DNA from: Gammaproteobacteria bacterium
GTDB lineage: Bacteria; Pseudomonadota; Gammaproteobacteria; Acidiferrobacterales; Sulfurifustaceae
Reading direction: 5' to 3'
NCBI GenBank assembly: GCA_016199745.1
Contig: JACQFZ010000022.1
Coordinates: forward strand, 124,001-188,000
DNA length: 64,000 nucleotides
The notes beneath the pieces were generated by a model. It worked only from the letters and a program-made list of their open reading frames with translations. It was not told the DNA's origin and searched no databases. This document shows positions 1 to 64,000 of the stretch, in pieces. Each line of letters starts with the position of its first letter. Within the stretch, counting starts at the first letter, position 1. A program made the position numbers and the translations under genes.

Positions 1-775
1 TCAGCCGATGGTCAACCTGGCGCTGATTCGCGATTGGGGTACCGTTGATCTATTTGTATTGCCGTACTTTCGCGAGCGTACCTTTGCCGGTGCCGAAGGG
101 CGGCTGCGCTGGCAGCCGCGGGTCGACACCGAGCAGGCGGTGTACGAATCGTCGCGCGGGCGCGACCATGTCGATTATGCGGCGCGTTGGGCCAAATCGT
201 GGTCCGGTATCGATCTCGGTCTTTCCTATTTTTCCGGCACGAGTCGCGATCCGCGCTTGACGTTGGGCAGCGACGCCGGTGGGAACTTGGTGTTGGTTCC
301 GCATTACGAGCTCATTCATCAAGCTGGGCTGGACCTAGCCGCCGTTCAGGGCGCGTGGTTGTGGAAGCTCGAAGCAATTTATCGTTCGGGAATAGATCCG
401 GCTTACTTCGCGAGTACTGCCGGTTTCGAGTACACGTTGTCCGGTGCTTTCGATTCCGGCGTCGATCTCGGCTTACTGGCGGAATATTTGTACGACGATC
501 GCGGCGATGATTCGCCGTCGCCGTTTCAAGACGATGCGTTCGCCGGCGTGCGTTTGGCGTTCAACGATGCCGCCAGCAGCGAGCTGCTGTTCGGAATCGT
601 GCAGGACCTTACCAGCCAGGCGCGCATGTTTAACTTGGAAGCGAGCCGGCGATTGGGCGATCAGTGGAAGCTCAGCGTCGAAGCGCGCGCGGTTGCCGCT
701 GCACCGGCGGACGATCCGGTATTTCCGATACGTCGTGATGATTATGTGCAGTTGGAGTTGGCGAGGTATTTTTAA
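1..775 (+). CDS. Outer-membrane beta-barrel protein, 3' part
   Basis: The frame is open to the left window edge, so the true start lies upstream. The first in-frame ATG is at position 8 and 255 residues follow it. The protein alternates short hydrophobic or aromatic strands with acidic turns and ends in the residues YF, the C-terminal aromatic signature recognised by the Bam complex. An outer-membrane barrel is therefore likely. I recognise no specific family; it resembles uncharacterised barrels of 350-450 residues, so perhaps 100 or more residues are missing. A palindromic repeat follows at once and the next gene is convergent. Ligand or transport role is unknown. Confidence 0.7.
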   Translation, partial: QPMVNLALIRDWGTVDLFVLPYFRERTFAGAEGRLRWQPRVDTEQAVYESSRGRDHVDYAARWAKSWSGIDLGLSYFSGTSRDPRLTLGSDAGGNLVLVPHYELIHQAGLDLAAVQGAWLWKLEAIYRSGIDPAYFASTAGFEYTLSGAFDSGVDLGLLAEYLYDDRGDDSPSPFQDDAFAGVRLAFNDAASSELLFGIVQDLTSQARMFNLEASRRLGDQWKLSVEARAVAAAPADDPVFPIRRDDYVQLELARYF

Positions 776-813
776 GTATTGGTGATGTCGCGAACGGTCG
801 GCAAGTTTTTCCA

Positions 814-838
814 CCCCTCTCCCGCAAGGGGAGAGGGG
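814..838. repeat. Palindromic CCCCTCTCCC/GGGAGAGGGG repeat
   Basis: A perfect 10-bp inverted repeat with a five-base loop lies between two convergent genes. It is one member of the dispersed palindrome family found in many intergenic gaps of this window. Its convergent position could also allow a transcription-stop or mRNA-stabilising role. Confidence 0.8.
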
Positions 839-848
839 AGCGCTTCGT

Positions 849-1811
849 TTACGTTAATGCGCCGCCACAGCTGCTGCCGGCGCCGGCGGTGCAGCCGAAG
901 CAATGTGTGCCGGTGGCGATCGGTTTATCTGCCAGTGCCTCCGGCTCGATGTCCCATAAATATTGCAGTGCCCGATCGGGCAGCGGCAGATCGAGCATCT
1001 GATTAAAATCGCAGTCGTAAACTCGGCCGGTCCAGTCGACGCTCAGCAATTCGCGGCACATGAGCCCGGGCACGGTCGCTGAATTAAAGTTCTGCTCCAG
1101 CAGTTGCAGATACGACGCGTATTGGCCGGTGCGTTCGAGATAATGCGCGAACCGGTTGATCGGCAGATTGGTCAGTGTCAGCAGTCGATTGAAGACGATG
1201 CCGACGTCATCGCCTAGCCGTTGTTTGTAATCGGCTTCGAGCTTCGCCTGCGCGCCCGGCAAGAACGGACCGCCGGGGTTGTAAACCAGATCGAGCGTTA
1301 AGCCGGGTTGCACACCGTAGCCGACGTTATTCAGGCGTTGCAGCGCCGTCAGGCTTTTATCGAACACGCCGTCGCCGCGCTGCGCGTCGACGTTCTTTTT
1401 CGTGTAGCACGGTAGCGACGCGACTAAACGCACGCGGCGCTCGGCGTACCACTCGGCCAAGTCTTCTTGTCCGGGTTCCAGCAGTACGGTCAGATTGCAG
1501 CGGGACGTGATGCCGGCGCCGAGTGCAATCAAACCATCGACCAAGCGCCGGAAGTTAGGATTGAGCTCCGGTGCACCGCCGGTAATATCGGCGCGGCGAA
1601 TCGGCGTACGCTCGGTCCACGCCAATATTTTCTGCATCGTCGCCCATGTCATGATCTCTGTGCGCTTCGGTCCGGCGTCGACGTGACAGTGCGAGCACGC
1701 TTGGTTGCACAGCCGGCCGACGTTGATCTGCAGCTCGCGCAGCGGCGCGCGCCGCAACTCGGTGACGCCGTGGTGGGCAAGGGTGGTGCGGAACGAGGGT
1801 GCTGAATGCAT
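849..1811 (-). CDS. arsS: ArsS-like radical SAM/Cys-rich protein
   Basis: A 320-residue radical SAM enzyme. The [4Fe-4S]-binding CxxxCxxC motif is near residue 35 (CNQACSHC), followed by a GG-type SAM-binding stretch (DITGGAPELNPNF). The C-terminal half is the Cys-rich DUF3641 region ending in HCFGCTAGAGSSCGG. This architecture defines the family named ArsS, which acts in arsenosugar biosynthesis after ArsM; related members have been linked to peptide modification. No arsM is nearby. The gene starts 9 bp after the DoxX gene on the same strand, so it is probably the last gene of the bufferin operon. The family is confident; the substrate here is unknown. Confidence 0.85.
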   Translation of the reverse strand: MHSAPSFRTTLAHHGVTELRRAPLRELQINVGRLCNQACSHCHVDAGPKRTEIMTWATMQKILAWTERTPIRRADITGGAPELNPNFRRLVDGLIALGAGITSRCNLTVLLEPGQEDLAEWYAERRVRLVASLPCYTKKNVDAQRGDGVFDKSLTALQRLNNVGYGVQPGLTLDLVYNPGGPFLPGAQAKLEADYKQRLGDDVGIVFNRLLTLTNLPINRFAHYLERTGQYASYLQLLEQNFNSATVPGLMCRELLSVDWTGRVYDCDFNQMLDLPLPDRALQYLWDIEPEALADKPIATGTHCFGCTAGAGSSCGGALT

Positions 1812-1820
1812 GCGCTTAAC

Positions 1821-2267
1821 TTACATCCACTTACGGCGCAGCCAATGATCGATCGATAGTTTGCCGGGCCCGTGGAAAAAGATCACGAGCAGTAAGATAC
1901 CGTAGAACGTATGGTCTTTGAGGCCGACCTCCGACAAATCCGGGTAGGAGATGACGGCGATGAAATTGAAGCAGAACAGTATGAGCGCGCTCAAGCGCGT
2001 GCCGATGCCGAACACCAGCAATACTGGGAACGTCAGTTCGACAAAGGTGCCGAGTGCCGCCGCTGCCGCCGGCGCCAGCAACGGCACGTGATATTCGTAA
2101 GTGAACAGCATCACCGTCGTGTCCCAGCTGGCGATCTTGGTGAGCCCGGAGTCCCAAAAAAACTTCGCCACCCATAAACGCAGCGCGAGATCGAGCAATG
2201 GGCTCAAGAATTCGAGGCCGCGAATAGCCGGGCGGGCAACGTCGGCAATACGGGTCATGACGGTCAT
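1821..2267 (-). CDS. bufD: DoxX family membrane protein (BufD-like)
   Basis: 148 residues with four predicted membrane segments, roughly residues 20-40, 55-85, 90-105 and 115-135. The DoxX fold is recognisable from LRLWVAKFFWDSGLTKI and the following PLLAPAAAAALGTFVEL. The start at 2267 is chosen because CGGAGGAAAT lies just upstream and its ATG overlaps the stop of the DUF2063 gene as ATGA, implying translational coupling; a longer upstream frame merely overlaps that gene. DoxX proteins accompany DUF2282/DUF692/DUF2063 genes in bufferin operons. Their function there is not established; a membrane redox role is plausible. Confidence 0.88.
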   Translation of the reverse strand: MTVMTRIADVARPAIRGLEFLSPLLDLALRLWVAKFFWDSGLTKIASWDTTVMLFTYEYHVPLLAPAAAAALGTFVELTFPVLLVFGIGTRLSALILFCFNFIAVISYPDLSEVGLKDHTFYGILLLVIFFHGPGKLSIDHWLRRKWM

Positions 2268-3058
2268 GCAATTTCCTCCGAGGAATCGTTGTAGGTGTTG
2301 AAGCGGACAATGGTTTGATCGGCGACGCGTAGTCGCAGCGTTTGCGCCAGAGCGAGGTCCGGTTGTATCGCCAGCGCCATTTCGGCGGCCGGTGCGAATG
2401 CGAGATCGTCGGCGAATGCCTGCAGCAAGGCGTGCTCGCCATTGCTCAGCGTTTCGATTTCGACCGATAACCCACGTCTGATGATCAGCAGCGGTCTGCC
2501 GCCTCGATCGAGATCGATCGGCGCCGGCGTTGCCTCCGGCTGATTGGTTTGCCAGATCTGCAACAGCGGATAAGACGATGTTAGCAGTCGCGCCGACGGG
2601 TGCAAGGCGAAGTGCACTGCGCCATAACGTTCGCGAGCGATGTGCGCCAGCGTGTCGAGCGCCAGCGTGTCGGCGTCGGCCGCATGAAACGCGCAATGCC
2701 AGTGCCATTCCAGACGGGCGACGTCGGCCAAATAGACGAGCATGCTTACCGGTTCGAAGGCCGACAGAAAATCGGCGAAGTCGACGCCGAAGTCATGCAA
2801 GTTGCCGCTGTGCGGCGGCGAGCGGCGGATGTAGTGATAAGCGCAACCGCTGAAACAGTCATCGCCGACCAAACGCGCGATCACCGGAAACACCGCGCGC
2901 AGCGCCTCGGTTAGGCTGGCGTAAACGTTGTTGCGATAAATCTGCAGATGCTGCTCGGCATTAAATCGCCCGGACTTGATATGCCGGCTGAACGCCGCCG
3001 AGGTATCGGCGTAGACGCAGTCGGCAAAGCTGCGTTGCAGTTCAGGCAGCGACGGCAC
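2264..3058 (-). CDS. bufC: DUF2063 protein, MNIO partner (BufC-like)
   Basis: 264 residues. The N-terminal half (about residues 5-95) is the DUF2063 helical domain, with the typical SGRFNAEQHLQIYRNN and the following LTEALRAVFPV. The C-terminal half corresponds to the region that acts as a precursor-recognition module in DUF692 partners such as MbnC. In bufferin systems this protein forms a complex with the DUF692 enzyme and brings it the peptide substrate. Its start overlaps the end of the DUF692 gene by 17 bp and its stop overlaps the DoxX start, so three genes are translationally coupled. Family assignment is strong; the function is inferred from homologous systems. Confidence 0.87.
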   Translation of the reverse strand: MPSLPELQRSFADCVYADTSAAFSRHIKSGRFNAEQHLQIYRNNVYASLTEALRAVFPVIARLVGDDCFSGCAYHYIRRSPPHSGNLHDFGVDFADFLSAFEPVSMLVYLADVARLEWHWHCAFHAADADTLALDTLAHIARERYGAVHFALHPSARLLTSSYPLLQIWQTNQPEATPAPIDLDRGGRPLLIIRRGLSVEIETLSNGEHALLQAFADDLAFAPAAEMALAIQPDLALAQTLRLRVADQTIVRFNTYNDSSEEIA

Positions 3059-3890
3059 GTTCGGCCTCCAGCAGCGCAGTCGCGCGGTTAGCTTCGGTCA
3101 GCAGTATCGCCAACGGCGGCAGATTAGTGTCCCATTCGATCAGCGTCGGTTGCGGTCCAGTGAGCTGTAATGTTTCTTTGTAAAGTCGCCATACCTCGTC
3201 GTCGATCGGTGCATCGTGCGTGTCGATCAGAATTTCACCATCGTCGTAGCGATTGATGCGATGACCGGCTAAATGAATTTCTTGAACGCAATCGGCCGGC
3301 AGCGCGCGCAGGTAGTCGTGCGCGGCGAAACCGTGATTGACCGCGCTCACGTAGACATTGTTAACGTCGAGTAGCAGCCCGCAGCCGGAGCGCATGACGA
3401 TCTCGCGCAGAAAGTCGCATTCGTGCCAGGTCGACGTCGTGTATTGCAGATAACTCGACGGATTCTCGATCAGCAGTTGCCGACCGAGCGTATCTTGCGC
3501 CTCGCTGATGCGGGCGACGACGTGTTGCAACGACTCGTCGGTATACGGCAACGGTAACAAATCGTTCAAATAACGTCCGTCGATCGAGCTCCAAGAAAGA
3601 TGCTCGGACACGAGCCCGGGCTGATAGCGCTCGATCAACGCCTTCAGTCGTGCAAGATGTTCGCGGTTCAGACGATCGCTAGAACCGAGCGATAGGCTGA
3701 CGCCGTGCAAGCTCAGCGGGTAGTCGCGCCGTACGCGTTCGAGGTAGTAATGCGGCGGGCCGCCGGCGCCGAAATAGTTTTCGCTGTGTACTTCCCACCA
3801 TCCGATCGCCGGTCGCGTTGCGAGTACCTCGCGATAATGCGGCGCGCGCAGGCCGATACCGGCGGAAATGGGAATTGCATTCGAAGTCAT
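3042..3890 (-). CDS. bufB: DUF692 multinuclear iron oxidase (BufB-like)
   Basis: 282 residues, the usual length for the MNIO (DUF692) TIM-barrel family. These enzymes use two or three iron ions to modify cysteines of ribosomal peptides; in bufferins they form thiooxazole-type rings. Candidate metal ligands sit in conserved motifs: LSLHGVSLSLG, SEHLSW, LLIENPSS, LLLDVNNVYVSA, EIHLAGH, DTHDAP and LIEWDTNLP. The precursor gene lies 58 bp upstream, with a palindrome in the gap, and the partner gene overlaps downstream. I see no truncation or loss of expected ligands. The substrate is most likely the DUF2282 peptide encoded at 3949-4209. Confidence 0.9.
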   Translation of the reverse strand: MTSNAIPISAGIGLRAPHYREVLATRPAIGWWEVHSENYFGAGGPPHYYLERVRRDYPLSLHGVSLSLGSSDRLNREHLARLKALIERYQPGLVSEHLSWSSIDGRYLNDLLPLPYTDESLQHVVARISEAQDTLGRQLLIENPSSYLQYTTSTWHECDFLREIVMRSGCGLLLDVNNVYVSAVNHGFAAHDYLRALPADCVQEIHLAGHRINRYDDGEILIDTHDAPIDDEVWRLYKETLQLTGPQPTLIEWDTNLPPLAILLTEANRATALLEAERAVAA

Positions 3891-3908
3891 GTGCAGCGAG
3901 ATCCTATT

Positions 3909-3932
3909 CCTCCCCCGCGCGGCGGGGGAGGG
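3909..3932. repeat. Palindrome between bufA and bufB genes
   Basis: The sequence CCTCCCCCGC-GCGG-GCGGGGGAGG forms a 10-bp GC-rich stem. It belongs to the dispersed palindrome family and lies in the 58-bp gap after the precursor peptide gene. In the transcript it could protect the upstream message or partly stop transcription, giving more peptide than enzyme. That role is an inference. Confidence 0.7.
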
Positions 3933-3948
3933 TTAGAGCAGGTGTTAA

Positions 3949-4209
3949 TCAGCTCTTCATCGGCGTCAACGACGCGCCGACGATCTTCTCGCAAGTGCCC
4001 TTCGGCATATACAGCCAGGCGTCCTTCTGGCCGTCTTTCTTGGTGGTGCCGGCGCAAGCGCTGCTGGCGGTTTGGCAATCGTTCTTGCCGGCCTTGGCGA
4101 TGCTGTAACATTTTTCCGGCTTGGCTTCGTCGGCGAGACTGGGCAACGATATTGCCAAGCTCAGTACACCGGCGATGGCGCCGGCAATCAGTGCGTCAGT
4201 TTTTCTCAT
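3949..4209 (-). CDS. bufA1: DUF2282 bufferin precursor peptide (BufA1-like)
   Basis: 86 residues with a Sec signal peptide (positive start, hydrophobic residues 6-22, cleavage likely after SLA at about 26). The mature part carries four cysteines at positions 34, 45, 52 and 73, in the contexts KCYSIAKAGKNDC, SACAG and KGTCEKIVG. This matches the DUF2282 precursors whose cysteines are modified by DUF692 enzymes to give periplasmic copper-binding bufferins. It is preceded by GGAG. The gene sits between the anti-sigma gene and the DUF692 gene. Copper binding is inferred from the family. Confidence 0.9.
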   Translation of the reverse strand: MRKTDALIAGAIAGVLSLAISLPSLADEAKPEKCYSIAKAGKNDCQTASSACAGTTKKDGQKDAWLYMPKGTCEKIVGASLTPMKS

Positions 4210-4251
4210 AGTGCGTGCTCCAAGGAAGGTTTAGTTAAATTTATGGTGCGA

Positions 4252-4506
4252 TTACTTCCGAGCACGCGCGAGCGCCTCTTTAATACGTTCGCGCGCGTTC
4301 GGTGTTAACCGCAGGTGTTGCCCTAGTTGCACGCTGCGGCGGCCGAATTCTTCCGCCGCTTTGTGCAGGAACTTCGCTTGCTGTTTGAAGCGCGTGCAAG
4401 CGGCGCATAGGAATAAATGCAGGCGTAATGCCCCGCGTTGGCGCCACGACAGACGTTGGTCGATCGATAGCGACACCAGCCTACTTGCCTCTTTGCAACT
4501 CAACAT
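4252..4506 (-). CDS. Zinc-finger (zf-HC2) anti-sigma factor
   Basis: 84 residues from the ATG at 4506, which begins MLSCKEASRLVS. A TTG 30 bases upstream would overlap the sigma gene and is less likely. The HxxxCxxC motif typical of zf-HC2 anti-sigma domains reads LHLFLCAACTRF near residue 40. No membrane segment follows, so this is a soluble regulator of the adjacent ECF sigma factor, whose gene ends 7 bp upstream. Such pairs respond to a redox or metal signal; here the nearby bufferin genes suggest copper, though the sequence does not show this. Confidence 0.82.
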   Translation of the reverse strand: MLSCKEASRLVSLSIDQRLSWRQRGALRLHLFLCAACTRFKQQAKFLHKAAEEFGRRSVQLGQHLRLTPNARERIKEALARARK

Positions 4507-4513
4507 GCCGGCA

Positions 4514-5113
4514 TCATCTCGTCGGCTCGCGTTCAAACCAGTGATTTTCCAGGCATTGCCTCAGGCGCAACCGGGCGCGGTGAAGCATGACCCACAGATT
4601 GGTCGACGCCACGCCCAGAACCTTACACGCCTCGCCGCCGTCGGTACCTTCGATTTCGCACAGGCTGAAGGCGCGTGCCTGCGCCGCCGGCAAAGCGGCG
4701 ATGCAGTCGGTCAGTACTTGCCAGAACTGCTGCTGTTGCAGGGCGGCGTCGGGGTCGCGCCACGGCGACGGGTCGGTACGCCAATGGTCGCGATCGCGTG
4801 CGTCGAACACGCGCTCCAACAGATCGTCGTCGGTATCGTCGCCCACGGGCGTCTCGGCCGGCTGCCGTGCCAGCCGACGCCAATAGTCGATGAGTTTGTG
4901 CTTGAGGATACCGATCAACCACGTGCGCTCGGACGACTGGCCGGCAAAGCCTTGCTGCGTCCGTAGCGCACCGAGTAGCGTTTCCTGGACCAGGTCTTCG
5001 GCGGCGTCACGATCGCGCAGTCGCAAATAAGCGTAGCTGTAGAGCGCGTCGCCGTGCTCATCGAGCCAGCGCTCGGGGGAGGCGAGCTCCGGGTTAGTGG
5101 GTACCTTCGTCAT
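4514..5113 (-). CDS. ECF RNA polymerase sigma factor
   Basis: 199 residues. Region 2 lies at about residues 15-85 (ALYSYAYLRLRDRDAAEDLVQ and then TWLIGILKHKLIDYWRR), and region 4 at about 130-190, with a helix-turn-helix in CKVLGVASTNLWVMLHRARL. The unusual STNLWVMLHRAR recognition helix is typical of ECF subfamilies paired with short zf-HC2 anti-sigma factors. It is the first gene of a run that continues through the anti-sigma, precursor and modifying enzymes, so it probably autoregulates the bufferin operon. No clear promoter could be picked out upstream. Confidence 0.88.
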   Translation of the reverse strand: MTKVPTNPELASPERWLDEHGDALYSYAYLRLRDRDAAEDLVQETLLGALRTQQGFAGQSSERTWLIGILKHKLIDYWRRLARQPAETPVGDDTDDDLLERVFDARDRDHWRTDPSPWRDPDAALQQQQFWQVLTDCIAALPAAQARAFSLCEIEGTDGGEACKVLGVASTNLWVMLHRARLRLRQCLENHWFEREPTR

Positions 5114-5206
5114 TTTCTAGGCGTATCGGCGAGTGTAGCTAGTAGCGGTCAGCGGTGTGGGGATTTTACGAGTTGTTTTCGCCATTGCTAACAATCTCCC
5201 TCATTT

Positions 5207-5226
5207 TTTTTCTCCCAGCGGGAGAG
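5207..5226. repeat. Short degenerate palindrome
   Basis: CTCCC-AGC-GGGAG forms a short stem within the 142-bp gap between the sigma gene start and the DUF1841 gene end. It looks like a decayed member of the dispersed palindrome family. Nothing else was recognised in this gap. Confidence 0.4.
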
Positions 5227-5255
5227 CGGATGCCGGTTTTAGCCGCGAGCCGGTA

Positions 5256-5690
5256 TCAAGACTTTTGCGCTAACCGTCGTAAGCAATCGATATAAGCATT
5301 TTGATCCGGTGTTTGGCCGTTGCGCTCGGCCTGCCACAGTGTTTCCGCCAGACATTCCATCATCGCATGTTCGACGGTGTGTGCGTCGGCATGGCGCGCG
5401 AGTAATTGCCGGTAAATCTGTCGTACCCCGGCCGGTTGATCGATCGCCAGTTGCTCCTCGATGGCGATATGCAAGCCGAGGTGCATAAACGGATTGGTTT
5501 CACCGAGGCCGGCGAGATAGTCGCGCTGCGCGGCGGTGTCGGGCGCTTCTAGCAGCGCGTGGTATTCCGGATGCCGCTGGGCGACGTCGACGATGACGCG
5601 TTCAACGCCTTCGAGGGGACGTTGTGCGCGGTAGTTGCGCCAGGCGCGAAAAAAAACTTGGCGGATTTCACCGCGGTCGTTCGAGTACAT
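5256..5690 (-). CDS. DUF1841 family protein
   Basis: 144 residues, the normal length of DUF1841 proteins of beta- and gammaproteobacteria. Recognisable blocks are the start MYSNDRGEIRQVFFRAW, the central ETNPFMHLGLHIAIEEQ and the C-terminal MMECLAETLWQAERNG with CLRRL. It is soluble, with no signal peptide. The molecular function of the family is unknown. It is flanked by palindromic repeats and probably transcribed alone or with the FIST gene 66 bp upstream on the same strand. Confidence 0.9.
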   Translation of the reverse strand: MYSNDRGEIRQVFFRAWRNYRAQRPLEGVERVIVDVAQRHPEYHALLEAPDTAAQRDYLAGLGETNPFMHLGLHIAIEEQLAIDQPAGVRQIYRQLLARHADAHTVEHAMMECLAETLWQAERNGQTPDQNAYIDCLRRLAQKS

Positions 5691-5703
5691 CTAACGATTA
5701 TTT

Positions 5704-5744
5704 CCTCACCCCTGGCCCTCTCCGATAAACGGCAGAGGGGGGAG
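5704..5744. repeat. Degenerate REP-type palindrome
   Basis: CCTCACCCCTGGCCCTCTCC is followed after a ten-base gap by AGAGGGGGGAG. This matches the CCTCACCCC plus CCCTCTCC organisation of the repeats in metG and at 16.6 kb, with a damaged central palindrome. It separates the FIST and DUF1841 genes. Confidence 0.6.
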
Positions 5745-5756
5745 TTGGTAAAAAAT

Positions 5757-6863
5757 TTATGACTTGGCGCTGAACAAGCCTAGCACCGTCGAATATTGAT
5801 AAAGGTGATTGGCGCCGTCGAGCGGTCCGATCTCGCCGTTGCCGTACATGCCGATCACCGGTAGCTGCGGGAAGCGAGTGCTGAGCGCTTCGAGGTCGCG
5901 GTCGCGATTGCCGTAGAAATGCGGGCCGCGGCCCATGCACGGAAACAGGATCGCGAAGCTGGGCGCCGCGCGCAGTGTCGTCGCCGCCTGATCGATGATG
6001 TGGCGCATGTCGCGCTCGGCGGTCAACGAATCGCGCATCGCCCAGAACAAGCGCTCGCCGCGATTGAGCGGGTGCGACAGCGTGATCGATTGATCGCGCA
6101 CGTTGGCCGAGACGATATGGTTCAAGCGGTAACGGCCGTCGCGGATCGCGGTCATCGGATCGCCGAAGGTGACGCCGCCCATGATGAGATGCAGCGGGAT
6201 GCGTTCCATCTCGCGGATGCCTGACGGCAGCGATTTCACCAGCACGTTCAACGCCGGATAGTTACCGAGACGTTTGATGTCGTAGCCGTGGACCTCGGCG
6301 ACTTCGATCGGTGAAGTTAGGGCGCGCACGCCCTGCGAGGCGGTGATGACGCCGCGGGCACCGCGGATGTGGATGTCGGTATGGCCGCTATCGGCGACGC
6401 GGCCGGTGGACCAGACTTTGAACGGGCCGTGGCCGAATAGGTCGCCGGAAATTGCGCCGAGTCGACGCGCTGGAATGTCGAGCCAATCGGCGGTGAGGCC
6501 GGACGGGGTACAAAGGCTCAAGAGCAGCGCTTCGTCGTCACCGGTATCGCCGCCAGCCGGCGCCAGCATGACCGGATCGGTCAATACCATTGCCGCCGCG
6601 CCTGGTGCGTCCAGCACCCATTCCTCTTCGGTAAGGATGCCGGCCGCGGTTGCGCCGATCACTTGTAAGCAGCCGGCGGCTCGGGCCGCCGCCCGAATGG
6701 CGGGCTCGGGATTGGCGGCATAGTGCGGGGTTAAAAAGAGGATGACGCCGCGGGCGTTGGCTAGGCCGCCGCGCTCGAGCGCCCGCTTTACCGCCCGTTC
6801 GGCATGATCGATTTCGGCGCGGCCGCCATAGCTCAATCCTGTGCTCGCTACCTTCGCGCTCAT
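5757..6863 (-). CDS. FIST domain sensory protein
   Basis: 368 residues. The FIST N-terminal domain spans about residues 30-230 (ARGVILFLTPHYA, QVIGATAAGILTEEEW), and the FIST C-terminal domain about 235-360 (LSHPLNRGERLFWAMRD, FAILFPCMGRGPHFYG, PVIGMYGNGEIGP). FIST domains are proposed to bind small ligands such as amino acids and usually sit in front of kinase or cyclase domains. This copy stands alone with no output domain, as in many proteobacteria. The ATG at 6863 lacks an obvious ribosome-binding site. Its partner is unknown. Confidence 0.88.
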   Translation of the reverse strand: MSAKVASTGLSYGGRAEIDHAERAVKRALERGGLANARGVILFLTPHYAANPEPAIRAAARAAGCLQVIGATAAGILTEEEWVLDAPGAAAMVLTDPVMLAPAGGDTGDDEALLLSLCTPSGLTADWLDIPARRLGAISGDLFGHGPFKVWSTGRVADSGHTDIHIRGARGVITASQGVRALTSPIEVAEVHGYDIKRLGNYPALNVLVKSLPSGIREMERIPLHLIMGGVTFGDPMTAIRDGRYRLNHIVSANVRDQSITLSHPLNRGERLFWAMRDSLTAERDMRHIIDQAATTLRAAPSFAILFPCMGRGPHFYGNRDRDLEALSTRFPQLPVIGMYGNGEIGPLDGANHLYQYSTVLGLFSAKS

Positions 6864-7040
6864 TTTTTTACTTTATATCGACGTCTATCTAAATAATAGG
6901 GCGGCGTAGCGACGATCGCTGGTACCAGCTAGAAATTTAGCGCCTTGTCCGTGGCTGGCCGGCAGAATACCCCGTTAAAGTAGCGCATTGGCGAACGGTC
7001 GATTCCTTAGTGTTACCGTCATTATAAAAACCGTCGATCC

Positions 7041-7466
7041 ATGATGTGGGGATTTTGCCTGCTGCATGTCAAACGCATGGTTGGCGGCGCGCCGGCCGTG
7101 CGCCGCTGGCAAGCCGCTTTGGTGTTGACGTTGTTGTTTGCCGGTGTGATCGCCGATCCGCGTTGGTTGTTGGCGGTAACGTCGGGGTTGCTGATGGTCG
7201 GGCTAATTTTATTTCATGAGCCGCTCGATATCGCTGACACGGCTTACCTGATCGTTCTAGGCGCGAGCATCGAGTACACCGGTGTTTACGGCGGTCTGTG
7301 GTCTTACCCGAACAGAACGCTCGGCAATCCGCCGGTGTGGTTTATCACGCTGTGGGGTGGCGTCGGTTTGTTTTTTTGCCGGCTGGTTTTGCCGCTGTTG
7401 ACGAAGTGGCAAGCGGCACCGGTGTCTTATCCGGATACTCGCACAAGTCGTGAATCGGGCAGCTAA
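7041..7466 (+). CDS. Four-helix inner-membrane protein, unknown
   Basis: 141 residues beginning with two adjacent ATG codons. Four hydrophobic segments are visible at about residues 24-40, 42-60, 68-88 and 96-118, with a short polar C-terminus. No enzyme motif is seen; small uncharacterised membrane proteins of this form occur near nth in related genomes. The last 122 bp overlap the 3' end of nth on the other strand, so the two genes converge with a genuine overlap or the C-terminus is drawn out. Function is unknown. Confidence 0.6.
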   Translation: MMWGFCLLHVKRMVGGAPAVRRWQAALVLTLLFAGVIADPRWLLAVTSGLLMVGLILFHEPLDIADTAYLIVLGASIEYTGVYGGLWSYPNRTLGNPPVWFITLWGGVGLFFCRLVLPLLTKWQAAPVSYPDTRTSRESGS

Positions 7467-8049
7467 AGCAGCGCGGCGTTCTAGCGACGCAAATATAACG
7501 TCCGTGCAGGATCAACCAGTGGTGCGCATCGTGCCGGTATTGCCGAGGGACTGCTTGCATCAGCTTGTCTTCGACTTCGCGCACGTTGCGCCCCGGTGCA
7601 AGGCCGGTGCGGTTGGCGACGCGGAAGATATGCGTGTCGACAGCGATAGTCGGTTCGCCGAACGCGGTGTTGAGCACGACATTGGCGGTTTTGCGCCCAA
7701 CGCCCGCTAGTGCTTCCAGTTCCTCGCGCGTGTGCGGAACCTCGCCGTTATATTTTTCGACCAGCATCTTCGACGTTTGCAGGATGTTGGCGGCTTTGGT
7801 GTTGAATAACCCGATCGACTTTATATAACGCTTGAGCCCGCGCACACCGAGCTCGACCATTTGCGCCGGCGTCTTGACCGTCTTGAACAGCTCGGCGGTG
7901 GCGAGGTTAACGCTTTTATCGGTCGCCTGCGCCGATAGGATGACGGCGACCAGTAGCTCGTACGGCGAATCGTATTCGAGCTCGGTGGTCGGTTTCGGGT
8001 TCGTGCGTTGCAGGCGAGCGAACAATTCGGCGCGGTGGGCGGCGTTCAT
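7345..8049 (-). CDS. nth: Endonuclease III
   Basis: 234 residues. This DNA glycosylase/AP lyase removes oxidised pyrimidines in base excision repair. The helix-hairpin-helix with the catalytic lysine reads LEALAGVGRKTANVV near residue 120, and the catalytic aspartate is in VDTHIFRV near 140. The C-terminal [4Fe-4S] loop is Cx6Cx2Cx5C (CVARTPRCFSCPIHDLC). It exceeds the E. coli enzyme by about 20 residues because of a basic tail. The start lies 6 bp after the stop of rsxB, so the two form an operon, a common arrangement in gammaproteobacteria. Confidence 0.97.
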   Translation of the reverse strand: MNAAHRAELFARLQRTNPKPTTELEYDSPYELLVAVILSAQATDKSVNLATAELFKTVKTPAQMVELGVRGLKRYIKSIGLFNTKAANILQTSKMLVEKYNGEVPHTREELEALAGVGRKTANVVLNTAFGEPTIAVDTHIFRVANRTGLAPGRNVREVEDKLMQAVPRQYRHDAHHWLILHGRYICVARTPRCFSCPIHDLCEYPDKTPVPLATSSTAAKPAGKKTNRRHPTA

Positions 8050-8055
8050 GCAGAA

Positions 8056-8679
8056 TTATTGCGCTGGTTTGCGCCGCGCGCGGGCGCGGGCAACGGCAGC
8101 TTGTAGATCGGCGCGAATCGTGGCGCTGTCGGGAAACACGGTGCTTGCCGCTTTCGGTTTGGTCTTGCGCTGGGCCAACCGTAGCAGCCGGCGCTCGGTG
8201 CGTTCGCGCCAGCGGCGCGCTTCGGCCGCACCGTATTCCGGCCACGGCCCGCAGCCGGCGGGTTGTGCCGGTTGCATATCGATGCAATCGACCGGGCACG
8301 GCGCCAAGCACAGCTCACAGCCGGTGCACTCGATCGCCAGCACGGTATGCATGAGCCGGCGCGCGCCGATGATGGCGTCGACTGGGCAGGCGTCGATGCA
8401 CTTGCGGCAGCCGATACAACTATTTTCGTCGATGACCGCGACCGCGCGCGGTTTATGCTCGCCGTATTTTGGGTCGAGCGGTTTCGGAGGGGTATCGAGC
8501 AGGCGCGCCAGCGCTTGCAGCGTCACTTCGCCGCCCGGTGGGCATTGATTGATGTCGGCGTCGCCGCGCGCCAACGCTTCCGCATATTGTCGGCAGCGGG
8601 GATAACCGCACTGAGTGCATTGTGTTTGTGGCAGCCAAGCGTCGATACGATCGGCCAGCGATGGAGTTGAAGCGGGCAT
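8056..8679 (-). CDS. rsxB: RsxB/RnfB-type ferredoxin subunit
   Basis: 207 residues. An N-terminal Fe-S domain ([15 protein letters not shown] followed by CPPGG) is followed by two [4Fe-4S] ferredoxin motifs, [12 protein letters not shown] and [12 protein letters not shown]. The hydrophobic anchor that begins canonical RsxB is missing: this version starts at the first Fe-S domain ([13 protein letters not shown]). No other rsx or rnf genes are adjacent; it precedes nth instead. It probably carries electrons as a soluble protein, possibly to Nth or to an Rsx complex encoded elsewhere. The C-terminal 50 residues are basic. Confidence 0.9.
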
Positions 8680-8715
8680 AGGCGAAGTATCGCCGGGCGT
8701 ATCAAAGTGAGCAAT

Positions 8716-8793
8716 AAATGTAGGGCGGGAGTGGTTCGCCGTCGACCCATTTGCGACGTCCAGAGGAATGGCGGATTCGCCAGCCCTACATTT
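8716..8793. repeat. MITE-like 78-bp inverted repeat
   Basis: Perfect 11-bp terminal inverted repeats (AAATGTAGGGC and GCCCTACATTT) bound a 56-bp centre that is itself partly palindromic (TGGTTCGCC against GGCGGATTCGCCA). It lies in the divergent gap between rsxB and pldA. TGTAGGG/CCCTACA-ended short elements are common non-coding repeats of proteobacterial genomes. It may also affect the divergent promoters. Confidence 0.65.
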
Positions 8794-8868
8794 CTTGTTT
8801 TTCGACGATGATTGACTGATCCTGTGGTTATGTCACACGCAAATAAAATAAGGGGGAATCAGCAGGCG

Positions 8869-9744
8869 ATGTCGCGCCGCGGGCGCGGATGTTTTTTTAT
8901 CGTTGGGCTCATGCTGAATGCCAGCGTGTTTGCCGAAGCGCTCGACGATACCGACACCACCGCCGCACCGCCGCCGGCCGATTCGGCGATGACCGAGCGC
9001 AGGCAGTTATGGCGGGATTTCTCGATCTCGCCGCTGCGGCCCAGTTATATCCTGCACACCTACAGCAGCTCGCCGAACCAAGATACGTATCGATTGGCCG
9101 AGCCGGACGCCACCTTGAAGCGCCAGGAGCTGCAGTATCAGCTGAGCTTTCGTCTAACGATCGACAGAAATTGGTTGGGTAGCGGCGGCGATCTGTGGTT
9201 CGGTTACACCCAAATGTCGTTCTGGCAGGCGTACAACAAAGGTCTGTCATCGCCGTTTCGCGAGACCAATTACCAACCGGAATTAGATGTCTCATTCGAC
9301 ATCGATTCGAAACCGTTCGGATTGAATCTGGTTAGCGTGGGTGTCGTGCATCAATCGAACGGTCGCTCCAAGCCGCTATCGCGCAGTTGGAATCGATTGT
9401 GGGCCAGCGCGACCTTCGAACATGGCAAGTTCGTGACGACGATTACGCCGTGGTTGCGTTTGCCGGAAGGCGACGACGATAACCCCGATATCGAGAACTA
9501 CGTCGGCCGCGGCGAGATTCGCTTGATCCACAAAGACGAAAATCGGGTCTTCTCGGCGATGCTGCGCAACAACTTCGATCGCCACGACAACCGCAGCGGC
9601 GTCGAGCTGAGTTGGAGTTTCCCGTACCACGATCGGTTGAAGTGGTTAGTGCAGTACTACAACGGTTACGGCGAGAGCCTGGTCGATTACAACGTGCGCA
9701 TGCGCCGCATCGGCATCGGCGTGCTTATTACCGATTGGTTGTAA
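8869..9744 (+). CDS. pldA: Outer-membrane phospholipase A
   Basis: 291 residues from the ATG at 8869, which has AGGGGGAA about ten bases upstream and yields a clean signal peptide ending VFA before EALDD. Earlier in-frame starts at 8812 (TTG) and 8830 (ATG) would add a poor leader. The OMPLA signature with the catalytic His-Ser pair reads VVHQSNGRSKPLSRSWNR, and the barrel ends in DWL. The enzyme hydrolyses misplaced phospholipids in the outer leaflet as a calcium-dependent dimer. A hairpin (9748-9773) follows the stop. Confidence 0.93.
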   Translation: MSRRGRGCFFIVGLMLNASVFAEALDDTDTTAAPPPADSAMTERRQLWRDFSISPLRPSYILHTYSSSPNQDTYRLAEPDATLKRQELQYQLSFRLTIDRNWLGSGGDLWFGYTQMSFWQAYNKGLSSPFRETNYQPELDVSFDIDSKPFGLNLVSVGVVHQSNGRSKPLSRSWNRLWASATFEHGKFVTTITPWLRLPEGDDDNPDIENYVGRGEIRLIHKDENRVFSAMLRNNFDRHDNRSGVELSWSFPYHDRLKWLVQYYNGYGESLVDYNVRMRRIGIGVLITDWL

Positions 9745-9747
9745 TTA

Positions 9748-9773
9748 GGCAGGGCGCACAAGTTCGCCCTGCC
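9748..9773. terminator. Hairpin between convergent pldA and metG
   Basis: GGCAGGGCG and CGCCCTGCC form a perfect 9-bp stem with an eight-base loop just after the pldA stop. There is no long T-run, so it is a probable but unproven bidirectional terminator. Confidence 0.5.
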
Positions 9774-9793
9774 CGCCCATTAGTGATCCCTTT

Positions 9794-12298
9794 TTATTTC
9801 ACGCGCATGCCCGGCTGCGCGCCGCTATCCGGCGAAAGAATGAATAAGCCGGGTGTTTTGCCGTCGGCGTCGGAGGCGGCCAGTACCATGCCTTCCGACA
9901 ATCCAAACTTCATTTTGCGTGGTGCGAGATTGGCGACCATGACCGTCAGCCGGCCGATCAGCGTTGCCGGGTCATAGGCCGACTTGATGCCGGCGAACAC
10001 CGTGCGCGGTGTCGCTTCGCCGATATCGAGTGTGAGCTTCAATAATTTCTCGGCGCCTTCGACGTGCTCGGCGTTGGCGATCTTGGCGATGCGCAGATCG
10101 ATTTTGGCGAAGTCGTCAATGGAAATATTTTTACTCCCCGCTCCCTCCGGGAGAGGGGTAGGGGGTGAGGGAGATTGCTGCATAGGTAAGCGTTCCTCAA
10201 GTTTGTTCCAGATAGATTCAAGCACGGCTTGTGTGTTTCCAAGTACGTCGTTGTTCCAAAAACGCAAAACATATATTCCGACGCCTTCGAGCGCGCTCGT
10301 GCGGGTTTCGTCATGTTGCGTCTGCTCTTGGTGTTGTCCGCCGTCGGCTTCAATCGCGAGCTTCGCCTCGCTGCAATAGAAGTCGACAACAAATCGTTGC
10401 CCGTCAACTTCGATCGGATGCTGTCTTCTGAACTTTGCATCGTGTAATCGCCGATCGCGCAGCAACAACCAAAGAAACGTTTCGGCGTCGGGTTGTTGAT
10501 CACGTAGTTTGCGGGCAACTTCCAGCAGGTCGGCGGGCAGCGGCTTTTTCCGTGCCTGCTTTCCCTCACCCCCAGCCCCTCTCCCGGAGGGAGAGGGGGG
10601 TTGGAGGCTTTCCCTATTTGCAGAAATCAACGCTTCGATTTGTTTGGCGTCGACACGAGTCAGCAGGTGTTGATAGTCGCGAATCGAATGTCCAGTCGCA
10701 AGCAGCGATTTTGCGTCGTCCCACTTCAGTGGAGCGATATTGAGGAATTTTTCGACTCGTTCTGCGGTTATTGGTAGTACGGGTTTTAGATAAAGCGTAA
10801 GCAATCGGAAGAGATTGAGCGCAACCGAGCAAACGAGGTGTAGCTTTTCTTCTTGCCCAGGTTGTTTCGCCAGTTCCCACGGTTTGTGTTTGTCGACGAA
10901 CTGGTTAGCCACGTCGGTCAAGGCCATTACTTCACGGAGCGCTTTGCCGTAATCGCGAGAGTCGTAGTAGTTGGCGATGGCGCTGCCCCTATCCTGAAAC
11001 TCGGCGATGATGGAGTCGTCGCCAGTCCCAAATATTTCCGAGCCAAATGCGAAAATTCTTGGCGGGAGTTTCAGTACCCCGTTAAAACGCTTCGATACGA
11101 AGCCGGCGCAGCGACTGGCGATGTTGATGTACTTGCCAACTAGATCGCTGTTCACGCGCGCGACGAAGTCGTCGAAACTTAAATCGATGTCCTCCACCGT
11201 GCCGTTCAACTTAGCGGCGTAGTAGTAGCGCAGCCATTCCGGATTGAGGCCGAGCGTCAGGTAGCTCTCGGCATTGATAAAAGTGCCGCGGCTCTTCGAC
11301 ATCTTTTCGCCGTTGACCGTGAGATAGCCGTGTACGCATAGCTTGGTCGGCGTGCGGTAACCGGCGTGCTGCAACATTGCCGGCCAAAACAACGCGTGGA
11401 AGTTAAGAATATCTTTGCCGATGAAGTGATAGAGCTCGGTCGTCGCGTCCTTCTGCCAGAACGCATCGAAGTCGAGGTCACGTTTAGCGCACAGATTCTT
11501 GAACGACGCCATGTAACCGACCGGCGCATCGAGCCAGACGTAGAAGTACTTACCGGGGTGACCCGGGATCTCGAACCCGAAGTAGGGCGGATCGCGCGAG
11601 ATATCCCAGTCTTGCAAGCCCGACTTCAACCATTCATCCATTTTGTTAGCGGCTTCCGGCTGCAACGTGCCGGAGCGGGTCCACTGACGCAGGAATTCGC
11701 CGCAGCGCGGATCGGACAGCTTGAAGAAGAAGTGCTCGGATTGGCGTCGTTCCGGTTTGGCGCCGGAGACGACCGAATACGGATTTTTCAGATCGGTCGG
11801 CGAGTAGGTCGCGCCGCAGACTTCGCAGTTGTCGCCGTACTGATCTTTGGCGCCGCACTTCGGGCATTCGCCTTTGATATAGCGGTCCGGCAGGAACATC
11901 TGTTTGATCGGGTCGTAAAAGTTTTCGACCGAGCGGCGCGCGATCAAGTCGGCAGCGTCGAGGCTTTTATAGATGGCTTCGCTATACGCGCGCGTTTCGT
12001 CGGAGTGTGTCGAGTAGTAGTTGTCGAAGTCGACGTGAAAGCCGGCGAGGTCGCGGGTGTGCTCTCGCCAGAAACGGGCGATTAATTGCTCGGGCGTGAT
12101 TCCTTCTTTCTCGGCGCGCAGCATGATCGGCGTGCCGTGGGTGTCGTCGGCGCAAACGTAGTAGATCTCGTGCCCCTGCATTTTCTGAAAGCGCACCCAA
12201 ATATCGGTCTGGATGTATTCGACCAAATGGCCGAGATGGATCGCGCCGTTGGCGTAGGGCAGGGCGGCGGTGACGAGAATGCGGCGTTTATCAGGCAT
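9794..12298 (-). CDS. metG: Methionyl-tRNA synthetase with inserted DUF559 domain
   Basis: 834 residues from the ATG at 12298 ([18 protein letters not shown]), against about 680 for family members. Class I signatures are present: HLGH near residue 20, the zinc knuckle [18 protein letters not shown], and KMSKSRGT. The anticodon-binding domain follows, and the C-terminal tRNA-binding (EMAP-like) domain starts at [14 protein letters not shown]. Between them, at residues about 566-722, lies an in-frame foreign segment: a DUF559 domain bordered by translated palindromic repeats ([14 protein letters not shown] and [16 protein letters not shown]). The linker it interrupts is normally short and variable, so aminoacylation is probably preserved. 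The gene is essential and divergent from apbC. Confidence 0.95.
10134..10174. repeat. Left inverted copy flanking DUF559 cassette
   Basis: CTCCCTCCGGGAGAGGGGTAGGGGGTGAGGG-type repeat. Its reverse complement matches the right copy at 10562-10602 over about 32 positions with few differences. Confidence 0.85.
10562..10602. repeat. Right inverted copy flanking DUF559 cassette
   Basis: CCCTCACCCCCAGCCCCTCTCCCGGAGGG-type repeat in the orientation opposite to the copy at 10134-10174. Together the pair acts as terminal inverted repeats around the DUF559 coding segment. Confidence 0.85.
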
Positions 12299-12436
12299 GC
12301 GATGGGTCAAAATGGGTTTCGTTGAATGCGGCGATGATAAGGGAAATACACGCTCAAGTCCCAGCGATTCATGACTTTTGGGGGTGCCCGGTGTAGCATG
12401 TCTGCCCTTCAAAATGTCATGCAGTGAGGCTTTCCG
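12299..12436. promoter_or_regulatory. Divergent metG/apbC intergenic region
   Basis: 138 bp separate the start codons of metG (minus) and apbC (plus), so promoters for both must lie here. No convincing -35/-10 pair could be chosen by eye. Confidence 0.4.
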
Positions 12437-13528
12437 ATGACCCAAGTGGTGGAGCGCGACGTAGAGACGGCGCTCAAGCAGGTGCTTGACCCTTACCTCG
12501 ATCAGGATTTAGTGACGGCCAAGGTGGTGAAGAAGATCACCGTTGCCGGCGACAAGGTGACGGTCGATCTCTTGCTCGGTTATCCGGCGCAGGGTTCGAA
12601 GGATGCGCTGGCGGCAACCGTGCGCACGCAGGTCGCGGCATTGCCCGGCGTCGTCGATGTCGCGGTCAACGTCGACTGGCGGGTCGATCAACATTCCGTG
12701 CAGCGCGGTGTGAAGCCGTTGCCGGGTATCAAGAACATCATTGCTGTCGCCTCCGGTAAGGGTGGTGTCGGCAAATCCACCGTGTCGGTCAATCTCGCGC
12801 TCGCGCTCGTCATCGAAGGTGCCAAGGTCGGTATTCTCGACGCCGATATTTACGGTCCGAGTCAGCCACGCATGCTGGGCGTGAAGCGCAAGCCCGAGTC
12901 CAAAGACGGCAAATCGCTCGAGCCGATCGAAGCTTATGGCTTGAAGTCGATGTCGATCGGTTATTTGATCGATGACGAGACGCCGATGATTTGGCGCGGT
13001 CCGATGGTGACGCAGGCGCTCGAGCAATTGCTGAAGGAAACGAATTGGGGCGAGCTCGATTACCTCATTATCGATCTTCCGCCCGGCACCGGCGATACGC
13101 AGCTGACGTTGGCGCAGAAGGTGCCGGTGTCCGGCGCCGTTATCGTCACCACGCCGCAAGATATCGCTCTGCTTGATGCGCGCAAGGGTCTCAAGATGTT
13201 CGAGAAGGTGAACGTGCCGGTGCTCGGTGTGGTCGAGAACATGAGCACACACATCTGCTCGAAGTGCGGTCATGAGGAACACATCTTCGGTGAAGGCGGC
13301 GGTCAACGCATGGCCGACGAGAACCAAGTGTCGTTGCTTGGCCAACTACCGCTCGACATCCGCATCCGCGCCGAGACCGACAGCGGCAAGCCGACCGTCG
13401 TGGCCGAGCCGGACAGCAAGATTGCGCTGCTGTATCGCGATATTGCCCGTCGCGTCGGTGCGCGCTTAGCGCTGCAAAAGAAAGACTTCAGCAACAAGTT
13501 TCCGAACATCGTTATTCAGAATACGTAG
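12437..13528 (+). CDS. apbC: Iron-sulfur cluster carrier ApbC/Mrp
   Basis: 363 residues. An N-terminal MIP18-like domain (about 1-85) precedes the P-loop ATPase. The deviant Walker A reads GKGGVGKST near residue 110, then [14 protein letters not shown], and the DLPPGTGD motif. The bridging cluster site CSKCG lies near residue 275. ApbC carries and transfers [4Fe-4S] clusters as a dimer in the cytosol. The gene starts 138 bp from divergent metG and is followed by a strong hairpin (13565-13594). Family length and motifs are standard. Confidence 0.95.
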
Positions 13529-13564
13529 CGACGCGTTCGCTATCCACGCGCGATTCAATCGACA

Positions 13565-13604
13565 ACGGCAATTCCGCGCTAGCGGGATTGCCGTCTAGTT
13601 TTGC
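13565..13604. terminator. Terminator hairpin after apbC
   Basis: ACGGCAATTCCGC and GCGGGATTGCCGT pair over 13 bp with one wobble and a four-base GCTA loop, followed by CTAGTTTT. It can serve apbC on the plus strand and the small reading frame on the minus strand. Confidence 0.75.
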
Positions 13605-13609
13605 CGGGG

Positions 13610-13717
13610 TTATAACTTCACGTCGGTGTAGATTGGGTATTCCCGCTCCAATTCTGTCGGCAGCGGAAAGATCGACCAATATTCTTCTAAGAATTCGAGA
13701 TATTCTTCAAAGTCCAT
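13610..13717 (-). CDS. Candidate 35-residue acidic small protein
   Basis: The ATG at 13717 opens a frame starting MDFEEYLEFLEEYWSIFPLP and ending YTDVKL. It contains about ten acidic residues and many aromatics, and its codon choice looks ordinary. It fills the gap between the apbC terminator and dcd and is convergent with apbC. The ribosome-binding site is weak (AAAGATG region). I do not recognise a family, and chance cannot be excluded. The compositional bias and position argue for a real small gene. Confidence 0.4.
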   Translation of the reverse strand: MDFEEYLEFLEEYWSIFPLPTELEREYPIYTDVKL

Positions 13718-13911
13718 AAGTCGTTTTCATCTTTTCGATGGTTTGCCACTCGCCTGGCGGGCGAGATCGAGTGTTTTTCGCAAGCTATGCATATCCGAAT
13801 ATTAGCTGTTACCGCCCAATAAATGGACAAGAAAGGCTGGCAGCGTTGCGGGTATCGAGCAGTCCCTTTAAACTCCGGGCGCTCCCAAATTACGGTGACT
13901 TGGCACTTCTA

Positions 13912-14478
13912 ATGGGCATCAAATCCGATAAGTGGATCCGCCGTATGGCGGAGCAGCACAAGATGATCGAGCCGTTCGAGGCCGGTCAGGTCAAGCGCAA
14001 CGGCAGCGGCCCGGTCGTGTCCTACGGCACATCGAGCTACGGTTACGATATCCGCTGTTCGAACGAATTCAAAATTTTCACCAACATCAATTGCACTATC
14101 GTCGATCCGAAAGCGTTCGACGCCAAGTCGTTCGTCGATTTCAAGGGCGATGTCTGCATCATTCCGCCGAACTCGTTCGCGTTGGCGCGCACTGTCGAGT
14201 ATTTCCGAATTCCGCGCGATGTGCTGACGATTTGCTTAGGCAAGAGCACGTATGCGCGCTGCGGCATCATCGTCAATGTCACACCGCTCGAGCCGGAATG
14301 GGAAGGGCATGTGACGCTCGAGTTTTCGAATACGACGCCGTTGCCGGCGAAGATTTATGCGAACGAGGGTGTGGCACAGGTATTGTTCATCGGCGGTGAT
14401 GAGGTGTGCGACGTCTCTTATAAAGATCGCGGCGGCAAGTACCAAGGTCAGCAAGGTGTCACGTTGCCGAAGATTTAA
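13912..14478 (+). CDS. dcd: dCTP deaminase
   Basis: 188 residues from the ATG at 13912 ([22 protein letters not shown]), matching the family start; an open frame further upstream is non-conserved. The trimeric dCTP deaminase/dUTPase fold is shown by [17 protein letters not shown], the catalytic region [21 protein letters not shown] with the essential glutamate, and the C-terminal [13 protein letters not shown] that closes over the nucleotide. It converts dCTP to dUTP for thymidylate synthesis. A palindromic repeat follows. Confidence 0.95.
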
Positions 14479-14487
14479 ACCACGTGT

Positions 14488-14513
14488 CCCCCTCCCCCGC
14501 AAGGGGGGAGGGG
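14488..14513. repeat. Palindromic CCCCTCCCCC/GGGGGAGGGG repeat
   Basis: An inverted repeat with a GCAA loop lies between the convergent dcd and cupin genes; it belongs to the dispersed palindrome family. Confidence 0.75.
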
Positions 14514-14523
14514 AGCCCTTCGA

Positions 14524-14961
14524 TCAGTGTCTAATGAACGCCGTACCCGTCGGTCCCGTGCCGGCTTCCTGATATACCGCAGCACCTTGCTTCGCCCAAA
14601 CGTAGTGCGGCACATTTGCCGGTGCGACATACACTGCACCGGTCGGAACGGCGACGACCTTCGTTTCGTCGAACGTGTCACCGAAGCCGACGTAAATCGT
14701 ACCCGCCAGCACTGTGCTGCTACGTTCATCGGGATGCGTGTGCGGCGGAATCTTCCCACCAGCGGCGAGTTTCACTCGCAGTAGATACGGTCCAGTTTTT
14801 TGCTCAGCGCCTTGTACCCATGCGCCCTTCAGTGCGGGATTGTCGGGCGGGCCGGCCCACGTTAGCTGATCCGGCACGATAGGCGCGGGTGCCGGCGCAT
14901 CGGCGACGGCGACGCAGGAAACGATGCTGCATAGCGCTATGAATGTCAGAAGCGGTTTCAT
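14524..14961 (-). CDS. Secreted cupin-domain protein
   Basis: 145 residues from the ATG at 14961, giving a signal peptide (LLTFIALCSIVSCVAVADA). A longer frame starts upstream but gives a worse leader. The single cupin domain shows the first motif as GGKIPPHTHPDERSSTVLAG, with two His and a Glu as metal ligands, and the second motif with a His in APANVPHYVW. It lies downstream of the cytochrome cluster on the same strand but behind a strong hairpin (15052-15088), so it may have separate expression. A periplasmic metal-dependent sensor or enzyme is possible; the substrate is unknown. Confidence 0.8.
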   Translation of the reverse strand: MKPLLTFIALCSIVSCVAVADAPAPAPIVPDQLTWAGPPDNPALKGAWVQGAEQKTGPYLLRVKLAAGGKIPPHTHPDERSSTVLAGTIYVGFGDTFDETKVVAVPTGAVYVAPANVPHYVWAKQGAAVYQEAGTGPTGTAFIRH

Positions 14962-15051
14962 GGATTGGCCCCAGCAGTGACTTAGTACTTTCATTGAGTG
15001 CGCCACGGTTTTAATCGCATTCAATCCGCCGGGCAAGCCGTTGATTTGGTC

Positions 15052-15088
15052 GGCGCGGGTGGGCAACCCATAGTTGCCCACCCGCGCC
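15052..15088. terminator. Strong 15-bp hairpin after cytochrome gene
   Basis: GGCGCGGGTGGGCAA and TTGCCCACCCGCGCC form a perfect 15-bp stem with a seven-base loop, 6 bp beyond the stop of the cytochrome gene. No U-run follows; it is likely a terminator or mRNA 3' end. Confidence 0.6.
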
Positions 15089-15093
15089 GCTAA

Positions 15094-16560
15094 CTACAGC
15101 GTTTTCAAATATTCGAGCAGCGCGTCCTTTTCCTTCGTCGGTAAGAACACACCATACTCGTGCCCCTGATTGCCGCTGGCGCGCTCGTGTACGTCGAACT
15201 TGCTGCCGACGCGTTGTGCTTCGACACTGTCGATAACGAAACCGACGTTCGCCGGATCGTACAGATCGTAGCCGCGATAAAAGATCTTGGGCCGTTCGGC
15301 GACCGGCTTCAGTAAGTCGCGTAACGTCGGCACCGAGCCGTTGTGCAGGTACGGTGCCCGCAGCCAGATGCCGTCGAGGAAGGCGGCGACGTAGCCGCTC
15401 GGCTCGTTCTCGACCAGGCCTTTGCGTTGGATGCCGAAGTTGCTGACGACACGATTGGCTTCAATCGCGGCGGCCTTGCTCCATGTGGCGAGACGCTCAC
15501 GATCGGTGCCGACTTCTTCAACCGGAATGCGCGTGCCGGTGCGGTCGCTCTCGTGGCAGCGGACGCAATACCCTTCGTACACGGCGCGGCCGGCCTTCAG
15601 CTTGGCTTGATCGATCGGAAACGGATACGGCGGTGCTTTGATCTCGCCGAGATATTTTTCCAGCCAGGCGACATGACCGAGGAAATCGTCCGTGTCATGC
15701 GGTTTGGCACCGAGCAGGCCGAGTGCCGAATCGATGATGACCGAGCGCGCATCGTGGCTGTCGCCGCCGAAATTCATGAGATTGCCTTGCTCCGGCCGGT
15801 ACTTCTTCAGGTTCCACACCGACGGCATGTCGGTCGGGCCGATGGAGTTATCCATCGGCACGTTGATCATGAAGTACTTGGTGAGATTGAAGGCGTCGTC
15901 GCGCCCACGACCCCATTCGGGAAAGTCTTTACGGTAGATCCAAGCGAATTGCTTTTCGCGTTCGAGCAATTGCTTTTTCGTGATCGGAATGAGGACAAAA
16001 CGGTAAATCGTTTTGTCGAGCCACGATAACTCGGTGACTAAATTGATTTCGCGCATCAGCGAGTCGGCGTTGAAGCGCGGATCCTTGGCGCAATCGACCA
16101 AGAAGCGGAAGAATGCTTCGAGGTTGAGCGTGTGATTCGGACCGGCGACGACGAAAGTTGGGTTCTCGTCGGCATTCTTGCGATAGCTCGTGGTATGGCA
16201 AGCGGCGCAGTTATTGGCGACGCGCGGGAAGCCGATGACTTTTTTGGTGAAGCCGACCGGCAACTCCTGACCTTGCTCCCAGGCAACGCCAAACGAGGCG
16301 TAACCGCCGGGGCCGGGCAACTTGTCCGGGAACATGCGCGGCAATACGTAGAAAATCCAGTACGGAATGCCGGCGTCGTACTCGGCGCCGATGGAACCGT
16401 ACTTAAAGCGCATCTCCGACGTTGCCGTCACCCAGTCCGGCTGTGGTTCGGCGCGGAAGAACTTGTACCAGCCGACGTAGCCGCCGATGGCGCCGAGGAT
16501 CAGCAGCACGGTCAAGGCAGCGACAAATTTTCGTTTGTTTGATGATTTTTTCGTGTTCAT
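15094..16560 (-). CDS. RoxA-like diheme cytochrome c
   Basis: 488 residues. A basic N-terminus and one membrane segment (about 10-30) anchor or export the protein. Two haem-binding motifs are visible: CAACH near residue 117 and CVRCH near 325. Shared with RoxA/MauG-like diheme oxygenases and peroxidases are the DMPSVWN segment, the late LRAPYLHNGSVPTLRDLL and the ending of the type KDALLEYLKTL. It is the most downstream of four cytochromes on this strand. It probably acts in the periplasm on an oxidised organic substrate or hydrogen peroxide. The exact reaction is unknown; rubber cleavage is not implied. Confidence 0.75.
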   Translation of the reverse strand: MNTKKSSNKRKFVAALTVLLILGAIGGYVGWYKFFRAEPQPDWVTATSEMRFKYGSIGAEYDAGIPYWIFYVLPRMFPDKLPGPGGYASFGVAWEQGQELPVGFTKKVIGFPRVANNCAACHTTSYRKNADENPTFVVAGPNHTLNLEAFFRFLVDCAKDPRFNADSLMREINLVTELSWLDKTIYRFVLIPITKKQLLEREKQFAWIYRKDFPEWGRGRDDAFNLTKYFMINVPMDNSIGPTDMPSVWNLKKYRPEQGNLMNFGGDSHDARSVIIDSALGLLGAKPHDTDDFLGHVAWLEKYLGEIKAPPYPFPIDQAKLKAGRAVYEGYCVRCHESDRTGTRIPVEEVGTDRERLATWSKAAAIEANRVVSNFGIQRKGLVENEPSGYVAAFLDGIWLRAPYLHNGSVPTLRDLLKPVAERPKIFYRGYDLYDPANVGFVIDSVEAQRVGSKFDVHERASGNQGHEYGVFLPTKEKDALLEYLKTL

Positions 16561-16585
16561 GTTTTTCTCCTTCCACTTTCTATTT

Positions 16586-16675
16586 CCCCTCTCCCTCCGG
16601 GAGAGGGGAAGGGGTGAGGGACGTACCGATCCGTTACATCCCTCACCCCATCCCTCTCCCGGAGGGAGAGGGGGA
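16586..16675. repeat. Inverted pair of palindromic repeats, 17-bp spacer
   Basis: Copy A (16586-16621, CCCTCTCCCTCCGGGAGAGG then GGGGTGAGGG) and copy B (16639-16675, CCCTCACCCC then CCCTCTCCCGGAGGGAGAGG) stand in the same mutual orientation as the repeats around the DUF559 cassette in metG. Only about 17 bp lie between them. The pair occupies the gap between two cytochrome genes. Confidence 0.85.
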
Positions 16676-16697
16676 GTAGGTTCGCTGATGCGATTTG

Positions 16698-18209
16698 TTA
16701 GAACGTCTTCATGTATTCGACGATCGCGTCTTTGTCGGCCGGCGGCAGCGACGTGCCGTAGGCTTTGCCTTCATGGCCTAGATTGCCGTTGCTCGGCAGA
16801 CTCGTGTCGTAACGGAAATATTTGCGGCCTTTCTCTTCGGCGAGCGTGCTGACGAAGCCGACTTTGATCGGATCGTACAGATCGTTGCCGCGATAGAACA
16901 CGCGCGGTCGTCGCCACGACACTTCGAGTAGATCGCGCAGTGTCGGCACCGAGCCGTTGTGCAGGTACGGCCCACGCAGCCAAATGCCGTCGAGCGGCAT
17001 GTTGGTGTAGCCGTAGGTCTTGCGGAAGTTTTGGAAACGCCACGGGTAACCGGCGTAGAGCGTGCCCTGGTTGACCGCGAGCTCGTAGGTATACGAATCC
17101 AAACGGCCGCGATCGGTGCCGATCTCGGCGATCGGCGTCACCTGGCCGACCTTATCGCCGGTGAAGTCCTGACCGTTTGCGCCGTGGCAACTTACGCAAT
17201 ATTGCTTGTACAGCGCCGCGCCGCGGCCGGCGAGATCTTTATTAATGGGATACGGATACGGCGGCGCTTTGACATCGCGCATCCATTCTTCCAGACGGCC
17301 GATGGCATCGATGTCGAGCGTCGCCGGCGTCGTACCGGTGCCGAAGGCAGCGCTTTTGTTACGCTCTTCAACTTTGGTGTTGTTGCCGTCCCAATGTAAC
17401 TGCATGCCTTGGCGCGATCGCTGATTCCAAACCGATGGGAAATCCGCGGCACCGTGCAGCTCGTGCTCCGGTAACCGATCGAGCGGAATGTTGAACAGGA
17501 TCTTGGCAGCGTTGAACGTGTCGACCCGTCCTGGGCCCCACTCGACGCCGTTGAGCGTGATGTTGAGTCGGCCTTTCAGCATCAACAAGCGTTCGCGCAT
17601 CAGGCCGATGGCGACCGGATAAACGACGTAACGATCGAACGCATTGAGCCCACCGGCCAGTCGCTCGACCTCCGGTACGATGTATTCGGCACGGAAGCGT
17701 TCGTCGGCGGCGCAGTTGAACATGAACCGTTCGAACGCCATGAGGTCGAGCCGCGCGGCCGGCATACCGAGGTACACGCGCGGCTCGGCGTCGGGTTTGT
17801 CACGCACGGTGCTGTGATGGCATACGGCACAGTTGAGAAATACGCGGTCGATGCCCAAGTGGCGGCGTTGCATGACACCGATCGGCAAATCTTTGCCCGG
17901 CTCGTACACCAGGCCGAACGCTTCGTAGCTGCGCGGTGCGCCGTTATCGGGCAGGTGCGAGGCGCACACTTGCGGCAACGCCCGCCAGATCCAGTAGGGA
18001 AAACCGGATTCGCGTTCGCCGCCGGTTGAGCCGTATTTGAAATGGTCTTCGATATTGGCGTATGTGACTGGTCGGTCAGGCAGGAAACGAGCGGCGAGAT
18101 AGATCAGCGGTACGAGAACGATGATGAGCACAAGCGCGAGCAGAGTCAGAAAACGCCGCCGCCACGGTGCGATCGGGCGGTCGGAGGGAAACTTGATGCG
18201 CTTGTTCAT
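16698..18209 (-). CDS. RoxA-like diheme cytochrome c
   Basis: 503 residues from the ATG at 18209, which is preceded by GGAGA; an upstream GC-rich frame is non-coding. It has a basic start, one membrane segment (about 20-42) and two haem motifs, CAVCH near residue 130 and CVSCH near 340. It is clearly paralogous to the cytochrome at 15094-16560: both have the GFPYW/GIPYW block, ADFPSVWNQ with HWDGNN, LRGPYLHNGSVPTLRDLL and an acidic-lysine end. The HWDGNN block resembles the distal haem pocket of RoxA/MauG-like enzymes. A periplasmic oxidoreductase is inferred; the substrate is unknown. Confidence 0.77.
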   Translation of the reverse strand: MNKRIKFPSDRPIAPWRRRFLTLLALVLIIVLVPLIYLAARFLPDRPVTYANIEDHFKYGSTGGERESGFPYWIWRALPQVCASHLPDNGAPRSYEAFGLVYEPGKDLPIGVMQRRHLGIDRVFLNCAVCHHSTVRDKPDAEPRVYLGMPAARLDLMAFERFMFNCAADERFRAEYIVPEVERLAGGLNAFDRYVVYPVAIGLMRERLLMLKGRLNITLNGVEWGPGRVDTFNAAKILFNIPLDRLPEHELHGAADFPSVWNQRSRQGMQLHWDGNNTKVEERNKSAAFGTGTTPATLDIDAIGRLEEWMRDVKAPPYPYPINKDLAGRGAALYKQYCVSCHGANGQDFTGDKVGQVTPIAEIGTDRGRLDSYTYELAVNQGTLYAGYPWRFQNFRKTYGYTNMPLDGIWLRGPYLHNGSVPTLRDLLEVSWRRPRVFYRGNDLYDPIKVGFVSTLAEEKGRKYFRYDTSLPSNGNLGHEGKAYGTSLPPADKDAIVEYMKTF

Positions 18210-18257
18210 GCTTTTTCTCCAGGTAAACAATTTGTGCACAGCACGTGCCACTCCCGT

Positions 18258-18352
18258 CCTCCCCCTCAAGGGGAGGGACTGAGGGTGGGGGTGGGTTACG
18301 CTGCTGTTACCAAACCTACCCCCACCCTAGCCCTCCCCCTGAGGGGGAGGGG
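18258..18352. repeat. Inverted pair of CCTCCCCC-type repeats
   Basis: Copy A (18258-18297, CCTCCCCCTCAAGGGGAGGG then GGGTGGGGGTGGG) and copy B (18314-18352, ACCCCCACCC then CCCTCCCCCTGAGGGGGAGG) are inverted around about 16 bp. This is a sister type of the CCCTCTCCC repeat, again at a gene junction in the cytochrome cluster. Confidence 0.8.
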
Positions 18353-18354
18353 AC

Positions 18355-20247
18355 TCAGTGCAACGTTTCATTGGTGGTGCATGGCCTAAGCGTTTCGTAA
18401 TCGGTTAGCGTCATTTGTTCGACACTGGGCACCGCACCTTGATCGGCGCGCAGCAGCTGAGCGACATAGTTGTTGATTGCCGCAAAGTCTTCGCTCGCGC
18501 TCCAATGTTCCGGCGCCAGTCGCAAACGATCCAACGCCGTGCGCGGCGGCATCGGCGTTTTCGGCCGGGTCGATGCAGCGAGTTGCCACATGTTCAGGCG
18601 AAAATAAATACGCGCGGCGCAGTGGCGGATGTTGGCCGCCACTTGCTCGGCGTTGCCGTAGAGAAAGTTCGGTGGCGAGCGCTCGTGGGTTTGATGGCAA
18701 CTGGCGCAATACGGATAGAACCGTTTCACTTCGCGACTCATCTGCGCGATGTCCGCCGCGGCGTCGATACCGACGTCGTCGGTTTGAGCGGTAGGCAACG
18801 CCAAGTCACTCTGGCAGCACGGGCGATAATCGACGCCTAAGCGAGCGAGCAATGCCGGCACAACGATTAGGCGTCGGAAGGGTTTTTCGGTGAGCGCGTC
18901 CGTGGCGTCGTTCTCCGTGGCGGTGATGAGCTGATCGATCGCTTGCGCGATCGCCGTGGCATCGCTAAACGGGTTGTCGTCGAGCGCCTGCCATTGTATG
19001 CGTAAACCGTTTAGCCGTCGCCGCAACCGACGCACGTCGGCTTCGGCGAGAAACGCCGCCAGCTCAATCACTGCCTGTTTGGCGAAATCGATTTGCGCCG
19101 GTCGCCATATGGCGATCGGCGGGCGCGGCAACAACGGCTCAAACCGCGCCGCTACATGTGCCAGCGGCAGGCCCGCCGGCAACTCGGCGTCGCGATACGG
19201 CCGTTGCAACGGATCGCGGTTGGGGATGTCGGGGTCGGCGATGGCAAGGCCGTAGGTCCAGCGCAAAGCGGCGTTCTGGCGTATCAGCGGTGCCGCCGCG
19301 CGCCAGCGGTCGGTATCGGCATCGAATCCGCGCCCGTCGTTTAGGCGGTACTGCAACGCCGCTTGCAACAGCGCCGCGCGGCAACGAATCGCCCGCGTTG
19401 GTTCGGCGTCACAGCCCTCGCTCCAAAGTTTTTGCGCGGCGGCGTAGCGATTGGCGCGGTCGGTGGCGTCGTCGATGGCGTTCGGTATGTCGACGCCGCG
19501 ATCGATATCGATGCCGTAGAAATCTCGATGTTGCTCGTGCAAACGCGCGGCGACAGCGGTGTTGGCATTGGTCTCGTCCCACAGCGGCCGCGAGAAGATT
19601 GGCGCCTGATTTTGATGACAGCTGGTGCAGATGCGGCGGTTGGCGTAGACCAGGCGCGGCCTGCCGCCGGCGCGGTAATCTTTCACCAATTGGAATTCGA
19701 AGCGGCCGGCCGTTTCGTTATAGCTAATGACTTCGATCAGCTCGGCGTGTTCGTGATAGCCAAGATAGAGCCGGTCTTTCAGCAGCGGTCGCAGTAGATC
19801 GCTGTTCAACGGCTCGCCGGTTACCGCCACCACGACTCGCGGATAGGTAAAGAAGTCCGGTGCAGCGGTAGTGCGCTGCAGCGATCGCCCGAGCGGGATC
19901 AATACGGCTTTGAGACAAGACGAGGCGCTCGAAATCGCCGCCGGCCGACAGCCGGTTTTATTTTCGATGCGCTTGAGCAGAGCGCTGAGCGGGAACGGAA
20001 TGTCGTAGGCCGATTGGCGATCGACGTTGTTGCTGGCGATAACATCGAACAGCGAGCGCCCGGCCGGCGGCAGATCGGTGCCGGCGATGTGCGGTACAAC
20101 GGCCCACGTCGGTAACGGTGTGCTATCGGTAGCGGATGCTGGTGGCACTGGTTTGGCGAAATAGCGCACGACAATAGTCGCTCCAATGGCGATCGCGGCG
20201 ACGGCAATAATGCCGATCCAGTACGTTCGTTGGATGCTTCCTTTCAT
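18355..20247 (-). CDS. Large diheme cytochrome c, 630 residues
   Basis: 630 residues with an N-terminal membrane segment (about 8-28) that may be an uncleaved anchor. The two haem motifs are CTSCH near residue 210, in CTSCHQNQAPIFSRPLWDE, and CASCH near 525, in YCASCHQTHERSPPNFLYG. The RPLWDETNAN context is seen in uncharacterised periplasmic cytochromes of other proteobacteria and myxobacteria. It differs from the RoxA-like paralogues beside it and lacks their C-terminal HNGSVPTL block. The stop abuts a palindromic repeat. It probably donates or accepts electrons in the periplasm together with its neighbours. Confidence 0.7.
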   Translation of the reverse strand: MKGSIQRTYWIGIIAVAAIAIGATIVVRYFAKPVPPASATDSTPLPTWAVVPHIAGTDLPPAGRSLFDVIASNNVDRQSAYDIPFPLSALLKRIENKTGCRPAAISSASSCLKAVLIPLGRSLQRTTAAPDFFTYPRVVVAVTGEPLNSDLLRPLLKDRLYLGYHEHAELIEVISYNETAGRFEFQLVKDYRAGGRPRLVYANRRICTSCHQNQAPIFSRPLWDETNANTAVAARLHEQHRDFYGIDIDRGVDIPNAIDDATDRANRYAAAQKLWSEGCDAEPTRAIRCRAALLQAALQYRLNDGRGFDADTDRWRAAAPLIRQNAALRWTYGLAIADPDIPNRDPLQRPYRDAELPAGLPLAHVAARFEPLLPRPPIAIWRPAQIDFAKQAVIELAAFLAEADVRRLRRRLNGLRIQWQALDDNPFSDATAIAQAIDQLITATENDATDALTEKPFRRLIVVPALLARLGVDYRPCCQSDLALPTAQTDDVGIDAAADIAQMSREVKRFYPYCASCHQTHERSPPNFLYGNAEQVAANIRHCAARIYFRLNMWQLAASTRPKTPMPPRTALDRLRLAPEHWSASEDFAAINNYVAQLLRADQGAVPSVEQMTLTDYETLRPCTTNETLH

Positions 20248-20276
20248 TTAGCGGAAGCTCCGCTGCACCGATCTGG

Positions 20277-20304
20277 CGTCATCCCCACGCAGATGGGGAT
20301 GACG
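20277..20304. repeat. CGTCATCCCCA hairpin
   Basis: CGTCATCCCCA and TGGGGATGACG form a perfect 11-bp stem with a six-base loop between the lipoprotein and 630-residue cytochrome genes. Its sequence differs from the CCCTC-type palindromes. It could be a terminator or another short dispersed repeat. Confidence 0.55.
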
Positions 20305-20358
20305 TTGGTCATTCGCCGCTCACCCAATCCTCGATGAGGAGGGCGGCACAAATCGACG

Positions 20359-21228
20359 TTACTTCGCGGCGACGGTCGCCCGCTGCGTGCCGCGCCAGCA
20401 ATCCTCCGCCACTTGTCCGGATTTCGCGAACGCCGGACCGTCGCGATCGGCGATTTCTTTGTTATACAGCGTGAAGTTCAACAAGAACACTTTGCCGGCG
20501 TAAGCGCGGCCGAGATAGAAACCGGGATGGATCATGCGGATCTCGTCGCGGATCATGAGGCCGTGACGACCGGCGAGAAAATCCGGGCGCTCGCGGTAGC
20601 CGGGTAACTCTTCACTGTAGGCGTAGTCGATGATGATCGACTCGCGGCGTGCGTCGAGCAGGCTTTGACCGCAGTAAAGCTTGGCCGGGAACAACAGCCA
20701 CGCGGTCTTACCGTTGACTGTGATCGTGTCGAGCGTACTGGTATCGCCCTGAATCAGCGGTTTGATTAGCGTCAGATCGTCGATGCGGTTACGCAGCAAG
20801 CGATCGTTGCGGTAGAACACCTTGCCCTTCCATAGCGTGCGGCCGATGGTTTCGAGTTTGCTCGCTTTGAATTCAACGACCCGACCGGCGATGCCGCCGA
20901 TGATTTCGGTCAAGCGGCGCTCGCCGCTGGTACCTTTCGGAAAGAACAAGTTACCGTCGAACGCGCCGTCCGGAATCGGTCCGGCGGTTAGGCGCGCGTA
21001 GATTTGATCAACCTGTTCTTGATCGAGCACGGCGAGATTCTCGGGGGTGATCTTCTCGAGATCTTTCAGCGACAGCGGGTATTGATGTTCGATTTCGGCG
21101 AAGTCGGGTTTTGCGGAGTAACCGTCGCCGTAGGGCGCAAAGGCGATATCGAGTTTCTCATGGCGGTTGCAGGCGCCGACAGCGGCAACGGCGAGGGTGA
21201 CGGTCAATACAGCCATGCGTGTTTTCAC
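20359..21228 (-). CDS. Lipoprotein in cytochrome cluster
   Basis: 289 residues. The N-terminus MKTRMAVLTVTLAVAAVGAC carries a lipobox with the acylated Cys at 20, so the mature protein is membrane-tethered. The rest is soluble and contains no CxxCH. A stretch YPLSLKDLEKITPENLAVLDQE is followed by a mixed alpha/beta region with several conserved-looking aromatics. I do not recognise the family. It lies between two cytochrome genes on the same strand and could be an accessory or assembly protein for them. Confidence 0.7.
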   Translation of the reverse strand: MKTRMAVLTVTLAVAAVGACNRHEKLDIAFAPYGDGYSAKPDFAEIEHQYPLSLKDLEKITPENLAVLDQEQVDQIYARLTAGPIPDGAFDGNLFFPKGTSGERRLTEIIGGIAGRVVEFKASKLETIGRTLWKGKVFYRNDRLLRNRIDDLTLIKPLIQGDTSTLDTITVNGKTAWLLFPAKLYCGQSLLDARRESIIIDYAYSEELPGYRERPDFLAGRHGLMIRDEIRMIHPGFYLGRAYAGKVFLLNFTLYNKEIADRDGPAFAKSGQVAEDCWRGTQRATVAAK

Positions 21229-21259
21229 GATGGATCTCCTAAATAGCTGGGCAATACAT

Positions 21260-21374
21260 CCCTCCCCTTCAGGGGGAGGGACCGAGGGTGGGGGTGGGTT
21301 GGGGCTTTGCTTAGGCTCGGCCCCCTTCGTTTGAACCCATCCCCACCCTTTACCCTCCCCCTGAGGGGGAGGGG
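21260..21374. repeat. Inverted pair of CCTCCCC-type repeats
   Basis: Copy A (21260-21300, CCTCCCCTTCAGGGGGAGGG then GGGTGGGGGTGGG) and copy B (21335-21374, CCCATCCCCACCC then CCCTCCCCCTGAGGGGGAGG) are inverted around about 34 bp, between the lipoprotein gene and the largest cytochrome gene. Confidence 0.8.
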
Positions 21375-21394
21375 ACGTCGGAGGAAAATCATTT

Positions 21395-23908
21395 TTATAG
21401 AGTTGCGAGAAAGGCGGTCAGCGCCTTCTTATCGGCGTCGGGCAGATCTTGCCCGAAGGTGTGGCCGCCGTTCTCGATGGTGTCGGTGCAACTGCTGTAA
21501 ATCTCCAGCAACTTGTGCTCGCGCTTAATGATGTCGACCAACTTAGTTGGATTCTTCATTACTTCGTTGGCGGTACGCTGTAGCAACGCGGTTAGCTCTT
21601 TGCCTTCCTTGTCGCCGTATTGTTGTACCAACTGTGTCTGCAGCTCCGCTGGGCGCAACCGCGCGATCACGAGATCGCCGATGAAACGTTTGTGTAGGAA
21701 GTTGCCGAGGCCGCTGGCCTTAGTGCCGGCCGGAATCGTCAGCGTCAGGCCGAGCAGCTCGCGCTCGGCGTCGCCGTCCCACAGTTTCGGTCCGAAGGCG
21801 ATGTTTACTTCTTCGTTGAATAGCGTCGCCTTGGTTTTGCGTGCTTGCGGGTTCAGCAATTGATGCATCGATTCCTTATATAGCTTGAAACGGCCGTCGA
21901 CGCTCGGATCGTAGGCCCAGCATGCCGGCTGTTGATTTGGCGGCAGCATCTTGCCGTCGGCGTCGATATAACGCGGCCGATCGAAATCGTTCGCCTTGTT
22001 CGCCGGCTTGCCACAGATTTCCGGACCCATGGCGTTGTTGTGCATCAATGGCGCGTGTGCCCAAACACTCAGTAACGAGATGTTGCGGTAGTAGCCGCGA
22101 CCGCCGCTGGCGTCCTCGCGCACGTTCGGATCAGATGGTCGCGCCCGCAATGTTTCCGAGCCGTACTCTTGATAAATGTGGCCGGTCATGTGGTTCGCAT
22201 GCAGCGCGCGGCAACGGTAAGTGCCGACTTCGCTGACTTTGGTGGCGCCGTCGTTACCCATCCAATCGGCGCGCAGACCGGTTTGCGGATCGAGCGCGCG
22301 GAAATCGCGATTCTTGAACGGACCGCCGACATTTTCCGGAATGCTCGAATGGCAACGCGCACAGTTCTGCGCGAACACGTCGTGGCCGCGGCCGACGGCA
22401 CCTTTGCCGAATTCTTTTTCGAGATCGGCGACCAGGTCGTCGTAACCGTAGTTGGCGCCGGCGTTGCGTTGCTTGCGTTCGTTTTTGCGGGCGACGAACA
22501 AGTCGGTGGCGTTGTTCTCCTTTGACATCAGGAAGCTGACGATGTTGGGCAGCCGATCTTCGATCGCGCGAAAGTTCGGGCAATCACGGCGGCACTGACC
22601 AATGTTGAACGGCGTTTGGCCGAAGTTGCGCGCCTGCGGGTCGAGCTGACGCAGATCGGTGAGATGGTTCACCCAGCACTGCTCGGAGCACGAGCCAATA
22701 TTAAAGTAGACGCGTTGCACCGCTTCCGGCGCACCGATGCTGTCTTCGCCGCCTTTGAGGATGTGGTTTACCGCTTCTTCTCTTTCGCCACGTTGCCAGC
22801 ACTTGTTGTCGCGGCCGGGTTCGCACCAGCAGCTGCCGGCCGGCGCATCCTTGGCGCATAACTGCACTTTGCGCCACTTAATAACTTTCTCGTTGGCGAA
22901 GATCGGCCGTTGTTTGAGATTGATAATGGCGTTGATCGTGCCCGGGTTGTTCGTTTGGTCGCTGGGGATCGCCGAGGTGTCGGTCGTGCCCGGACGCGCG
23001 TGCGCGAACATTTGCCATTCGAGACTGTTGGTCGGCATGCCGGAGCCGAGCAACTCCGACACACGGATATATTGATTGCCGATGCCGCCCTTCAAATTTT
23101 CCCACTTCGGCTGGGACGGGTTTTTGGGCGGATTGAGCGGATCGAACGAGATGTGACACAGGCCGCATGCTTGACCTATTAAGAACGGCGGCTCGACCGA
23201 GTCGTCGCTTGTCTGACTCAGTTTCCCGCCGGGGCTTTGCCGCGGTAAGCGCTGGCGCCAGCCGTTCCAACTGGCGAAGCTGCCGTTCAGTTTCTTCCAG
23301 GTCGCGGCGTTGAAGCGCGGGTTCGGGAATTTGCGCAGGCCGAGAACGCCGGTCGAGGTGCCGAAAGCGAGATCGCACGCCGATTGCCGTTGATCTTTCG
23401 GCCCATGGGTATCGCTTAGATCGACGGCGGTGTCGGTCAGGCTGCACGCCGGATCGCGATAGCCTTCTTTGCCGACGAACTTCAGCAGCTCTTCGTCGCC
23501 CGGACACCATTCGAGACCGTAGGTCTGGTCGAGGCTCTTCGCCGGACAGCCGGGTTTGCCGGGTATACAGCACGACGGATCATTCATCGTGCCCCAGGCG
23601 CGGAAGCGATCATCGCGCTCGCCGGCATTCAGCACACGATACCAATCGATATAAACGCCGAGTCGCTGCGGCATCGTGTACGAATGAAAGCGGGCATTGC
23701 CGGCGGTCGCTTTGTACCAGATTTCGCGGCCGACGCGTTCGGAATCGTTCAGACCATTAGCACCGGCATAAAAGCCACGCTCGTCATAACCGGCGGCGGA
23801 GCCGGCGCCGTTGGCGGTGATTGAGTCGGCGTTAGCGGAGGGGGCGATGATGGCGGCGAAGATGGATAACGCAGCGCCTAAGACGGCAGTGTAATAGGCA
23901 GGCTTCAT
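21395..23908 (-). CDS. Very large RoxA-like cytochrome c
   Basis: 837 residues from the ATG at 23908, which has GGGAGGGACC just upstream and gives a signal peptide ending SANA. Haem motifs are CGLCH near residue 270 and CARCH near 540. Extra cysteines in the first half (CCIPGKPGC, CWCEPG, CSEQCW, CRRDC) suggest disulfides. The segment LLSVWAHAPLMHNNAMGP and the C-terminal NGGHTFGQDLPDADKKAL are typical of RoxA-type proteins, though this protein is longer than RoxA (about 680 residues). It is the first gene of the run and probably the most upstream member of the transcription unit. Confidence 0.75.
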   Translation of the reverse strand: MKPAYYTAVLGAALSIFAAIIAPSANADSITANGAGSAAGYDERGFYAGANGLNDSERVGREIWYKATAGNARFHSYTMPQRLGVYIDWYRVLNAGERDDRFRAWGTMNDPSCCIPGKPGCPAKSLDQTYGLEWCPGDEELLKFVGKEGYRDPACSLTDTAVDLSDTHGPKDQRQSACDLAFGTSTGVLGLRKFPNPRFNAATWKKLNGSFASWNGWRQRLPRQSPGGKLSQTSDDSVEPPFLIGQACGLCHISFDPLNPPKNPSQPKWENLKGGIGNQYIRVSELLGSGMPTNSLEWQMFAHARPGTTDTSAIPSDQTNNPGTINAIINLKQRPIFANEKVIKWRKVQLCAKDAPAGSCWCEPGRDNKCWQRGEREEAVNHILKGGEDSIGAPEAVQRVYFNIGSCSEQCWVNHLTDLRQLDPQARNFGQTPFNIGQCRRDCPNFRAIEDRLPNIVSFLMSKENNATDLFVARKNERKQRNAGANYGYDDLVADLEKEFGKGAVGRGHDVFAQNCARCHSSIPENVGGPFKNRDFRALDPQTGLRADWMGNDGATKVSEVGTYRCRALHANHMTGHIYQEYGSETLRARPSDPNVREDASGGRGYYRNISLLSVWAHAPLMHNNAMGPEICGKPANKANDFDRPRYIDADGKMLPPNQQPACWAYDPSVDGRFKLYKESMHQLLNPQARKTKATLFNEEVNIAFGPKLWDGDAERELLGLTLTIPAGTKASGLGNFLHKRFIGDLVIARLRPAELQTQLVQQYGDKEGKELTALLQRTANEVMKNPTKLVDIIKREHKLLEIYSSCTDTIENGGHTFGQDLPDADKKALTAFLATL

Positions 23909-24373
23909 GGTCCCTCCCTGTTCGCGATGAGTTCGAATCCGTACGTCCTGGGTCCTGTGAGTATGGACGTCCAATGTCCGCGGTGAATGTATTAGAAAAA
24001 ATTAGCCCCCGCAATAAGTCTGAGGACTAGCCAAAAAGTCGAGTTGCAAGGTCGGCGGGAGTAGTAGCTAGGGCGTGTCACCAATTAAACCAACCAAACC
24101 CAAATAGCCGCACAATAAATACCCGCCAGGAAGTTCCGCGCCGGTCGATGCTTTCACGCTGAGTTCTTCCCATGAATTGATAGGGCCGCATTCGATCGAT
24201 ACAAGCGTGCCCTTGCTCTCCCTCCCTAGGTAGCGTGGTGCGCGTTATCCCGCACTTGCTTTTGGCCCAGCTTTGCTTAACGCCGAGCAACCAAGCAGAA
24301 CTAATTTGTGATGGCATCCCGGTAGAATTCGCTGTAGCAAAATTGTCACGACGCTTACTAACGGCAGATGCGA
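23909..24373. other. Non-coding 465-bp region
   Basis: The stretch between the start of the large cytochrome gene and the terminator of the next lipoprotein gene must contain the cytochrome promoter. Short open frames on both strands here (for example 24078-24317 minus) have no recognisable domain and atypical composition, and the region is visibly less GC-rich than its surroundings. A decayed gene is possible, but I could not identify one. Confidence 0.4.
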
Positions 24374-24404
24374 CAAAAAAAAGCCCCGTCCTTGCGGACG
24401 GGGC
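24374..24404 (-). terminator. Rho-independent terminator
   Basis: On the minus strand GCCCCGTCC-GCAA-GGACGGGGC, a perfect 9-bp stem, is followed by eight T residues. It lies 30 bp after the stop of the 815-residue lipoprotein gene. Confidence 0.93.
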
Positions 24405-24434
24405 AAATCGCTCAGGGGAGGAACAACTCTTTAA

Positions 24435-26882
24435 CTACTGCAATACACCGCCGATGACCGCCGGAGCATCGGTCACATCGGGCTTTTGAGCTAAGGTGTG
24501 GCTTACGGTACCGATATCCGCCGATGTCGGCAGCGTGAGTGTGCTGTCGGTGAACAGATCGCCGGCGGCGAGACCCGCGTTGCTGCAGGCGGAGACGTCA
24601 GCGCTATTGCTCGTGTTCGACAGCAGCATGCTCTGCTCCATCTCGATGGCCTTCACGATGTAGTCCCTGGTGCCGTCGTTGATGATCACGCCGTCCTTGA
24701 GGGTGATCGCCGTGTGCCAGCGGTTCGCATTGTTCGAATCCTGGATCCACGGGAAGCCGAACAGCTGACCCTCGCCTTCGTACTGCAGCAAGAACTTCTT
24801 GCCCTCGTACGCGACCGCCGTGGCATCGCTCGGATTGCGGTTGTCGCCGGTCGCGAAGGTGTAGGTGAAGTGCAGTGGCTTGTCGAAGGTCGCGAACGTG
24901 CCGTCTGATACCTTCTGCACCGTCACCATCTGGTTCCAGTTGTTGGAGCCGGTTTCCCAGTGATACGACGAGCTGGCGCCGTACACTTCCCACGGATTCG
25001 ACACGGCCGTGGTCACCATCTCGTTGGTGTTGATGCCCCAGCTATGCCCAAGTGAGCTGATGTCGAGCGCGCTGAAGTCGACGACGTTGCCGAGATGATC
25101 CTTCACCAGCAGCTTGCCGCTGCTCACATATGCCTTGTAGGCATACGAATCGCCCGGGTTGGTTATGTCAGCGTAATACAGATCATTTTCGCTGGTCAGT
25201 CCGGCGATCGTCGTCAAGCCGCCCTTTAAGCAACGTTGATAGCAGTAGAGCGTGACTTGCGTCGAGCTATCGGAGCCGAAGATCGAATCGCTCGGCGACA
25301 CGAACTCCTGCGCGTAGAACGTCACCGTCGAGTCGCCGCCGAGGTAGTTCACCGATCCACCCAACGCATCGGACCAGAGCCCGATCATCATGTGGCTCGC
25401 GGGCGTGACATCCACCGGCGTGCCCAGATCCTCGCTGCTCGGACCGGTGTCGCCGAAGGTAACGCTACCCGTCGCAACGAACTTGTTGGCGCCGAAGCCG
25501 TAGGCGTTGGTGGTATCGACGACGACGACGTACTGACCGAACGTGGCGTAGTTGTCGAGCGATCCCCAGTAGAACATCTCCTCACCCGCCATCTCGGCCA
25601 AGGTCAAGGTGTTAGCGGTACGCTTGACGAGCTTGCCCGGCGCAACGTTCACCGTGTAGTTCGTGGTGGTGTCGCTGCTGAAGTCCATCTGCGAGATGGT
25701 CGTGCCATCCGGCAGTGTCCCGCCTTCGTACCACACGCCCCAATAGCCGACGTGACCGAACTTGCCGTTATACGTGAACGGAAAGCCCGAGTTGAGTGTC
25801 ACGCTTGCACCCGTCGCCGCGTTGTACACGTTGTAGCGCCACACCTGGGTGTTGAAGTCGGTGCGGCTCAAGCAACGTTGCGCCTCCGGGCTGTTGTCGT
25901 TGTTGGTGTCCTTCGCGCGCATCATTAACGATGCGTTGAAGTCGACCGCGAAGTTCTTGGTCTCGGTCACGACGCCCATCGGTCCCGGTCCGTCGAAGTC
26001 GCCGGTCTCGCTGCGCATCGCGCGGGCGTGGCCGGAAGTGCCGGAAGCGTCATCGAGGATGACGTTCGCCGCTTCCTTCGAGCCAAACGCCAGATTCTGG
26101 CCCGGTAACAACTCGCCGCCGTTGAGCATGATGAATTTAAACTGCGGCTTGTCGTCGGCGTTGTCGACGGTTTGCAGCGTTCCGTTCATCATCTCGACGA
26201 GCGTTCCGCTTTCGGCGCCGCCTTGCAGCACGCCGCTGTCGATCACCCCTTTGAAGTTCAGCACGAAGCTACCGTACGGCTTGGTCGCGCTGGTGCCTTC
26301 GGTGATGGTGATTTGGGCGAGGATCGTCGAGGCGTCTTCAGGGTTGGCGCTGTCAGCGCCAGGCACCCAGACTTTCACGATTTGCGGTGCATCAGCACTC
26401 GCACGTGTCGATAACACAGTCCACGTTTCGTAGCTGGTCGTCGTGCCGGTGCTTGACTGTCCGGTCGAGCCGGAGCTGCTTTGGTTCTGGCCTTGCCGGC
26501 ACTTGTTCTCGTCGACCAGTGCGATGTAGGCGCCTTGGTTCACCATCTCATCAGTCTTGAGCTGGCCGAAATAGCACAGGATTTCGTTGACCGTCGACAG
26601 CGAGTCCATCGATTCGTCCCAGACGTAGACGTGCTGCTCGTCGCTCGCGTACTCGCCGCTCGGCAGCGGATCCTGCACCGCCCGCGCGGTCGTGCTGCGC
26701 ATGCCGCGCAAATGCGATGAGCTGTCTTCGTCCTGCGCTGTGACGACGCTCATCGTGCTGGCGATCTGCAGGCCGCTAACGGAATCGCTCGATTCGCTGC
26801 TGCTGCTGCCGCTGTGGTTACAGGCGGCCAACCCGGCTGCAAGCACGGGGTATAGCCACCATTGCTTAGGTACTCGATTCAT
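24435..26882 (-). CDS. Large lipoprotein of unknown function
   Basis: 815 residues. The start MNRVPKQWWLYPVLAAGLAAC has a lipobox with Cys at 21, followed by a Ser-rich spacer (HSGSSSSESSDS) as in surface-exposed lipoproteins. The body is acidic and rich in Thr, Gly and aromatics, with few Lys, as in beta-rich secreted proteins. A second low-complexity Gln/Ser/Thr stretch lies near residues 135-150. No catalytic motif is recognised. The gene is monocistronic: a clear terminator follows, and a divergent ECF sigma gene lies 307 bp upstream. It might be a target of that sigma factor, which is only an inference. Confidence 0.75.
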   Translation of the reverse strand: MNRVPKQWWLYPVLAAGLAACNHSGSSSSESSDSVSGLQIASTMSVVTAQDEDSSSHLRGMRSTTARAVQDPLPSGEYASDEQHVYVWDESMDSLSTVNEILCYFGQLKTDEMVNQGAYIALVDENKCRQGQNQSSSGSTGQSSTGTTTSYETWTVLSTRASADAPQIVKVWVPGADSANPEDASTILAQITITEGTSATKPYGSFVLNFKGVIDSGVLQGGAESGTLVEMMNGTLQTVDNADDKPQFKFIMLNGGELLPGQNLAFGSKEAANVILDDASGTSGHARAMRSETGDFDGPGPMGVVTETKNFAVDFNASLMMRAKDTNNDNSPEAQRCLSRTDFNTQVWRYNVYNAATGASVTLNSGFPFTYNGKFGHVGYWGVWYEGGTLPDGTTISQMDFSSDTTTNYTVNVAPGKLVKRTANTLTLAEMAGEEMFYWGSLDNYATFGQYVVVVDTTNAYGFGANKFVATGSVTFGDTGPSSEDLGTPVDVTPASHMMIGLWSDALGGSVNYLGGDSTVTFYAQEFVSPSDSIFGSDSSTQVTLYCYQRCLKGGLTTIAGLTSENDLYYADITNPGDSYAYKAYVSSGKLLVKDHLGNVVDFSALDISSLGHSWGINTNEMVTTAVSNPWEVYGASSSYHWETGSNNWNQMVTVQKVSDGTFATFDKPLHFTYTFATGDNRNPSDATAVAYEGKKFLLQYEGEGQLFGFPWIQDSNNANRWHTAITLKDGVIINDGTRDYIVKAIEMEQSMLLSNTSNSADVSACSNAGLAAGDLFTDSTLTLPTSADIGTVSHTLAQKPDVTDAPAVIGGVLQ

Positions 26883-27189
26883 TTACTCCTCCTTCGCTTA
26901 AACGATTGAAAAAAAGAAATCACCCAAAGCACATCGACGTCTCCAATGTGCAATACGTGTGCCCTAGGCTCAGGAAAGGATGGACGGTGTTTTATGAGAG
27001 TACGAACGGTAGAAAATCGGGCGCACCAAGGCGGAAACCCGACAACGGCGTGACGGGTTCCGGGCGGGAGAAGCCGCGGAAAAATTTAGTGTTGTTTACG
27101 GAAACGTGCCGCGGTGGCGTTTATGCATCGTTAATGAGTGATTGCGCTATCATCCTCGGTGGGTTTCCCCAGCCCGCACGTGAGGGCGT
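26883..27189. promoter_or_regulatory. Divergent lipoprotein/ECF sigma intergenic region
   Basis: 307 bp lie between the lipoprotein start (minus) and the GTG of the ECF sigma gene (plus). Promoters for both must be here. GGAAAC occurs twice (about 27038 and 27099), as in ECF -35 elements, but no clear -10 partner was fixed. Confidence 0.35.
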
Positions 27190-27753
27190 GTGAATAACAA
27201 CACTAATTCCACCGATGGCTCCGCCCGTTTGGCCGAATGGATCGGCCGATGCGCGCTCGGCGACGAAGCGGCGTTTGTCGCGCTCTATCGAGCCACGTCG
27301 GCGAAACTCTTTGGCGTCGTCCTGCGTATATTGAAGACACGCCATTGGGCGGAAGAAGTGCTGCAAGAGGGGTATATGAATATTTGGCGCCATGCCGGCA
27401 GCTACAACCTAAGCCGCGGCGCGCCGATGACTTGGATGATCAACATTGCCCGCAATCAGGCGCTCGATTTTCTGCGCCGTTCTGAATACCGCGCTCTTCG
27501 TCACGAGCATCTGGTCGAGCAAGAATTACTGGACGAATCCGATCAACCCGCGCAAGTCCTCAGCGCCGAGCTGGAACGGTTGCACCGTTGTCTAGACGGA
27601 CTGGCGGAGGCCCAACGGCGTTGCTTGTTGTTAGTTCATCACGAGGGGTTTAGTCCGATCGAAGTCGCGCAGCGGCAAGGCTTGCCGCTTGGCACGGTGA
27701 AGACCTGGGTGCGGCGCGGGTTGTTGCGGTTACGCGAGTGTCTCGGCGCATGA
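27190..27753 (+). CDS. ECF sigma factor, SigK/RpoE-like
   Basis: 187 residues from a GTG at 27190. Region 2 covers about residues 22-90 (AFVALYRATSAKLFGVVLRI, MTWMINIARNQALDFLR), and region 4 about 125-183, with the helix-turn-helix EVAQRQGLPLGTVKTWVRRG. The architecture matches ECF group members paired with RskA-type anti-sigma factors that respond to oxidative or chlorine stress. The next gene overlaps the stop codon (ATGA), so sigma and anti-sigma are translationally coupled. The regulon is unknown. Confidence 0.9.
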   Translation: MNNNTNSTDGSARLAEWIGRCALGDEAAFVALYRATSAKLFGVVLRILKTRHWAEEVLQEGYMNIWRHAGSYNLSRGAPMTWMINIARNQALDFLRRSEYRALRHEHLVEQELLDESDQPAQVLSAELERLHRCLDGLAEAQRRCLLLVHHEGFSPIEVAQRQGLPLGTVKTWVRRGLLRLRECLGA

Positions 27754-28457
27754 AATACGACGATCCGGCATTGCAGGAATTGTTGGCCGGCGAGTATGTG
27801 CTCGGTGCATTGCGCGGCGCCGCGCGGGCGCGGTTCGAAACGTTGTTGCGGCGTGATCCGGCACTGCGCCGGCGGGTAACGCAGTGGCAAGAACGGTTGG
27901 CGCCATTGGCGCAAGAAATCACTGAGGTACCGCCGCCGCGCCGAGTGTTGCGGCAACTGCGGGCACGCTTGCGGGCGGGTGCGACGGAACTCCGCTGGTG
28001 GGAGCGGCTCGACTTTTGGCGGCCATTCGGCGCGACCGCTGCAGCCTTGTTAATCGCGTTGACGATTTATTTCGGCATGCCGATCGAGCGAGTATCGGCG
28101 CCGCTTGGTCCACGGTATGTCGCGGTGTTGGCCGACCAGGCCGAGCAGCCGGCAGTCGTTGTTATGGCGCATGTGAATCCGTGGCGACTGACCGTTGAAC
28201 CGTTAGCGTCGGTGACGATACCGCCCGGGCGAGTGCTGCAGATTTGGGCGGTCGAGCGCGGCACGGGGGTTGTACGACGGCTGGCGCGGCTGACGTCAGC
28301 TGATGCGCAACAGACAGCACTGACGCAAGCAGGTTGGCAATTCGTAAAGGGCGCCGAGTCATTGATCGCTACCGCCGAGCCGATTGAGGTGGCGTCGACG
28401 GTTCCCACCGGTGCGGTGATTTATTCGGGGCTTTGTATCAATTTGAAAAGTCTTTAA
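27750..28457 (+). CDS. RskA-family transmembrane anti-sigma factor
   Basis: 235 residues from the ATG at 27750, which overlaps the sigma stop as ATGA. The cytoplasmic N-terminal zinc-finger-like anti-sigma domain covers about residues 5-60 (LQELLAGEYVLGALRGAARARFE). One membrane segment lies at about 92-110 (GATAAALLIALTIYFGM), and the C-terminal RskA domain is periplasmic (PPGRVLQIWAVERG, PTGAVIYSG). Such proteins sequester the cognate sigma until regulated proteolysis. A palindromic repeat follows at 28474. Confidence 0.88.
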   Translation: MKYDDPALQELLAGEYVLGALRGAARARFETLLRRDPALRRRVTQWQERLAPLAQEITEVPPPRRVLRQLRARLRAGATELRWWERLDFWRPFGATAAALLIALTIYFGMPIERVSAPLGPRYVAVLADQAEQPAVVVMAHVNPWRLTVEPLASVTIPPGRVLQIWAVERGTGVVRRLARLTSADAQQTALTQAGWQFVKGAESLIATAEPIEVASTVPTGAVIYSGLCINLKSL

Positions 28458-28473
28458 GTAAGCCTTGTTTTAA

Positions 28474-28499
28474 CTCACCCCGCTAGGGCGGGGGAGGGA
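28474..28499. repeat. Partial palindromic repeat
   Basis: CTCACCCCGCTAGGGCGGGGGAGGG is a shortened member of the palindrome family between the convergent anti-sigma and rlmI genes. Confidence 0.6.
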
Positions 28500-28525
28500 A
28501 GTGCCGTTGACGTCGTTGCGACGGT

Positions 28526-29716
28526 CTAGTTCGGTAGCACGCGGGCGAAGAACGCCTTGAGATAGGCGGTTTCGGCGATCGCCGGATGCATCGGATGATC
28601 CGGGCCCTGATGTCCCTGCTCAACGATTTCGAGAAAACGATCGACGTGGCGGCTGGTTTTGAGCAGCACATCGAGCAACGACTCGCGCGCCATGTGATAC
28701 GAGCACGAGCACGACACCAGGACGCCGTCTTTGGCGAGCACTTGCATCGCCATCTGATTGACGCGCTGATACGCCAGCATCCCTTCCTTAATATCCTTTT
28801 TACGTTTAATGAACGCCGGCGGGTCGAGTACGACCACGTCGAAGCGTTCGCGTTCGGCGCGTAAATTTTTTAATGCCTCGAACACATCGGCGCGTTGCGC
28901 GCTGACACGTTCGCTGACGCCGTTCAGTGCGGCGTTGCGGCTGATGCCGTCGATCGCCCTGGCCGAGCTGTCGATACACACCACCGACTCGGCGCCGGCG
29001 ACCGCCGCCTGCACGCCCCAGCCGCCGAGATAACTGAACAGATCGAGCACGCGCAAGCCGCGTACGTACGAGCGCAGTCGCGTGCGATTGGGACGTTGGT
29101 CGTAGAACCAGCCGGTCTTTTGTCCGGTTGTCGGCCCGGCCTCGAAGCGCACGCCGTTTTCTTCGACGGTGACGAGCTCCGGAACTTCGCCGAAGGCGGT
29201 TTCGACATACGACGGCAGGCCTTCAAGCTCGCGCGTCGAGGTATCGTTACGAAACAGCAGCGCCTTCGGCCGCAGCACTTTCTGCAATGCCGCGGCGATC
29301 TCGTCTTTCACCCGTTCCATGCCGGCGGTGGTGATTTGCGCTACCAGCACGTCGTCATAGCGGTCGACCACGAGTCCCGGCAGGGCATCGCTGTCGCCGA
29401 AGGCGAGGCGATAGTACGGTTGGTCGTATAGCCGGCTGCGCAGCGACAAGGCAATGTTGAGGCGGTGCACCAGCAGCGATTGGTCGAGTACATGATCATC
29501 GCGGGCGATCAGGCGCGCGCAGATCAGCGCGTGCGGATTGACGTAGCCGGTGCCGAGCGGGCGACCATGGCTGTCCTCGATCACCACCGGTTGGCCCGGT
29601 TCAAACTGATTGATCGGCGTTGCGCGGTTATCGACTTCGTTGCTAAAAACCCATACATGTCCGGCGCGCAGACGGCGATCTTCGTTTTTGTTAAGGCGTA
29701 GTGGGGCAAGCGACAT
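28526..29716 (-). CDS. rlmI: 23S rRNA m5C1962 methyltransferase RlmI-like
   Basis: 396 residues from the ATG at 29716 (MSLAPLRLNKNEDRRLRAGHVW). An N-terminal PUA domain covers about 1-75, then an RlmI-specific domain, then a class I SAM methyltransferase fold: VLDLFSYLGGWGVQAA for SAM binding, DPPAFIKRKKDI for the target base, and the catalytic cysteine region LVSCSCSYHM. It methylates cytosine 1962 of 23S rRNA. Length and motifs are normal. It is divergent from the substrate-binding-protein gene, with 266 bp between. Confidence 0.92.
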   Translation of the reverse strand: MSLAPLRLNKNEDRRLRAGHVWVFSNEVDNRATPINQFEPGQPVVIEDSHGRPLGTGYVNPHALICARLIARDDHVLDQSLLVHRLNIALSLRSRLYDQPYYRLAFGDSDALPGLVVDRYDDVLVAQITTAGMERVKDEIAAALQKVLRPKALLFRNDTSTRELEGLPSYVETAFGEVPELVTVEENGVRFEAGPTTGQKTGWFYDQRPNRTRLRSYVRGLRVLDLFSYLGGWGVQAAVAGAESVVCIDSSARAIDGISRNAALNGVSERVSAQRADVFEALKNLRAERERFDVVVLDPPAFIKRKKDIKEGMLAYQRVNQMAMQVLAKDGVLVSCSCSYHMARESLLDVLLKTSRHVDRFLEIVEQGHQGPDHPMHPAIAETAYLKAFFARVLPN

Positions 29717-29982
29717 AATTTTTCGATTCGACGATGCAAAAAGAAGTCGTAGTATTAAGACTTTGTTCGAAAAGTCCATCCATAGCTTGTTTAATCACAC
29801 ACGAATCTAGGTATTCCAGCGTCGAGTCGGCGAAAAACGCGGTCTAGTACCGCAGTACGATTGTTTCCCGCCTTACCAACGACCATTATTTGCCTGGCTG
29901 GCGCAGGGACTCTCGTGCGTCCGCTCCACTCCCATGACTAAACGCACTGATAGACGAGCAGGCCGAGGCCGGCTAAGAACGC

Positions 29983-30912
29983 ATGAAGGCTAAGTTCGCC
30001 CGAGCTTGGTGGTTGCTGCTGGGATTGGTGGCTGCCGCGCCGGCTTTTTCGGCCCCGCTGGATGTCATCGTCATCCTCAGTAACGATTCGGCTCCTTATA
30101 CTGAGCTTGCCGACGGCATCGCCGCCGGTCTCGGTCAGGCCGGCGGCCACGTGCGCGTGCTACCGCTATCGGCAGCGACCCAGCTCGAAGGCGCAAATTC
30201 GGATGTCGTCGTCGCTGTCGGTCTGAAGGCGGTCAATACCGCCGCCGCCATGGACGTACATGCGCCGGTGTTAGCGGCGTTAATTCCCAAGGCCAGTTTC
30301 GACAAGATCGCTCGTGTCCAAAAGGGCAAAAGCGAACCGTCGGCGTTCTCCGCCGTTTATCTCGATCAACCGATTGCGCGCCAGCTCGACCTGATTCGTT
30401 CGGTGATGCCGACGAAAAAGCGTATCGGCGTCATCGTCGGTGCCGACTCGCAAAGCTTGTTGGAGCCGTTACAGATAGAGGCACGGCTCCGGGGTCTCGA
30501 ACTCAATGCGGTACGCATCAATAGCGAGGCTGAATTGTTTCCGGCGTTAGAGAACGTGCTGAGTCAGTCCGATGTATTGTTGTCGCTGCCGGACTCACTG
30601 GTGTCTTCACCGCACACGATTCAGAGCGTGCTGTTCACGGCGTATCGTTATCGCGTGCCGGTCATCGGTTTCTCGCCTGCGTATGTACGCGCCGGGGCAC
30701 TGGCGGCGGTCCACAGCACGCCGGTTCAGATCGCCCAGCAAGTGACCGACATCCTCCGGCGTTCCACGCCATCGTCGGTGGTGTTACCGCCGCCGCAATA
30801 TCCGGATTACTTTCAAGTCGACGTTAACCAGCGGGTGGCGCATTCGCTCGAGATCGACGTGGGCACCAGCGATGCGATCGCCGCTAAGCTCAAGGCGAGG
30901 GCGAAACCGTGA
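29983..30912 (+). CDS. Orphan periplasmic substrate-binding protein
   Basis: 309 residues with a signal peptide ending AFSA (about residue 24). The rest is an ABC_sub_bind (TrpX/YtrX-like) two-lobed binding protein: VIVILSNDSAPYTELADGI, KRIGVIVGADSQSLLEPLQ and VPVIGFSPAYVRAGALAAVHS. No permease or ATPase gene is near. Its stop overlaps the GTG start of the hybrid kinase (GTGA), so the two are translationally coupled and the protein probably presents a ligand to that kinase rather than feeding a transporter. Ligand unknown. Confidence 0.85.
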   Translation: MKAKFARAWWLLLGLVAAAPAFSAPLDVIVILSNDSAPYTELADGIAAGLGQAGGHVRVLPLSAATQLEGANSDVVVAVGLKAVNTAAAMDVHAPVLAALIPKASFDKIARVQKGKSEPSAFSAVYLDQPIARQLDLIRSVMPTKKRIGVIVGADSQSLLEPLQIEARLRGLELNAVRINSEAELFPALENVLSQSDVLLSLPDSLVSSPHTIQSVLFTAYRYRVPVIGFSPAYVRAGALAAVHSTPVQIAQQVTDILRRSTPSSVVLPPPQYPDYFQVDVNQRVAHSLEIDVGTSDAIAAKLKARAKP

Positions 30913-32837
30913 AGCGCTGGAACATCAATATGCGTGTGCTAATGGTCGCCGTCGTGCCGTCGTTGTCGATCGCATTGTTGTTGAGTATCTATTTTGCGCG
31001 GTCGCGCTTCGCTGATCTCGAAGGTGCGCTGGCCGACCGTAGTCTCGCCATCGCTCGGCAGTTGGCGCCGGCGGCTGAATTCGGTGTCTTTACCGGTAAC
31101 CGTGAAGTGCTCGACCGCTTGGTGGCAGCGGTCGCCAAAGAACCGGATGTTACCGCGGTGACAATCCGCGATGCCGATGACAAGGTGCTCGCCAGTAGCA
31201 GTGATTCCGTCATTCCACCGATGCACCATGACGCCACTGTCCCCATGCAGAGCGACGCCGACGACGGCAATCGATTCGTATCGAGCGCACCGATTCAGCA
31301 AAGCCGGATCGAGCTGGAGGATTTCTTCAGCGAAGCCGCATCGGCCCCGAGTGCGACCGAGCCGAAAGTGATCGGTCGCGTATACGTGGCCATGTCGCGC
31401 TCGGTGTTGGCGGCGCAACGCGCGCAAGTCGTGTTCGATACGTTAGTGATTACGTTTTTGATACTGGTCGCGAATGTCTTGTTGGCGGTGCGCATGGGTC
31501 GCAACGTGTCGCGGCCGATGGACAAGCTCACACGCGCGGTACAAAAAATCGCCGACGGTGACCTCGACGCGCGCGTGACGCCCGATTCCGGCGGTGTTGT
31601 CCGGGGGCTCGAAGACGGCGTCAATGCTATGGCGGCGGCGCTCAAGTCGGCGCACGCCGATCTCGAGCGCCGCATCGCCGACGCGACCGCGCAATTGGAG
31701 CAGAAGAAGGAAGAAGCGGAGCGCGCCAATCGCGCCAAGTCGCGATTCCTCGCCGCTGCCAGCCACGATTTGCGGCAACCACTGCATGCGCTCGGCCTAT
31801 TTGTTGCCAGCCTGTCGGAGAAACCGCTGGCGGAATCGACGCGGCGCACGGTGCAACAAATCGAGCGTTCGGTGGTAGCGATGCAAGACCTGCTCGATGC
31901 CTTGCTGAATATTTCCAAACTGGACGCCGGCGCGATCACCCCGAACGTGACCGACGTTCCGGTGTACAAGCTGATCGCGGCGATGGAGATGCACTACGCC
32001 GCCGCGGCGGATAATAAAGGAATCGATTTTCGCACGGTGCCGTGTAGCGCGGTGGTGCGTAGCGATTCGGTATTACTCGAGCGTATTCTGCTTAATCTGG
32101 TCGCTAATGCGGTGCGTTATACCGTTCAGGGAAAAATCTTGCTCGGCTGTCGACGCCGCGGCGATAAGTTGCGTATCGAAGTATGGGATACCGGTATCGG
32201 CATCCCGGAGAATCAACAACAGCACATCTTCGACGAGTTCTACCAAGTCGCCGGCAGCCAGCTATCGGCGGAGCGAGGTCTCGGCCTCGGCCTCGCTATT
32301 GTCGATCGCTTGGCGCGGTTACTCGGACACAGTATTAGTCTGCATTCGGCTCCCGGACAGGGTTCGGTATTCGTCGTCGAAGTTCCGCTCACGCTCGGCA
32401 AGGCGGACGACCGTACGACGCCGGTGGCGGCGACGGCGGTCGGCCGCGAATTGGAAGGACTGTTAGTGTTGGTGGTCGATGACGATGCGTCGGCGCTGCT
32501 TGCGACGAAAGCGTTGTTGGAAAGCTGGGGTTGCAGCGTGTTTGCCGCTCGTTCCGGCGCCGAGGCCAAGTGGTATTTGTCGGCGGCACGCGAACGGTTG
32601 CCGCAACTGGTGATTTGCGACTACCGGCTATCGAGCGCCGAGACCGGAATTCACGTGCTCGATCATATTCGCCAGAGCGTCTCAGCCGACATCTGCACCA
32701 TCCTCGTCAGTGCCGATACCTCGGCTGAGGTGTTGCGCGCCGCGCAGGAGAGCGGTTATCCGTTGCTATATAAGCCGTTGCGGCCGGCGAAGTTGCGGGC
32801 GTTGACGTTGCACTTGCTGGCGCGCGCGCCGGCCTAA
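30909..32837 (+). CDS. Hybrid sensor histidine kinase
   Basis: 642 residues starting at a GTG. Order: a membrane segment (about 9-28), a periplasmic sensor of about 150 residues, a second membrane segment (about 178-198), HAMP, a coiled coil (ATAQLEQKKEEAERANRAK), HisKA with the phospho-accepting His 286 in AASHDLRQPLHAL, HATPase_c (NLVANAVRYT, DTGIGIP, GLGLGLAIV) and a C-terminal receiver with Asp 571 (VICDYRLSS). It probably works with the upstream binding protein and with the LuxR-type regulator encoded at 34957. A second kinase of the same type is at 47589. Confidence 0.92.
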   Translation: MKRWNINMRVLMVAVVPSLSIALLLSIYFARSRFADLEGALADRSLAIARQLAPAAEFGVFTGNREVLDRLVAAVAKEPDVTAVTIRDADDKVLASSSDSVIPPMHHDATVPMQSDADDGNRFVSSAPIQQSRIELEDFFSEAASAPSATEPKVIGRVYVAMSRSVLAAQRAQVVFDTLVITFLILVANVLLAVRMGRNVSRPMDKLTRAVQKIADGDLDARVTPDSGGVVRGLEDGVNAMAAALKSAHADLERRIADATAQLEQKKEEAERANRAKSRFLAAASHDLRQPLHALGLFVASLSEKPLAESTRRTVQQIERSVVAMQDLLDALLNISKLDAGAITPNVTDVPVYKLIAAMEMHYAAAADNKGIDFRTVPCSAVVRSDSVLLERILLNLVANAVRYTVQGKILLGCRRRGDKLRIEVWDTGIGIPENQQQHIFDEFYQVAGSQLSAERGLGLGLAIVDRLARLLGHSISLHSAPGQGSVFVVEVPLTLGKADDRTTPVAATAVGRELEGLLVLVVDDDASALLATKALLESWGCSVFAARSGAEAKWYLSAARERLPQLVICDYRLSSAETGIHVLDHIRQSVSADICTILVSADTSAEVLRAAQESGYPLLYKPLRPAKLRALTLHLLARAPA

Positions 32838-32843
32838 TTGCAA

Positions 32844-34871
32844 TCAATGCAGCTGCGCGCTGAACGAGACGAACACGCGCCGGCCAATGATGTTCTCCTC
32901 CCGGAAATCGACATATTCGTTGTCCAGTGCGTTTTGTACGACCAGCGCCAGTTCGCCACGCAATTCGTTACAGCGCAGTTGATGTGCCAGCCGTAGATCC
33001 ACGCGCGCGTAGTCTTCGATTTGGTCGCCGTCGCCCATCCACAGCATGTCGTCGACTCGATAATACGCAACACTGCCGGACCAGGCGTCGGCTAGCTGGT
33101 GCGATGCCAGTAGGCTGATGGTATGCCGCGGTACGGACGAGGCGCGATTTGTCTGATTGCGCACGGCGTCAGCGCCGATGACGCTACTGTCGGCGTCCAT
33201 GTAGGCGAGGCCGACGGATAGGCGCGTCTTCGTGTCGACATGCCAATCGATTTGGGTGTCGATGCCGTCGACGATGACATCGCCTTCGTTGCGAAAACTG
33301 AAGGCTTGACCTTCCGGGTCGGCGGCGGGTACGACGTACTCGGTGATCATGTGATGCAACCGGTCGCGGTAAATGCGCACGTCGATCAGCAATCGATTGG
33401 CCAGTAGCTGCCCGAGGTAACCCGCTTCGTACGATTCCATCGACTCGGACGCTAAGTTTTCATTGCCGTCGATATTGTGTTCCAACAGCAGACCGTTGTA
33501 GAAAAATTTCTCATCGCCGCGCACTTCAAGCAATACCGGCGTACGCGCCGCCTTGGACGCCGCGAGTCGCAGCGTATGTTGTGGTGTCAGGTGGTGATTC
33601 AACGCCAACCGCGGCGAAACTTCGGTATCGGTCAAATCCGTTTTCTCGACCATGGCGCCGGCGTTGATGAAAGTTTGCGGGAGTGCATGCCACTCGGCGT
33701 TAGCGAAGAAACGATGCAAGTGATTTTCGATGGTGTCGCCGGTGTTGAACCACGTTTGCGAACGTACGCGATCGAGGCGCGTACCGGCGCCCCAGACCAA
33801 GCGCCAATCGTCGAACGGTTGCAGGGTGTGTTGCAGCTCGAGGTCGTATCGTTCTTCGAATGAATCGAACGACACCGGCACGCGGACGATGCCGATTGGC
33901 GGCCCGAGATTCAGCGGTTGCGCTAAAAAGTTGTCGTCGTATTTGCGGTAGTTGTGAAACAGCTGGATCGCGAGCTCTTGGTCGGCCGCGAGTCGGCGGC
34001 TCCAGCGCAGCAATTGGTAACTCGTATTCGCCTCGGTGTCGCGCGGCGTACTGACGGTATCGTTAGAGATGCCGTTCTCAGCACGCGCCTCGCTGGCGCC
34101 GAATTGCAGCTCCAGGCTGTCGTGGTTGTCGAGTAGTAGATCGGAACGCGCGTTCACGAACGGTACCCGACTGGTATCCGGGCGCCCGTCGATGCCGTCG
34201 TCGGCGCGGTAGCCGGCGGTCACGCGCGTATGGTGGTTCGGGCCGGACGTGCCATAGCGGACAGTGCCGTCGAAAATGTCGTGGCCGCCATCGTTGATCT
34301 TGACGAACGAGCCCACGTCTTGCGATGGATGGCGGGTAATGATGTTGATGACGCCGTGCACCGCGTTGGCGCCGTAAGTCGCGGCGTTGGGGCCGCGGAT
34401 GACTTCGATACGTTCGATGTCGTCGACTGCCAACGGCAGCTCGTACCAGAATACACCGCCGAACAGCGGGCTGTAGATCGAGCGGCCGTCGATCAAGACT
34501 TGCATGCGGCGCGAATTCTCGTCGCTCAATCCGTGATACGTCACGGTCGGCAGATGGCCGTTGGAATAGCCGATTTGAAAACCTGGGACGAATCGGAACA
34601 GCTCTGGGATCTGACGAGCACCGGATGCCCGGATCATGTCGCGATCGATGACCGTTATCGCCGCCGGCGTTTCCGATTTTGGTTGCGCGAGGCGCGTCGC
34701 TGTGAGGACGATCGGCAATTCGCCGATGAATGCATCTTCCGATAATTCCGGTGTTGCCGATGTCTCCGCATCCGCTGCTTGTACCAACAGCGACAGTAAA
34801 AGTACTACGGGAGCTAACGAACAGAGAATTTGCCGCCGGCGACGGGTTAGCGCTGTTTGCTGTGGTTCCAT
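32844..34871 (-). CDS. TonB-dependent outer-membrane receptor
   Basis: 675 residues. A signal peptide (about 1-35, ending AADA) is followed by the plug domain: TPAAITVIDRDMIRASGA, then VLIDGRSIYSPLFGGVF, ERIEVIRGPNAATYGANAVH and GVINIITR. The 22-strand barrel follows. The TonB box is probably the ELPIVLTAT-like segment near residue 52. It is convergent with the hybrid kinase and same-strand with the LuxR regulator, so it likely is the regulated uptake component of this locus. The substrate cannot be told; BtuB/Vir-like plugs with short names such as this often carry siderophores, vitamins or copper complexes. Confidence 0.92.
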   Translation of the reverse strand: MEPQQTALTRRRRQILCSLAPVVLLLSLLVQAADAETSATPELSEDAFIGELPIVLTATRLAQPKSETPAAITVIDRDMIRASGARQIPELFRFVPGFQIGYSNGHLPTVTYHGLSDENSRRMQVLIDGRSIYSPLFGGVFWYELPLAVDDIERIEVIRGPNAATYGANAVHGVINIITRHPSQDVGSFVKINDGGHDIFDGTVRYGTSGPNHHTRVTAGYRADDGIDGRPDTSRVPFVNARSDLLLDNHDSLELQFGASEARAENGISNDTVSTPRDTEANTSYQLLRWSRRLAADQELAIQLFHNYRKYDDNFLAQPLNLGPPIGIVRVPVSFDSFEERYDLELQHTLQPFDDWRLVWGAGTRLDRVRSQTWFNTGDTIENHLHRFFANAEWHALPQTFINAGAMVEKTDLTDTEVSPRLALNHHLTPQHTLRLAASKAARTPVLLEVRGDEKFFYNGLLLEHNIDGNENLASESMESYEAGYLGQLLANRLLIDVRIYRDRLHHMITEYVVPAADPEGQAFSFRNEGDVIVDGIDTQIDWHVDTKTRLSVGLAYMDADSSVIGADAVRNQTNRASSVPRHTISLLASHQLADAWSGSVAYYRVDDMLWMGDGDQIEDYARVDLRLAHQLRCNELRGELALVVQNALDNEYVDFREENIIGRRVFVSFSAQLH

Positions 34872-34956
34872 TCTTAATTTTCTTACTCACCCTTATTGCC
34901 CGCTACCTGCGGGCGAACGGATCAATACGCAGCCGACCGCCGACATGCATGGCGTT

Positions 34957-35655
34957 TTAATGCGTATTGATGCTTTTGGCTGCGCCGATAGTGTCGAGTT
35001 GCAGGCCAAGGCGGCCGACGGCGATGACCGCCTGTACGCGATTGGTTACGTTAAGTGCCCGCAAGATGGCAGTGATGTGAATCTTGACGGTGCTTTCCGC
35101 GAGCCCGAGCTCGCGCGAGATGATCTTGTTCGGTTTACCTTGCACGAGCAGCGCCAGGATCTGCGCCTGTCGCTGCGTTAGTCCGAGATCGGATGCGGTC
35201 TTGGTGCGTTCGCGCGCGAATGTATTAATCGACATTAACGGTTCGGTCGACGTCGACGCCGAGTTCAGCACCTCGGTCGGTAAGTAGATACCGCCCGACA
35301 ACACCAGTCGCAAGGCGCTCAACATCACCTGGGTGGTCGCCGTCTTCGGAACGAATCCCATCGCGCCTTTGTCGAGTGCGTCGAGCACTGTCTGCCGCTG
35401 ATCGTGGGCCGACAGCACAACGACCGGGATAGCCGGGTGCCGCTCGCGCAGGGTTGTCAGCGCCGAGAAGCCGTTGGCGTCGGGCAAATTCAGATCCAAC
35501 AGTACCAGCTCCATGTCGGGATGCTGGTCGGCGATGCTCAAGGCGTCGGCAGTGCTACGCGCCTCGAATACTTCGGCGCCGCGCTCGAGCTCTTGCAAGT
35601 GGTCCCGCAAGGCATCGCGCACGAGCGGATGATCGTCAACAACGAGGATTTTCAT
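34957..35655 (-). CDS. LuxR-type (NarL/FixJ) response regulator
   Basis: 232 residues from the ATG at 35655 (MKILVVDDHPLVRDALRDHL). The receiver domain spans about 1-120, with the phospho-accepting Asp in LVLLDLNLPD and the conserved Lys in GFVPKTA. The C-terminal LuxR helix-turn-helix reads LTQRQAQILALLVQGKPNKI and ESTVKIHITAILRALNV. It is encoded 85 bp upstream of the TonB receptor gene on the same strand, so it may be co-transcribed with it. The hybrid kinase at 30909 is the natural partner. A TAC-N5-GTA box lies upstream at 35727. Confidence 0.92.
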   Translation of the reverse strand: MKILVVDDHPLVRDALRDHLQELERGAEVFEARSTADALSIADQHPDMELVLLDLNLPDANGFSALTTLRERHPAIPVVVLSAHDQRQTVLDALDKGAMGFVPKTATTQVMLSALRLVLSGGIYLPTEVLNSASTSTEPLMSINTFARERTKTASDLGLTQRQAQILALLVQGKPNKIISRELGLAESTVKIHITAILRALNVTNRVQAVIAVGRLGLQLDTIGAAKSINTH

Positions 35656-35726
35656 CGAGAGTACAAAATCCAGCAGTGCCATCGGCGACAGCGATCCGCC
35701 GGACCCGTGGCTGTTGTCGCTTTCCC

Positions 35727-35737
35727 TACCAAAAGTA
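35727..35737. promoter_or_regulatory. Candidate TACCAAAAGTA box
   Basis: TAC and GTA half-sites with A-rich centre lie about 72 bp upstream of the response regulator. Similar boxes TACGAAAGTA (35925-35934) and TACGAAAGCGTA (47472-47483) precede the divergent lipoprotein gene and the second hybrid kinase. The spacing varies, so this is suggestive only. Confidence 0.25.
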
Positions 35738-36009
35738 TCATCGCCGTCCTTTGCGAGGCGCGTGGATGCTACCTACGAATGCGCGCCACTGTCGCCTGAA
35801 ATTAACTGGAAAACAAGTTGCCGAAGGAACGACCCGTCGGGCGCCAACTATAGTCGCTCGCTGTTTTCAAATCTCGTTGTCGATAGGCACTTTGGTGCCG
35901 AAATGCGTTAGAACCTACGCCTAATACGAAAGTACTTATGTATTATGCGTCCGCTGTCGATACCAAAACCAAATTTGTCACAGAACATTGCGCGAAGGGG
36001 AGGATAACA

Positions 36010-37272
36010 ATGCCTATTACTTTTTCTAGCTCCACGCTGGTCCGGAGTTTTTGTTTGTCGTTGTTCGCGATGCTGGCCGGTTGCGGCGGCGGCGGTAACG
36101 GCGGCGGCGACGAATCGACGCCGCATGGCACAGTCAGCGGGACGGTTTATGCCCCTAACGGCACTGACCCGATCGCCAATGCCTTGGTCTACCAGCCGCA
36201 AGCGGACAAGGCGTTGCGGCCGTTTTCTCGGGCGGCGTCCAATTGCGAAGAGCCGGGTGTCGCTTATGTGGTCAAAACGTGTACCGGACCGGACGGCACG
36301 TTCCAGTTGTCAGGGCTAGTGTCCGGCAGTACCACGCTGGTTATCGCCAAGGGGTTATTCAAGAAAACCATCGTAGTGACGGTCGCGACCGACGGAACGG
36401 TAGCGTTATCGAAGGAGCAGTCGACGTTGCCGAATGCCGAGACCGACGGCGCACAAGTTCCACGGATCGCCATCGTCACCGGTGCTTATGATCGTATGGA
36501 GGACGTCTTTGCCAAGCTGGGACTGGGTACCGTCGATGCGAATGGTCGACTCATGCTCGGCACCGAACGGTTCACGCTGTACAGCGGTACCGGCGATCTG
36601 TTGCCCACGAGCTATCGGAAATTCGATGTATTGCTAGCCGACATCGGCGAGCTGAAGAAATACGATCTGATCGTTATCAATTGTGGTACCGACTACGAAG
36701 ACTCGTTGGCTAGCGCCGATGTGCGTGCCCGTCTGCGTCAGTACGTGATCGACGGCGGGCGAATCTATGCCACCGATCTTTCCTACGATTTTATCGAACA
36801 GCCGTTTCCGGAGTTTGTCGACTTCGCTGGCAGCGACGAGGTGGCGGCGGGTGCGCCGGAACATTTGTCGGCGGCCGAGTTGGGGAAGGAGGGCATTACG
36901 ACCAATGCCAGCGTGCTCGATGTCTCGCTGAGTGGCTGGTTAGGATTGTCAGTAACGTGTGGACCGAACGCTAGCAATTGCGTAAATGGCGATGGCACAG
37001 TGCACGTCGAGGACTTTCTCGGTGGTTGGGCGGTTATCAATGGCGCGCATGCCGGTGCGAACGTCAAGTTTTGGACGGAAGGCAACGTTTCTTGGTACTC
37101 CGGCCCGACGCTTACCGAGACCACATCGGGGGTTAAGCCATTGACGCTCAACTTTACCGTCGGTGCCGGCAAAGTGCTGTTTTCGTCGTATCACACCTCT
37201 GGCTCGCCGCACACGCACTTTCTGGCGCAAGAGCGAATCCTGCAATATCTCATCTTCGAAATCGTCGAATAG
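36010..37272 (+). CDS. Lipoprotein with glutamine-amidotransferase-like fold
   Basis: 420 residues from the ATG at 36010, which has AGGGGAGGA upstream. The lipobox is MLAGC with a Gly-rich spacer after the Cys (near 25). A carboxypeptidase-regulatory-like Ig domain covers about 40-110 (TVSGTVYAPNGTDPIANAL). The middle (about 140-290) looks like a ThuA/class I amidotransferase-like flavodoxin fold (IAIVTGAYDRMEDVF, YDLIVINCGTDYED, YVIDGGRIYATDLSYDFIE). No catalytic triad is evident. It is divergent from the response-regulator gene across 354 bp and may be one of its targets. Function unknown. Confidence 0.7.
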   Translation: MPITFSSSTLVRSFCLSLFAMLAGCGGGGNGGGDESTPHGTVSGTVYAPNGTDPIANALVYQPQADKALRPFSRAASNCEEPGVAYVVKTCTGPDGTFQLSGLVSGSTTLVIAKGLFKKTIVVTVATDGTVALSKEQSTLPNAETDGAQVPRIAIVTGAYDRMEDVFAKLGLGTVDANGRLMLGTERFTLYSGTGDLLPTSYRKFDVLLADIGELKKYDLIVINCGTDYEDSLASADVRARLRQYVIDGGRIYATDLSYDFIEQPFPEFVDFAGSDEVAAGAPEHLSAAELGKEGITTNASVLDVSLSGWLGLSVTCGPNASNCVNGDGTVHVEDFLGGWAVINGAHAGANVKFWTEGNVSWYSGPTLTETTSGVKPLTLNFTVGAGKVLFSSYHTSGSPHTHFLAQERILQYLIFEIVE

Positions 37273-37288
37273 TCCGGCGGACTGGTGT

Positions 37289-37313
37289 CAGCGCGTGCGA
37301 TCGGCACGCGCTG
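37289..37313. terminator. Hairpin between convergent genes
   Basis: CAGCGCGTGC and GCACGCGCTG form a perfect 10-bp stem with a five-base loop between the lipoprotein and MFS genes, which end toward each other. There is no T-run; it is a probable bidirectional stop. Confidence 0.55.
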
Positions 37314-37316
37314 GTA

Positions 37317-38492
37317 TTAGCGCACCCAACGCCAGAAGCCGGCGCAAGCGAGCAGCGCTAGCGCGCTAGAGGTGAGAAACGCAACGTTGGCACTGAACAT
37401 TGCCCACAAGCCGCCAAGCAGCAAGCCCCCCGGAATCGTCGCCAAACCAACCAGCATATGAAACCAGCCAAACGCGGTGCCGCGTTCGGCCGGTGGCGCG
37501 AGATCGCGGACCAAGGCGCGTTCGGCACCTTCGGTAAGGCCGAAGTAAAAACCGAGCATCAAGCTCCACGCCCACAACATCATTGGTTGATGCACAAAGC
37601 TGAGCGCGAACAAGGTAACGGTGTACACGAGCCAGCCGGTGAGGATCAACGGCCGGCGGCCGACACGGTCGGTGTGACGCCCGGCCTGTTCCGAAATAAC
37701 CGCCTTGATGACGTGCATCGCTGCCCACAATAGCAGTAACTCAACGACGCTCATGCCGAGCTGATGACCCCGCAACAACAAGAATGTCTCGGGAATTTTT
37801 CCGAGCGTGAACAGCGCCATGATCGCTAAGTAACGCCGCGCCGGTGTGCTGAGCATCGACCACTTGAGCGGAGTGAGTGGCGTCGGTGGGGTGGTTGATC
37901 GCGCCGGTTCTTTTACGCCGAGGGCGATGAGTGCCACGGTCAATACTCCGGGAATAGCCGATAGGGCGATAACGACGTCGAGCCGAGCGGTGCCCCAATA
38001 AACGACGGCAGCCGCCAACAGTGCACCGAGCACCGCACCCGTATGGTCGAGGGCGCGGGCAAAACCGTAGGCACGTCCGACCTGATCGTCGTCGATCGCG
38101 TCGGCAATCAATGCATCGCGCGGCGCCGTCCGTACACCTTTGCCGATACGGTCGCTGGCGCGGAGGGTCAGCACGGTCAACCAACTGCCGGAAAGACTAA
38201 TGAGCGGACGTACGCTATTCGACAGCAGGTAACCGAGCATCACGTACGGCTTGCGTCGTTGCCCCGCACGATCGGAATGGCGTCCGGCCCAAAGTTTCAG
38301 CAAATTCGATACCGCATCGGCCACGCCTTCGATCAACCCGAGCGCCAGCGGCCCGGCGCCGAGCACGCTCGCGAGCAGCAACGGCATCAGCGGCGTTACC
38401 ATCTCGCTCGCCATATCATTTAACAAACTGACGAAAGCGAGTACGACGACGGTGCGGGGTAGGGGGCGAACAGCGAGTGATAGCGGTTGCAT
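37317..38492 (-). CDS. Major facilitator superfamily transporter
   Basis: 391 residues from the ATG at 38492. Twelve hydrophobic segments are apparent. The MFS loop 2-3 motif variant reads LWAGRHSDRAGQRRKPYVMLG and the second-half equivalent EQAGRHTDRVGRRPLILTG. Start context LAFVSLLNDMASEMVTPLMPLLL is typical of a proteobacterial MFS subfamily of unknown substrate, often annotated near stress genes. It is divergent from the BPSS1780-family gene. Substrate is unknown; an efflux role is plausible. Confidence 0.85.
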   Translation of the reverse strand: MQPLSLAVRPLPRTVVVLAFVSLLNDMASEMVTPLMPLLLASVLGAGPLALGLIEGVADAVSNLLKLWAGRHSDRAGQRRKPYVMLGYLLSNSVRPLISLSGSWLTVLTLRASDRIGKGVRTAPRDALIADAIDDDQVGRAYGFARALDHTGAVLGALLAAAVVYWGTARLDVVIALSAIPGVLTVALIALGVKEPARSTTPPTPLTPLKWSMLSTPARRYLAIMALFTLGKIPETFLLLRGHQLGMSVVELLLLWAAMHVIKAVISEQAGRHTDRVGRRPLILTGWLVYTVTLFALSFVHQPMMLWAWSLMLGFYFGLTEGAERALVRDLAPPAERGTAFGWFHMLVGLATIPGGLLLGGLWAMFSANVAFLTSSALALLACAGFWRWVR

Positions 38493-38616
38493 GTCGTTAG
38501 GCGTCCTCGAGTATATTGTTGCCGCCGTGGCTGCTTCCTGCATGTTGATTGCCGCGGCTCGCCGCATTATACGTGGGGTATCCGCCGCCAGCAGGCGCGA
38601 CATCAAGGAGACGATA

Positions 38617-39318
38617 ATGATTCCGAGGGCTGTCGCGGTGAGTCGTGCTATCGCTTGGCTTTTCTATGGTTGGCGAATTGTCGCGGCACATGCCGGCGCA
38701 TGGATCGTGCTCAGCATTCTCCTGCTCCTCATTTTGGTCGGCCTCTCGTTATTACCGGTCGTTGGTCTGTTCATCGGTGCATTATTTTTCCCCGTGCTCT
38801 GGGCCGGCATGCTGTATGGCGCGCATGAAGTGCGGTGCGGTCGGCCATTACGTGTGGCACATTTATTTCGGGGGTTTTCTAATTCGGCAGTATTAAGGCA
38901 GTTGCTGCTGTTAGGTGTGGTCGAGATAACTGCAGTGGCGGTGGGTCTTGGCATCGTCGCGTTATTTATGGGTGCATCGATCATGGGAATGATGGATAGC
39001 GGGGCGGCACACAACTTGGTGCAACTGCGTAATGGACTGATGGTTTTATTGCTGGCGAGCGTGGTGCATCTTGTCGCAATTGTTCTGCTTTACTTCGCAA
39101 TCCCCCTGGTAGTATTGCGTGGCCTTGGCGCCGCTGCCGCAATGGGCAACAGCGTGCGGGCATGTCTCCAGAACCTATTGCCGCTGTTGGTTTTTAGTCT
39201 GGCGTATTCCATATTGGCACTGGCGGCGACGTTGCCGTTTGGGCTCGGTTGGCTGTTATTGCTGCCGTGGTCGGCGGGCATGTCGTATTGCAGTTATGAA
39301 GACGTTTACCCCGAATAA
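38617..39318 (+). CDS. BPSS1780 family membrane protein
   Basis: 233 residues from the ATG at 38617, with AAGGAG seven bases upstream. Six hydrophobic segments cover most of the protein: about 25-50, 50-70, 95-120, 140-165, 180-210 and 205-225. The family signature is VGLFIGALFFPVLWAGMLYGAHEV followed by the C-terminal PLLVFSLAYSILAL and YCSYEDVY. Members are integral membrane proteins of beta- and gammaproteobacteria with unknown function. The next gene is 42 bp downstream on the same strand. Confidence 0.85.
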   Translation: MIPRAVAVSRAIAWLFYGWRIVAAHAGAWIVLSILLLLILVGLSLLPVVGLFIGALFFPVLWAGMLYGAHEVRCGRPLRVAHLFRGFSNSAVLRQLLLLGVVEITAVAVGLGIVALFMGASIMGMMDSGAAHNLVQLRNGLMVLLLASVVHLVAIVLLYFAIPLVVLRGLGAAAAMGNSVRACLQNLLPLLVFSLAYSILALAATLPFGLGWLLLLPWSAGMSYCSYEDVYPE

Positions 39319-39360
39319 GACTCGAGTTCTTTTTTTACGACCAACAATTAGGAGATAAGC

Positions 39361-40089
39361 ATGTTTCTTCGCCGGAGAGTCGTTGCCGCATGGTTTGCAT
39401 TTGTTGCCGCGCCTGGTTTTGCTGCCAGCGGAAATACCAATTGCCAAGCATTGCCGACGGCATCGCAATTGAAAGGGTATTTGATCACCGCGCCCTCCGA
39501 AGGTGGTAAAGCCGGCGGCTTGTTCGAAGGCAAGTTGATGTGGGCGGCGGTGGTGAATCGTGCCGGCGTGGTTTGCGCCTTCGCAACATCGACTAGCGAT
39601 CCGGCGCAGGTGTGGCCCGGCAGTCAAGCGATCGCCAAGGCCAAGGCGTATACCGCCAACGCTTTTAGTCTCGATACGTTCATGTTGTCGACCGCGCGTC
39701 TTTATACGTTGACGCAGCCGGGACATTCGTTGGCGAGCCTCGGCCAATCGAATCTGTTTAATCCGGAATTCCTGGCAGCACCGAATGGTCAGAACGGTAG
39801 ACAGCAGATTGCCGGCGGTCTGATTTTCTTCGGCGGCGGTGTACCGATTTATCGCAACGGCAAAATCATCGGTGGCCTCGGCGTCAGTGGCGATACCGCC
39901 TGCGCCGATCATGAGATCGCCAAGCGCGTGCGGACTCTTGCCGGCCTCAATCCGCCGGGTGGTCCGTTGGTGGACGACATTACGTATTCCTCGGTCGACG
40001 GCGCCAGCGTGTTTACGCATCCGCTGTGCGTGAATACCTATCGTAATGGCACGCTCATTGGCCAAGAGGCGGCGGCGAGCGGGTATTAA
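39361..40089 (+). CDS. Secreted GlcG/HbpS-like haem-binding protein
   Basis: 242 residues preceded by TAGGAGATAAGC. The signal peptide ends GFA near residue 21. The GlcG/HbpS fold (DUF336) is recognised from VNRAGVVCAFATS, WPGSQAIAKAKAYTANAFS, the QQIAGGLIFFGGGVPIYRNG core and GKIIGGLGVSGDTACADHEIA. Such proteins bind haem, corrinoids or similar ligands and may detoxify or sense them. It exceeds minimal GlcG (about 140 residues) because of N- and C-terminal extensions. It may share a transcript with the membrane-protein gene upstream. A palindromic repeat follows. Confidence 0.82.
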   Translation: MFLRRRVVAAWFAFVAAPGFAASGNTNCQALPTASQLKGYLITAPSEGGKAGGLFEGKLMWAAVVNRAGVVCAFATSTSDPAQVWPGSQAIAKAKAYTANAFSLDTFMLSTARLYTLTQPGHSLASLGQSNLFNPEFLAAPNGQNGRQQIAGGLIFFGGGVPIYRNGKIIGGLGVSGDTACADHEIAKRVRTLAGLNPPGGPLVDDITYSSVDGASVFTHPLCVNTYRNGTLIGQEAAASGY

Positions 40090-40112
40090 AGTAAGAAGAG
40101 AAGGCTGTTTGA

Positions 40113-40150
40113 CCCCTACCCTAACCCTCCCCCGTTACACGGGGGAGGGG
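40113..40150. repeat. Palindromic repeat after GlcG-like gene
   Basis: CCCCTACCCTAACCCTCCCCC-type repeat with the stem CCCTCCCCCG/CGGGGGAGGG-like arms around TTACA. A further member of the dispersed family. The rest of the 193-bp gap to murI holds no recognised feature. Confidence 0.7.
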
Positions 40151-40282
40151 ACGGATGGCGCAAACTCGTTTTATGAATGGCAAGGCGTTATGGAGGGCGC
40201 GTGCTTGTCGGCGGCGGCCTCCGCCATTTTGGCGCGTTTGAAATCTGCAACCACGATCTGACGTTTTGGCGATCCATTAACG

Positions 40283-41074
40283 ATGCACTTCACCCAACCC
40301 ATCGGTGTATTCGATTCCGGCGTCGGCGGCTTGTCGGTGCTGCGCGAGATTCGGCGCGAGTTACCGCAGGAAGACGTGTTGTACGTCGCCGATTCGGCGC
40401 ATGCACCGTACGGCGATAAATCCAACGCCTTTATCGAGCAGCGCTCGATCGCCATTAGCGAATTTTTGCTGGCGCACAATGCCAAGGCGATCGTCGTCGC
40501 TTGTAATACCGCCACCAGTGCGGCTATTGCCGCGTTGCGTGCGCGTTTCACGGTGCCGATTGTGGGAATGGAGCCGGCGATCAAACCGGCAGTCGCTAAG
40601 ACCAGTTCCGGCATCGTCGGCGTACTGGCAACGGTTGGCACCGCGTCCAGCGAAAAATTCTCTGGTTTGCTCGCACGATTCAATCAGCACGCGCAGATTC
40701 TGGTGCAGCCGTGCTCGGGGTTAGTGGAGCAAGTCGAGATCGGTGAGCTCGCGACCGCCAAGACGCGCGCGTTGTTACAGCGTTATGTGGCACCGCTGTT
40801 GGCGCGCGGTGCCGATACCATGGTGCTGGGTTGCACGCACTATCCGTTTTTGGCGCCGCTATTGCGTGAGATCGTCGGCGCCGATATCGCGATCCTCGAT
40901 CCGAGCTCCGCCGTCGCGCGCGAGGTACGGCGGCGGTTGCAACTGAGCGACTTGTTGTCGGCCGATGTTGCCAACGGCGGTGAACGGTTTTGGACGAGCG
41001 GGTCGGTCGCAACCGCCAACCGTGTTATCGCCCAGCTTTGGGGATCGAGCGTCGACGTTTCGCCGTTGTCGTAG
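40283..41074 (+). CDS. murI: Glutamate racemase
   Basis: 263 residues. It makes D-glutamate for peptidoglycan. The start PIGVFDSGVGGLSVLREI contains the first catalytic-site aspartate, the N-terminal catalytic cysteine is in VVACNTATSAA near residue 75, and the second in VLGCTHYPFLAPLL near 185, with the neighbouring His. Length is normal. Its 3' end abuts the remnant of a pyrimidine-dimer glycosylase gene on the other strand. Confidence 0.95.
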   Translation: MHFTQPIGVFDSGVGGLSVLREIRRELPQEDVLYVADSAHAPYGDKSNAFIEQRSIAISEFLLAHNAKAIVVACNTATSAAIAALRARFTVPIVGMEPAIKPAVAKTSSGIVGVLATVGTASSEKFSGLLARFNQHAQILVQPCSGLVEQVEIGELATAKTRALLQRYVAPLLARGADTMVLGCTHYPFLAPLLREIVGADIAILDPSSAVAREVRRRLQLSDLLSADVANGGERFWTSGSVATANRVIAQLWGSSVDVSPLS

Positions 41075-41251
41075 GTAGGCATTGATGGCGGAGCGTGGTG
41101 CCGGATGCGCGCGGAATCGCTCTAGTTGCGGATGGTGACGATAACCACGAGTGTTGCCGCGTAGTACCTCGCGCGCGAGCAGGGCTTCGCGCCAGGCGGC
41201 GACTAGCCCGCGCGTGTCGAGATAGCGCGGATGTAGGGTTCAGAGGCGCAT
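41075..41251 (-). pseudogene. Pyrimidine-dimer DNA glycosylase remnant
   Basis: Read from the ATG at 41251 the frame gives MRL, a TGA stop in codon 4 where the family has Trp, then TLHPRYLDTRGLVAAWREAL followed by VLRGNTRGYRHHPQLERFR and SAINAYLRQ. This matches the N-terminal part of the small pyrimidine-dimer DNA glycosylase (DUF1722-like/PDG) proteins, which begin MRLW-LHP-YLD. The rest of the gene (roughly 80-100 residues) is missing; the match stops at the murI stop codon. Identification rests on recalled family consensus. Confidence 0.65.
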
Positions 41252-41291
41252 GGGTATTTGATCGGCGCTATTGGTTGGTAGGAGTCCTCCA

Positions 41292-41320
41292 ATTGCTGCG
41301 CCGGGAACGGGCGCAGCAAT
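41292..41320. terminator. Hairpin after algC
   Basis: ATTGCTGCGCC and GGCGCAGCAAT make a perfect 11-bp stem with a seven-base loop 28 bp past the algC stop. No clear T-run; a probable terminator. Confidence 0.55.
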
Positions 41321-41347
41321 CGTCAATCGACCGTCGTTAGTAGGCTG

Positions 41348-42757
41348 CTAAAACGGCAACGAAATGTCGGGGCGTACGCGCCGAAGAAAATCGCGGAAGC
41401 GATCTTGAATGCGTTTCAGGGCTTCTGCGGTATCGCCTTCGAATCGCAACACCAGCATCGGCGTTGTGTTCGACGCGCGTACCAGACCGAAGCCATCGGG
41501 GAAGTCGACACGCAGGCCGTCGATGGTAGTTACCTGGGCATCGGCAAAATCGGCATGCTTGACCAGTTCCTTGATGGCAGCGTGGTGCTCGCCTTCGGCG
41601 AATTTGATATTGAGCTCAGGTGTGTTCACCGTGTTCGGTAACGACGCGAAGATCTCCGCGACCGGCCGCGGGTCGTGCGACAACAACTCGAGCAGGCGGG
41701 CACCGGCGTACAGGCCGTCGTCGAAGCCGTACCAGCGCTCTTTGAAAAAGATATGACCGCTCATTTCGCCGGCGAGTAGCGCGCCAGTTTCCTTGAGCTT
41801 GGCTTTGATCAACGAGTGACCGGTTTTCCACATCAGCGGTTTGCCGCCGGCTTTAGTAATTTCCTGTGCGAGCGTGCGCGAGCATTTGACGTCGAAAATA
41901 ATGCTGCCGCCCGGATTGCGCTTGAGCACGTCGCGGGCATACAAAATCATTTGCCGATCGGCCCAAATAATATTCCCGTCCGGCGAGATGACGCCGAGAC
42001 GATCACCGTCGCCGTCGAATGCAAGACCGACGTCGTAGCCGCCTTGGCGTACGGTCTTGATGAGATCGACGAGATTTTCCGGTTTGCTCGGATCGGGATG
42101 ATGGTTCGGGAAGTTGCCATCGACATCGCAATAAAGCTCTGTCAGCTCACAGCCGAGTCGACGAAACAGCTCGGGTGCGACCGCGCCGGCGACACCATTG
42201 CCGCAATCGATAGCGATACGCATCTTGCGGGTGAGTTTGACGTCATCGACGATGTGCTCGAGATAGGCGCTGCGCACGTCGATGGCGCTGACTGTGCCGC
42301 TGCCATGGGTAAGGTCGTTGTGTTCGAGGCGCGTGCGTAACGCTTGGATGGCATCGCCGGACAACGTTTCGCCGGCGATCATGATTTTTAGGCCGTTGTA
42401 GTCGGGCGGGTTGTGGCTACCGGTAACGCTGATGCCGGAACCGGTGCCGAGATGATGCGTGGCGAAGTAGAGCACCGGCGTCGGTACTTGGCCGATGTCG
42501 ACGACGTCGCAGCCGGCGGCGTTCAAACCGCGCGCGAGCGCGCGCACGAGCTCTGGTCCGGATAAACGACCGTCGCGGCCGACGGCAAAACGACGACTGT
42601 TGCGAGCGCGCGCTTCCGAGCCGATGGCATGGCCGATACGTTCGACGATCTCCGCCGTCAGTTGGCGACCGACGACACCGCGGATGTCATAAGCCTTGAA
42701 GATTTCGGGCGGCGGTAAAACTGCTTGCGGACGCGCGGTGGAAACGGGGGTGGACAT
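41348..42757 (-). CDS. algC: Phosphomannomutase/phosphoglucomutase
   Basis: 469 residues from the ATG at 42757 with GAGAGG upstream. The alpha-D-phosphohexomutase domains are clear: FKAYDIRGVVG at the start, the phosphoserine loop GISVTGSHNPPDYNG near residue 110, the metal-binding loop DGDGDRLG near 250, the sugar-binding GEMSGHIFF near 330 and the phosphate-binding RASNTTPM at the end. It interconverts hexose 1- and 6-phosphates for exopolysaccharide, LPS or alginate precursors. It lies downstream of coaBC, dut and the GGDEF gene on the same strand, as in many gammaproteobacteria. Confidence 0.95.
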   Translation of the reverse strand: MSTPVSTARPQAVLPPPEIFKAYDIRGVVGRQLTAEIVERIGHAIGSEARARNSRRFAVGRDGRLSGPELVRALARGLNAAGCDVVDIGQVPTPVLYFATHHLGTGSGISVTGSHNPPDYNGLKIMIAGETLSGDAIQALRTRLEHNDLTHGSGTVSAIDVRSAYLEHIVDDVKLTRKMRIAIDCGNGVAGAVAPELFRRLGCELTELYCDVDGNFPNHHPDPSKPENLVDLIKTVRQGGYDVGLAFDGDGDRLGVISPDGNIIWADRQMILYARDVLKRNPGGSIIFDVKCSRTLAQEITKAGGKPLMWKTGHSLIKAKLKETGALLAGEMSGHIFFKERWYGFDDGLYAGARLLELLSHDPRPVAEIFASLPNTVNTPELNIKFAEGEHHAAIKELVKHADFADAQVTTIDGLRVDFPDGFGLVRASNTTPMLVLRFEGDTAEALKRIQDRFRDFLRRVRPDISLPF

Positions 42758-42822
42758 GTTGGACCTCTCTTTTATACAAGGTCCAAGTGTAAAACAATGG
42801 CTCTGGTGACGGCTACCGCGCG

Positions 42823-43740
42823 TTAGCTCGCCAGCATCAGCGAGTGTCGTTCCAAACCTTTTGCAGGATGATAAACCTTAGTGTTGTTGCGACCCGCTTC
42901 CTTCGCGTACAGCAACGCTTTGTCGGCGCGCCATAAAACTTCGTCGAACTGCGTGTCGTCATCCGAGATCGCGCTCAAGCCCCCGGTCCAGCGCAGGGAA
43001 TGAACCACGCCATGGGTTAGCATGACCTCGCGCGGCAATTGTTGGCGCAGTCGCTCCACGAATTGCGCGGCCTTTTCCACCGGCATGTAGGGATAGACGA
43101 TGCAAAACTCGTCGCCGCCGAGCCGCGCGAGAAAATCGCTTTCGCGCACGCACGCACGTAGCGCTTTCGAAAAGTTGACGATCAACGCATCGCCGGCGTC
43201 GTGCCCATGCTGGTCGTTTACCGATTTGAAATAGTCGACGTCGATAATCAGGACCGACGATGTACCGCGTGATTTATTAGCATCGAACAATCGACGCAGA
43301 CGACGTTCGAAGTGGCGACGGTTGCTGAGCTGCGACAGATGATCGATGAGGCCGAGATCTTTGAGTTCCGCTTTCTCTTGCACCAGCTTACTGCTGGAGT
43401 CGCGCAGGTATAGAAAAATTTCGTTGAATTCGCGCAGCTCGAGGGGATAGTGCTCGCGCACTTCTTCAGCGCGCACGTCCTGAAACATACGCGCGAGCGA
43501 TTGAATATCGTTGTCGAGGGCAGCGCGGACCGCGCGATAGAGCCGGAAGACAGCGACGCCGATGCCGATGGCGGTGAGACCGGCGAGTCCAGAATAAAAT
43601 AGCGCGAGCGCGGAAAGCGGTGTGGTGTTTGCCGCTAGTTCCATCATCAGTAAGTAGCCGGTGAGACCGGCGAGCGCGAGACATAGCGCTACCTGTACCC
43701 CCGCTTTTATAAATAGTCGCCCGATCGACTGGGTCGTCAT
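42823..43740 (-). CDS. Membrane diguanylate cyclase (GGDEF)
   Basis: 305 residues. Two membrane segments at about 15-33 and 40-62 are followed by a linker helix and a C-terminal GGDEF domain from about 135. The active site reads FLARLGGDEFCIVYPY, an intact GGDEF motif, with the substrate-binding LTDHLSQLSNRRHF-type block (LGLIDHLSQLSNRR) before it. It should make cyclic di-GMP from GTP. No RxxD inhibitory site is obvious immediately before the motif. It sits between dut and algC and could link polysaccharide output to cyclic di-GMP, which is inference. Confidence 0.92.
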   Translation of the reverse strand: MTTQSIGRLFIKAGVQVALCLALAGLTGYLLMMELAANTTPLSALALFYSGLAGLTAIGIGVAVFRLYRAVRAALDNDIQSLARMFQDVRAEEVREHYPLELREFNEIFLYLRDSSSKLVQEKAELKDLGLIDHLSQLSNRRHFERRLRRLFDANKSRGTSSVLIIDVDYFKSVNDQHGHDAGDALIVNFSKALRACVRESDFLARLGGDEFCIVYPYMPVEKAAQFVERLRQQLPREVMLTHGVVHSLRWTGGLSAISDDDTQFDEVLWRADKALLYAKEAGRNNTKVYHPAKGLERHSLMLAS

Positions 43741-43863
43741 GTTCCGCCCCCTGTGGCGTAGAAGCCGTCCTGACTCTCTACGTCTCAGTATAGAGGGCCG
43801 AACCTCTCTGCCAGCGGGGGGTGTATCGACGGTGCAGCTTTGCGGATACTTGGTCGGAAGTGT

Positions 43864-44319
43864 CTATTTCTTGCCAGTATGGCCGAAACCGCCGGCACCG
43901 CGGGGGGTCGCCACAAATTCGTCGACCACCTCGAACTGCACCGGCACCACCGGGACGAACACCATTTGCGCGATACGATCGCCCGGTTCGAGCGTGAACG
44001 GTTGATCGCCGCGGTTCCACAGCGACACGAAAACTTGCCCTTGATAGTCGGCGTCGATCAGGCCGACTAAGTTGCCAAGTACGATACCGTGCTTATGGCC
44101 GAGGCCTGAGCGCGGTAGCAGCACGGCGGCGATGTGCTTTTCCTTAATATGGATAGCGAGACCGGTCGGTATCAGATGCGTCTCGCCCGGGGCGATATGA
44201 ATGTGTTCGTCGATACACGCGCACAAATCCATGCCGGCGGCGCCATCGGTGGCATATCGCGGCAGCGGGAATTCGTTACCGACGCGCTTGTCGAGAATCT
44301 TGAGTTCTACTTTCTGCAT
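43864..44319 (-). CDS. dut: dUTP pyrophosphatase
   Basis: 151 residues, the normal length of the trimeric enzyme. The five dUTPase motifs are present: [33 protein letters not shown] with the catalytic aspartate, [10 protein letters not shown], and the C-terminal [11 protein letters not shown] that closes over the nucleotide. It hydrolyses dUTP to dUMP. Its start lies inside the 3' end of coaBC (44-bp overlap), the classical coaBC-dut operon. Confidence 0.96.
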
Positions 44320-45508
44320 GGTACCTCAGGGCAATTTCGTGGATGAGAGCGCGAGCGAGCGCGCCTTTGGGCGCGCGCGTTAATGGTGTGCTGCCGGTTC
44401 GATCAACCAGCAGCAACTCGTTGTCATCGGCCTCGAAGCCCAGACCTTGGGCCCCGACTAGGTTGGCAGCGACCAGGTCGATATTTTTGGTTTGCAGTTT
44501 CGCACGAGCGTATGTTTCAAGGTCGTCGGTTTCGGCGGCGAAGCCGACGGTATAGATCCGCGGCTGGTGTTTGGCGACGGCCGCTAAGATGTCTGGGTTG
44601 CGTACGAGCTCGATCGTCAGCTGTTCGGAAGTTTTCTTGATTTTATGGGCGGTGGTCTTGACCGGACGGTAATCGGCGACCGCAGCGACGCCAATAAAAA
44701 CTTGAACGTCGTTTAGCTGCGCCTGCACTGCTTGGTACATCTCTTCAGCACTGATTACACGCACCGTCTGCACCCGTGCTGGATCGGGCAGGTTGGTCGG
44801 GCCGGAGATCAGCACCACCTGTGCGCCGGCCTCGGCGGCGGCGGTAGCGACGGCGTAGCCCATCTTGCCCGAGCTCTTATTCGTGATAGCGCGTACCGGA
44901 TCGATCGCTTCCCAGGTGGGGCCGGCGGTGACGACGACCTTGAGGCCGTCGAGCTCGCCGGTGGCGAACAGGTCGGCGACCTGCTCGACCAGGTCCACCG
45001 GTTCGAGCATGCGCCCGAGACCGATCTCGCCGCACGCCTGCTCGCCGGCCGCTGGGCCGAACACGCGCAGCTTGCGCGCGCGCAGCTGCTTCAGGTTCTC
45101 CTGGGTCGCGGCGTTGCTCCACATCTGCTGATTCATCGCCGGCGCGACCGCGACCGGTGCCGCGGTGGCGAGGCAGATCGCGCTCAACAAATCGTCGGCG
45201 CGCCCGTGCACCAGCCGCGCCAAAAAATCCGCGCTCGCCGGCGCGATCAAGACCGCGTCGGCCCAGCGCGCGATCTCGATATGGCCCATGCCGGCCTCGG
45301 CATCGGTGTCGAGCAGCTTCTGGTAAACCGGGTGGCCGCTGACGGCTTGCAGCGTCAGCGGCGTGATGAACTCGTTGGCCGCCAACGTCATCACCACCCG
45401 CACCTCGGCGCCGGCGCCGCGCAGTCGCCGCACCAGGTCGGCGCTCTTGTAAGCGGCGATGCCGCCGGTGACGCCGACTAGGATGCGTTTGTTGATGAGC
45501 CTGCTCAT
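44276..45508 (-). CDS. coaBC: CoaBC bifunctional coenzyme A biosynthesis protein
   Basis: 410 residues. The N-terminal CoaC flavoprotein (4'-phosphopantothenoylcysteine decarboxylase, about 1-190) shows [31 protein letters not shown] and the substrate-binding [11 protein letters not shown]. The C-terminal CoaB (phosphopantothenate-cysteine ligase, about 190-400) shows [19 protein letters not shown] and a KIKK-type Lys. Both active-site regions look intact. The ATG at 45508 starts [16 protein letters not shown]. It is followed by dut with overlapping ends. Confidence 0.95.
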
Positions 45509-45681
45509 GCGCCAGAGTGTAATGGCGCGGCGGCGGTTGTGCGAGAGGTCGACAACCCGTACGCAATGCGAGTGCGCGGGTAGCGATTTCTCCGCAAATT
45601 ACCATCTTTCTTTGCGCGATCGTTCGTCGACGCTGGTCGGTTGGTCGGCTAACAGATTGCTATCGATGTCGGTTAGGGGGT

Positions 45682-45816
45682 CTATCTCGATGTTTTTTGT
45701 CGGAAACTCGAGGTCTGTGCGTTTGCTTGATTATAGCTCGCGTGCTCTTCCTTGTTGAGCGAGAAATGTTTTAAGGCATCTAGCGCGCCGATTTTTATTT
45801 CCGGCGTTTCATCCAT
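45682..45816 (-). pseudogene. Remnant of a HEAT-repeat protein C-terminus
   Basis: From the ATG at 45816 the frame reads MDETPEIKIGALDALKHFSL and then NKEEHASYNQ before ending at 45682 (44 codons). The first 30 residues align with the C-terminus of the gene just upstream (NEPLETKAGALAALQRCSL and SREEYTVYSRI): both have GAL-AL, SL and EE-Y at matching positions. A stop codon lies close before the ATG in frame. It looks like the degraded 3' end of a second, tandem copy. Confidence 0.6.
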
Positions 45817-45899
45817 GTGCGTGGTGTTCGCGCTCGATCACGGTTGCGCCGACACTAATGCGTTTGCCATCGGGCACGCGTAGTCAACGCCGATCGCAT

Positions 45900-46874
45900 T
45901 CAGCGTTCCAGTCGGCCGACGACGTCGGCGCTTATCCTGCTGTACACGGTGTATTCTTCGCGGCTGAGCGAGCAGCGTTGCAGCGCCGCTAATGCACCGG
46001 CCTTGGTTTCGAGGGGCTCGTTGTCGTTGCGGGCGATGCCAAGCAGCGCGCTTTTCAGCCGCGACGAGCTGGTCGAAGTTTCATGGATGGCGGCGAAGGC
46101 CGCATTGCGTACTTCGCCGGCAGAGTCCGACAACGCCTCGTACAGGCGTTGTTCGGCGAGGTTGCCGCTGCGGTCCCATGCGGCCAGCGCGCGCAGACTT
46201 TCGCCGCGCAACGTTGGATCGTCGGCTTGCGCCAATTCTGCGAGTCGCGTCACGACCGCTTGCGCCTGGTCCGGTTCGACCTCGCCTGGGCGCTTGAGCG
46301 CTGCGACCACCTGGCTTAGCACGGCAGGATCTTTTTCGCTTTGCAGCGCTGCGGCGACCAGGTCCGACACGCGGTTCTCGATCGGCAAATTGCGCAGCAG
46401 CGCGAATCCTTTTTGGCGCGACGCCGTGTCGGCAGAGCTTGCTAGCTTGAGTGAGAATTCGACCAGCTCCGGAGATGCGACGCCAGCGAGCAGCGATTTG
46501 AGTATGCTGCGCTTATCCGGTTGCGACTCGTAGCGCCCCATGAGCTCGCGCAACACTGACGGGTCGGTTTGCGCGAGTCGGTGTAACTGCAAAAACGTCG
46601 CGGCATCGATGGCGTTGGTATTCAAGGCCGCGGTCAGCCGCTCGAGCAGCTCCGCGGCGGAAACTTTCGATTTGGTCGCGGTGGCGCTCGAGAGAGAGCT
46701 TGTGGAAGACGGCCGCGCATTGCAGTTCGCGGTCGCCGCCGATGGTATCGTCACCGCGGCATCGGCGCGGCGCGAGGACTGCGCGCCCTCGCGCCATAGC
46801 ACGGTCCCGACGCCGGCGGCAAATCCGGCGGCGAGGGTGATGACAGAGAAAACCGCGGAGGCGTAACGCTTCAT
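45900..46874 (-). CDS. HEAT-repeat-like periplasmic protein
   Basis: 324 residues from the ATG at 46874. An N-terminal membrane segment or signal (about 6-28) is followed by a Ser/Thr/Ala-rich linker, then roughly seven alpha-helical repeats of 35-40 residues (for example LRELMGRYESQPDKRSILKS, LKLASSADTASRQKGFALLR, LSDSAGEVRNAAFAAIHE). They resemble HEAT or LRV solenoids. No enzyme motif is seen. It is 25 bp downstream of the SH3-domain gene and likely co-transcribed with it. It probably serves as a protein-binding scaffold. Confidence 0.72.
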   Translation of the reverse strand: MKRYASAVFSVITLAAGFAAGVGTVLWREGAQSSRRADAAVTIPSAATANCNARPSSTSSLSSATATKSKVSAAELLERLTAALNTNAIDAATFLQLHRLAQTDPSVLRELMGRYESQPDKRSILKSLLAGVASPELVEFSLKLASSADTASRQKGFALLRNLPIENRVSDLVAAALQSEKDPAVLSQVVAALKRPGEVEPDQAQAVVTRLAELAQADDPTLRGESLRALAAWDRSGNLAEQRLYEALSDSAGEVRNAAFAAIHETSTSSSRLKSALLGIARNDNEPLETKAGALAALQRCSLSREEYTVYSRISADVVGRLER

Positions 46875-46899
46875 TCTAAATCCTCGCTCGACGCTCGAG

Positions 46900-47343
46900 T
46901 CAGCAGTGCCCGGCGACGAAGCCGTTGCTGCCGGTGTAGATATAACCGTCGGTGACATCACCGTTGTTCCAGCCGCCGCGATCCGCCGGCGCTTGCACGC
47001 CGGCCCACATGCCAGACGATGCGTCGTAGATCGCGTACGACATGTGGTCCCATATGTTCGTCCACCCCCAGGCGCCGTAGATCCAGCGGCCTTCGGTTTG
47101 GCAATAAATCAGCACGTTGTCGCCGTCGTAGAGCTGGCCGATGATGTCGGTGGTGCCGGGCGTGGCGCTGTTGTACGCCGATGCGCGCACATTGAGGGAC
47201 GAGCCGGTGCCGTAGACGGTGGCGATCGGGAAGTCGGCCAGGGCAGTTGCACAGGCAAGCGTCGCGAACGTAAATGCGGTGCTTGTCAATAGTGCGCGAG
47301 GCATGCGCGCTGCGCGTTGCTTGGGTTTGACGGCATAGGTCAT
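46900..47343 (-). CDS. Secreted SH3-domain protein
   Basis: 147 residues from the ATG at 47343, with GGAGA eight bases upstream. A twin-basic leader is followed by a hydrophobic segment ending CATALA (about 37). The mature part is a bacterial SH3 domain: YGTGSSLNVRASAYNSATPG, DGDNVLIYCQTEGRWIYGAW and a C-terminal Cys-containing YIYTGSNGFVAGHC. Bacterial SH3 domains often bind cell-wall peptides. It is probably co-transcribed with the HEAT-like gene and divergent from the second hybrid kinase. Confidence 0.78.
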   Translation of the reverse strand: MTYAVKPKQRAARMPRALLTSTAFTFATLACATALADFPIATVYGTGSSLNVRASAYNSATPGTTDIIGQLYDGDNVLIYCQTEGRWIYGAWGWTNIWDHMSYAIYDASSGMWAGVQAPADRGGWNNGDVTDGYIYTGSNGFVAGHC

Positions 47344-47471
47344 GGTGATGTCTCCATAGATGACGATGGGGATAGAAGTATAAAACCCTTCATTTGGAAG
47401 GTATGATTCGGTCGTAATCGTCGTGCATAGGCCCATCGCGTTACATCTGTACAGAAGTATGCAATCGTCTA

Positions 47472-47483
47472 TACGAAAGCGTA
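47472..47483. promoter_or_regulatory. Candidate TACGAAAGCGTA box
   Basis: A near-palindrome ATACG-AAAG-CGTAT stands in the divergent gap between the SH3 gene and the second hybrid kinase, about 105 bp before the kinase start. It resembles boxes near the first sensory locus. Binding by a LuxR-type regulator is conjecture. Confidence 0.25.
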
Positions 47484-47588
47484 TCCCAACTCGCAGGCGT
47501 AGATTTTAAATTGATTCGTGGAGGGTAGAACGACGTAGCGTTGGCGAGAAAGAAAACTATCGGATCGCATGACAAGAGAAGGCCATCG

Positions 47589-49370
47589 ATGAATATCGAC
47601 GAAGCGGTCATGGCGGAGCAGGCGCGCTATCTCCATCGGGGATTGCGCATCGGCGTCGGCGGCAGTTTCGCCGCCGTCTGCTTCTCCGTGTTGGTGTATT
47701 GGCCGAGCGCCGCGCACGAGCGCCTGATCGCCTGGCTGGGATTGGCGTCGGTGCAATCGTTTTACCGCTTTTACGAGTGGCGCCGGTTTCGCGGCGTAGA
47801 GTTCACGCCCGGCGTCGCGCGTCGTTGGTTGCGGCGCATGTGGTTGGGTTCGGCGATCACGTCTGGTCTTTGGGGCGCCGCGGTTTTCGTGATTCTGTCG
47901 CGTGGACCCGAGCAGCTGCAGCAACTCTTTCTCGGATTCGGCATTGCGCTGTTCGGCGTGGTCGCGATGTTCAGCTACGGCGCCTACTATCCGGTGTTCC
48001 TGTCAGCGTATCTACCGCTGTGCGTTCCCGTTCTTATCATGATCGCCGTCGGTCATGTGAACTTGCCGGCGGCCGATGCCGGTTTACTTTTGATTTTTGT
48101 CATCTTGATCCTGTTGGCGGCGCGGCGCTTCAATCGCACCATTGTCGAATCGCTGCGTTTGCGTTTCGAAAACATCGATCTGATTAACGAGCTGCGAACG
48201 GAAAAGGACGCCGCTGAGGGGGCCAATTTGGCGAAATCGCGTTTCCTCGCCGCCGCCAGTCACGATCTGCGGCAACCGATGCACGCGATTAACTTATATC
48301 TCGGCACGCTCGCGGCATTCCAGCTATCTGCTAAGGCGCATGCGTTGCTCGCCAAGACCCACCAGTGCGCGCAAACCATGGACGAGATGTTCCGGGCGTT
48401 GCTCGACATGTCGCGTCTCGATGCCAGTGCCGTGCAGCAGCAGATTCGTGTGTTTCCCATTGCGCCGATCTTCGAACATCTCCGGGTCCAGTTTGAACCG
48501 CAAGCGCGAGCGAAGGGACTTGAGTTACGTTTTGCCCGGAGCTCGGCATTCGTGCGTTGCGACGCGGCGATGGTCGAGCGCATTCTTTGCAACTTGGTGG
48601 CCAACGCCGTGGGTTATACCGAGCACGGGAGAATACTCGTCGGCTACCGTCGCCGTGGCGCGTTGCTGCGGTTGGCAGTCTACGATACCGGCCCGGGTAT
48701 TCCGTCGGACAAGCGGCACGCGGTGTTCGAGGAGTTCTACCAGCTGGGCAATCCCGAGCGCGATCGCACGAAAGGCTTGGGGCTTGGGCTTGCGATCGTG
48801 CAGCGCCTGGCGAGATTGCTGGCCACTCCGATTACGCTGATATCGTCACCCGGACGAGGATCGATGTTCGCCGTCGACGTGTTGCGGGCAGCGCCGGAAG
48901 AACAGCCAGCGACAGAGCCGAGCATCACGAGCACGCTGGGCGTCGATCGACTAGCCGGTGCGCTGATCGTCGTGATCGATGATGAAGAACTGATTCTTGA
49001 CGCCACGCGTACATTACTCGAGCAATGGAGCTGCCAGGTCGTCACCGCGGCGTCCGCGGCGGCGGCGATCGCGCGGCTGGCGACAAGCGCGCGCGTGCCG
49101 GATGCGCTCATTTGCGATTACCGACTACGAGGTGAAGAAAGTGGGGTCGATGCGGTCGCGGCACTGCGGATGGAATTCAACGAAGACATTCCGGCGTTGC
49201 TCATTACGGGTGATACGGCGGCGGAGCGTATTCAGGAGATTACCGCAAGCGGCTTACCCGTTTTGCACAAGCCGGTTGAGCAAACCGAACTGATCCAGAT
49301 CTTGTCGAGTTCGATCAAGCGCCAGGTCGTCAGCGAGAGCAGCGGAATCGTTATTCGGTGTGACTCGTGA
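47589..49370 (+). CDS. Hybrid sensor histidine kinase, multi-pass
   Basis: 593 residues from the ATG at 47589. Six or so hydrophobic segments occupy the first 190 residues and form a membrane-embedded sensor with no large periplasmic loop. Then come HisKA with His 225 (AASHDLRQPMHAINL), HATPase_c (NLVANAVGYTEHG, DTGPGIPSD, GLGLGLAIVQ) and a receiver with Asp 510 (LICDYRLRG). The kinase core is closely related to that at 30909. The last 20 bp overlap the convergent LuxR-type regulator gene, its probable partner. Confidence 0.92.
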   Translation: MNIDEAVMAEQARYLHRGLRIGVGGSFAAVCFSVLVYWPSAAHERLIAWLGLASVQSFYRFYEWRRFRGVEFTPGVARRWLRRMWLGSAITSGLWGAAVFVILSRGPEQLQQLFLGFGIALFGVVAMFSYGAYYPVFLSAYLPLCVPVLIMIAVGHVNLPAADAGLLLIFVILILLAARRFNRTIVESLRLRFENIDLINELRTEKDAAEGANLAKSRFLAAASHDLRQPMHAINLYLGTLAAFQLSAKAHALLAKTHQCAQTMDEMFRALLDMSRLDASAVQQQIRVFPIAPIFEHLRVQFEPQARAKGLELRFARSSAFVRCDAAMVERILCNLVANAVGYTEHGRILVGYRRRGALLRLAVYDTGPGIPSDKRHAVFEEFYQLGNPERDRTKGLGLGLAIVQRLARLLATPITLISSPGRGSMFAVDVLRAAPEEQPATEPSITSTLGVDRLAGALIVVIDDEELILDATRTLLEQWSCQVVTAASAAAAIARLATSARVPDALICDYRLRGEESGVDAVAALRMEFNEDIPALLITGDTAAERIQEITASGLPVLHKPVEQTELIQILSSSIKRQVVSESSGIVIRCDS

Positions 49371-50073
49371 GCGGCTGTTGCGTACCTAGCCCTAATCGGC
49401 GCGCTACCAGCACCGCTTGGGTGCGGTTAGTGACGCCGAGCAGGCGGAAGATCGACGAGACATGCATTTTTACCGTTACTTCGGCGAGGCCGGCGCGCAA
49501 TCCAATTTCTTTATTCGAATAACCATTCGACAGAAGACTGAGAATTTCATGTTGTCGTGCCGTCAGCACAGGCAACGACTTTCGCAAAAAAGCCGTTTTG
49601 CCTGGCGACACGATCCATTCCGGGTTCGCCGGTTCGCTGGTCAACACGCGGCAGACGATTTCAGCCAAATCTTGCGTTGGAACCGTCTTCGAGACAAAAA
49701 TTTTTGCGCCGGCGCTAAAGGCGGCGTCGACATCGCGGCGATCGTCCGATGCGGAGATCACCATCATCGCTGTTTTCGGGCAGGCGCGCCGGAACGCGAC
49801 GATGGCATCGGTTCCGCTCAATCCGGGTAGACCGATATCAAGCACTACTAAACGTAATTCCGGTAGCGTCGTCGCGATGCGCAGACCTTGCTCGGCCGAG
49901 TCGGCAGCGACGGCGCCAGAATCGCCGAGAATCGCTTCCAGCAGTTGTACAAGGGCGTCGCGATATAGCGGGTGATCGTCTACGACGAGCGCCGTAGCAT
50001 TCGCATCCACCGTTTTGAAAGTCGGATGGATTGTCCGTGTAATTCTAAGAATAGGTTCGCCGAAGTTGCTCAT
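49351..50073 (-). CDS. LuxR-type (NarL/FixJ) response regulator
   Basis: 240 residues from the ATG at 50073 (MSNFGEPILRITRTIH). The receiver (about 25-145) has DDHPLYRDALVQLLE, the phospho-accepting Asp in LVVLDIGLPG and the Lys in KIFVSKTVP. The LuxR helix-turn-helix reads LTARQHEILSLLSNGYSNKE and LAEVTVKMHVSSIFRLL. It converges with and overlaps the hybrid kinase gene by 20 bp. A GATACT hexamer followed by GGGAGC sits immediately upstream, giving a short leader. Confidence 0.92.
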   Translation of the reverse strand: MSNFGEPILRITRTIHPTFKTVDANATALVVDDHPLYRDALVQLLEAILGDSGAVAADSAEQGLRIATTLPELRLVVLDIGLPGLSGTDAIVAFRRACPKTAMMVISASDDRRDVDAAFSAGAKIFVSKTVPTQDLAEIVCRVLTSEPANPEWIVSPGKTAFLRKSLPVLTARQHEILSLLSNGYSNKEIGLRAGLAEVTVKMHVSSIFRLLGVTNRTQAVLVARRLGLGTQQPLTSHTE

Positions 50074-50268
50074 GTAATACGCTCCCATAAAAGTATCACG
50101 TTCGGTTAACTTCCTAGTTTCCGTATTCCACCCCGAGTATCGCCCAAGCGCTTGCAGACCTAACGGTGTAGCGGTTGCCCGAAGGTGCCGATCTGTTTGT
50201 GGGCAGATTGCGCATCGACTAGAGTCTCAATCTTACGGATAAAAACCAGAAACGCACAGGATATTACC

Positions 50269-50948
50269 GTGGCAATCACCGACTGGCCCGAGGCCGAGCG
50301 CCCGCGCGAAAAGTTATTGGCGCGCGGCGCCGAGGCGTTGTCCGACGCCGAGCTGCTCGCCATCTTTTTGCGCACCGGCGTGCGCGGCAAGACCGCGGTC
50401 GACCTAGCGCGTGAGCTGCTGACGCGCTTCGGCGGATTGCGCAATCTTCTCACCGCCAGCCGCGAGTCCCTGTGCGAAGCGGTGGGCTTGGGGGAGGCGA
50501 AGTATGTGCAGCTGGTGGCAGCGCTCGAAGTCGGCCGGCGCCACCTCGAAGCCAAATTGGTCCGCGGCGCCGCGTTGGAGTCGCCCAGCCCAATGAGACG
50601 CTCAACTTTCTGCAGGCATGCTTGCGTGACCGGACTTACGAGGTGTTTTGCTGCCTATTTCTCGATAACCGTCATCGGGTGCTGGCGTTTGAAGAGCTGT
50701 TCCGGGGATCCTTAAGCGGCACCGCCGTGTATCCGCGCGAAGTCGTACAGCGGGCACTGAAGCTCAATGCCGCTGCTGCCATTCTGGTCCACAATCACCC
50801 GTCGGGGGTGGCCGAGCCTAGCCGGGCGGACGAGGTCCTGACCGAACGCCTGACCGAAGCCCTGGGCCTGATCGACGTGCGGGTCCTGGACCATATTGTG
50901 GTCGGGGATGGAGAGTGGGTCTCTTTCAGTGAGCGCGGACTCTTATAG
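50269..50948 (+). pseudogene. radC: radC, DNA repair protein, frameshifted
   Basis: From the GTG at 50269 (AGG eight bases upstream) the first part reads [20 protein letters not shown] with the helix-hairpin-helix region, and continues to [10 protein letters not shown] at about 50592. From there the conserved sequence continues only in the next frame: [35 protein letters not shown] and the JAB/MPN metal motif [15 protein letters not shown], ending SERGLL at 50948. One C appears missing from the AGCCCAATG run. Either a real one-base deletion or a sequence error; all domains are otherwise intact, giving about 226 residues when joined. Confidence 0.9.
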
Positions 50949-51027
50949 ATACCCGCCGGGGCTATCCTCGGCTCCGGGATTCTGGTATAAAACCGCTCCT
51001 TTTTCGGCCGCACCCGGAGCATTTGTT

Positions 51028-51264
51028 ATGTCCAGAGTCTGTCAGGTTACCGGCAAGCGCGTACGCGTTGGCAACAATGTCTCGCACGCCAACAACAGAA
51101 CCAAACGCCGCTTTCTGCCGAATCTGCATTACCGCCGTCTTTGGGTGGAGAGCGAAAAGCGTTGGGTAAGCCTGCGGCTATCGCACCAGGGACTGCGGAC
51201 CATCGATAAGAAGGGTATCGATGCCGTGCTCGCCGAGATGCGCGCCCAAGGCGTGAAGGTTTAA
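51028..51264 (+). CDS. rpmB: 50S ribosomal protein L28
   Basis: 78 residues, the standard length. It begins [20 protein letters not shown] and contains [28 protein letters not shown] and the C-terminal [12 protein letters not shown]. The start is 79 bp after radC. It is followed 12 bp later by rpmG, the usual arrangement. Confidence 0.98.
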
Positions 51265-51276
51265 GGAGCACATATC

Positions 51277-51444
51277 ATGGCCAAGGCAATTCGCGAAAAG
51301 ATTAAGCTAGTCTCGAGCGCCAATACGGGACATTTCTACACCACCACCAAGAACAAGCGCACGATGCCGGACAAGCTTGAACTCAAGAAGTACGACCCGG
51401 TGGTTCGTAAGCACGTTATGTACAAAGAAGCCAAGATCAAGTAA
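51277..51444 (+). CDS. rpmG: 50S ribosomal protein L33
   Basis: 55 residues beginning [20 protein letters not shown] and ending YKEAKIK, with [20 protein letters not shown] in between. TTAAGGAGC precedes the ATG. It is the zinc-free form, lacking the paired CxxC motifs of zinc-binding L33 paralogues. It closes the rpmB-rpmG operon and is followed by a strong terminator. Confidence 0.98.
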
Positions 51445-51468
51445 TCGGCCCCTCGGTCGTTTACTCGC

Positions 51469-51502
51469 AAAACCCGGCCGTGTGCCGGGTTTTGTTTTTT
51501 TA
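51469..51502 (+). terminator. Rho-independent terminator after rpmG
   Basis: AAAACCCGGC and GCCGGGTTTT form a 10-bp stem with a five-base loop, followed by GTTTTTTT. It also ends the convergent exporter gene on the other strand. Confidence 0.93.
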
Positions 51503-51505
51503 CGG

Positions 51506-52273
51506 TTAGGGGGTGAATAAGGCCAGGGTGTCGTAGCCGAATTTCAGCGTAAGTACCGTCAGCAGGCCTAAGAACAGTCGACGAATAAAGGGCGTTCCGC
51601 GCGTCAGTGCCATATGGCTGCCGGTGATCGATCCGGTAATGTTGGCGGCCGCCATGATTGCTACGGTTAGCCACAGCACGTTGCCGGTAGGTAAGAAATA
51701 CAAGAGGGCCGCCAAATTTGTCGTTGTGTTGATAACTTTGGCGCTTGCCGAAGCATTTAGAAAGTCGTAGCCAAAGTAGCGCACGAACACGAAGATTAAA
51801 AAAGTACCGGTCCCTGGGCCGAAGAAGCCATCGTAAAAGCCAAGCACGGCGCCTGTTGCTAGCCCGGCCCATTTCTCCGCCGTTCCTTCGAGACGGGGTC
51901 CATGAATCGAGCCAAGATCTTTCTTTCTGAAGGTATAAACCGCTACCACAACTAGCAGAGCGAGCACCAAGGGTCGAACCGCCGTTACTGGCAGGTGGCT
52001 GACCGCACGAGCCCCTAAGAAGGAAAAGATAAGAGCGCCGAGCGCCGCTGGAAGTAGCATCGGCCAACGGAATCTCACGCCACGGGCATACCGAACTGTG
52101 GCTACCGACGTCCCACAGATGCTAGCCATTTTGTTAGTACCGAACAGTGTGCCCGGGCTTGCCTGAGGGTAGGCGGTAAAAAGCGCTGGGATTTGAATCA
52201 ATCCGCCACCGCCGACGACGGCGTCAACGAACCCAGCGAGAAACGCGAATACCCCGAGAAATAGCAGTTCCAG
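51506..52273 (-). CDS. TauE/SafE family sulfite/anion exporter
   Basis: About 255 residues with eight hydrophobic segments. The family N-terminus MELLFLGVFAFLAGFVDAVV followed by GGGGLIQIPAL is encoded only if translation starts at the CTG at 52273. AGGAGG stands nine bases before it, and a TGA lies two codons upstream in frame. An ATG at 52280 is in another frame that stops after 18 codons. A TTG at 52201 would drop the conserved GGGG helix. C-terminal features GFYDGFFGPGTGTFL and ANITGSITGSHMAL are typical. It probably exports sulfite or organosulfonate. Confidence 0.85.
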   Translation of the reverse strand: MELLFLGVFAFLAGFVDAVVGGGGLIQIPALFTAYPQASPGTLFGTNKMASICGTSVATVRYARGVRFRWPMLLPAALGALIFSFLGARAVSHLPVTAVRPLVLALLVVVAVYTFRKKDLGSIHGPRLEGTAEKWAGLATGAVLGFYDGFFGPGTGTFLIFVFVRYFGYDFLNASASAKVINTTTNLAALLYFLPTGNVLWLTVAIMAAANITGSITGSHMALTRGTPFIRRLFLGLLTVLTLKFGYDTLALFTP

Positions 52274-52433
52274 ATGTCATTTCCTCCTGGGGAGTTGCCA
52301 TCCGCCGTTTATCCGCGCTTTTTCATCATTTGCGGGCTAAACTTCAACGTAGGTCAGCGAACACGAAGGCTATACAAGTTACTATTTTTCTGACATAAAT
52401 AATGCAGCATTATCCCTTCAGAAGGGTTGGCTT

Positions 52434-53033
52434 GTGTACGCATTGAGTCAACAAGTACTTCGAACCGATGCTTCCGGGATCCCGCTCGAATGGATCGACT
52501 TTAAGGAGGCAGTGCGGGCGTATTATTTAGGCCAGGTGGTTTTTTCACTGGGCGTGCCGCTCTATCAGATTTACGGCGGCTACAACGCCATCACCGGCGA
52601 GCGCTCTCTCATCGAAGTCAATTCGATCGTTGCCACGCATGGCGATAGCCACGCGGCCCTAAGGTCGCGCGCGCACTACATTCCACCGCTCAACAACCAG
52701 GCGCTGTTCGCGCGTGATGCGCACATGTGTATGTATTGCGGTGGGCAGTTTTCAGCGCGTGGCCTGTCGCGCGACCACATCCATCCGCTCAGCAAGGGGG
52801 GCAACGACTCCTGGAAGAACGTGGTCACCGCCTGCAAGCGTTGCAACAATCGTAAGGCGGGGCGGACCCCGGAGCAGGCCGGCATGGAACTCCTGGCAGT
52901 GCCATTCGTGCCGACCCATGCGGAATACATCTATCTGCAGGGAAAACGTGTGTTGGCAGATCAAATGGAGTTTCTGCTGGCGCACTTCCCGCACACGAGT
53001 CCGCTGCATCAACGCTTGTCGCGGCTGATTTAA
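52434..53033 (+). CDS. HNH endonuclease
   Basis: 199 residues from a GTG at 52434 with GAAGG upstream. The C-terminal half carries an HNH domain of the zinc-bound CxxC type: CMYCGGQFSARGLSRDHIHP, then SKGGNDSWKNVVTACKRCNN with the metal/active-site His and Asn. The N-terminal region (about 1-75) is found in proteobacterial HNH proteins of this class. It appears to be a stand-alone housekeeping nuclease of unknown target; no restriction or phage genes are adjacent. It ends before a bidirectional terminator. Confidence 0.9.
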   Translation: MYALSQQVLRTDASGIPLEWIDFKEAVRAYYLGQVVFSLGVPLYQIYGGYNAITGERSLIEVNSIVATHGDSHAALRSRAHYIPPLNNQALFARDAHMCMYCGGQFSARGLSRDHIHPLSKGGNDSWKNVVTACKRCNNRKAGRTPEQAGMELLAVPFVPTHAEYIYLQGKRVLADQMEFLLAHFPHTSPLHQRLSRLI

Positions 53034-53051
53034 TTCCTCGGGCGATATAAC

Positions 53052-53078
53052 AAAAAACCCGCCATCGGCGGGTTTTTT
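53052..53078. terminator. Bidirectional Rho-independent terminator
   Basis: AAAAAACCCGCC-ATC-GGCGGGTTTTTT is a perfect 12-bp palindromic stem with A/T tails. It serves the convergent HNH and desaturase genes. Confidence 0.95.
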
Positions 53079-53098
53079 GGTTCTAGATGTCGCTTGTT

Positions 53099-54283
53099 TC
53101 AGCTGGAAGGGGACGATGCCAACCGATATGCACGAATCTTGACGGAAAAGTCGCGCAGCGACTGAATGCCGGTAGCCTCAGCTTGGCGGCACCATTCCTC
53201 GATGGCGTGGCGCAGATGCTCCTGCGTCGTTGCCGAGCGCTGCCAGATGTCGGCGAGCTTCTCTTTCATCGAGTACACCGTGTTGAGTTGGGTATTTGCT
53301 TCCAACACCTTTTTCAGACCGGTGCGGCTCGGTTCGTCGAGCAAGGTGGCTTCGCGGACCAACAACCGTTTGGCGCGTTTCAGCAGCGTGCGCTCGGCGG
53401 GGCTGACCTTTTTCAGCTCTTCGCGATGTACGCGGTGCATGACTTCACGGGCAAATTCGGCCATGAGATGGAAGCGCCCGGCAATGACGGCCTTCACAGT
53501 CTCGAGGTCGACTTGTGGCTTCACCTGGCCAACGAGTAGCTCCGGCGGAATCTTCTTGACCCGCGCCAGGCCGAAAATTTCCATCGTGCGGATATAAAAC
53601 CAGCCGATATCGAACTCCCACCACTTGGAGGACAGTTTGGCCGAGCTCGGGAAGGTATGGTGATTGTTGTGTAACTCTTCACCACCAATGATGATGCCCC
53701 AGGGCGAGATGTTTGTGCTGGCATCCTGGACCTCGTAATTACGATAACCCCAGTAGTGAGCGATACCGTTAATAACGCCGGCGGCGAAGAACGGGATCCA
53801 GATCATCTGCACCGCCCAGATCGTAAGGCCTATTGGCCCAAACAGAATGAGGTCGATAATCACTAAAAGGACAATGCCGCGGGCGCTATGCCGGGTATAG
53901 ATGTTCCGCTCCACCCAATCATCCGGCGTTCCATGGCCATATTTAGCCATGGTTTCAGCATTCTTCGATTCCTGACGGTAAAGCGCGGTGCCGTCCCACA
54001 GAACCTTTTTAATGCCATGCGTCACCGGGCTATGGGGATCTTCCGGGGTTTCGACCTTTGCGTGGTGTTTGCGGTGAATCGCTGCCCATTCCTTCGTCAC
54101 CATGCCGGTAGTGAGCCAGAGCCAAAAGCGAAAGAAATGGCTGACTATCGGATGCAAATCCAGCGCCCGATGGGCCTGGTGGCGATGAAGAAAGATAGTG
54201 ACGGCAGAGATGGTGATATGAGTCGAAACGAGAGCAACGACGATATAGCCCCACCACGGCAGATCAATGAGTCCATCTAGCAT
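53099..54283 (-). CDS. Delta-9-type fatty acid desaturase
   Basis: 394 residues. The diiron histidine boxes are HRHQAHRAL near 32-37, HRKHHA near 70-75 and HNNHHTFPSS near 205. Membrane segments surround the first two (about 10-30, 45-62, 130-175). This is the acyl-CoA/lipid desaturase (delta-9) family; it adds a double bond to membrane acyl chains. After residue about 265 there is a long helical, basic extension of 130 residues without recognised domain. It is divergent from the Nudix gene. Confidence 0.93.
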   Translation of the reverse strand: MLDGLIDLPWWGYIVVALVSTHITISAVTIFLHRHQAHRALDLHPIVSHFFRFWLWLTTGMVTKEWAAIHRKHHAKVETPEDPHSPVTHGIKKVLWDGTALYRQESKNAETMAKYGHGTPDDWVERNIYTRHSARGIVLLVIIDLILFGPIGLTIWAVQMIWIPFFAAGVINGIAHYWGYRNYEVQDASTNISPWGIIIGGEELHNNHHTFPSSAKLSSKWWEFDIGWFYIRTMEIFGLARVKKIPPELLVGQVKPQVDLETVKAVIAGRFHLMAEFAREVMHRVHREELKKVSPAERTLLKRAKRLLVREATLLDEPSRTGLKKVLEANTQLNTVYSMKEKLADIWQRSATTQEHLRHAIEEWCRQAEATGIQSLRDFSVKIRAYRLASSPSS

Positions 54284-54434
54284 GAATTTGTGAGCCCTTA
54301 GAGGAAGGATGACTGTCTCGGACAGTATAACCTAAACTTCCGTCGCCCTAGCTGCTGAAAATCTTTTAGGCGTCAAACGGCACCTGTTAAACCGCTGTAA
54401 GATCAGTATCTTACATTTTTTACCGAGAAATATT

Positions 54435-54872
54435 ATGGCCGCACCGGTTACTCCGCGATTAACTGCCGATATCGTAATTGAGCTTAGTGGTCACCCGAAC
54501 AGGCCGATTGTCCTTATCGAACGGCGCAATCCGCCTCATGGCTGGGCGTTGCCGGGCGGTTTTGTTGATGTCGGTGAGACAGTCGAGCGCGCGGCGATTC
54601 GTGAGGCTCAAGAAGAGACCGGTCTTCAAGTTCGTTTACTTCGATTGCTCGGTTGTTACTCGGATCCAACGCGCGACCCCCGCGGACATACAGTGTCGCT
54701 GGTTTATATCGCCGAGGCAGAGGGGGAGCCAGTGGCGGCGGATGATGCGCGCGCGGTTGCCGTATTCGATCCGACGAATTTACCGGCGCCGCTGGCATTC
54801 GACCATGCCACCATTCTCACGGATTATTTGGCCTACCGACACGATGGTGTGTTGCCACTGCTACGGGTTTGA
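54435..54872 (+). CDS. Nudix hydrolase
   Basis: 145 residues. The Nudix box reads [20 protein letters not shown] followed by ETGLQ near residues 39-61, with the expected Gx5Ex7REUxEExGU spacing. The context ([19 protein letters not shown]) is that of small ADP-ribose or 8-oxo-dGTP pyrophosphatases of the MutT superfamily. Substrate not determinable. Its stop lies 3 bp from the convergent purN stop. Confidence 0.92.
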
Positions 54873-54875
54873 ATC

Positions 54876-55544
54876 TTAGGTTACCAACCCTTGAATCGAC
54901 TGCCGGCGGCCGTCGAGTAAAACATGGTCGCCGGCAATTTTTAGTCGACCTTCGGCGAACCAGCGAATCGCTAGTGGGTAAAGTCGATGCTCTTCCTGCA
55001 GTACACGTGCCGCGAGTTCGGCAGCGGTATCGTCGGCCAGTATCGGCACACTCGCCTGCGCAATGATCGGTCCACTGTCTACCTCATGTGTGACGAAGTG
55101 CACAGTTGCCCCGTGTTGCTGCATCCCGCTGGTAAGAGCGCGTTGATGCGTGTGTAGGCCGGGAAAGGCGGGCAACAGCGACGGGTGAATATTGATCAGG
55201 CGGCCGCTGTAGTGGTCGATGAATTCGGCACCCAAGACCCGCATGAAGCCAGCGAGCACGACCAGGTCGGGTCGATAACTGTCGAGGCGTTCCATGAGCG
55301 CGCGGTCGAAGGAGTCGCGATCGGAATAACGGCGGTGGTCGAGTGCTTCGGCGGTAATGCCAACCTGCCGTGCGATGTCGAGGCCGCCGGCGTCGGGACG
55401 ATTGCTGATGACGGCGCAAAGCTCGATGGGTAGGCCATCGTGCTGGACAGCGTCGACAATGGCACCGAGATTACTGCCGCGCCCAGAGATAAGTACCACC
55501 ACCCGGCAGCGAGCGGAGGCGGGTGGTGTGCGGGTGCCGACCAT
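54876..55544 (-). CDS. purN: Phosphoribosylglycinamide formyltransferase
   Basis: 222 residues from the ATG at 55544. It catalyses the third step of purine synthesis with formyl-tetrahydrofolate. Signatures: VVLISGRGSNLGAIVDA at the phosphate site, LAGFMRVLGAEFI, and the catalytic NIHPSLLPAFPGLHTH with Asn and His, then the Asp in THEVDSGPIIAQA. An upstream frame inside purM is ignored. It starts 4 bp after the purM stop, so purM-purN form an operon. Confidence 0.95.
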   Translation of the reverse strand: MVGTRTPPASARCRVVVLISGRGSNLGAIVDAVQHDGLPIELCAVISNRPDAGGLDIARQVGITAEALDHRRYSDRDSFDRALMERLDSYRPDLVVLAGFMRVLGAEFIDHYSGRLINIHPSLLPAFPGLHTHQRALTSGMQQHGATVHFVTHEVDSGPIIAQASVPILADDTAAELAARVLQEEHRLYPLAIRWFAEGRLKIAGDHVLLDGRRQSIQGLVT

Positions 55545-55548
55545 GCTG

Positions 55549-56592
55549 CTATTTGAGAATAACGACCTCAGGCTCGCCGGTACCGGGCTCGATGTGGCCG
55601 ACACGGAATACCGTTTCGCCGGCATTGGTGAGCACCTTGATGGCGATATCGGCGTGTGCGGCATCGACCACGATCATCATGCCGAGGCCGCAGTTGAACG
55701 TGCGGTACATCTCGTTGTCGTCGATGTTGCCGCCTTTTTGCAGCCAATCGAAGATCGCCGGTCGTTGCCAATTACGGGCATCGATAACAGCGCGCGTGTC
55801 ATTGGGCAACACGCGCGGCAGGTTGCCTGGGATGCCGCCGCCGGTGATGTGGGCGCAAGCGTGTACCGGTACTGCACGGATCAATTCCAGCACTGACTTC
55901 ACGTAGATGCGTGTCGGCGTCAACAGCGCTTCGCCGAGCGTGCGGCCGTCGAACGGTTGATCGAGCTGCGCATAGCAATGCTCGACCACGCGACGCACCA
56001 ATGAATAGCCGTTCGAATGTGCGCCGGTCGCGGCCAAACCGATGATGACGTCGCCGGGTTTTACCAGCGAACCGTCGATGATCTTGTCGCGTTCGACCAC
56101 ACCGACACAAAAGCCGGCCAGGTCGTAATCGGCAGCGGTGTACATGCCCGGCATTTCTGCGGTCTCGCCGCCAATCAGTGCGGCACCGGCCTGGCGGCAG
56201 CCTTCGCCGATACCGGCGATAACACGGCTGGCGACGCGGTTGTCGAGCTTGCCGGTGGCGAAATAATCGAGGAAGAACAGCGGCTCGCCGCCCTGGACGA
56301 CGACATCGTTAACACACATGGCGACGAGATCGATGCCGATGGTGTCGTGTTGATTAAGCTCGATCGCCAGTTTCAACTTAGTGCCGACGCCATCGGTGCT
56401 CGACACCAGTACCGGCTCGCGGTACGTGCCCGGCGGAATCTGGAATAACGCGCCGAAACCGCCGATGCCCGCTAAAACGCCAGGGCGTTGGGTGCGGGCG
56501 GCGATCGGTTTGATAGCGTCGACGAGGGCATCACCGGCATCGATATCGACGCCGGCATCACGATAAGTCAGGGAAGTGCGCGGCTGGTTCAC
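55549..56592 (-). CDS. purM: Phosphoribosylformylglycinamidine cyclo-ligase
   Basis: 347 residues from a GTG at 56592 ([20 protein letters not shown]), which fits the length of E. coli PurM (345). An upstream open frame is non-conserved. Family motifs: [62 protein letters not shown] and [15 protein letters not shown]. It makes aminoimidazole ribonucleotide from FGAM and ATP. The ribosome-binding site before the GTG is weak, so the start is not fully settled. Confidence 0.93.
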
Positions 56593-56739
56593 GCGAGCAA
56601 GACCGGAATTTGAGAGTGCGTATGGTAGGGCCGAGCGCGGCGCGGCGCAAACTTGACTTGGAGGGGGTAGCGCCTTTAGCGTGCGGTCTCCTCTGGCAGC
56701 CGCATAAAACACCGAAAGTCGCAGCATGGGGACTCCCGC

Positions 56740-57309
56740 ATGAACATGTCGCAGTTGCCGAACCTCATCACGCTGTCGCGTATCGCCCTCACGCCGGCAT
56801 TCGTGCTGCTGCTGAACGACGGAAACTATACCTTCGCCTTGCTGCTATTCACGCTCGCCGGTCTGTCCGATGGGCTCGACGGGTTTATCGCTAAACGTTT
56901 CCACTACGCCAGCCGGCTCGGTGCGATCCTGGATCCGGCGGCCGACAAGATCCTGCTGGTCAGCGCCTATGTGATGTTGACCGTGCTCGGACACTTCCCG
57001 GTGTGGCTGGTGATCGTCGTCGCCTTCCGCGATTTGCTGATCGTCGGTGGTTATTTGTTGTACACGTCGATGTACGGCCCGGTGCAGATGCGGCCGAGTT
57101 GGTTGAGTAAGGTGAATACGTTGTTGCAGATTACGCTGGTGGTTGCCGTGTTGGCCGAACAAGCTGCCGGCAAGAGCTATCCGCAAGCGATGCAATGGTT
57201 GGTGATTGCTGTGCTCGTATCGACGGTCGCCAGTGGCGCGCATTATTTGTGGCGCTGGGGTGTGATGAAAGACATCGAGTCAGATCGCAGTCCTGACATG
57301 CATGAATAG
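56740..57309 (+). CDS. CDP-alcohol phosphatidyltransferase, PgsA-like
   Basis: 189 residues. The family motif DGx2ARx8Gx3Dx3D reads [19 protein letters not shown] followed by ILDPAADK, with Lys-Arg in place of Ala-Arg. Five to six hydrophobic segments occur. Such enzymes transfer a phosphatidyl group from CDP-diacylglycerol to an alcohol; this copy resembles the second, PgsA-like gene found beside hda in gammaproteobacteria rather than the canonical pgsA. It starts 147 bp from divergent purM, and its end overlaps the next gene by 8 bp. Confidence 0.88.
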
Positions 57310-58393
57310 TCCGCGTGCGGTCGTTGTGCTCGTGTTTGCCATCGTCATCGGGGTATTGCTGTATTTGCTCGCGCCGATCCTGACACCGTTTCTGCTGGCG
57401 GCGTTGTTCGCCTACATCGCCAATCCATTGGTGCTTCGTTTAACTCGTCGGCGCATCCCGCGTGGTGTAGCAGTAGCGCTGGTGTTCTTATTGCTCATCG
57501 TTGCCGTCGCCGGCTTACTGTTCTTCATCGTGCCGTTGCTGCAGCGACAAGTGACAGCGTTCGCGCAGAAATTGCCGGACCACCTCGATTGGATGCAGGA
57601 CACGCTGATTCCCCGCATAGAAAGTTTGATCGGCCAACCGATGCCGGTGGACTTCGATGATGTGCGCGATATGGCGGTGTTGCATTGGCAGGAGATCGCC
57701 AACTTTCTCAAGCTCGCGCTGAGCAAATTCACGACCTCCGGTCTCCACGTCGTGCTGTGGTTCGTCAATTTGGCATTGGTGCCGATCGTGACGTTCTATT
57801 TGCTGCTCGATTGGGAACGGTTGCAGGTACTCGCGCTCGAATTGTTTCCGCCGTCGGCGCGGCCGACGATCGCGCATTTGGCACGCGAGACCGACGAAGT
57901 GCTCGGCAGTTTTTTGCGCGGGCAGTTGTTGGTGATGTTAGGTCTCGCCGCCATGTATTCGGTTGGCTTGTTGTTCATCGGTCTCGACTTGGCATTACCG
58001 ATCGGCATCGTCGCCGGGCTGGTGAGCTTTGTGCCGTATTTGGGCTTCACCGTCGGCATTTTCTCCGCCGGCATCGCCGCTTATATCGAGTTCCAGCAAC
58101 CGATGGTGTTGCTCTGGGTATTCCTGGTGTTCTTTATCGCGCATCTGGTCGAGGGTTACGTGCTGACGCCGCGCTTCGTCGGTAGTCGCATCGGCCTGCA
58201 TCCGGTCGCTGTGATCTTTTCCGTGATGGCCTTCGGTCAGTTGTTTGGTTTTCTCGGTGTGTTGTTGGCATTGCCGGCAGCGGCGGCATTGAAGGTGTGG
58301 CTCGGCTATTTGCATCGCAGCTATATCGCGCCACCGCCGAAAGCGCCGCGTGCGAGGCGCACCCGCGCCGGCAACGACGCCGAGACGCGCTGA
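57302..58393 (+). CDS. AI-2E family (PerM-like) permease
   Basis: 363 residues beginning [20 protein letters not shown]. Eight hydrophobic segments form the characteristic two clusters at residues 5-90 and 210-340. A hydrophilic loop (about 85-160) separates them. Conserved elements: PFLLAALFAYIANPLVLRL, the FLRGQLLVMLGLAAMYSVG block, and EGYVLTPRFVGSRIGLHPV at the end. Family members include exporters and Na+/H+ antiporters; the name AI-2E is historic. It is translationally coupled to the upstream phosphatidyltransferase and precedes hda. Confidence 0.93.
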   Translation: MNSPRAVVVLVFAIVIGVLLYLLAPILTPFLLAALFAYIANPLVLRLTRRRIPRGVAVALVFLLLIVAVAGLLFFIVPLLQRQVTAFAQKLPDHLDWMQDTLIPRIESLIGQPMPVDFDDVRDMAVLHWQEIANFLKLALSKFTTSGLHVVLWFVNLALVPIVTFYLLLDWERLQVLALELFPPSARPTIAHLARETDEVLGSFLRGQLLVMLGLAAMYSVGLLFIGLDLALPIGIVAGLVSFVPYLGFTVGIFSAGIAAYIEFQQPMVLLWVFLVFFIAHLVEGYVLTPRFVGSRIGLHPVAVIFSVMAFGQLFGFLGVLLALPAAAALKVWLGYLHRSYIAPPPKAPRARRTRAGNDAETR

Positions 58394-58513
58394 CCCGCGA
58401 CCGTCGTTCCCACGGTTCCGCCATCGCGCGCGCGGTGTTCCGACACCTTCTTGCGAAAGCGCAATCCGCGACTATTTTTTACTTACTTATTCCAATCAGC
58501 GCTGCGGGAACCA

Positions 58514-58867
58514 ATGAGACGGGGCAAGGTGAAACGGGCGGCAATCGTTTTGGCCGCGGTCGTCGGTTTCGCCGCCTTCGAGGCGGAGGCCGCCGTGGCC
58601 GGTACTTATCGCTGTGCCTCGTACAACGTCTCCGGTGGTGCCGGCTCGTGTCGTAATATGCCGCGGCTTGCGCTGAACGCCGACGGCAGCTATCAATATT
58701 CTTCCACCCGCGGTCGCTGGCGCGTTGCCGACGGCAAGCTCGTGCTGTCCGAGTCCAAGTTGTGGGGGCCAGGAAAGATCCTCGGGCATGGCTCGATCCG
58801 TTTCGAGTACGACTATCGCGGTTGGCACCACGTGGTCACGTGGCTCTGTCAAGCATGCGGGAGTTGA
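58514..58867 (+). CDS. Small secreted protein, unknown
   Basis: 117 residues from the ATG at 58514. The signal peptide is MRRGKVKRAAIVLAAVVGFAA and on to AEA near residue 27. The mature part has four cysteines (CASY, SCRN, LCQACGS) and the pattern AGTYRCASYNVSGGAGSCRN, LNADGSYQYSSTRGRWRV, reminiscent of small periplasmic beta-sheet domains. I do not recognise the family. It is followed 26 bp later by the lectin gene, and the two may be co-transcribed. Confidence 0.65.
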   Translation: MRRGKVKRAAIVLAAVVGFAAFEAEAAVAGTYRCASYNVSGGAGSCRNMPRLALNADGSYQYSSTRGRWRVADGKLVLSESKLWGPGKILGHGSIRFEYDYRGWHHVVTWLCQACGS

Positions 58868-58893
58868 TGCGCCTTCAACCAGGAGGTTTCGTT

Positions 58894-59442
58894 ATGCGTA
58901 AGCTATTTGTCAGCGTCATGTGTTTGCTGTCCACGATCGTCACCGGCGCGGTATTCGCCGCCGATACGCTCGCGACCAATGCGCGGCTGTCGCCGAATCA
59001 GCAGCTCGTCTCCGGCGACGGCCAGTACCGGGCGATATATCAAGGCGACGGAAATTTCGTCGTCTATGGGCCGAAGCAGGCGCTTTGGGCATCCGGCACC
59101 AACGGCAAACGCGGTAACACGCTGGTCATGCAAGGCGACGGCAACCTCGTCATCTATGACGGCAATCGTCCGGTATGGTCATCCGGCAGCAATCGCGGCA
59201 AGCCGGCGCGGCTGGTGATGCAAAACGACGGTAATCTCGTCATCTACCAGGAAGGCAACAAACCGATCTGGGCGTCGAACACCGCCGGTGGCAATCCGGT
59301 CGCGGCAATGCGCCCCGCGGCCGGTACGGCGCCGTTGAATCTCTCGGGCGCGAAGCTCGGCACGACGTCTGGGCTGGTCGGCAATTCAGGGGCCGGCTTG
59401 GTCGGCAATAGCGGTGCGGGGTTGAATAACAGCTCGCCGTGA
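58894..59442 (+). CDS. Secreted bulb-type (B_lectin) mannose-binding protein
   Basis: 182 residues from the ATG at 58894, with AGGAGG eight bases upstream. The signal peptide ends VFA (about 22). The mature protein has three QxDxNxVxY-type sugar-binding repeats: YQGDGNFVVYGPKQALWASG, MQGDGNLVIYDGNRPVWSSG and MQNDGNLVIYQEGNKPIWAS. This is a bulb lectin (GNA-like) domain that binds mannose or related glycans. The C-terminus has tandem GLVGNSGA units ending LNNSSP. Role in adhesion, competition or carbohydrate sensing is unknown. Confidence 0.9.
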   Translation: MRKLFVSVMCLLSTIVTGAVFAADTLATNARLSPNQQLVSGDGQYRAIYQGDGNFVVYGPKQALWASGTNGKRGNTLVMQGDGNLVIYDGNRPVWSSGSNRGKPARLVMQNDGNLVIYQEGNKPIWASNTAGGNPVAAMRPAAGTAPLNLSGAKLGTTSGLVGNSGAGLVGNSGAGLNNSSP

Positions 59443-60203
59443 CCGCGCGCGCATAAGCGCCGATGTCGATTTCATGCGGGCCGACTTTTATACTGCAGCT
59501 CGGTCTTTCACGCGTGCCCGCGACTTGGTAAACCAGCAGCTATCGCTCAATCTCAGGCTCAACGACCGCGCCTCGTTCGACAACTTCTGCGGCGGTGACA
59601 ATCGCGAAGTGGTCGAGCGCCTGCGCGCGTTGCTGGCTGATCCGCCGACGGTCAGCGGGCCGCGGTTGTTGTTTCTCTGGGGAGAGAACGCGAGCGGCAA
59701 GACGCATTTGTTGCAAGCTGCCTGTCGCGAGGTACAAGCGGCGACGAGAGTGGCGTTGTATCTACCGTTGGCGGTGCCGGGCTTATTGCCGGCGATACTG
59801 GAAGAAGCGGAGCACGCGTATCTGGTTTGTCTCGACGATCTGCAACGCGTCAGCGGCGACCGCGCGTGGGAGTTGGCGTTGTTTGCGTTATGCGAGCGCG
59901 CCCGCGGCACCGGTGCGCGCATCGTTGCCGCCGCCAGTGCCGGACCGGCGCACCTCGGATTGCAGTTGCCGGATTTGGCAACGCGCCTTGGTTGGGGGCC
60001 GGTCTATCAGCTCAAGCCGTTGGACGACGACGCCAAGATCGAGGCGTTCCGCCTGCGCGCGCGTAACCAAGGATTGGAAATGCCAGTGGATGTCGCGCGC
60101 TATATCCTTAGCCGCCATCCGCGCGATTTGCCGTCGTTGTTCGCGTTGCTCGATCGTGTCGACCGGGCGGCGCTCGCGAGCCAGCGGCGTGTGACGATTC
60201 CCT

Positions 60204-62822
<2,619 letters not shown>

Positions 62823-62882
62823 AGATTATGCTGCCCCCGTGTTCGTCTGGCGGCCAAAGCAGCGCCAGCAACTGAATCGCGG

Positions 62883-64000
62883 CTACTTCGCCACCCCGGC
62901 GAGTGCCGCTTGTTCGACCAAGCGTTCGAACTCGGCCGTCGTCATCAGCCCTCTTTCGGCGACGATATCGCGCACCGATCGGCCGGTGCGTGCCGATTCT
63001 TTGGCGACTTCGGCCGCGGCGGTATAGCCGATCGATGTGTTCAGCAACGTCGCCAAGCCGACACTGGTGTGAGCATAGTATCGGCAACGTTCGCGGTCGA
63101 CCTTTAGACCTTTCAGACCTTTCTCGGTGGCGGCGTCGATGGCATGCGTCAGCCAATCGAGCGCGTCGAACAGCGCCGAGCCGAGCGCCGGCATCAGCAC
63201 GTTAAGCTCGAGCTGACCGGCCTGCGTCATGTACGCGACCGCGGCGTCTTGGCCGAGCACCTGATAACACACCTGGTTCAGCATCTCGAACATGACCGGG
63301 TTGACCTTGCCGGGCATGATCGACGAGCCTGGTTGTACCGGCGGCAATTCGATTTCGGCCAGACCGGTGCGCGGGCCGGAGGCGAGCAGCCGCATATCGT
63401 TGCTGATACGCGTGAGCTCGAGGGCGAGCAGCCGCACGCCGTTCGATAGCCGCTGCACGTCCATCATCGATTGCATCTGCGCCGTGAGATTCGCCGCCGG
63501 TTTGATCGGCTCGTGGGTCAGGCGCGCCAGTTCCTGAGCGGCCCGATCGCTGTAATTCGGCGCTGTATTGAGCCCGGTGCCGACCGCTGAACCGCCGAGA
63601 CCGATCTCGGCGAGCGTTGGCCGATTAGCGGCCAACTCGCTGGCGCAACGGCGCAAGGTCCACGCGTAAGCACCGAACACGCGCCCGACCGTCGTCGGCA
63701 CGGCGTCTTGTAAGTGCGTGCGCCCGCTCTTAACAGTCGCCGCCTCGCGCGCGCCCAAGCGTTCGTACTCGGTCGCCATCGCTTCGATTGCCACTAGCAG
63801 CCGCGGCAACTTTGCCAGTGCTGCCAACCGGATCGCCGTCGGGATCGTGTCGTTGGTGCTCTGACTCATGTTGACGTGGTCGTTCGGATGCACCGGCTGG
63901 TACTGACCGCGCTTGCCGCCGAGCGCAACGTTCGCCAGGTTGGCGATCACTTCGTTGGTGTTCATGTTGTGACTGGTGCCGGCGCCGGCCTGGAACCGAT
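62883..64000 (-). CDS. Aspartate ammonia-lyase/fumarase superfamily, partial
   Basis: The reading frame is open to the right edge and continues upstream as RFQAGAGTSHNMNTNEVIA, so the N-terminus is missing. Superfamily signatures: QSTNDTIPTAIRLA, SGRTHLQDAVPTTVG, and the mobile loop GSSIMPGKVNPVMFEM. The segment SNDMRLLASGPRTGLAEIEL matches aspartases more than fumarase C, and AGTSHNMNTNEV also leans that way. The reaction would be reversible deamination of aspartate to fumarate; a class II fumarase is the alternative. About 372 residues are visible of roughly 470. Confidence 0.85.
   Translation of the reverse strand, partial: RFQAGAGTSHNMNTNEVIANLANVALGGKRGQYQPVHPNDHVNMSQSTNDTIPTAIRLAALAKLPRLLVAIEAMATEYERLGAREAATVKSGRTHLQDAVPTTVGRVFGAYAWTLRRCASELAANRPTLAEIGLGGSAVGTGLNTAPNYSDRAAQELARLTHEPIKPAANLTAQMQSMMDVQRLSNGVRLLALELTRISNDMRLLASGPRTGLAEIELPPVQPGSSIMPGKVNPVMFEMLNQVCYQVLGQDAAVAYMTQAGQLELNVLMPALGSALFDALDWLTHAIDAATEKGLKGLKVDRERCRYYAHTSVGLATLLNTSIGYTAAAEVAKESARTGRSVRDIVAERGLMTTAEFERLVEQAALAGVAK

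Follow-up and report, generated by a model that had tools for sequence, protein, structure and literature searches.

What does a block of four large c-type cytochromes and a lipoprotein, encoded one after the other, do in the cell envelope? The block was located on the minus strand at positions 15094-23908 of the window, i.e. the whole stretch of 64,000 nucleotides analysed. The first-pass annotation had read it as four RoxA/MauG-like proteins of a dedicated periplasmic oxidation pathway, perhaps of a polymer or hydrocarbon. It is probably a cell-envelope machine that oxidises either a greasy compound or a partner protein with oxygen or peroxide. Characterised enzymes of the RoxA superfamily are few, comprising the rubber oxygenases and the oxylipin enzymes of Pseudomonas aeruginosa.

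Organisation of the gene block

The four two-haem c-type proteins and the lipoprotein were confirmed as five consecutive genes on one strand (Table 1). P0005 was the first gene of the operon. Its longest open reading frame began at 23974, and an ATG with a good ribosome-binding site was present at 23908. The longest reading frame of P0002 started at 18269. The four cytochromes have eight CXXCH motifs, all of them in frame and with little or no variation among the aligned homologues. Gaps between the block genes were 111-166 bp in the window, with REP-like repeats in three of four, and had medians of 13-24 bp in other loci. The palindromes lengthen the gaps and are not functional parts of the system. 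Two neighbouring genes were rejected as operon members. Neither the 815-aa lipoprotein P0006 nor the cupin P0007 had a homologue among the loci of relatives, and P0006 is separated from the block by a terminator.

Table 1. Features of the cytochrome block and its surroundings (window positions)
Feature	Position	Strand	Length	Description
Intrinsic terminator	24383..24404	-		After upstream gene P0006; sets P0006 apart from the cytochrome operon
P0005	21395..23908	-	837 aa from its ATG	22 Cys, CGLCH/CARCH; predicted soluble periplasmic diheme c protein
REP-like palindrome pair	21260..21373	.		P0005-P0004 gap
P0004	20359..21228	-	289 aa	Lipoprotein, lipobox VGAC, Cys20 invariant
P0003	18355..20247	-	630 aa	Membrane-anchored diheme c protein, CTSCH/CASCH
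REP-like palindrome pair	18257..18351	.		P0003-P0002 gap
P0002	16698..18209	-	503 aa from its ATG	CAVCH/CVSCH; N-terminally anchored RoxA-like diheme enzyme
REP-like palindrome pair	16587..16672	.		P0002-P0001 gap
P0001	15094..16560	-	488 aa	CAACH/CVRCH; N-terminally anchored RoxA-like diheme enzyme

Conservation and carriers

Synteny was counted in the 59 loci of relatives whose sequence extended at least 7 kb downstream. All five genes were present in 53 of them, on one strand and in the order P0005-P0004-P0003-P0002-P0001. Because this order is kept, the block is more than a chance neighbourhood. In one more locus, L062, a gene junction was masked by N; the apparent fusion of P0005 and P0004 was this run of N and was rejected. 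An apparent P0013-like neighbour in Accumulibacter was taken to be P0005 itself, based on position and frame length. Among 321 genomes, P0003 and type-I P0005 occurred together in six of the seven P0003-positive genomes (Fisher p 5e-12). The five genes form one self-contained, co-inherited unit. Clustering of the relatives' flanking genes yielded no conserved flanking gene, only lineage background, and no uptake or catabolic genes conserved beside the block.

Carriers comprised dozens of bacterial species, including Thauera, Aromatoleum, Zoogloea, Accumulibacter, Azotobacter and sulfur-oxidising lineages. They were denitrifiers, ammonia oxidisers, sulfur oxidisers and polyphosphate accumulators. 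Among the laboratory strains with the five genes are Azotobacter chroococcum DSM 2286, Thauera aminoaromatica S2 and Zoogloea oleivorans. An intact block was also found in the largely autotrophic sulfur-oxidising lineages Thiobacillus, Sulfuricaulis and Hydrogenophilales (L071, L085 and L083). In the collection of papers searched, none describing the operon was retrieved. The five genes are widespread and strictly kept together, and two of the families that they encode, P0003 and P0004, are nameless. The carriers have environmental weight, with Accumulibacter, Zoogloea and Thauera in wastewater and in part also nitrifiers.

Diheme proteins of the RoxA superfamily

P0001 and P0002, described earlier as paralogous diheme cytochromes of about 490-500 residues, are true paralogues. 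Against PF21419 (RoxA-like Cyt-c; cut-off 26.7 bits), P0001 scored 62.5 bits (E 3e-17) and P0002 53.1 bits (E 2e-14). Both exceeded the cut-off of 150 bits for NF040606 (CytoC_perox), with 171.4 and 171.3 bits, respectively. The family profiles matched the solved RoxA structure 4b2n with 1e-16 for P0001 and 4e-18 for P0002. Both families showed the RoxA hallmarks, i.e. two CXXCH motifs, the MauG motif PYxHNGSVP and the C-terminal H641, and the equivalents of all haem-ligand histidines (heme 1, heme 2, MauG-motif H and C-terminal H641) were kept.

Phe317 is essential in RoxA. Its equivalent was F in 59 of 61 sequences of the P0002 family and Leu in all 61 of the P0001 family. The Trp302 equivalent was W in 61/61 P0002 sequences and in only 6/61 P0001 sequences. 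In these alignments, the two tandem paralogues differ consistently, P0002 carrying the RoxA-type W/F and P0001 not. The split yields specific predictions on which of the two binds O2. In the tree, P0001, P0002 and the rhizobial and Pseudomonas GMC-linked proteins formed a clade of their own. The genome's own generic NF040606 member (contig C38) and the 612-aa proteins of Pseudomonas were placed outside it. The rhizobial P0010 grouped with P0001 (99/96) and P0008 lay outside that group; the separation of P0001 and P0002 predates the alpha- and betaproteobacterial clusters. The relatives in rhizobia and Pseudomonas lack F317, which is therefore no marker of the whole group.

P0005 is classified by profile comparison as a remote member of the RoxA superfamily. 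Its direct scores were below cut-off, with only 22.2 bits for NF040606 and 10.8 bits for PF21419. In hhalign, it was matched to the P0001 and P0002 families with 98% each (E 4e-14 and 1.5e-13). The C-terminal GHxFGxxL corresponds to the RoxA H641 region, with the C-terminal His kept, and the MauG motif was present as the variant PLMHNNAMG. F456 was paired with RoxA F317 in a weak alignment only. Relatives with 55-65% identity over ~800 aa were detected in 80 loci. The structure model was poor (pLDDT 54) and a Foldseek search from it returned noise; both were set aside.

The best scores for the RoxA, RoxB and RoxC equivalogs were 55.8, 72.6 and 80.4 bits, compared to cut-offs of 1000, 900 and 900. 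With the MbnH model (TIGR04039), P0001 reached 11.6 bits at a cut-off of 362.85. CCP_MauG (PF03150), which includes bCCP, MauG and BthA, had no match at E<=1 in P0001, P0002, P0003 or P0005, and MauG/BthA-type membership is not supported. Of the four proteins first called RoxA/MauG-like, P0001, P0002 and P0005 are retained in the RoxA superfamily by profiles and hhalign, and P0003 was positive in no test.

Two families without a name

Neither Pfam nor the solved structures contained a match to P0003 or P0004. Conserved motifs of P0003 were CxxCHQN..PIFSR and the C-terminal CxxCH..KxPMPP. Comparison with the RoxA-like profiles gave hhalign values of 7% and 4% over 20-22 residues around a haem motif, so that no relation was detectable, and its profile had no match below 0.04 in the PDB. 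The structure model of P0003 was good (pLDDT 82, pTM 0.84); it retrieved nothing below E 3 with Foldseek and nothing above Z 3.6 with VIA-align. This is no proof of a new fold. P0004 comprised a strongly conserved core, WLLFPAKLYCGQSLLDxRRESIIIDY, and the invariant residues W133, W177, W278, C186 and C277.

Genomic neighbours of relatives

Distant relatives had GMC flavin oxidases, lipases and catalase-like proteins as neighbours, which is a lipid-oxidation setting. Those of Rhizobium adjoined GMC oxidase, OYE and patatin, those of Pseudomonas a GMC protein fused to an alpha/beta hydrolase, and the 612-aa relatives catalase-like proteins. In Nitrosospira, a GMC gene adjoined the operon. The operon itself indicates no substrate; lipid genes were found only beside relatives. 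In distant Gammaproteobacteria, a one-haem protein is encoded after the P0005/P0003 pair; three of four cases also have a multi-span membrane protein there, in which a THAH motif is conserved. These clusters contained no P0004 homologue.

Proposed function and alternatives

We tentatively infer that the block may encode a membrane-anchored, periplasmic two-step diheme oxygenase assembly for a lipid-like or partner-protein substrate. P0002 would bind O2 at its N-terminal haem and oxygenate either a partner protein or a substrate of alkenyl or lipid-like nature. P0001 would carry out a follow-up hydroperoxide- or peroxide-processing step, as PA2078 does after PA2077 in P. aeruginosa, a role assigned by analogy, as the model enzymes belong to another subfamily. 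P0005 would be the large core partner. Electron hand-over between the block proteins is plausible. P0003, with a predicted C-terminal class-I-like haem domain, could exchange electrons with the respiratory chain. At the outer membrane, P0004 might serve as an anchor for the substrate or present it. The purpose would more likely be to modify the envelope or to signal, by way of the product, than to grow on the substrate. It is conceivable, if doubtful, that the block represents a new multi-enzyme envelope oxidase of heterotrophs and autotrophs, with three distinct RoxA-superfamily diheme enzymes in sequence, P0003 as a novel diheme electron-transfer family and P0004 as a novel lipoprotein family that is the oxidised substrate or its carrier.

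Alternatively, H2O2 or O2 might be reduced by the diheme proteins, or an inorganic donor oxidised, with P0003 as the electron conduit, to protect the envelope or to provide an extra respiratory branch. P0001 and P0002 pass the cut-off of an NCBIfam model named 'di-heme-cytochrome C peroxidase', the carriers are respiratory specialists, and the one-haem and THAH proteins following P0005/P0003 fit such a module. However, the family name is an annotation, not an activity, and the canonical CCP_MauG domain is absent. Three different RoxA-type proteins and a conserved lipoprotein exceed the needs of a peroxidase, and the relatives are paired with lipid enzymes. We consider this rather unlikely.

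MauG and MbnH are diheme enzymes that act on a neighbouring protein. The MauG precedent is summarised in PMC6405878 and PMC6311187. By the same logic, residues of P0004, or of P0003, might be oxidised to a redox or metal cofactor. P0004, with the invariant Trp and Cys listed above, shows strong conservation and tight linkage to the operon. Its conserved Trp may nevertheless be structural, the distant P0005/P0003 clusters lack a P0004 homologue, and the MbnH score was far too low, leaving protein modification improbable.

Dedicated catabolism of a polymer or hydrocarbon is very improbable. RoxA superfamily membership and the fact that some carriers degrade hydrocarbons or aromatics (Aromatoleum, Thauera) would agree with it, but the equivalog scores remained at 50-80 bits against 900-1000, the enzymes are anchored or periplasmic rather than secreted, and no uptake or catabolic neighbours were conserved. 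The intact block in sulfur-oxidising lineages favours housekeeping or signalling oxidation over catabolism. The earlier idea of a dedicated periplasmic oxidation pathway is supported in part, as a dedicated, co-inherited redox unit of the periplasm; its polymer or hydrocarbon substrate is not supported. That the cytochromes merely share a locus without joint function, as the long, REP-containing gaps in the window might suggest, is refuted in practice by the synteny; in other loci the genes also lie closer together, and they co-occur across genomes.

Comparison with known systems

Like P0001 and P0002, NF040606/PF21419 proteins have two CXXCH motifs, a PYLHNGSVP motif and a C-terminal His; P0001 and P0002 differ in their separate clade with the rhizobial and Pseudomonas GMC-linked proteins. 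MauG, BthA and MbnH share the broad two-haem enzyme logic, and the A2 profile weakly matched 6e1c 'Di-heme enzyme' (E 0.0075), but the CCP_MauG and MbnH models set them apart. RoxA and RoxB (4b2n) belong to the same fold family by profile, and the equivalents of RoxA W302 and F317 are kept in P0002. The difference between P0002 and P0001 recalls the W/non-W pairing of RoxA (W,F) and RoxB (V,F). However, RoxA and RoxB have ~650 aa, P0001 and P0002 are shorter and carry membrane anchors, and an operon with further families is not reported for rubber degraders. Steroidobacter cummioxidans is an expression host for RoxA, whereas production of RoxA in E. coli was unsuccessful according to a review (PMC6311187).

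In P. aeruginosa, PA2077 (W,F) is a dioxygenase and PA2078 (S,F) a diol synthase (PMC4496055), the comparison with P0001 and P0002 covering only the residue pattern given there. This oleate 10S-dioxygenase/7,10-diol synthase pair (FadCcp) likewise consists of periplasmic diheme paralogues from neighbouring genes, of which one lacks the inter-haem Trp. They differ in length (634 and 624 aa), in having the F317 equivalent in both and in that no P0003, P0004 or P0005 partners are described. The Rhizobium pRL11 cluster, OYE - P0008 - P0009 - P0010 - P0011 - GMC - patatin, unites orthologue-like counterparts of P0002, P0001 and P0005 (41-47%, ~25% identity); instead of P0003 and P0004, it holds a GMC oxidoreductase, OYE and patatin.

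Organisation and conservation of the cytochrome operon

The operon encodes five proteins, with P0005 first and P0001 last. Exactly two CXXCH motifs were found in each of P0005, P0003, P0002 and P0001. A terminator separates P0005 from the upstream lipoprotein gene P0006, indicating that P0005 starts its own unit.

Features of the operon and its surroundings, with tyrosinase-domain genes of related loci (positions in the window unless a locus is named)
Feature	Position	Strand	Description
Five-gene operon	15094-23908	minus	P0005, P0004, P0003, P0002, P0001
P0005	ATG at 23908	minus	837 aa, 22 cysteines, cleavable signal peptide (judged by eye)
P0004		minus	289-aa lipoprotein, lipobox VGAC
P0003		minus	630 aa, N-terminal hydrophobic anchor
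P0002		minus	503 aa, anchor
P0001		minus	488 aa, anchor
P0007	14524-15081		cupin gene, closest gene 3' of P0001
Terminator	24404-24383		strong
P0006	24435-26882	minus	815-aa lipoprotein, no known family
ECF sigma factor and RskA-type anti-sigma genes	27190-28457	plus	divergent, adjoining P0006
REP-like palindrome pair	16587-16672		P0002-P0001 gap
REP-like palindrome pair	18257-18351		P0003-P0002 gap
REP-like palindrome pair	21260-21373		P0005-P0004 gap
REP-like palindrome, one copy	14490-14510		downstream, beyond P0007
MetRS (methionyl-tRNA synthetase) ORF	9794-12445	minus	
DUF559 (PF04480) domain	10137-10597		endonuclease-like, in frame in MetRS ORF
Tyrosinase-domain gene	L036:20419-21456		adjoins second P0005-type gene, Nitrosospira
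Tyrosinase-domain gene	L043:20217-21248		adjoins second P0005-type gene, Nitrosospira

Eighty loci of P0005 relatives (55-65% identity) were scanned for the other four genes, and the same order on a single strand recurred repeatedly. Sequence extended 7 kb or more downstream in 59 of these loci, and 53 of the 59 had all five genes. One exception (L062) was due to a run of N. The other five, three from Nitrosospira/Nitrosovibrio plus L042 and L080, kept P0005-P0004-P0003 and were missing P0002 and P0001. No flanking gene family was common to the relatives' loci beyond lineage background. Of 321 genomes sampled evenly from the class, seven carried P0003, and six of the seven were also the type-I P0005 genomes (Fisher p 5e-12); P0004 was found only in two of these, apart from one short fragment match with stops. 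The block reported in the first-pass annotation is real and conserved: the observation was confirmed and carried further.

Median intergenic gaps were 13-24 bp in other genomes versus 111-166 bp here, a difference accounted for by REP-like palindromes, pairs of which lie in three of the four gaps. This palindrome family had 153 copies, against 0 for a control pattern. Two copies also flank the DUF559 domain, which sits between the anticodon and tRNA-binding domains of MetRS. The genome has four DUF559 genes, each bracketed by two palindromes of this family some 380-470 bp apart, making DUF559 with its palindromes a candidate mobile element.

Protein families

P0001 and P0002 scored above cut-off for both RoxA-like Cyt-c (Pfam) and CytoC_perox (NCBIfam), and their family profiles matched solved RoxA (4b2n) at 1e-16 and 4e-18, respectively. 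P0005 aligned with both families (hhalign 98%, E about 1e-13) across the second haem domain and a MauG-like motif; the GHxFG motif at its C-terminus aligned with the H641 region of RoxA. By these alignments P0005 is a remote member of the RoxA-like group, and the enzymes of the operon belong to a known superfamily. P0003 showed no relation to RoxA-like proteins in hhalign beyond a haem motif. Neither P0003 nor P0004 reached a Pfam or NCBIfam cut-off or matched a solved structure. The predicted structure of P0003 was confident and had no Foldseek match; a second structural comparison does not prove that the modelled fold is novel.

Gene neighbourhoods of relatives

On rhizobial plasmids, a P0005-like protein was flanked by P0001-like and P0002-like proteins and a 143-aa membrane protein, together with a GMC oxidoreductase, an old-yellow-enzyme-type reductase and a patatin-like lipase. 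Pseudomonads carried a P0001-like enzyme fused to a domain resembling this membrane protein, with a GMC-alpha/beta-hydrolase fusion on one side and a metallophosphoesterase on the other. The same arrangement, with an N-terminal multi-span membrane domain on the RoxA-like diheme enzyme, was conserved in Pseudomonas loci L176-L179. In L180-L182, also Pseudomonas, the gene immediately after that of a more distant 612-aa RoxA-like diheme enzyme encoded a catalase-like protein (PF00199), which hints at hydroperoxide handling. In Nitrosospira, P0005-P0004-P0003 was adjoined by GMC and a second P0005-type protein, with a tyrosinase nearby in two of three cases. Other Gammaproteobacteria paired just P0005-like and P0003-like genes. 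In three of four such loci (L127, L128 and L130) a one-haem protein and a multi-span membrane protein followed, the latter with a conserved THAHLFG (THAH motif) and no Pfam family. These varied neighbourhoods show a modular core, in which P0005 is combined with either P0003 or GMC and the P0001/P0002 pair may be present or absent.

Possible function of the operon

The favoured reading is that a lipid-like molecule is oxidised in the periplasm or envelope, based on the flavin oxidases, lipases and catalase-like proteins near relatives and on the known activities of the RoxA superfamily, which act on polyisoprene and fatty acids. A MauG-like role in protein modification may also apply and is made attractive by the conserved lipoprotein P0004. 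A respiratory or peroxide role may likewise apply. Thiobacillus (L071), Sulfuricaulis (L085) and one Hydrogenophilales genome (L083) all carry the block intact, which argues against use of the molecule as a growth substrate, since such lineages grow on inorganic sulfur compounds. The proposed dedicated redox unit was supported, and its assignment to a polymer or hydrocarbon pathway was not. Within the literature collection searched, no paper described the five-gene operon. The system is widespread, strictly conserved and partly built from unnamed families, and it offers testable residue-level predictions.

Divergence of P0001 and P0002

The maximum-likelihood tree separated P0001 and P0002 into two clades. 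Rhizobial P0010 fell with P0001 (support 99/96) and rhizobial P0008, close in sequence to P0002 (47%), fell outside the P0001 clade, so the split is older than the cluster's alpha/beta versions. Both families kept the haem-ligand histidines. The equivalent of RoxA W302, the inter-haem bridge, was W in 61/61 P0002 versus 6/61 P0001 sequences. At the equivalent of F317, a residue essential in RoxA, P0002 had F in 59/61 and P0001 had L in 61/61. Because of this split and its parallels, P0002 would be the oxygen-binding enzyme and P0001 that of a second step: the asymmetry is of the same kind as that reported between RoxA (W,F) and RoxB (V,F) (PMC6311187) and between the dioxygenase PA2077 (W,F) and the diol synthase PA2078 (S,F) (PMC4496055).

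Follow-up and report, generated by a model that had tools for sequence, protein, structure and literature searches.

Palindromic repeats placed face to face, with no gene between them, raise the question of which element they belong to and which enzyme, if any, carries them. In the window analysed here, i.e., a stretch of 64,000 nucleotides of contig JACQFZ010000022.1 from a gammaproteobacterial assembly (GCA_016199745.1), such a pair is found at 16586-16675. A sequence-only reading had described it as the cassette-free counterpart of the inverted repeats that flank a DUF559 gene lodged within metG, and had likened the two forms to REP/BIME elements and their RAYT transposases. The question reaches beyond this locus: for many palindromic repeats of bacteria no mover is known, among them the CGTC REPs, which lack a known transposase according to PMC3733652. 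We consider it probable that the pair is a gene-less, non-autonomous member of a hairpin-ended family whose autonomous form carries DUF559 between the same arms. Our best reading of the whole is a two-part system similar to that of REPs and RAYTs and built on an EDxHD nuclease, in which the association of repeat and gene is observed and the mobilisation by DUF559 is inferred.

The cassette-free pair and the metG cassette

As had been claimed, the sequence of 16586-16675 reads as a hairpin repeat in two facing copies with 17 bp between, each arm being made of a C/T-rich hairpin on its outer side and an unpaired head, CCCTCACCCC, on its inner side (Table 1). The mutual orientation of the arms is indeed that of the metG cassette, and the two inverted pairs of a sister repeat announced further along the window are real; both belong to the same repeat subfamily as the flanks of a second DUF559 gene of the genome (L003). 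In the window, CCTCTCCCGGAGGGAGAGG occurs 9 times with up to three mismatches, against 0.01 expected, and CCTCACCCC 5 times, against 0.31 expected. No Rfam family matches the window between 9000 and 24500. The pairs lie in a minus-strand gene cluster (15094-26882) that includes two tandem RoxA-like cytochrome paralogues, and three of its gaps contain facing repeat pairs.

Table 1. Arms, genes and repeat pairs located in the window
Feature	Position	Strand	Description
metG open frame, 883 aa	9794..12445	-	tRNA-synt_1g - anticodon domain - cassette - tRNA_bind
Left arm, DUF559 cassette within metG	10133..10172	-
DUF559 (PF04480) nuclease domain, in frame within metG	10199..10525	-	E=3.5e-36
Right arm, DUF559 cassette within metG	10562..10601	+
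Left arm, cassette-free pair	16586..16621	-	hairpin outer, head GGGGTGAGGGA inward
17-bp spacer	16622..16638	.	position of the DUF559 gene in full cassettes
Right arm, cassette-free pair	16639..16675	+	head TCCCTCACCCC inward, hairpin CCCTCTCCCGGAGGGAGAGGG outer
Sister-subfamily facing pair, cassette-free	18258..18352	.	CCCACCCCCACCC head, CCTCCCCCTGAGGGGGAGG hairpin, as around DUF559 gene L003
Second sister-subfamily facing pair, cassette-free	21260..21374	.

The arms of the metG cassette are 90% complementary over 40 nt and the metG frame, whose start is a mechanical ORF start (the true start is undetermined), stays open through both of them, the cassette being placed between the anticodon and tRNA-binding domains. 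The insert consists of the arms and a 109-aa DUF559, and Pfam found no intein splicing-domain ends in it. The search for the cassette covered 31 genomes (the source and 30 relatives) and found it in just two, G000 and G011; metG of the same-genus G001 shows a plain linker at its position. The linker was read in 11 of 25 loci, both cassette carriers among them.

Repeats and DUF559 genes across the source genome

The 19-mer pattern of the repeat gave 112 + 108 = 220 matches in the whole genome (up to three mismatches), and the reversed pattern gave none. In a 749.6-kb sample of this genome, 28 pairs of neighbouring hairpins lie less than 700 bp apart, of which 16 are inward-facing and 3 outward-facing, 2 are '<<', 1 is '>>' and 6 have one headless arm. 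Most inward pairs keep 41-70 bp between their hairpins, with visibly different interiors; this distance is 416 bp at the metG cassette and, on C28, a DUF559 gene occupies a 375-bp gap adjoining an inward pair. All four DUF559 genes of the genome lie between facing arms, with flank alignment scores of 32-39.5, while the maximum at 400 random places was 22.5. Arm subtypes differ from one cassette to another: the head is CCCTCACCCC at metG and CCCACCCCCACCC at L003, and L001 (which has three arms) and L002 share CCCTCTCCCC heads with different hairpins. In the arms read, the repeat end carries no GTAG tag, the head being CCCTCACCCC or a variant of it. As in a REPtron, the gene is flanked by palindromic repeats that face each other and belong to its particular subfamily, and pairs without a gene occur at other places. 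The idea that full copies always flank DUF559 genes fails, most pairs being gene-less, as with REPs and RAYTs.

Some outward double hairpins with a GTTTTA-containing linker (G000:C22:328056, C48:31340 and C48:138427) look like another small repeat type. In addition, 3 of the 16 pairs (G000:C22:20951, C22:71213 and C48:294729) lie within an outer inverted repeat, perfect over 20 nt in one case. This exceeds the 99% control and may reflect insertion into existing hairpins, for instance terminators, although the cases are few.

The DUF559 protein

Seven residues are invariant in 62 aligned DUF559 domains (E15, D48, E59, D61, H65, D72 and R88), of which E15, D48, H65 and D72 correspond to the catalytic E, D, H, D set in a Vsr-like fold (Foldseek, 3r3p). 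The assignment of residues to the EDxHD motif is in part our own assumption. The structure model (pLDDT 91) matched NGO0050 of Neisseria gonorrhoeae (PDB 3hrl) with an E-value of 1e-7 and the homing endonuclease I-Bth0305I (PDB 3r3p) with an E-value of 2e-4 (TM 0.68/0.75). Sequence profiles return the same two proteins (E 5.6e-5 for I-Bth0305I); PDB matches to the A1 profile at E>=0.03 were taken as chance. As judged from these profiles and from a predicted structure, DUF559 resembles the Vsr-like EDxHD homing endonucleases. EDxHD is named as a homing endonuclease family in PMC3943268; PMC1189080 counts YcjD among the known PD-(D/E)XK proteins, with a profile that detects Vsr.

Neither NGO0050 nor E. 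coli YcjD, both members of the DUF559 family, is linked to repeats in the literature covered, which was only partly available. Among titles and abstract openings, none ties DUF559, COG2852, ycjD or Vsr-like nucleases to repeats, which is weak evidence of novelty since subscription journals are mostly uncovered. The terms RAYT, DUF559, nuclease and transposase are all absent from PMC12306157.

The link between DUF559 and the arms in other genomes

The sequence-only reading stood or fell with a genome-wide association between repeats and DUF559 genes. This association is present, not only at the four genes of the source genome but also elsewhere, and it extends to copy number. We assembled a class sample of 110 DUF559 loci from 369 genomes (E up to ~2e-23; a few truncated genes and neighbouring duplicates included), one of which was dropped at a contig edge. 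The facing-arm score reached at least 21 in 76/109 loci and at least 18 in 84/109. The former threshold was attained by 1/674 tiles of the source genome and by 12.5% of 1983 mismatched left-right partners, a rate raised by the occurrence of the same arm types at unrelated cassettes. In direct orientation, 47/109 loci scored at least 21, which is no clean control, hairpins being palindromic. Arms of the strict C-rich pattern were found on both sides at 34/110 DUF559 loci, 0/1310 tiles and 0/28 Y1-transposase loci. In a second set made of the best 80 of 562 DUF559 loci from named genomes (one dropped), among them Xanthomonas, Pseudomonas, Acinetobacter, Anaerolineales, Hymenobacter and a Rickettsiales genome, 58/79 loci scored at least 21, compared with 1/67 when the flanks were taken at a distance of 1.5 kb and with 24.8% when the partners were mismatched.

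The number of repeats follows the gene as well. Among the 369 genomes, 36 combine a strong DUF559 hit with five or more hairpins of a single pattern, 28 have the hairpins only, 37 DUF559 only and 268 neither (odds ratio 9.3). Within families, hairpins are more numerous in DUF559 carriers in 27 families and less numerous in 6, with 5 ties (within-family permutation test, p=5e-5). Head types also cluster on the DUF559 tree (51 changes versus 66 when shuffled; none of 200 shuffles was as low), as co-evolution would predict, but the DUF559 tree is poorly resolved.

Several observations count against a family driven by DUF559. A strong DUF559 is lacking in those 28 of the 64 genomes with at least five hairpins, and three of them (G301, G122 and G077) reach 56-78 hairpins; in G006, a single-contig assembly that is 99% complete, 17 hairpins occur without any DUF559 hit. 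Among the class loci, 33/109 score below 21, and neither the Azospirillum loci nor the two ycjD loci of E. coli have a matched left arm. Some cassettes are also ancient and passed on by descent, with shared flanks in the Xanthomonadaceae, Acinetobacter and Azospirillum. We discarded the six Azospirillum loci as independent insertions: they are orthologous, i.e., a single site, with weak arms. In phages, DUF559 at E<=1e-8 is found in only 2/50,697 records.

One could then suppose that the repeats form an independent family (terminators or REP-like, with another mover) and that DUF559 is a homing endonuclease gene for which the facing pair serves as insertion site. The fold shared with EDxHD homing endonucleases, the excess of gene-less pairs over cassettes and the repeat-rich genomes without DUF559 would all suit this explanation. 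We nevertheless hold it to be rather unlikely: two-armed cassettes interrupt genes whose homologues have no repeat, as the metG of G001, each cassette of one genome has its own arm subfamily, and a passenger gene would not cause repeat number to track DUF559 within families.

Empty sites and signs of mobility

The two RoxA-like genes that surround 16586 are also neighbours in G010, G018 and G017 (G001 has no orthologue of the gene pair), and the hairpin pair is absent from their short junctions in all three relatives. The pair at 16586-16675 is thus lineage-specific. It shares with MITE-type elements the short terminal inverted repeats, the lack of a gene and the absence from the orthologous site. 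No target-site duplication was detected at 16 pairs of the source genome, where the mean longest direct match is 5.25, against 5.28 in the control, a further point against a family driven by DUF559.

E. coli, whose DUF559 gene is ycjD (present in K-12), provides a second case. At least 80% of a sapF-ycjD-fabI query was found in 3362/5426 E. coli genomes. By the strict pattern, strain KE47 has 11 arms. An insert of 154 bp beside soxR in this strain contains a facing pair, one arm of which is degenerate, and comes with a direct duplication of 24 bp; in two other strains the insert is absent and the 24-mer is present once. The insert allele is present in 156/5426 genomes, and 118UI has both the insert and ycjD. 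In E. coli, the cassette-free pair is a rare, strain-specific insertion, the duplication being documented in one case. The soxR insert lies within a terminator-like palindrome. Part of the E. coli copies may be the known 'box C' repeats. The ycjD locus was rejected as an empty site, which is not clean, as strains without ycjD have eefRABCD there, and the differences at gntP-fimH and gldA-yijF were rejected as insertions for their messy junctions.

In-frame insertion in host genes

The Pfam scan covered 15 long open frames from the class sample (P0001 and 14 others), with a host family in 13, as well as L083 and 23 named loci, 21 of these named loci having one; L131 was outside the scan. The host names used here are our reading of the Pfam domains. 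Host domains were found on both sides of DUF559 at 12 loci or more: in MetG (L004, L083, L325, L329, L339), ValRS (L292), a LeuRS-type synthetase (L349), PriA (L324), HrpA-like proteins (L307 and L293, with the cassette at different places), MetH (L299) and HsdR (L161). Four loci (L002, L112, L167, L178) look like terminal fusions and not internal inserts. In the five genomes with a DUF559 cassette in metG (that of the window, L083, L325, L329, L339), the insert invariably separates the tRNA-binding domain from the catalytic/anticodon part, which may reflect common descent or a favoured site of insertion. In the HsdM frames of L141 and L167, extra gene-less single arms appear to be translated in frame (PSPPGRGAG-type peptides).

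DNA methylase and restriction families are strikingly frequent among the hosts (L110, L141, L145, L149, L154, L161, L167, L174 and L179; also L284, L286-L290, L311 and L323), with 9/14 in-frame class loci and 7/23 named loci, or 8 if DUF1156, which we take to belong with them, is counted. These hosts and the long-term vertical conservation seen in some genera could point to a function of DUF559 in defence or repair, as a Vsr-like nuclease or one that works with restriction-modification, the hairpins being expression signals or recombination hot spots. Such a role appears improbable to us as the explanation, because it accounts neither for facing arms of matched subtype and gene-less pairs of the same geometry, nor for in-frame insertion in tRNA synthetases, PriA and MetH, nor for the correlation with repeat number.

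Y1 transposases

Y1 loci (8 of the source genome and 20 of the class) have GGGTCAGA-type TIRs in several cases and GTAG repeats at some of those of the source genome. The source-genome Y1 genes (L226-L233) have their own GGGTCAGAC-type TIRs or GTAG-tagged hairpins, and at least two repeat systems therefore coexist. That RAYT/TIRYT (Y1, HUH) transposases move the present repeats, as is proposed for GTAG REPs and for the TIRs of motif GGGGWSAS described at Y1 genes (PMC3733652), can hardly be maintained and is already mostly refuted: the heads GGGGTGAG and GGGGAGAG resemble that motif and Y1 genes occur in 50/64 genomes with at least five hairpins, but C-rich hairpin arms are found at 0/8 own and 0/20 class Y1 loci, and the presence of Y1 hardly predicts hairpins (odds ratio 2.1 vs 9.3 for DUF559).

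A putative mechanism and its implications

We observed that the arms are common to both forms, that DUF559 lies between matching arms in many phyla, that repeat number tracks DUF559, and that gene-less copies, matched subtypes and a lineage-specific pair at 16586 exist. No movement driven by DUF559 has been shown, which counts against the two-part system that we favour, and the following steps are inferred. The DUF559 nuclease would recognise the arm, i.e., hairpin plus head, and cut DNA at the arm or at the target; repair or replication would then copy the two arms to new places, either together with the gene or alone. Gene-less pairs would be parasites of the enzyme, or relics from it, like the supposed relation of REPINs to RAYTs. 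Within genes, only insertions that keep arms and gene open in the host frame would survive, which would explain why metG and other genes contain nuclease domains in frame.

More tentatively, these cassettes might constitute an unrecognised class of mobile elements, hairpin-ended, with a single EDxHD (Vsr-like) nuclease of ~110 aa and no intron, intein or transposase, spreading gene-less pairs and settling in frame in essential genes. Its hosts would be MetG, ValRS, a LeuRS-type synthetase, PriA, an HrpA-like helicase, MetH and HsdS/M/R, in-frame settling being possible because the element ends can be translated along with the host gene; ycjD and the CCCTCACCC repeats of E. coli would be its living or fossil example. 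If DUF559 moves repeats, a second, chemically different engine exists for REP-like repeats across several phyla, and a role is found for a family of proteins whose function is unknown. The nuclease domains read in frame within essential proteins, perhaps annotated as fusions, would then be mobile-element insertions. The presence of ycjD in E. coli K-12 makes the idea open to easy bench testing.

Comparison with known systems

DUF559 is close in fold and sequence to I-Bth0305I, a homing endonuclease of phages that has an additional region for DNA binding (PMC3943268), but DUF559 cassettes have hairpin arms and show neither intron nor intein. Rickettsia palindromic elements and CGTC REPs share with them palindromic repeats within genes, according to PMC3733652; the DUF559 repeat differs by the absence of a CGTC tag and by its associated nuclease gene. 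TIRtrons, described in the same paper, also combine inverted repeats around a small gene, a G-rich motif and gene-less repeat families, but their gene is Y1, and several Y1 loci that we examined have the motif GGGGTCAG and not GGGGTGAG.

The closest organisation is that of REP/BIME/REPIN repeats and their RAYTs (REPtrons), with short hairpins ending in a conserved unpaired part, facing pairs, a mostly intergenic position and many gene-less copies, beside which one copy or a few bear a gene between repeats of the matching subfamily. The likeness drawn by the sequence-only reading thus stands for the organisation and not for the enzyme: the cassette gene is no Y1 (HUH) tyrosine transposase but PF04480, with an EDxHD/Vsr-like fold, and the Y1 genes of the genome have other repeats. 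Unlike REPtrons, the DUF559 element carries no GTAG tag and is frequently inserted in frame in essential genes.
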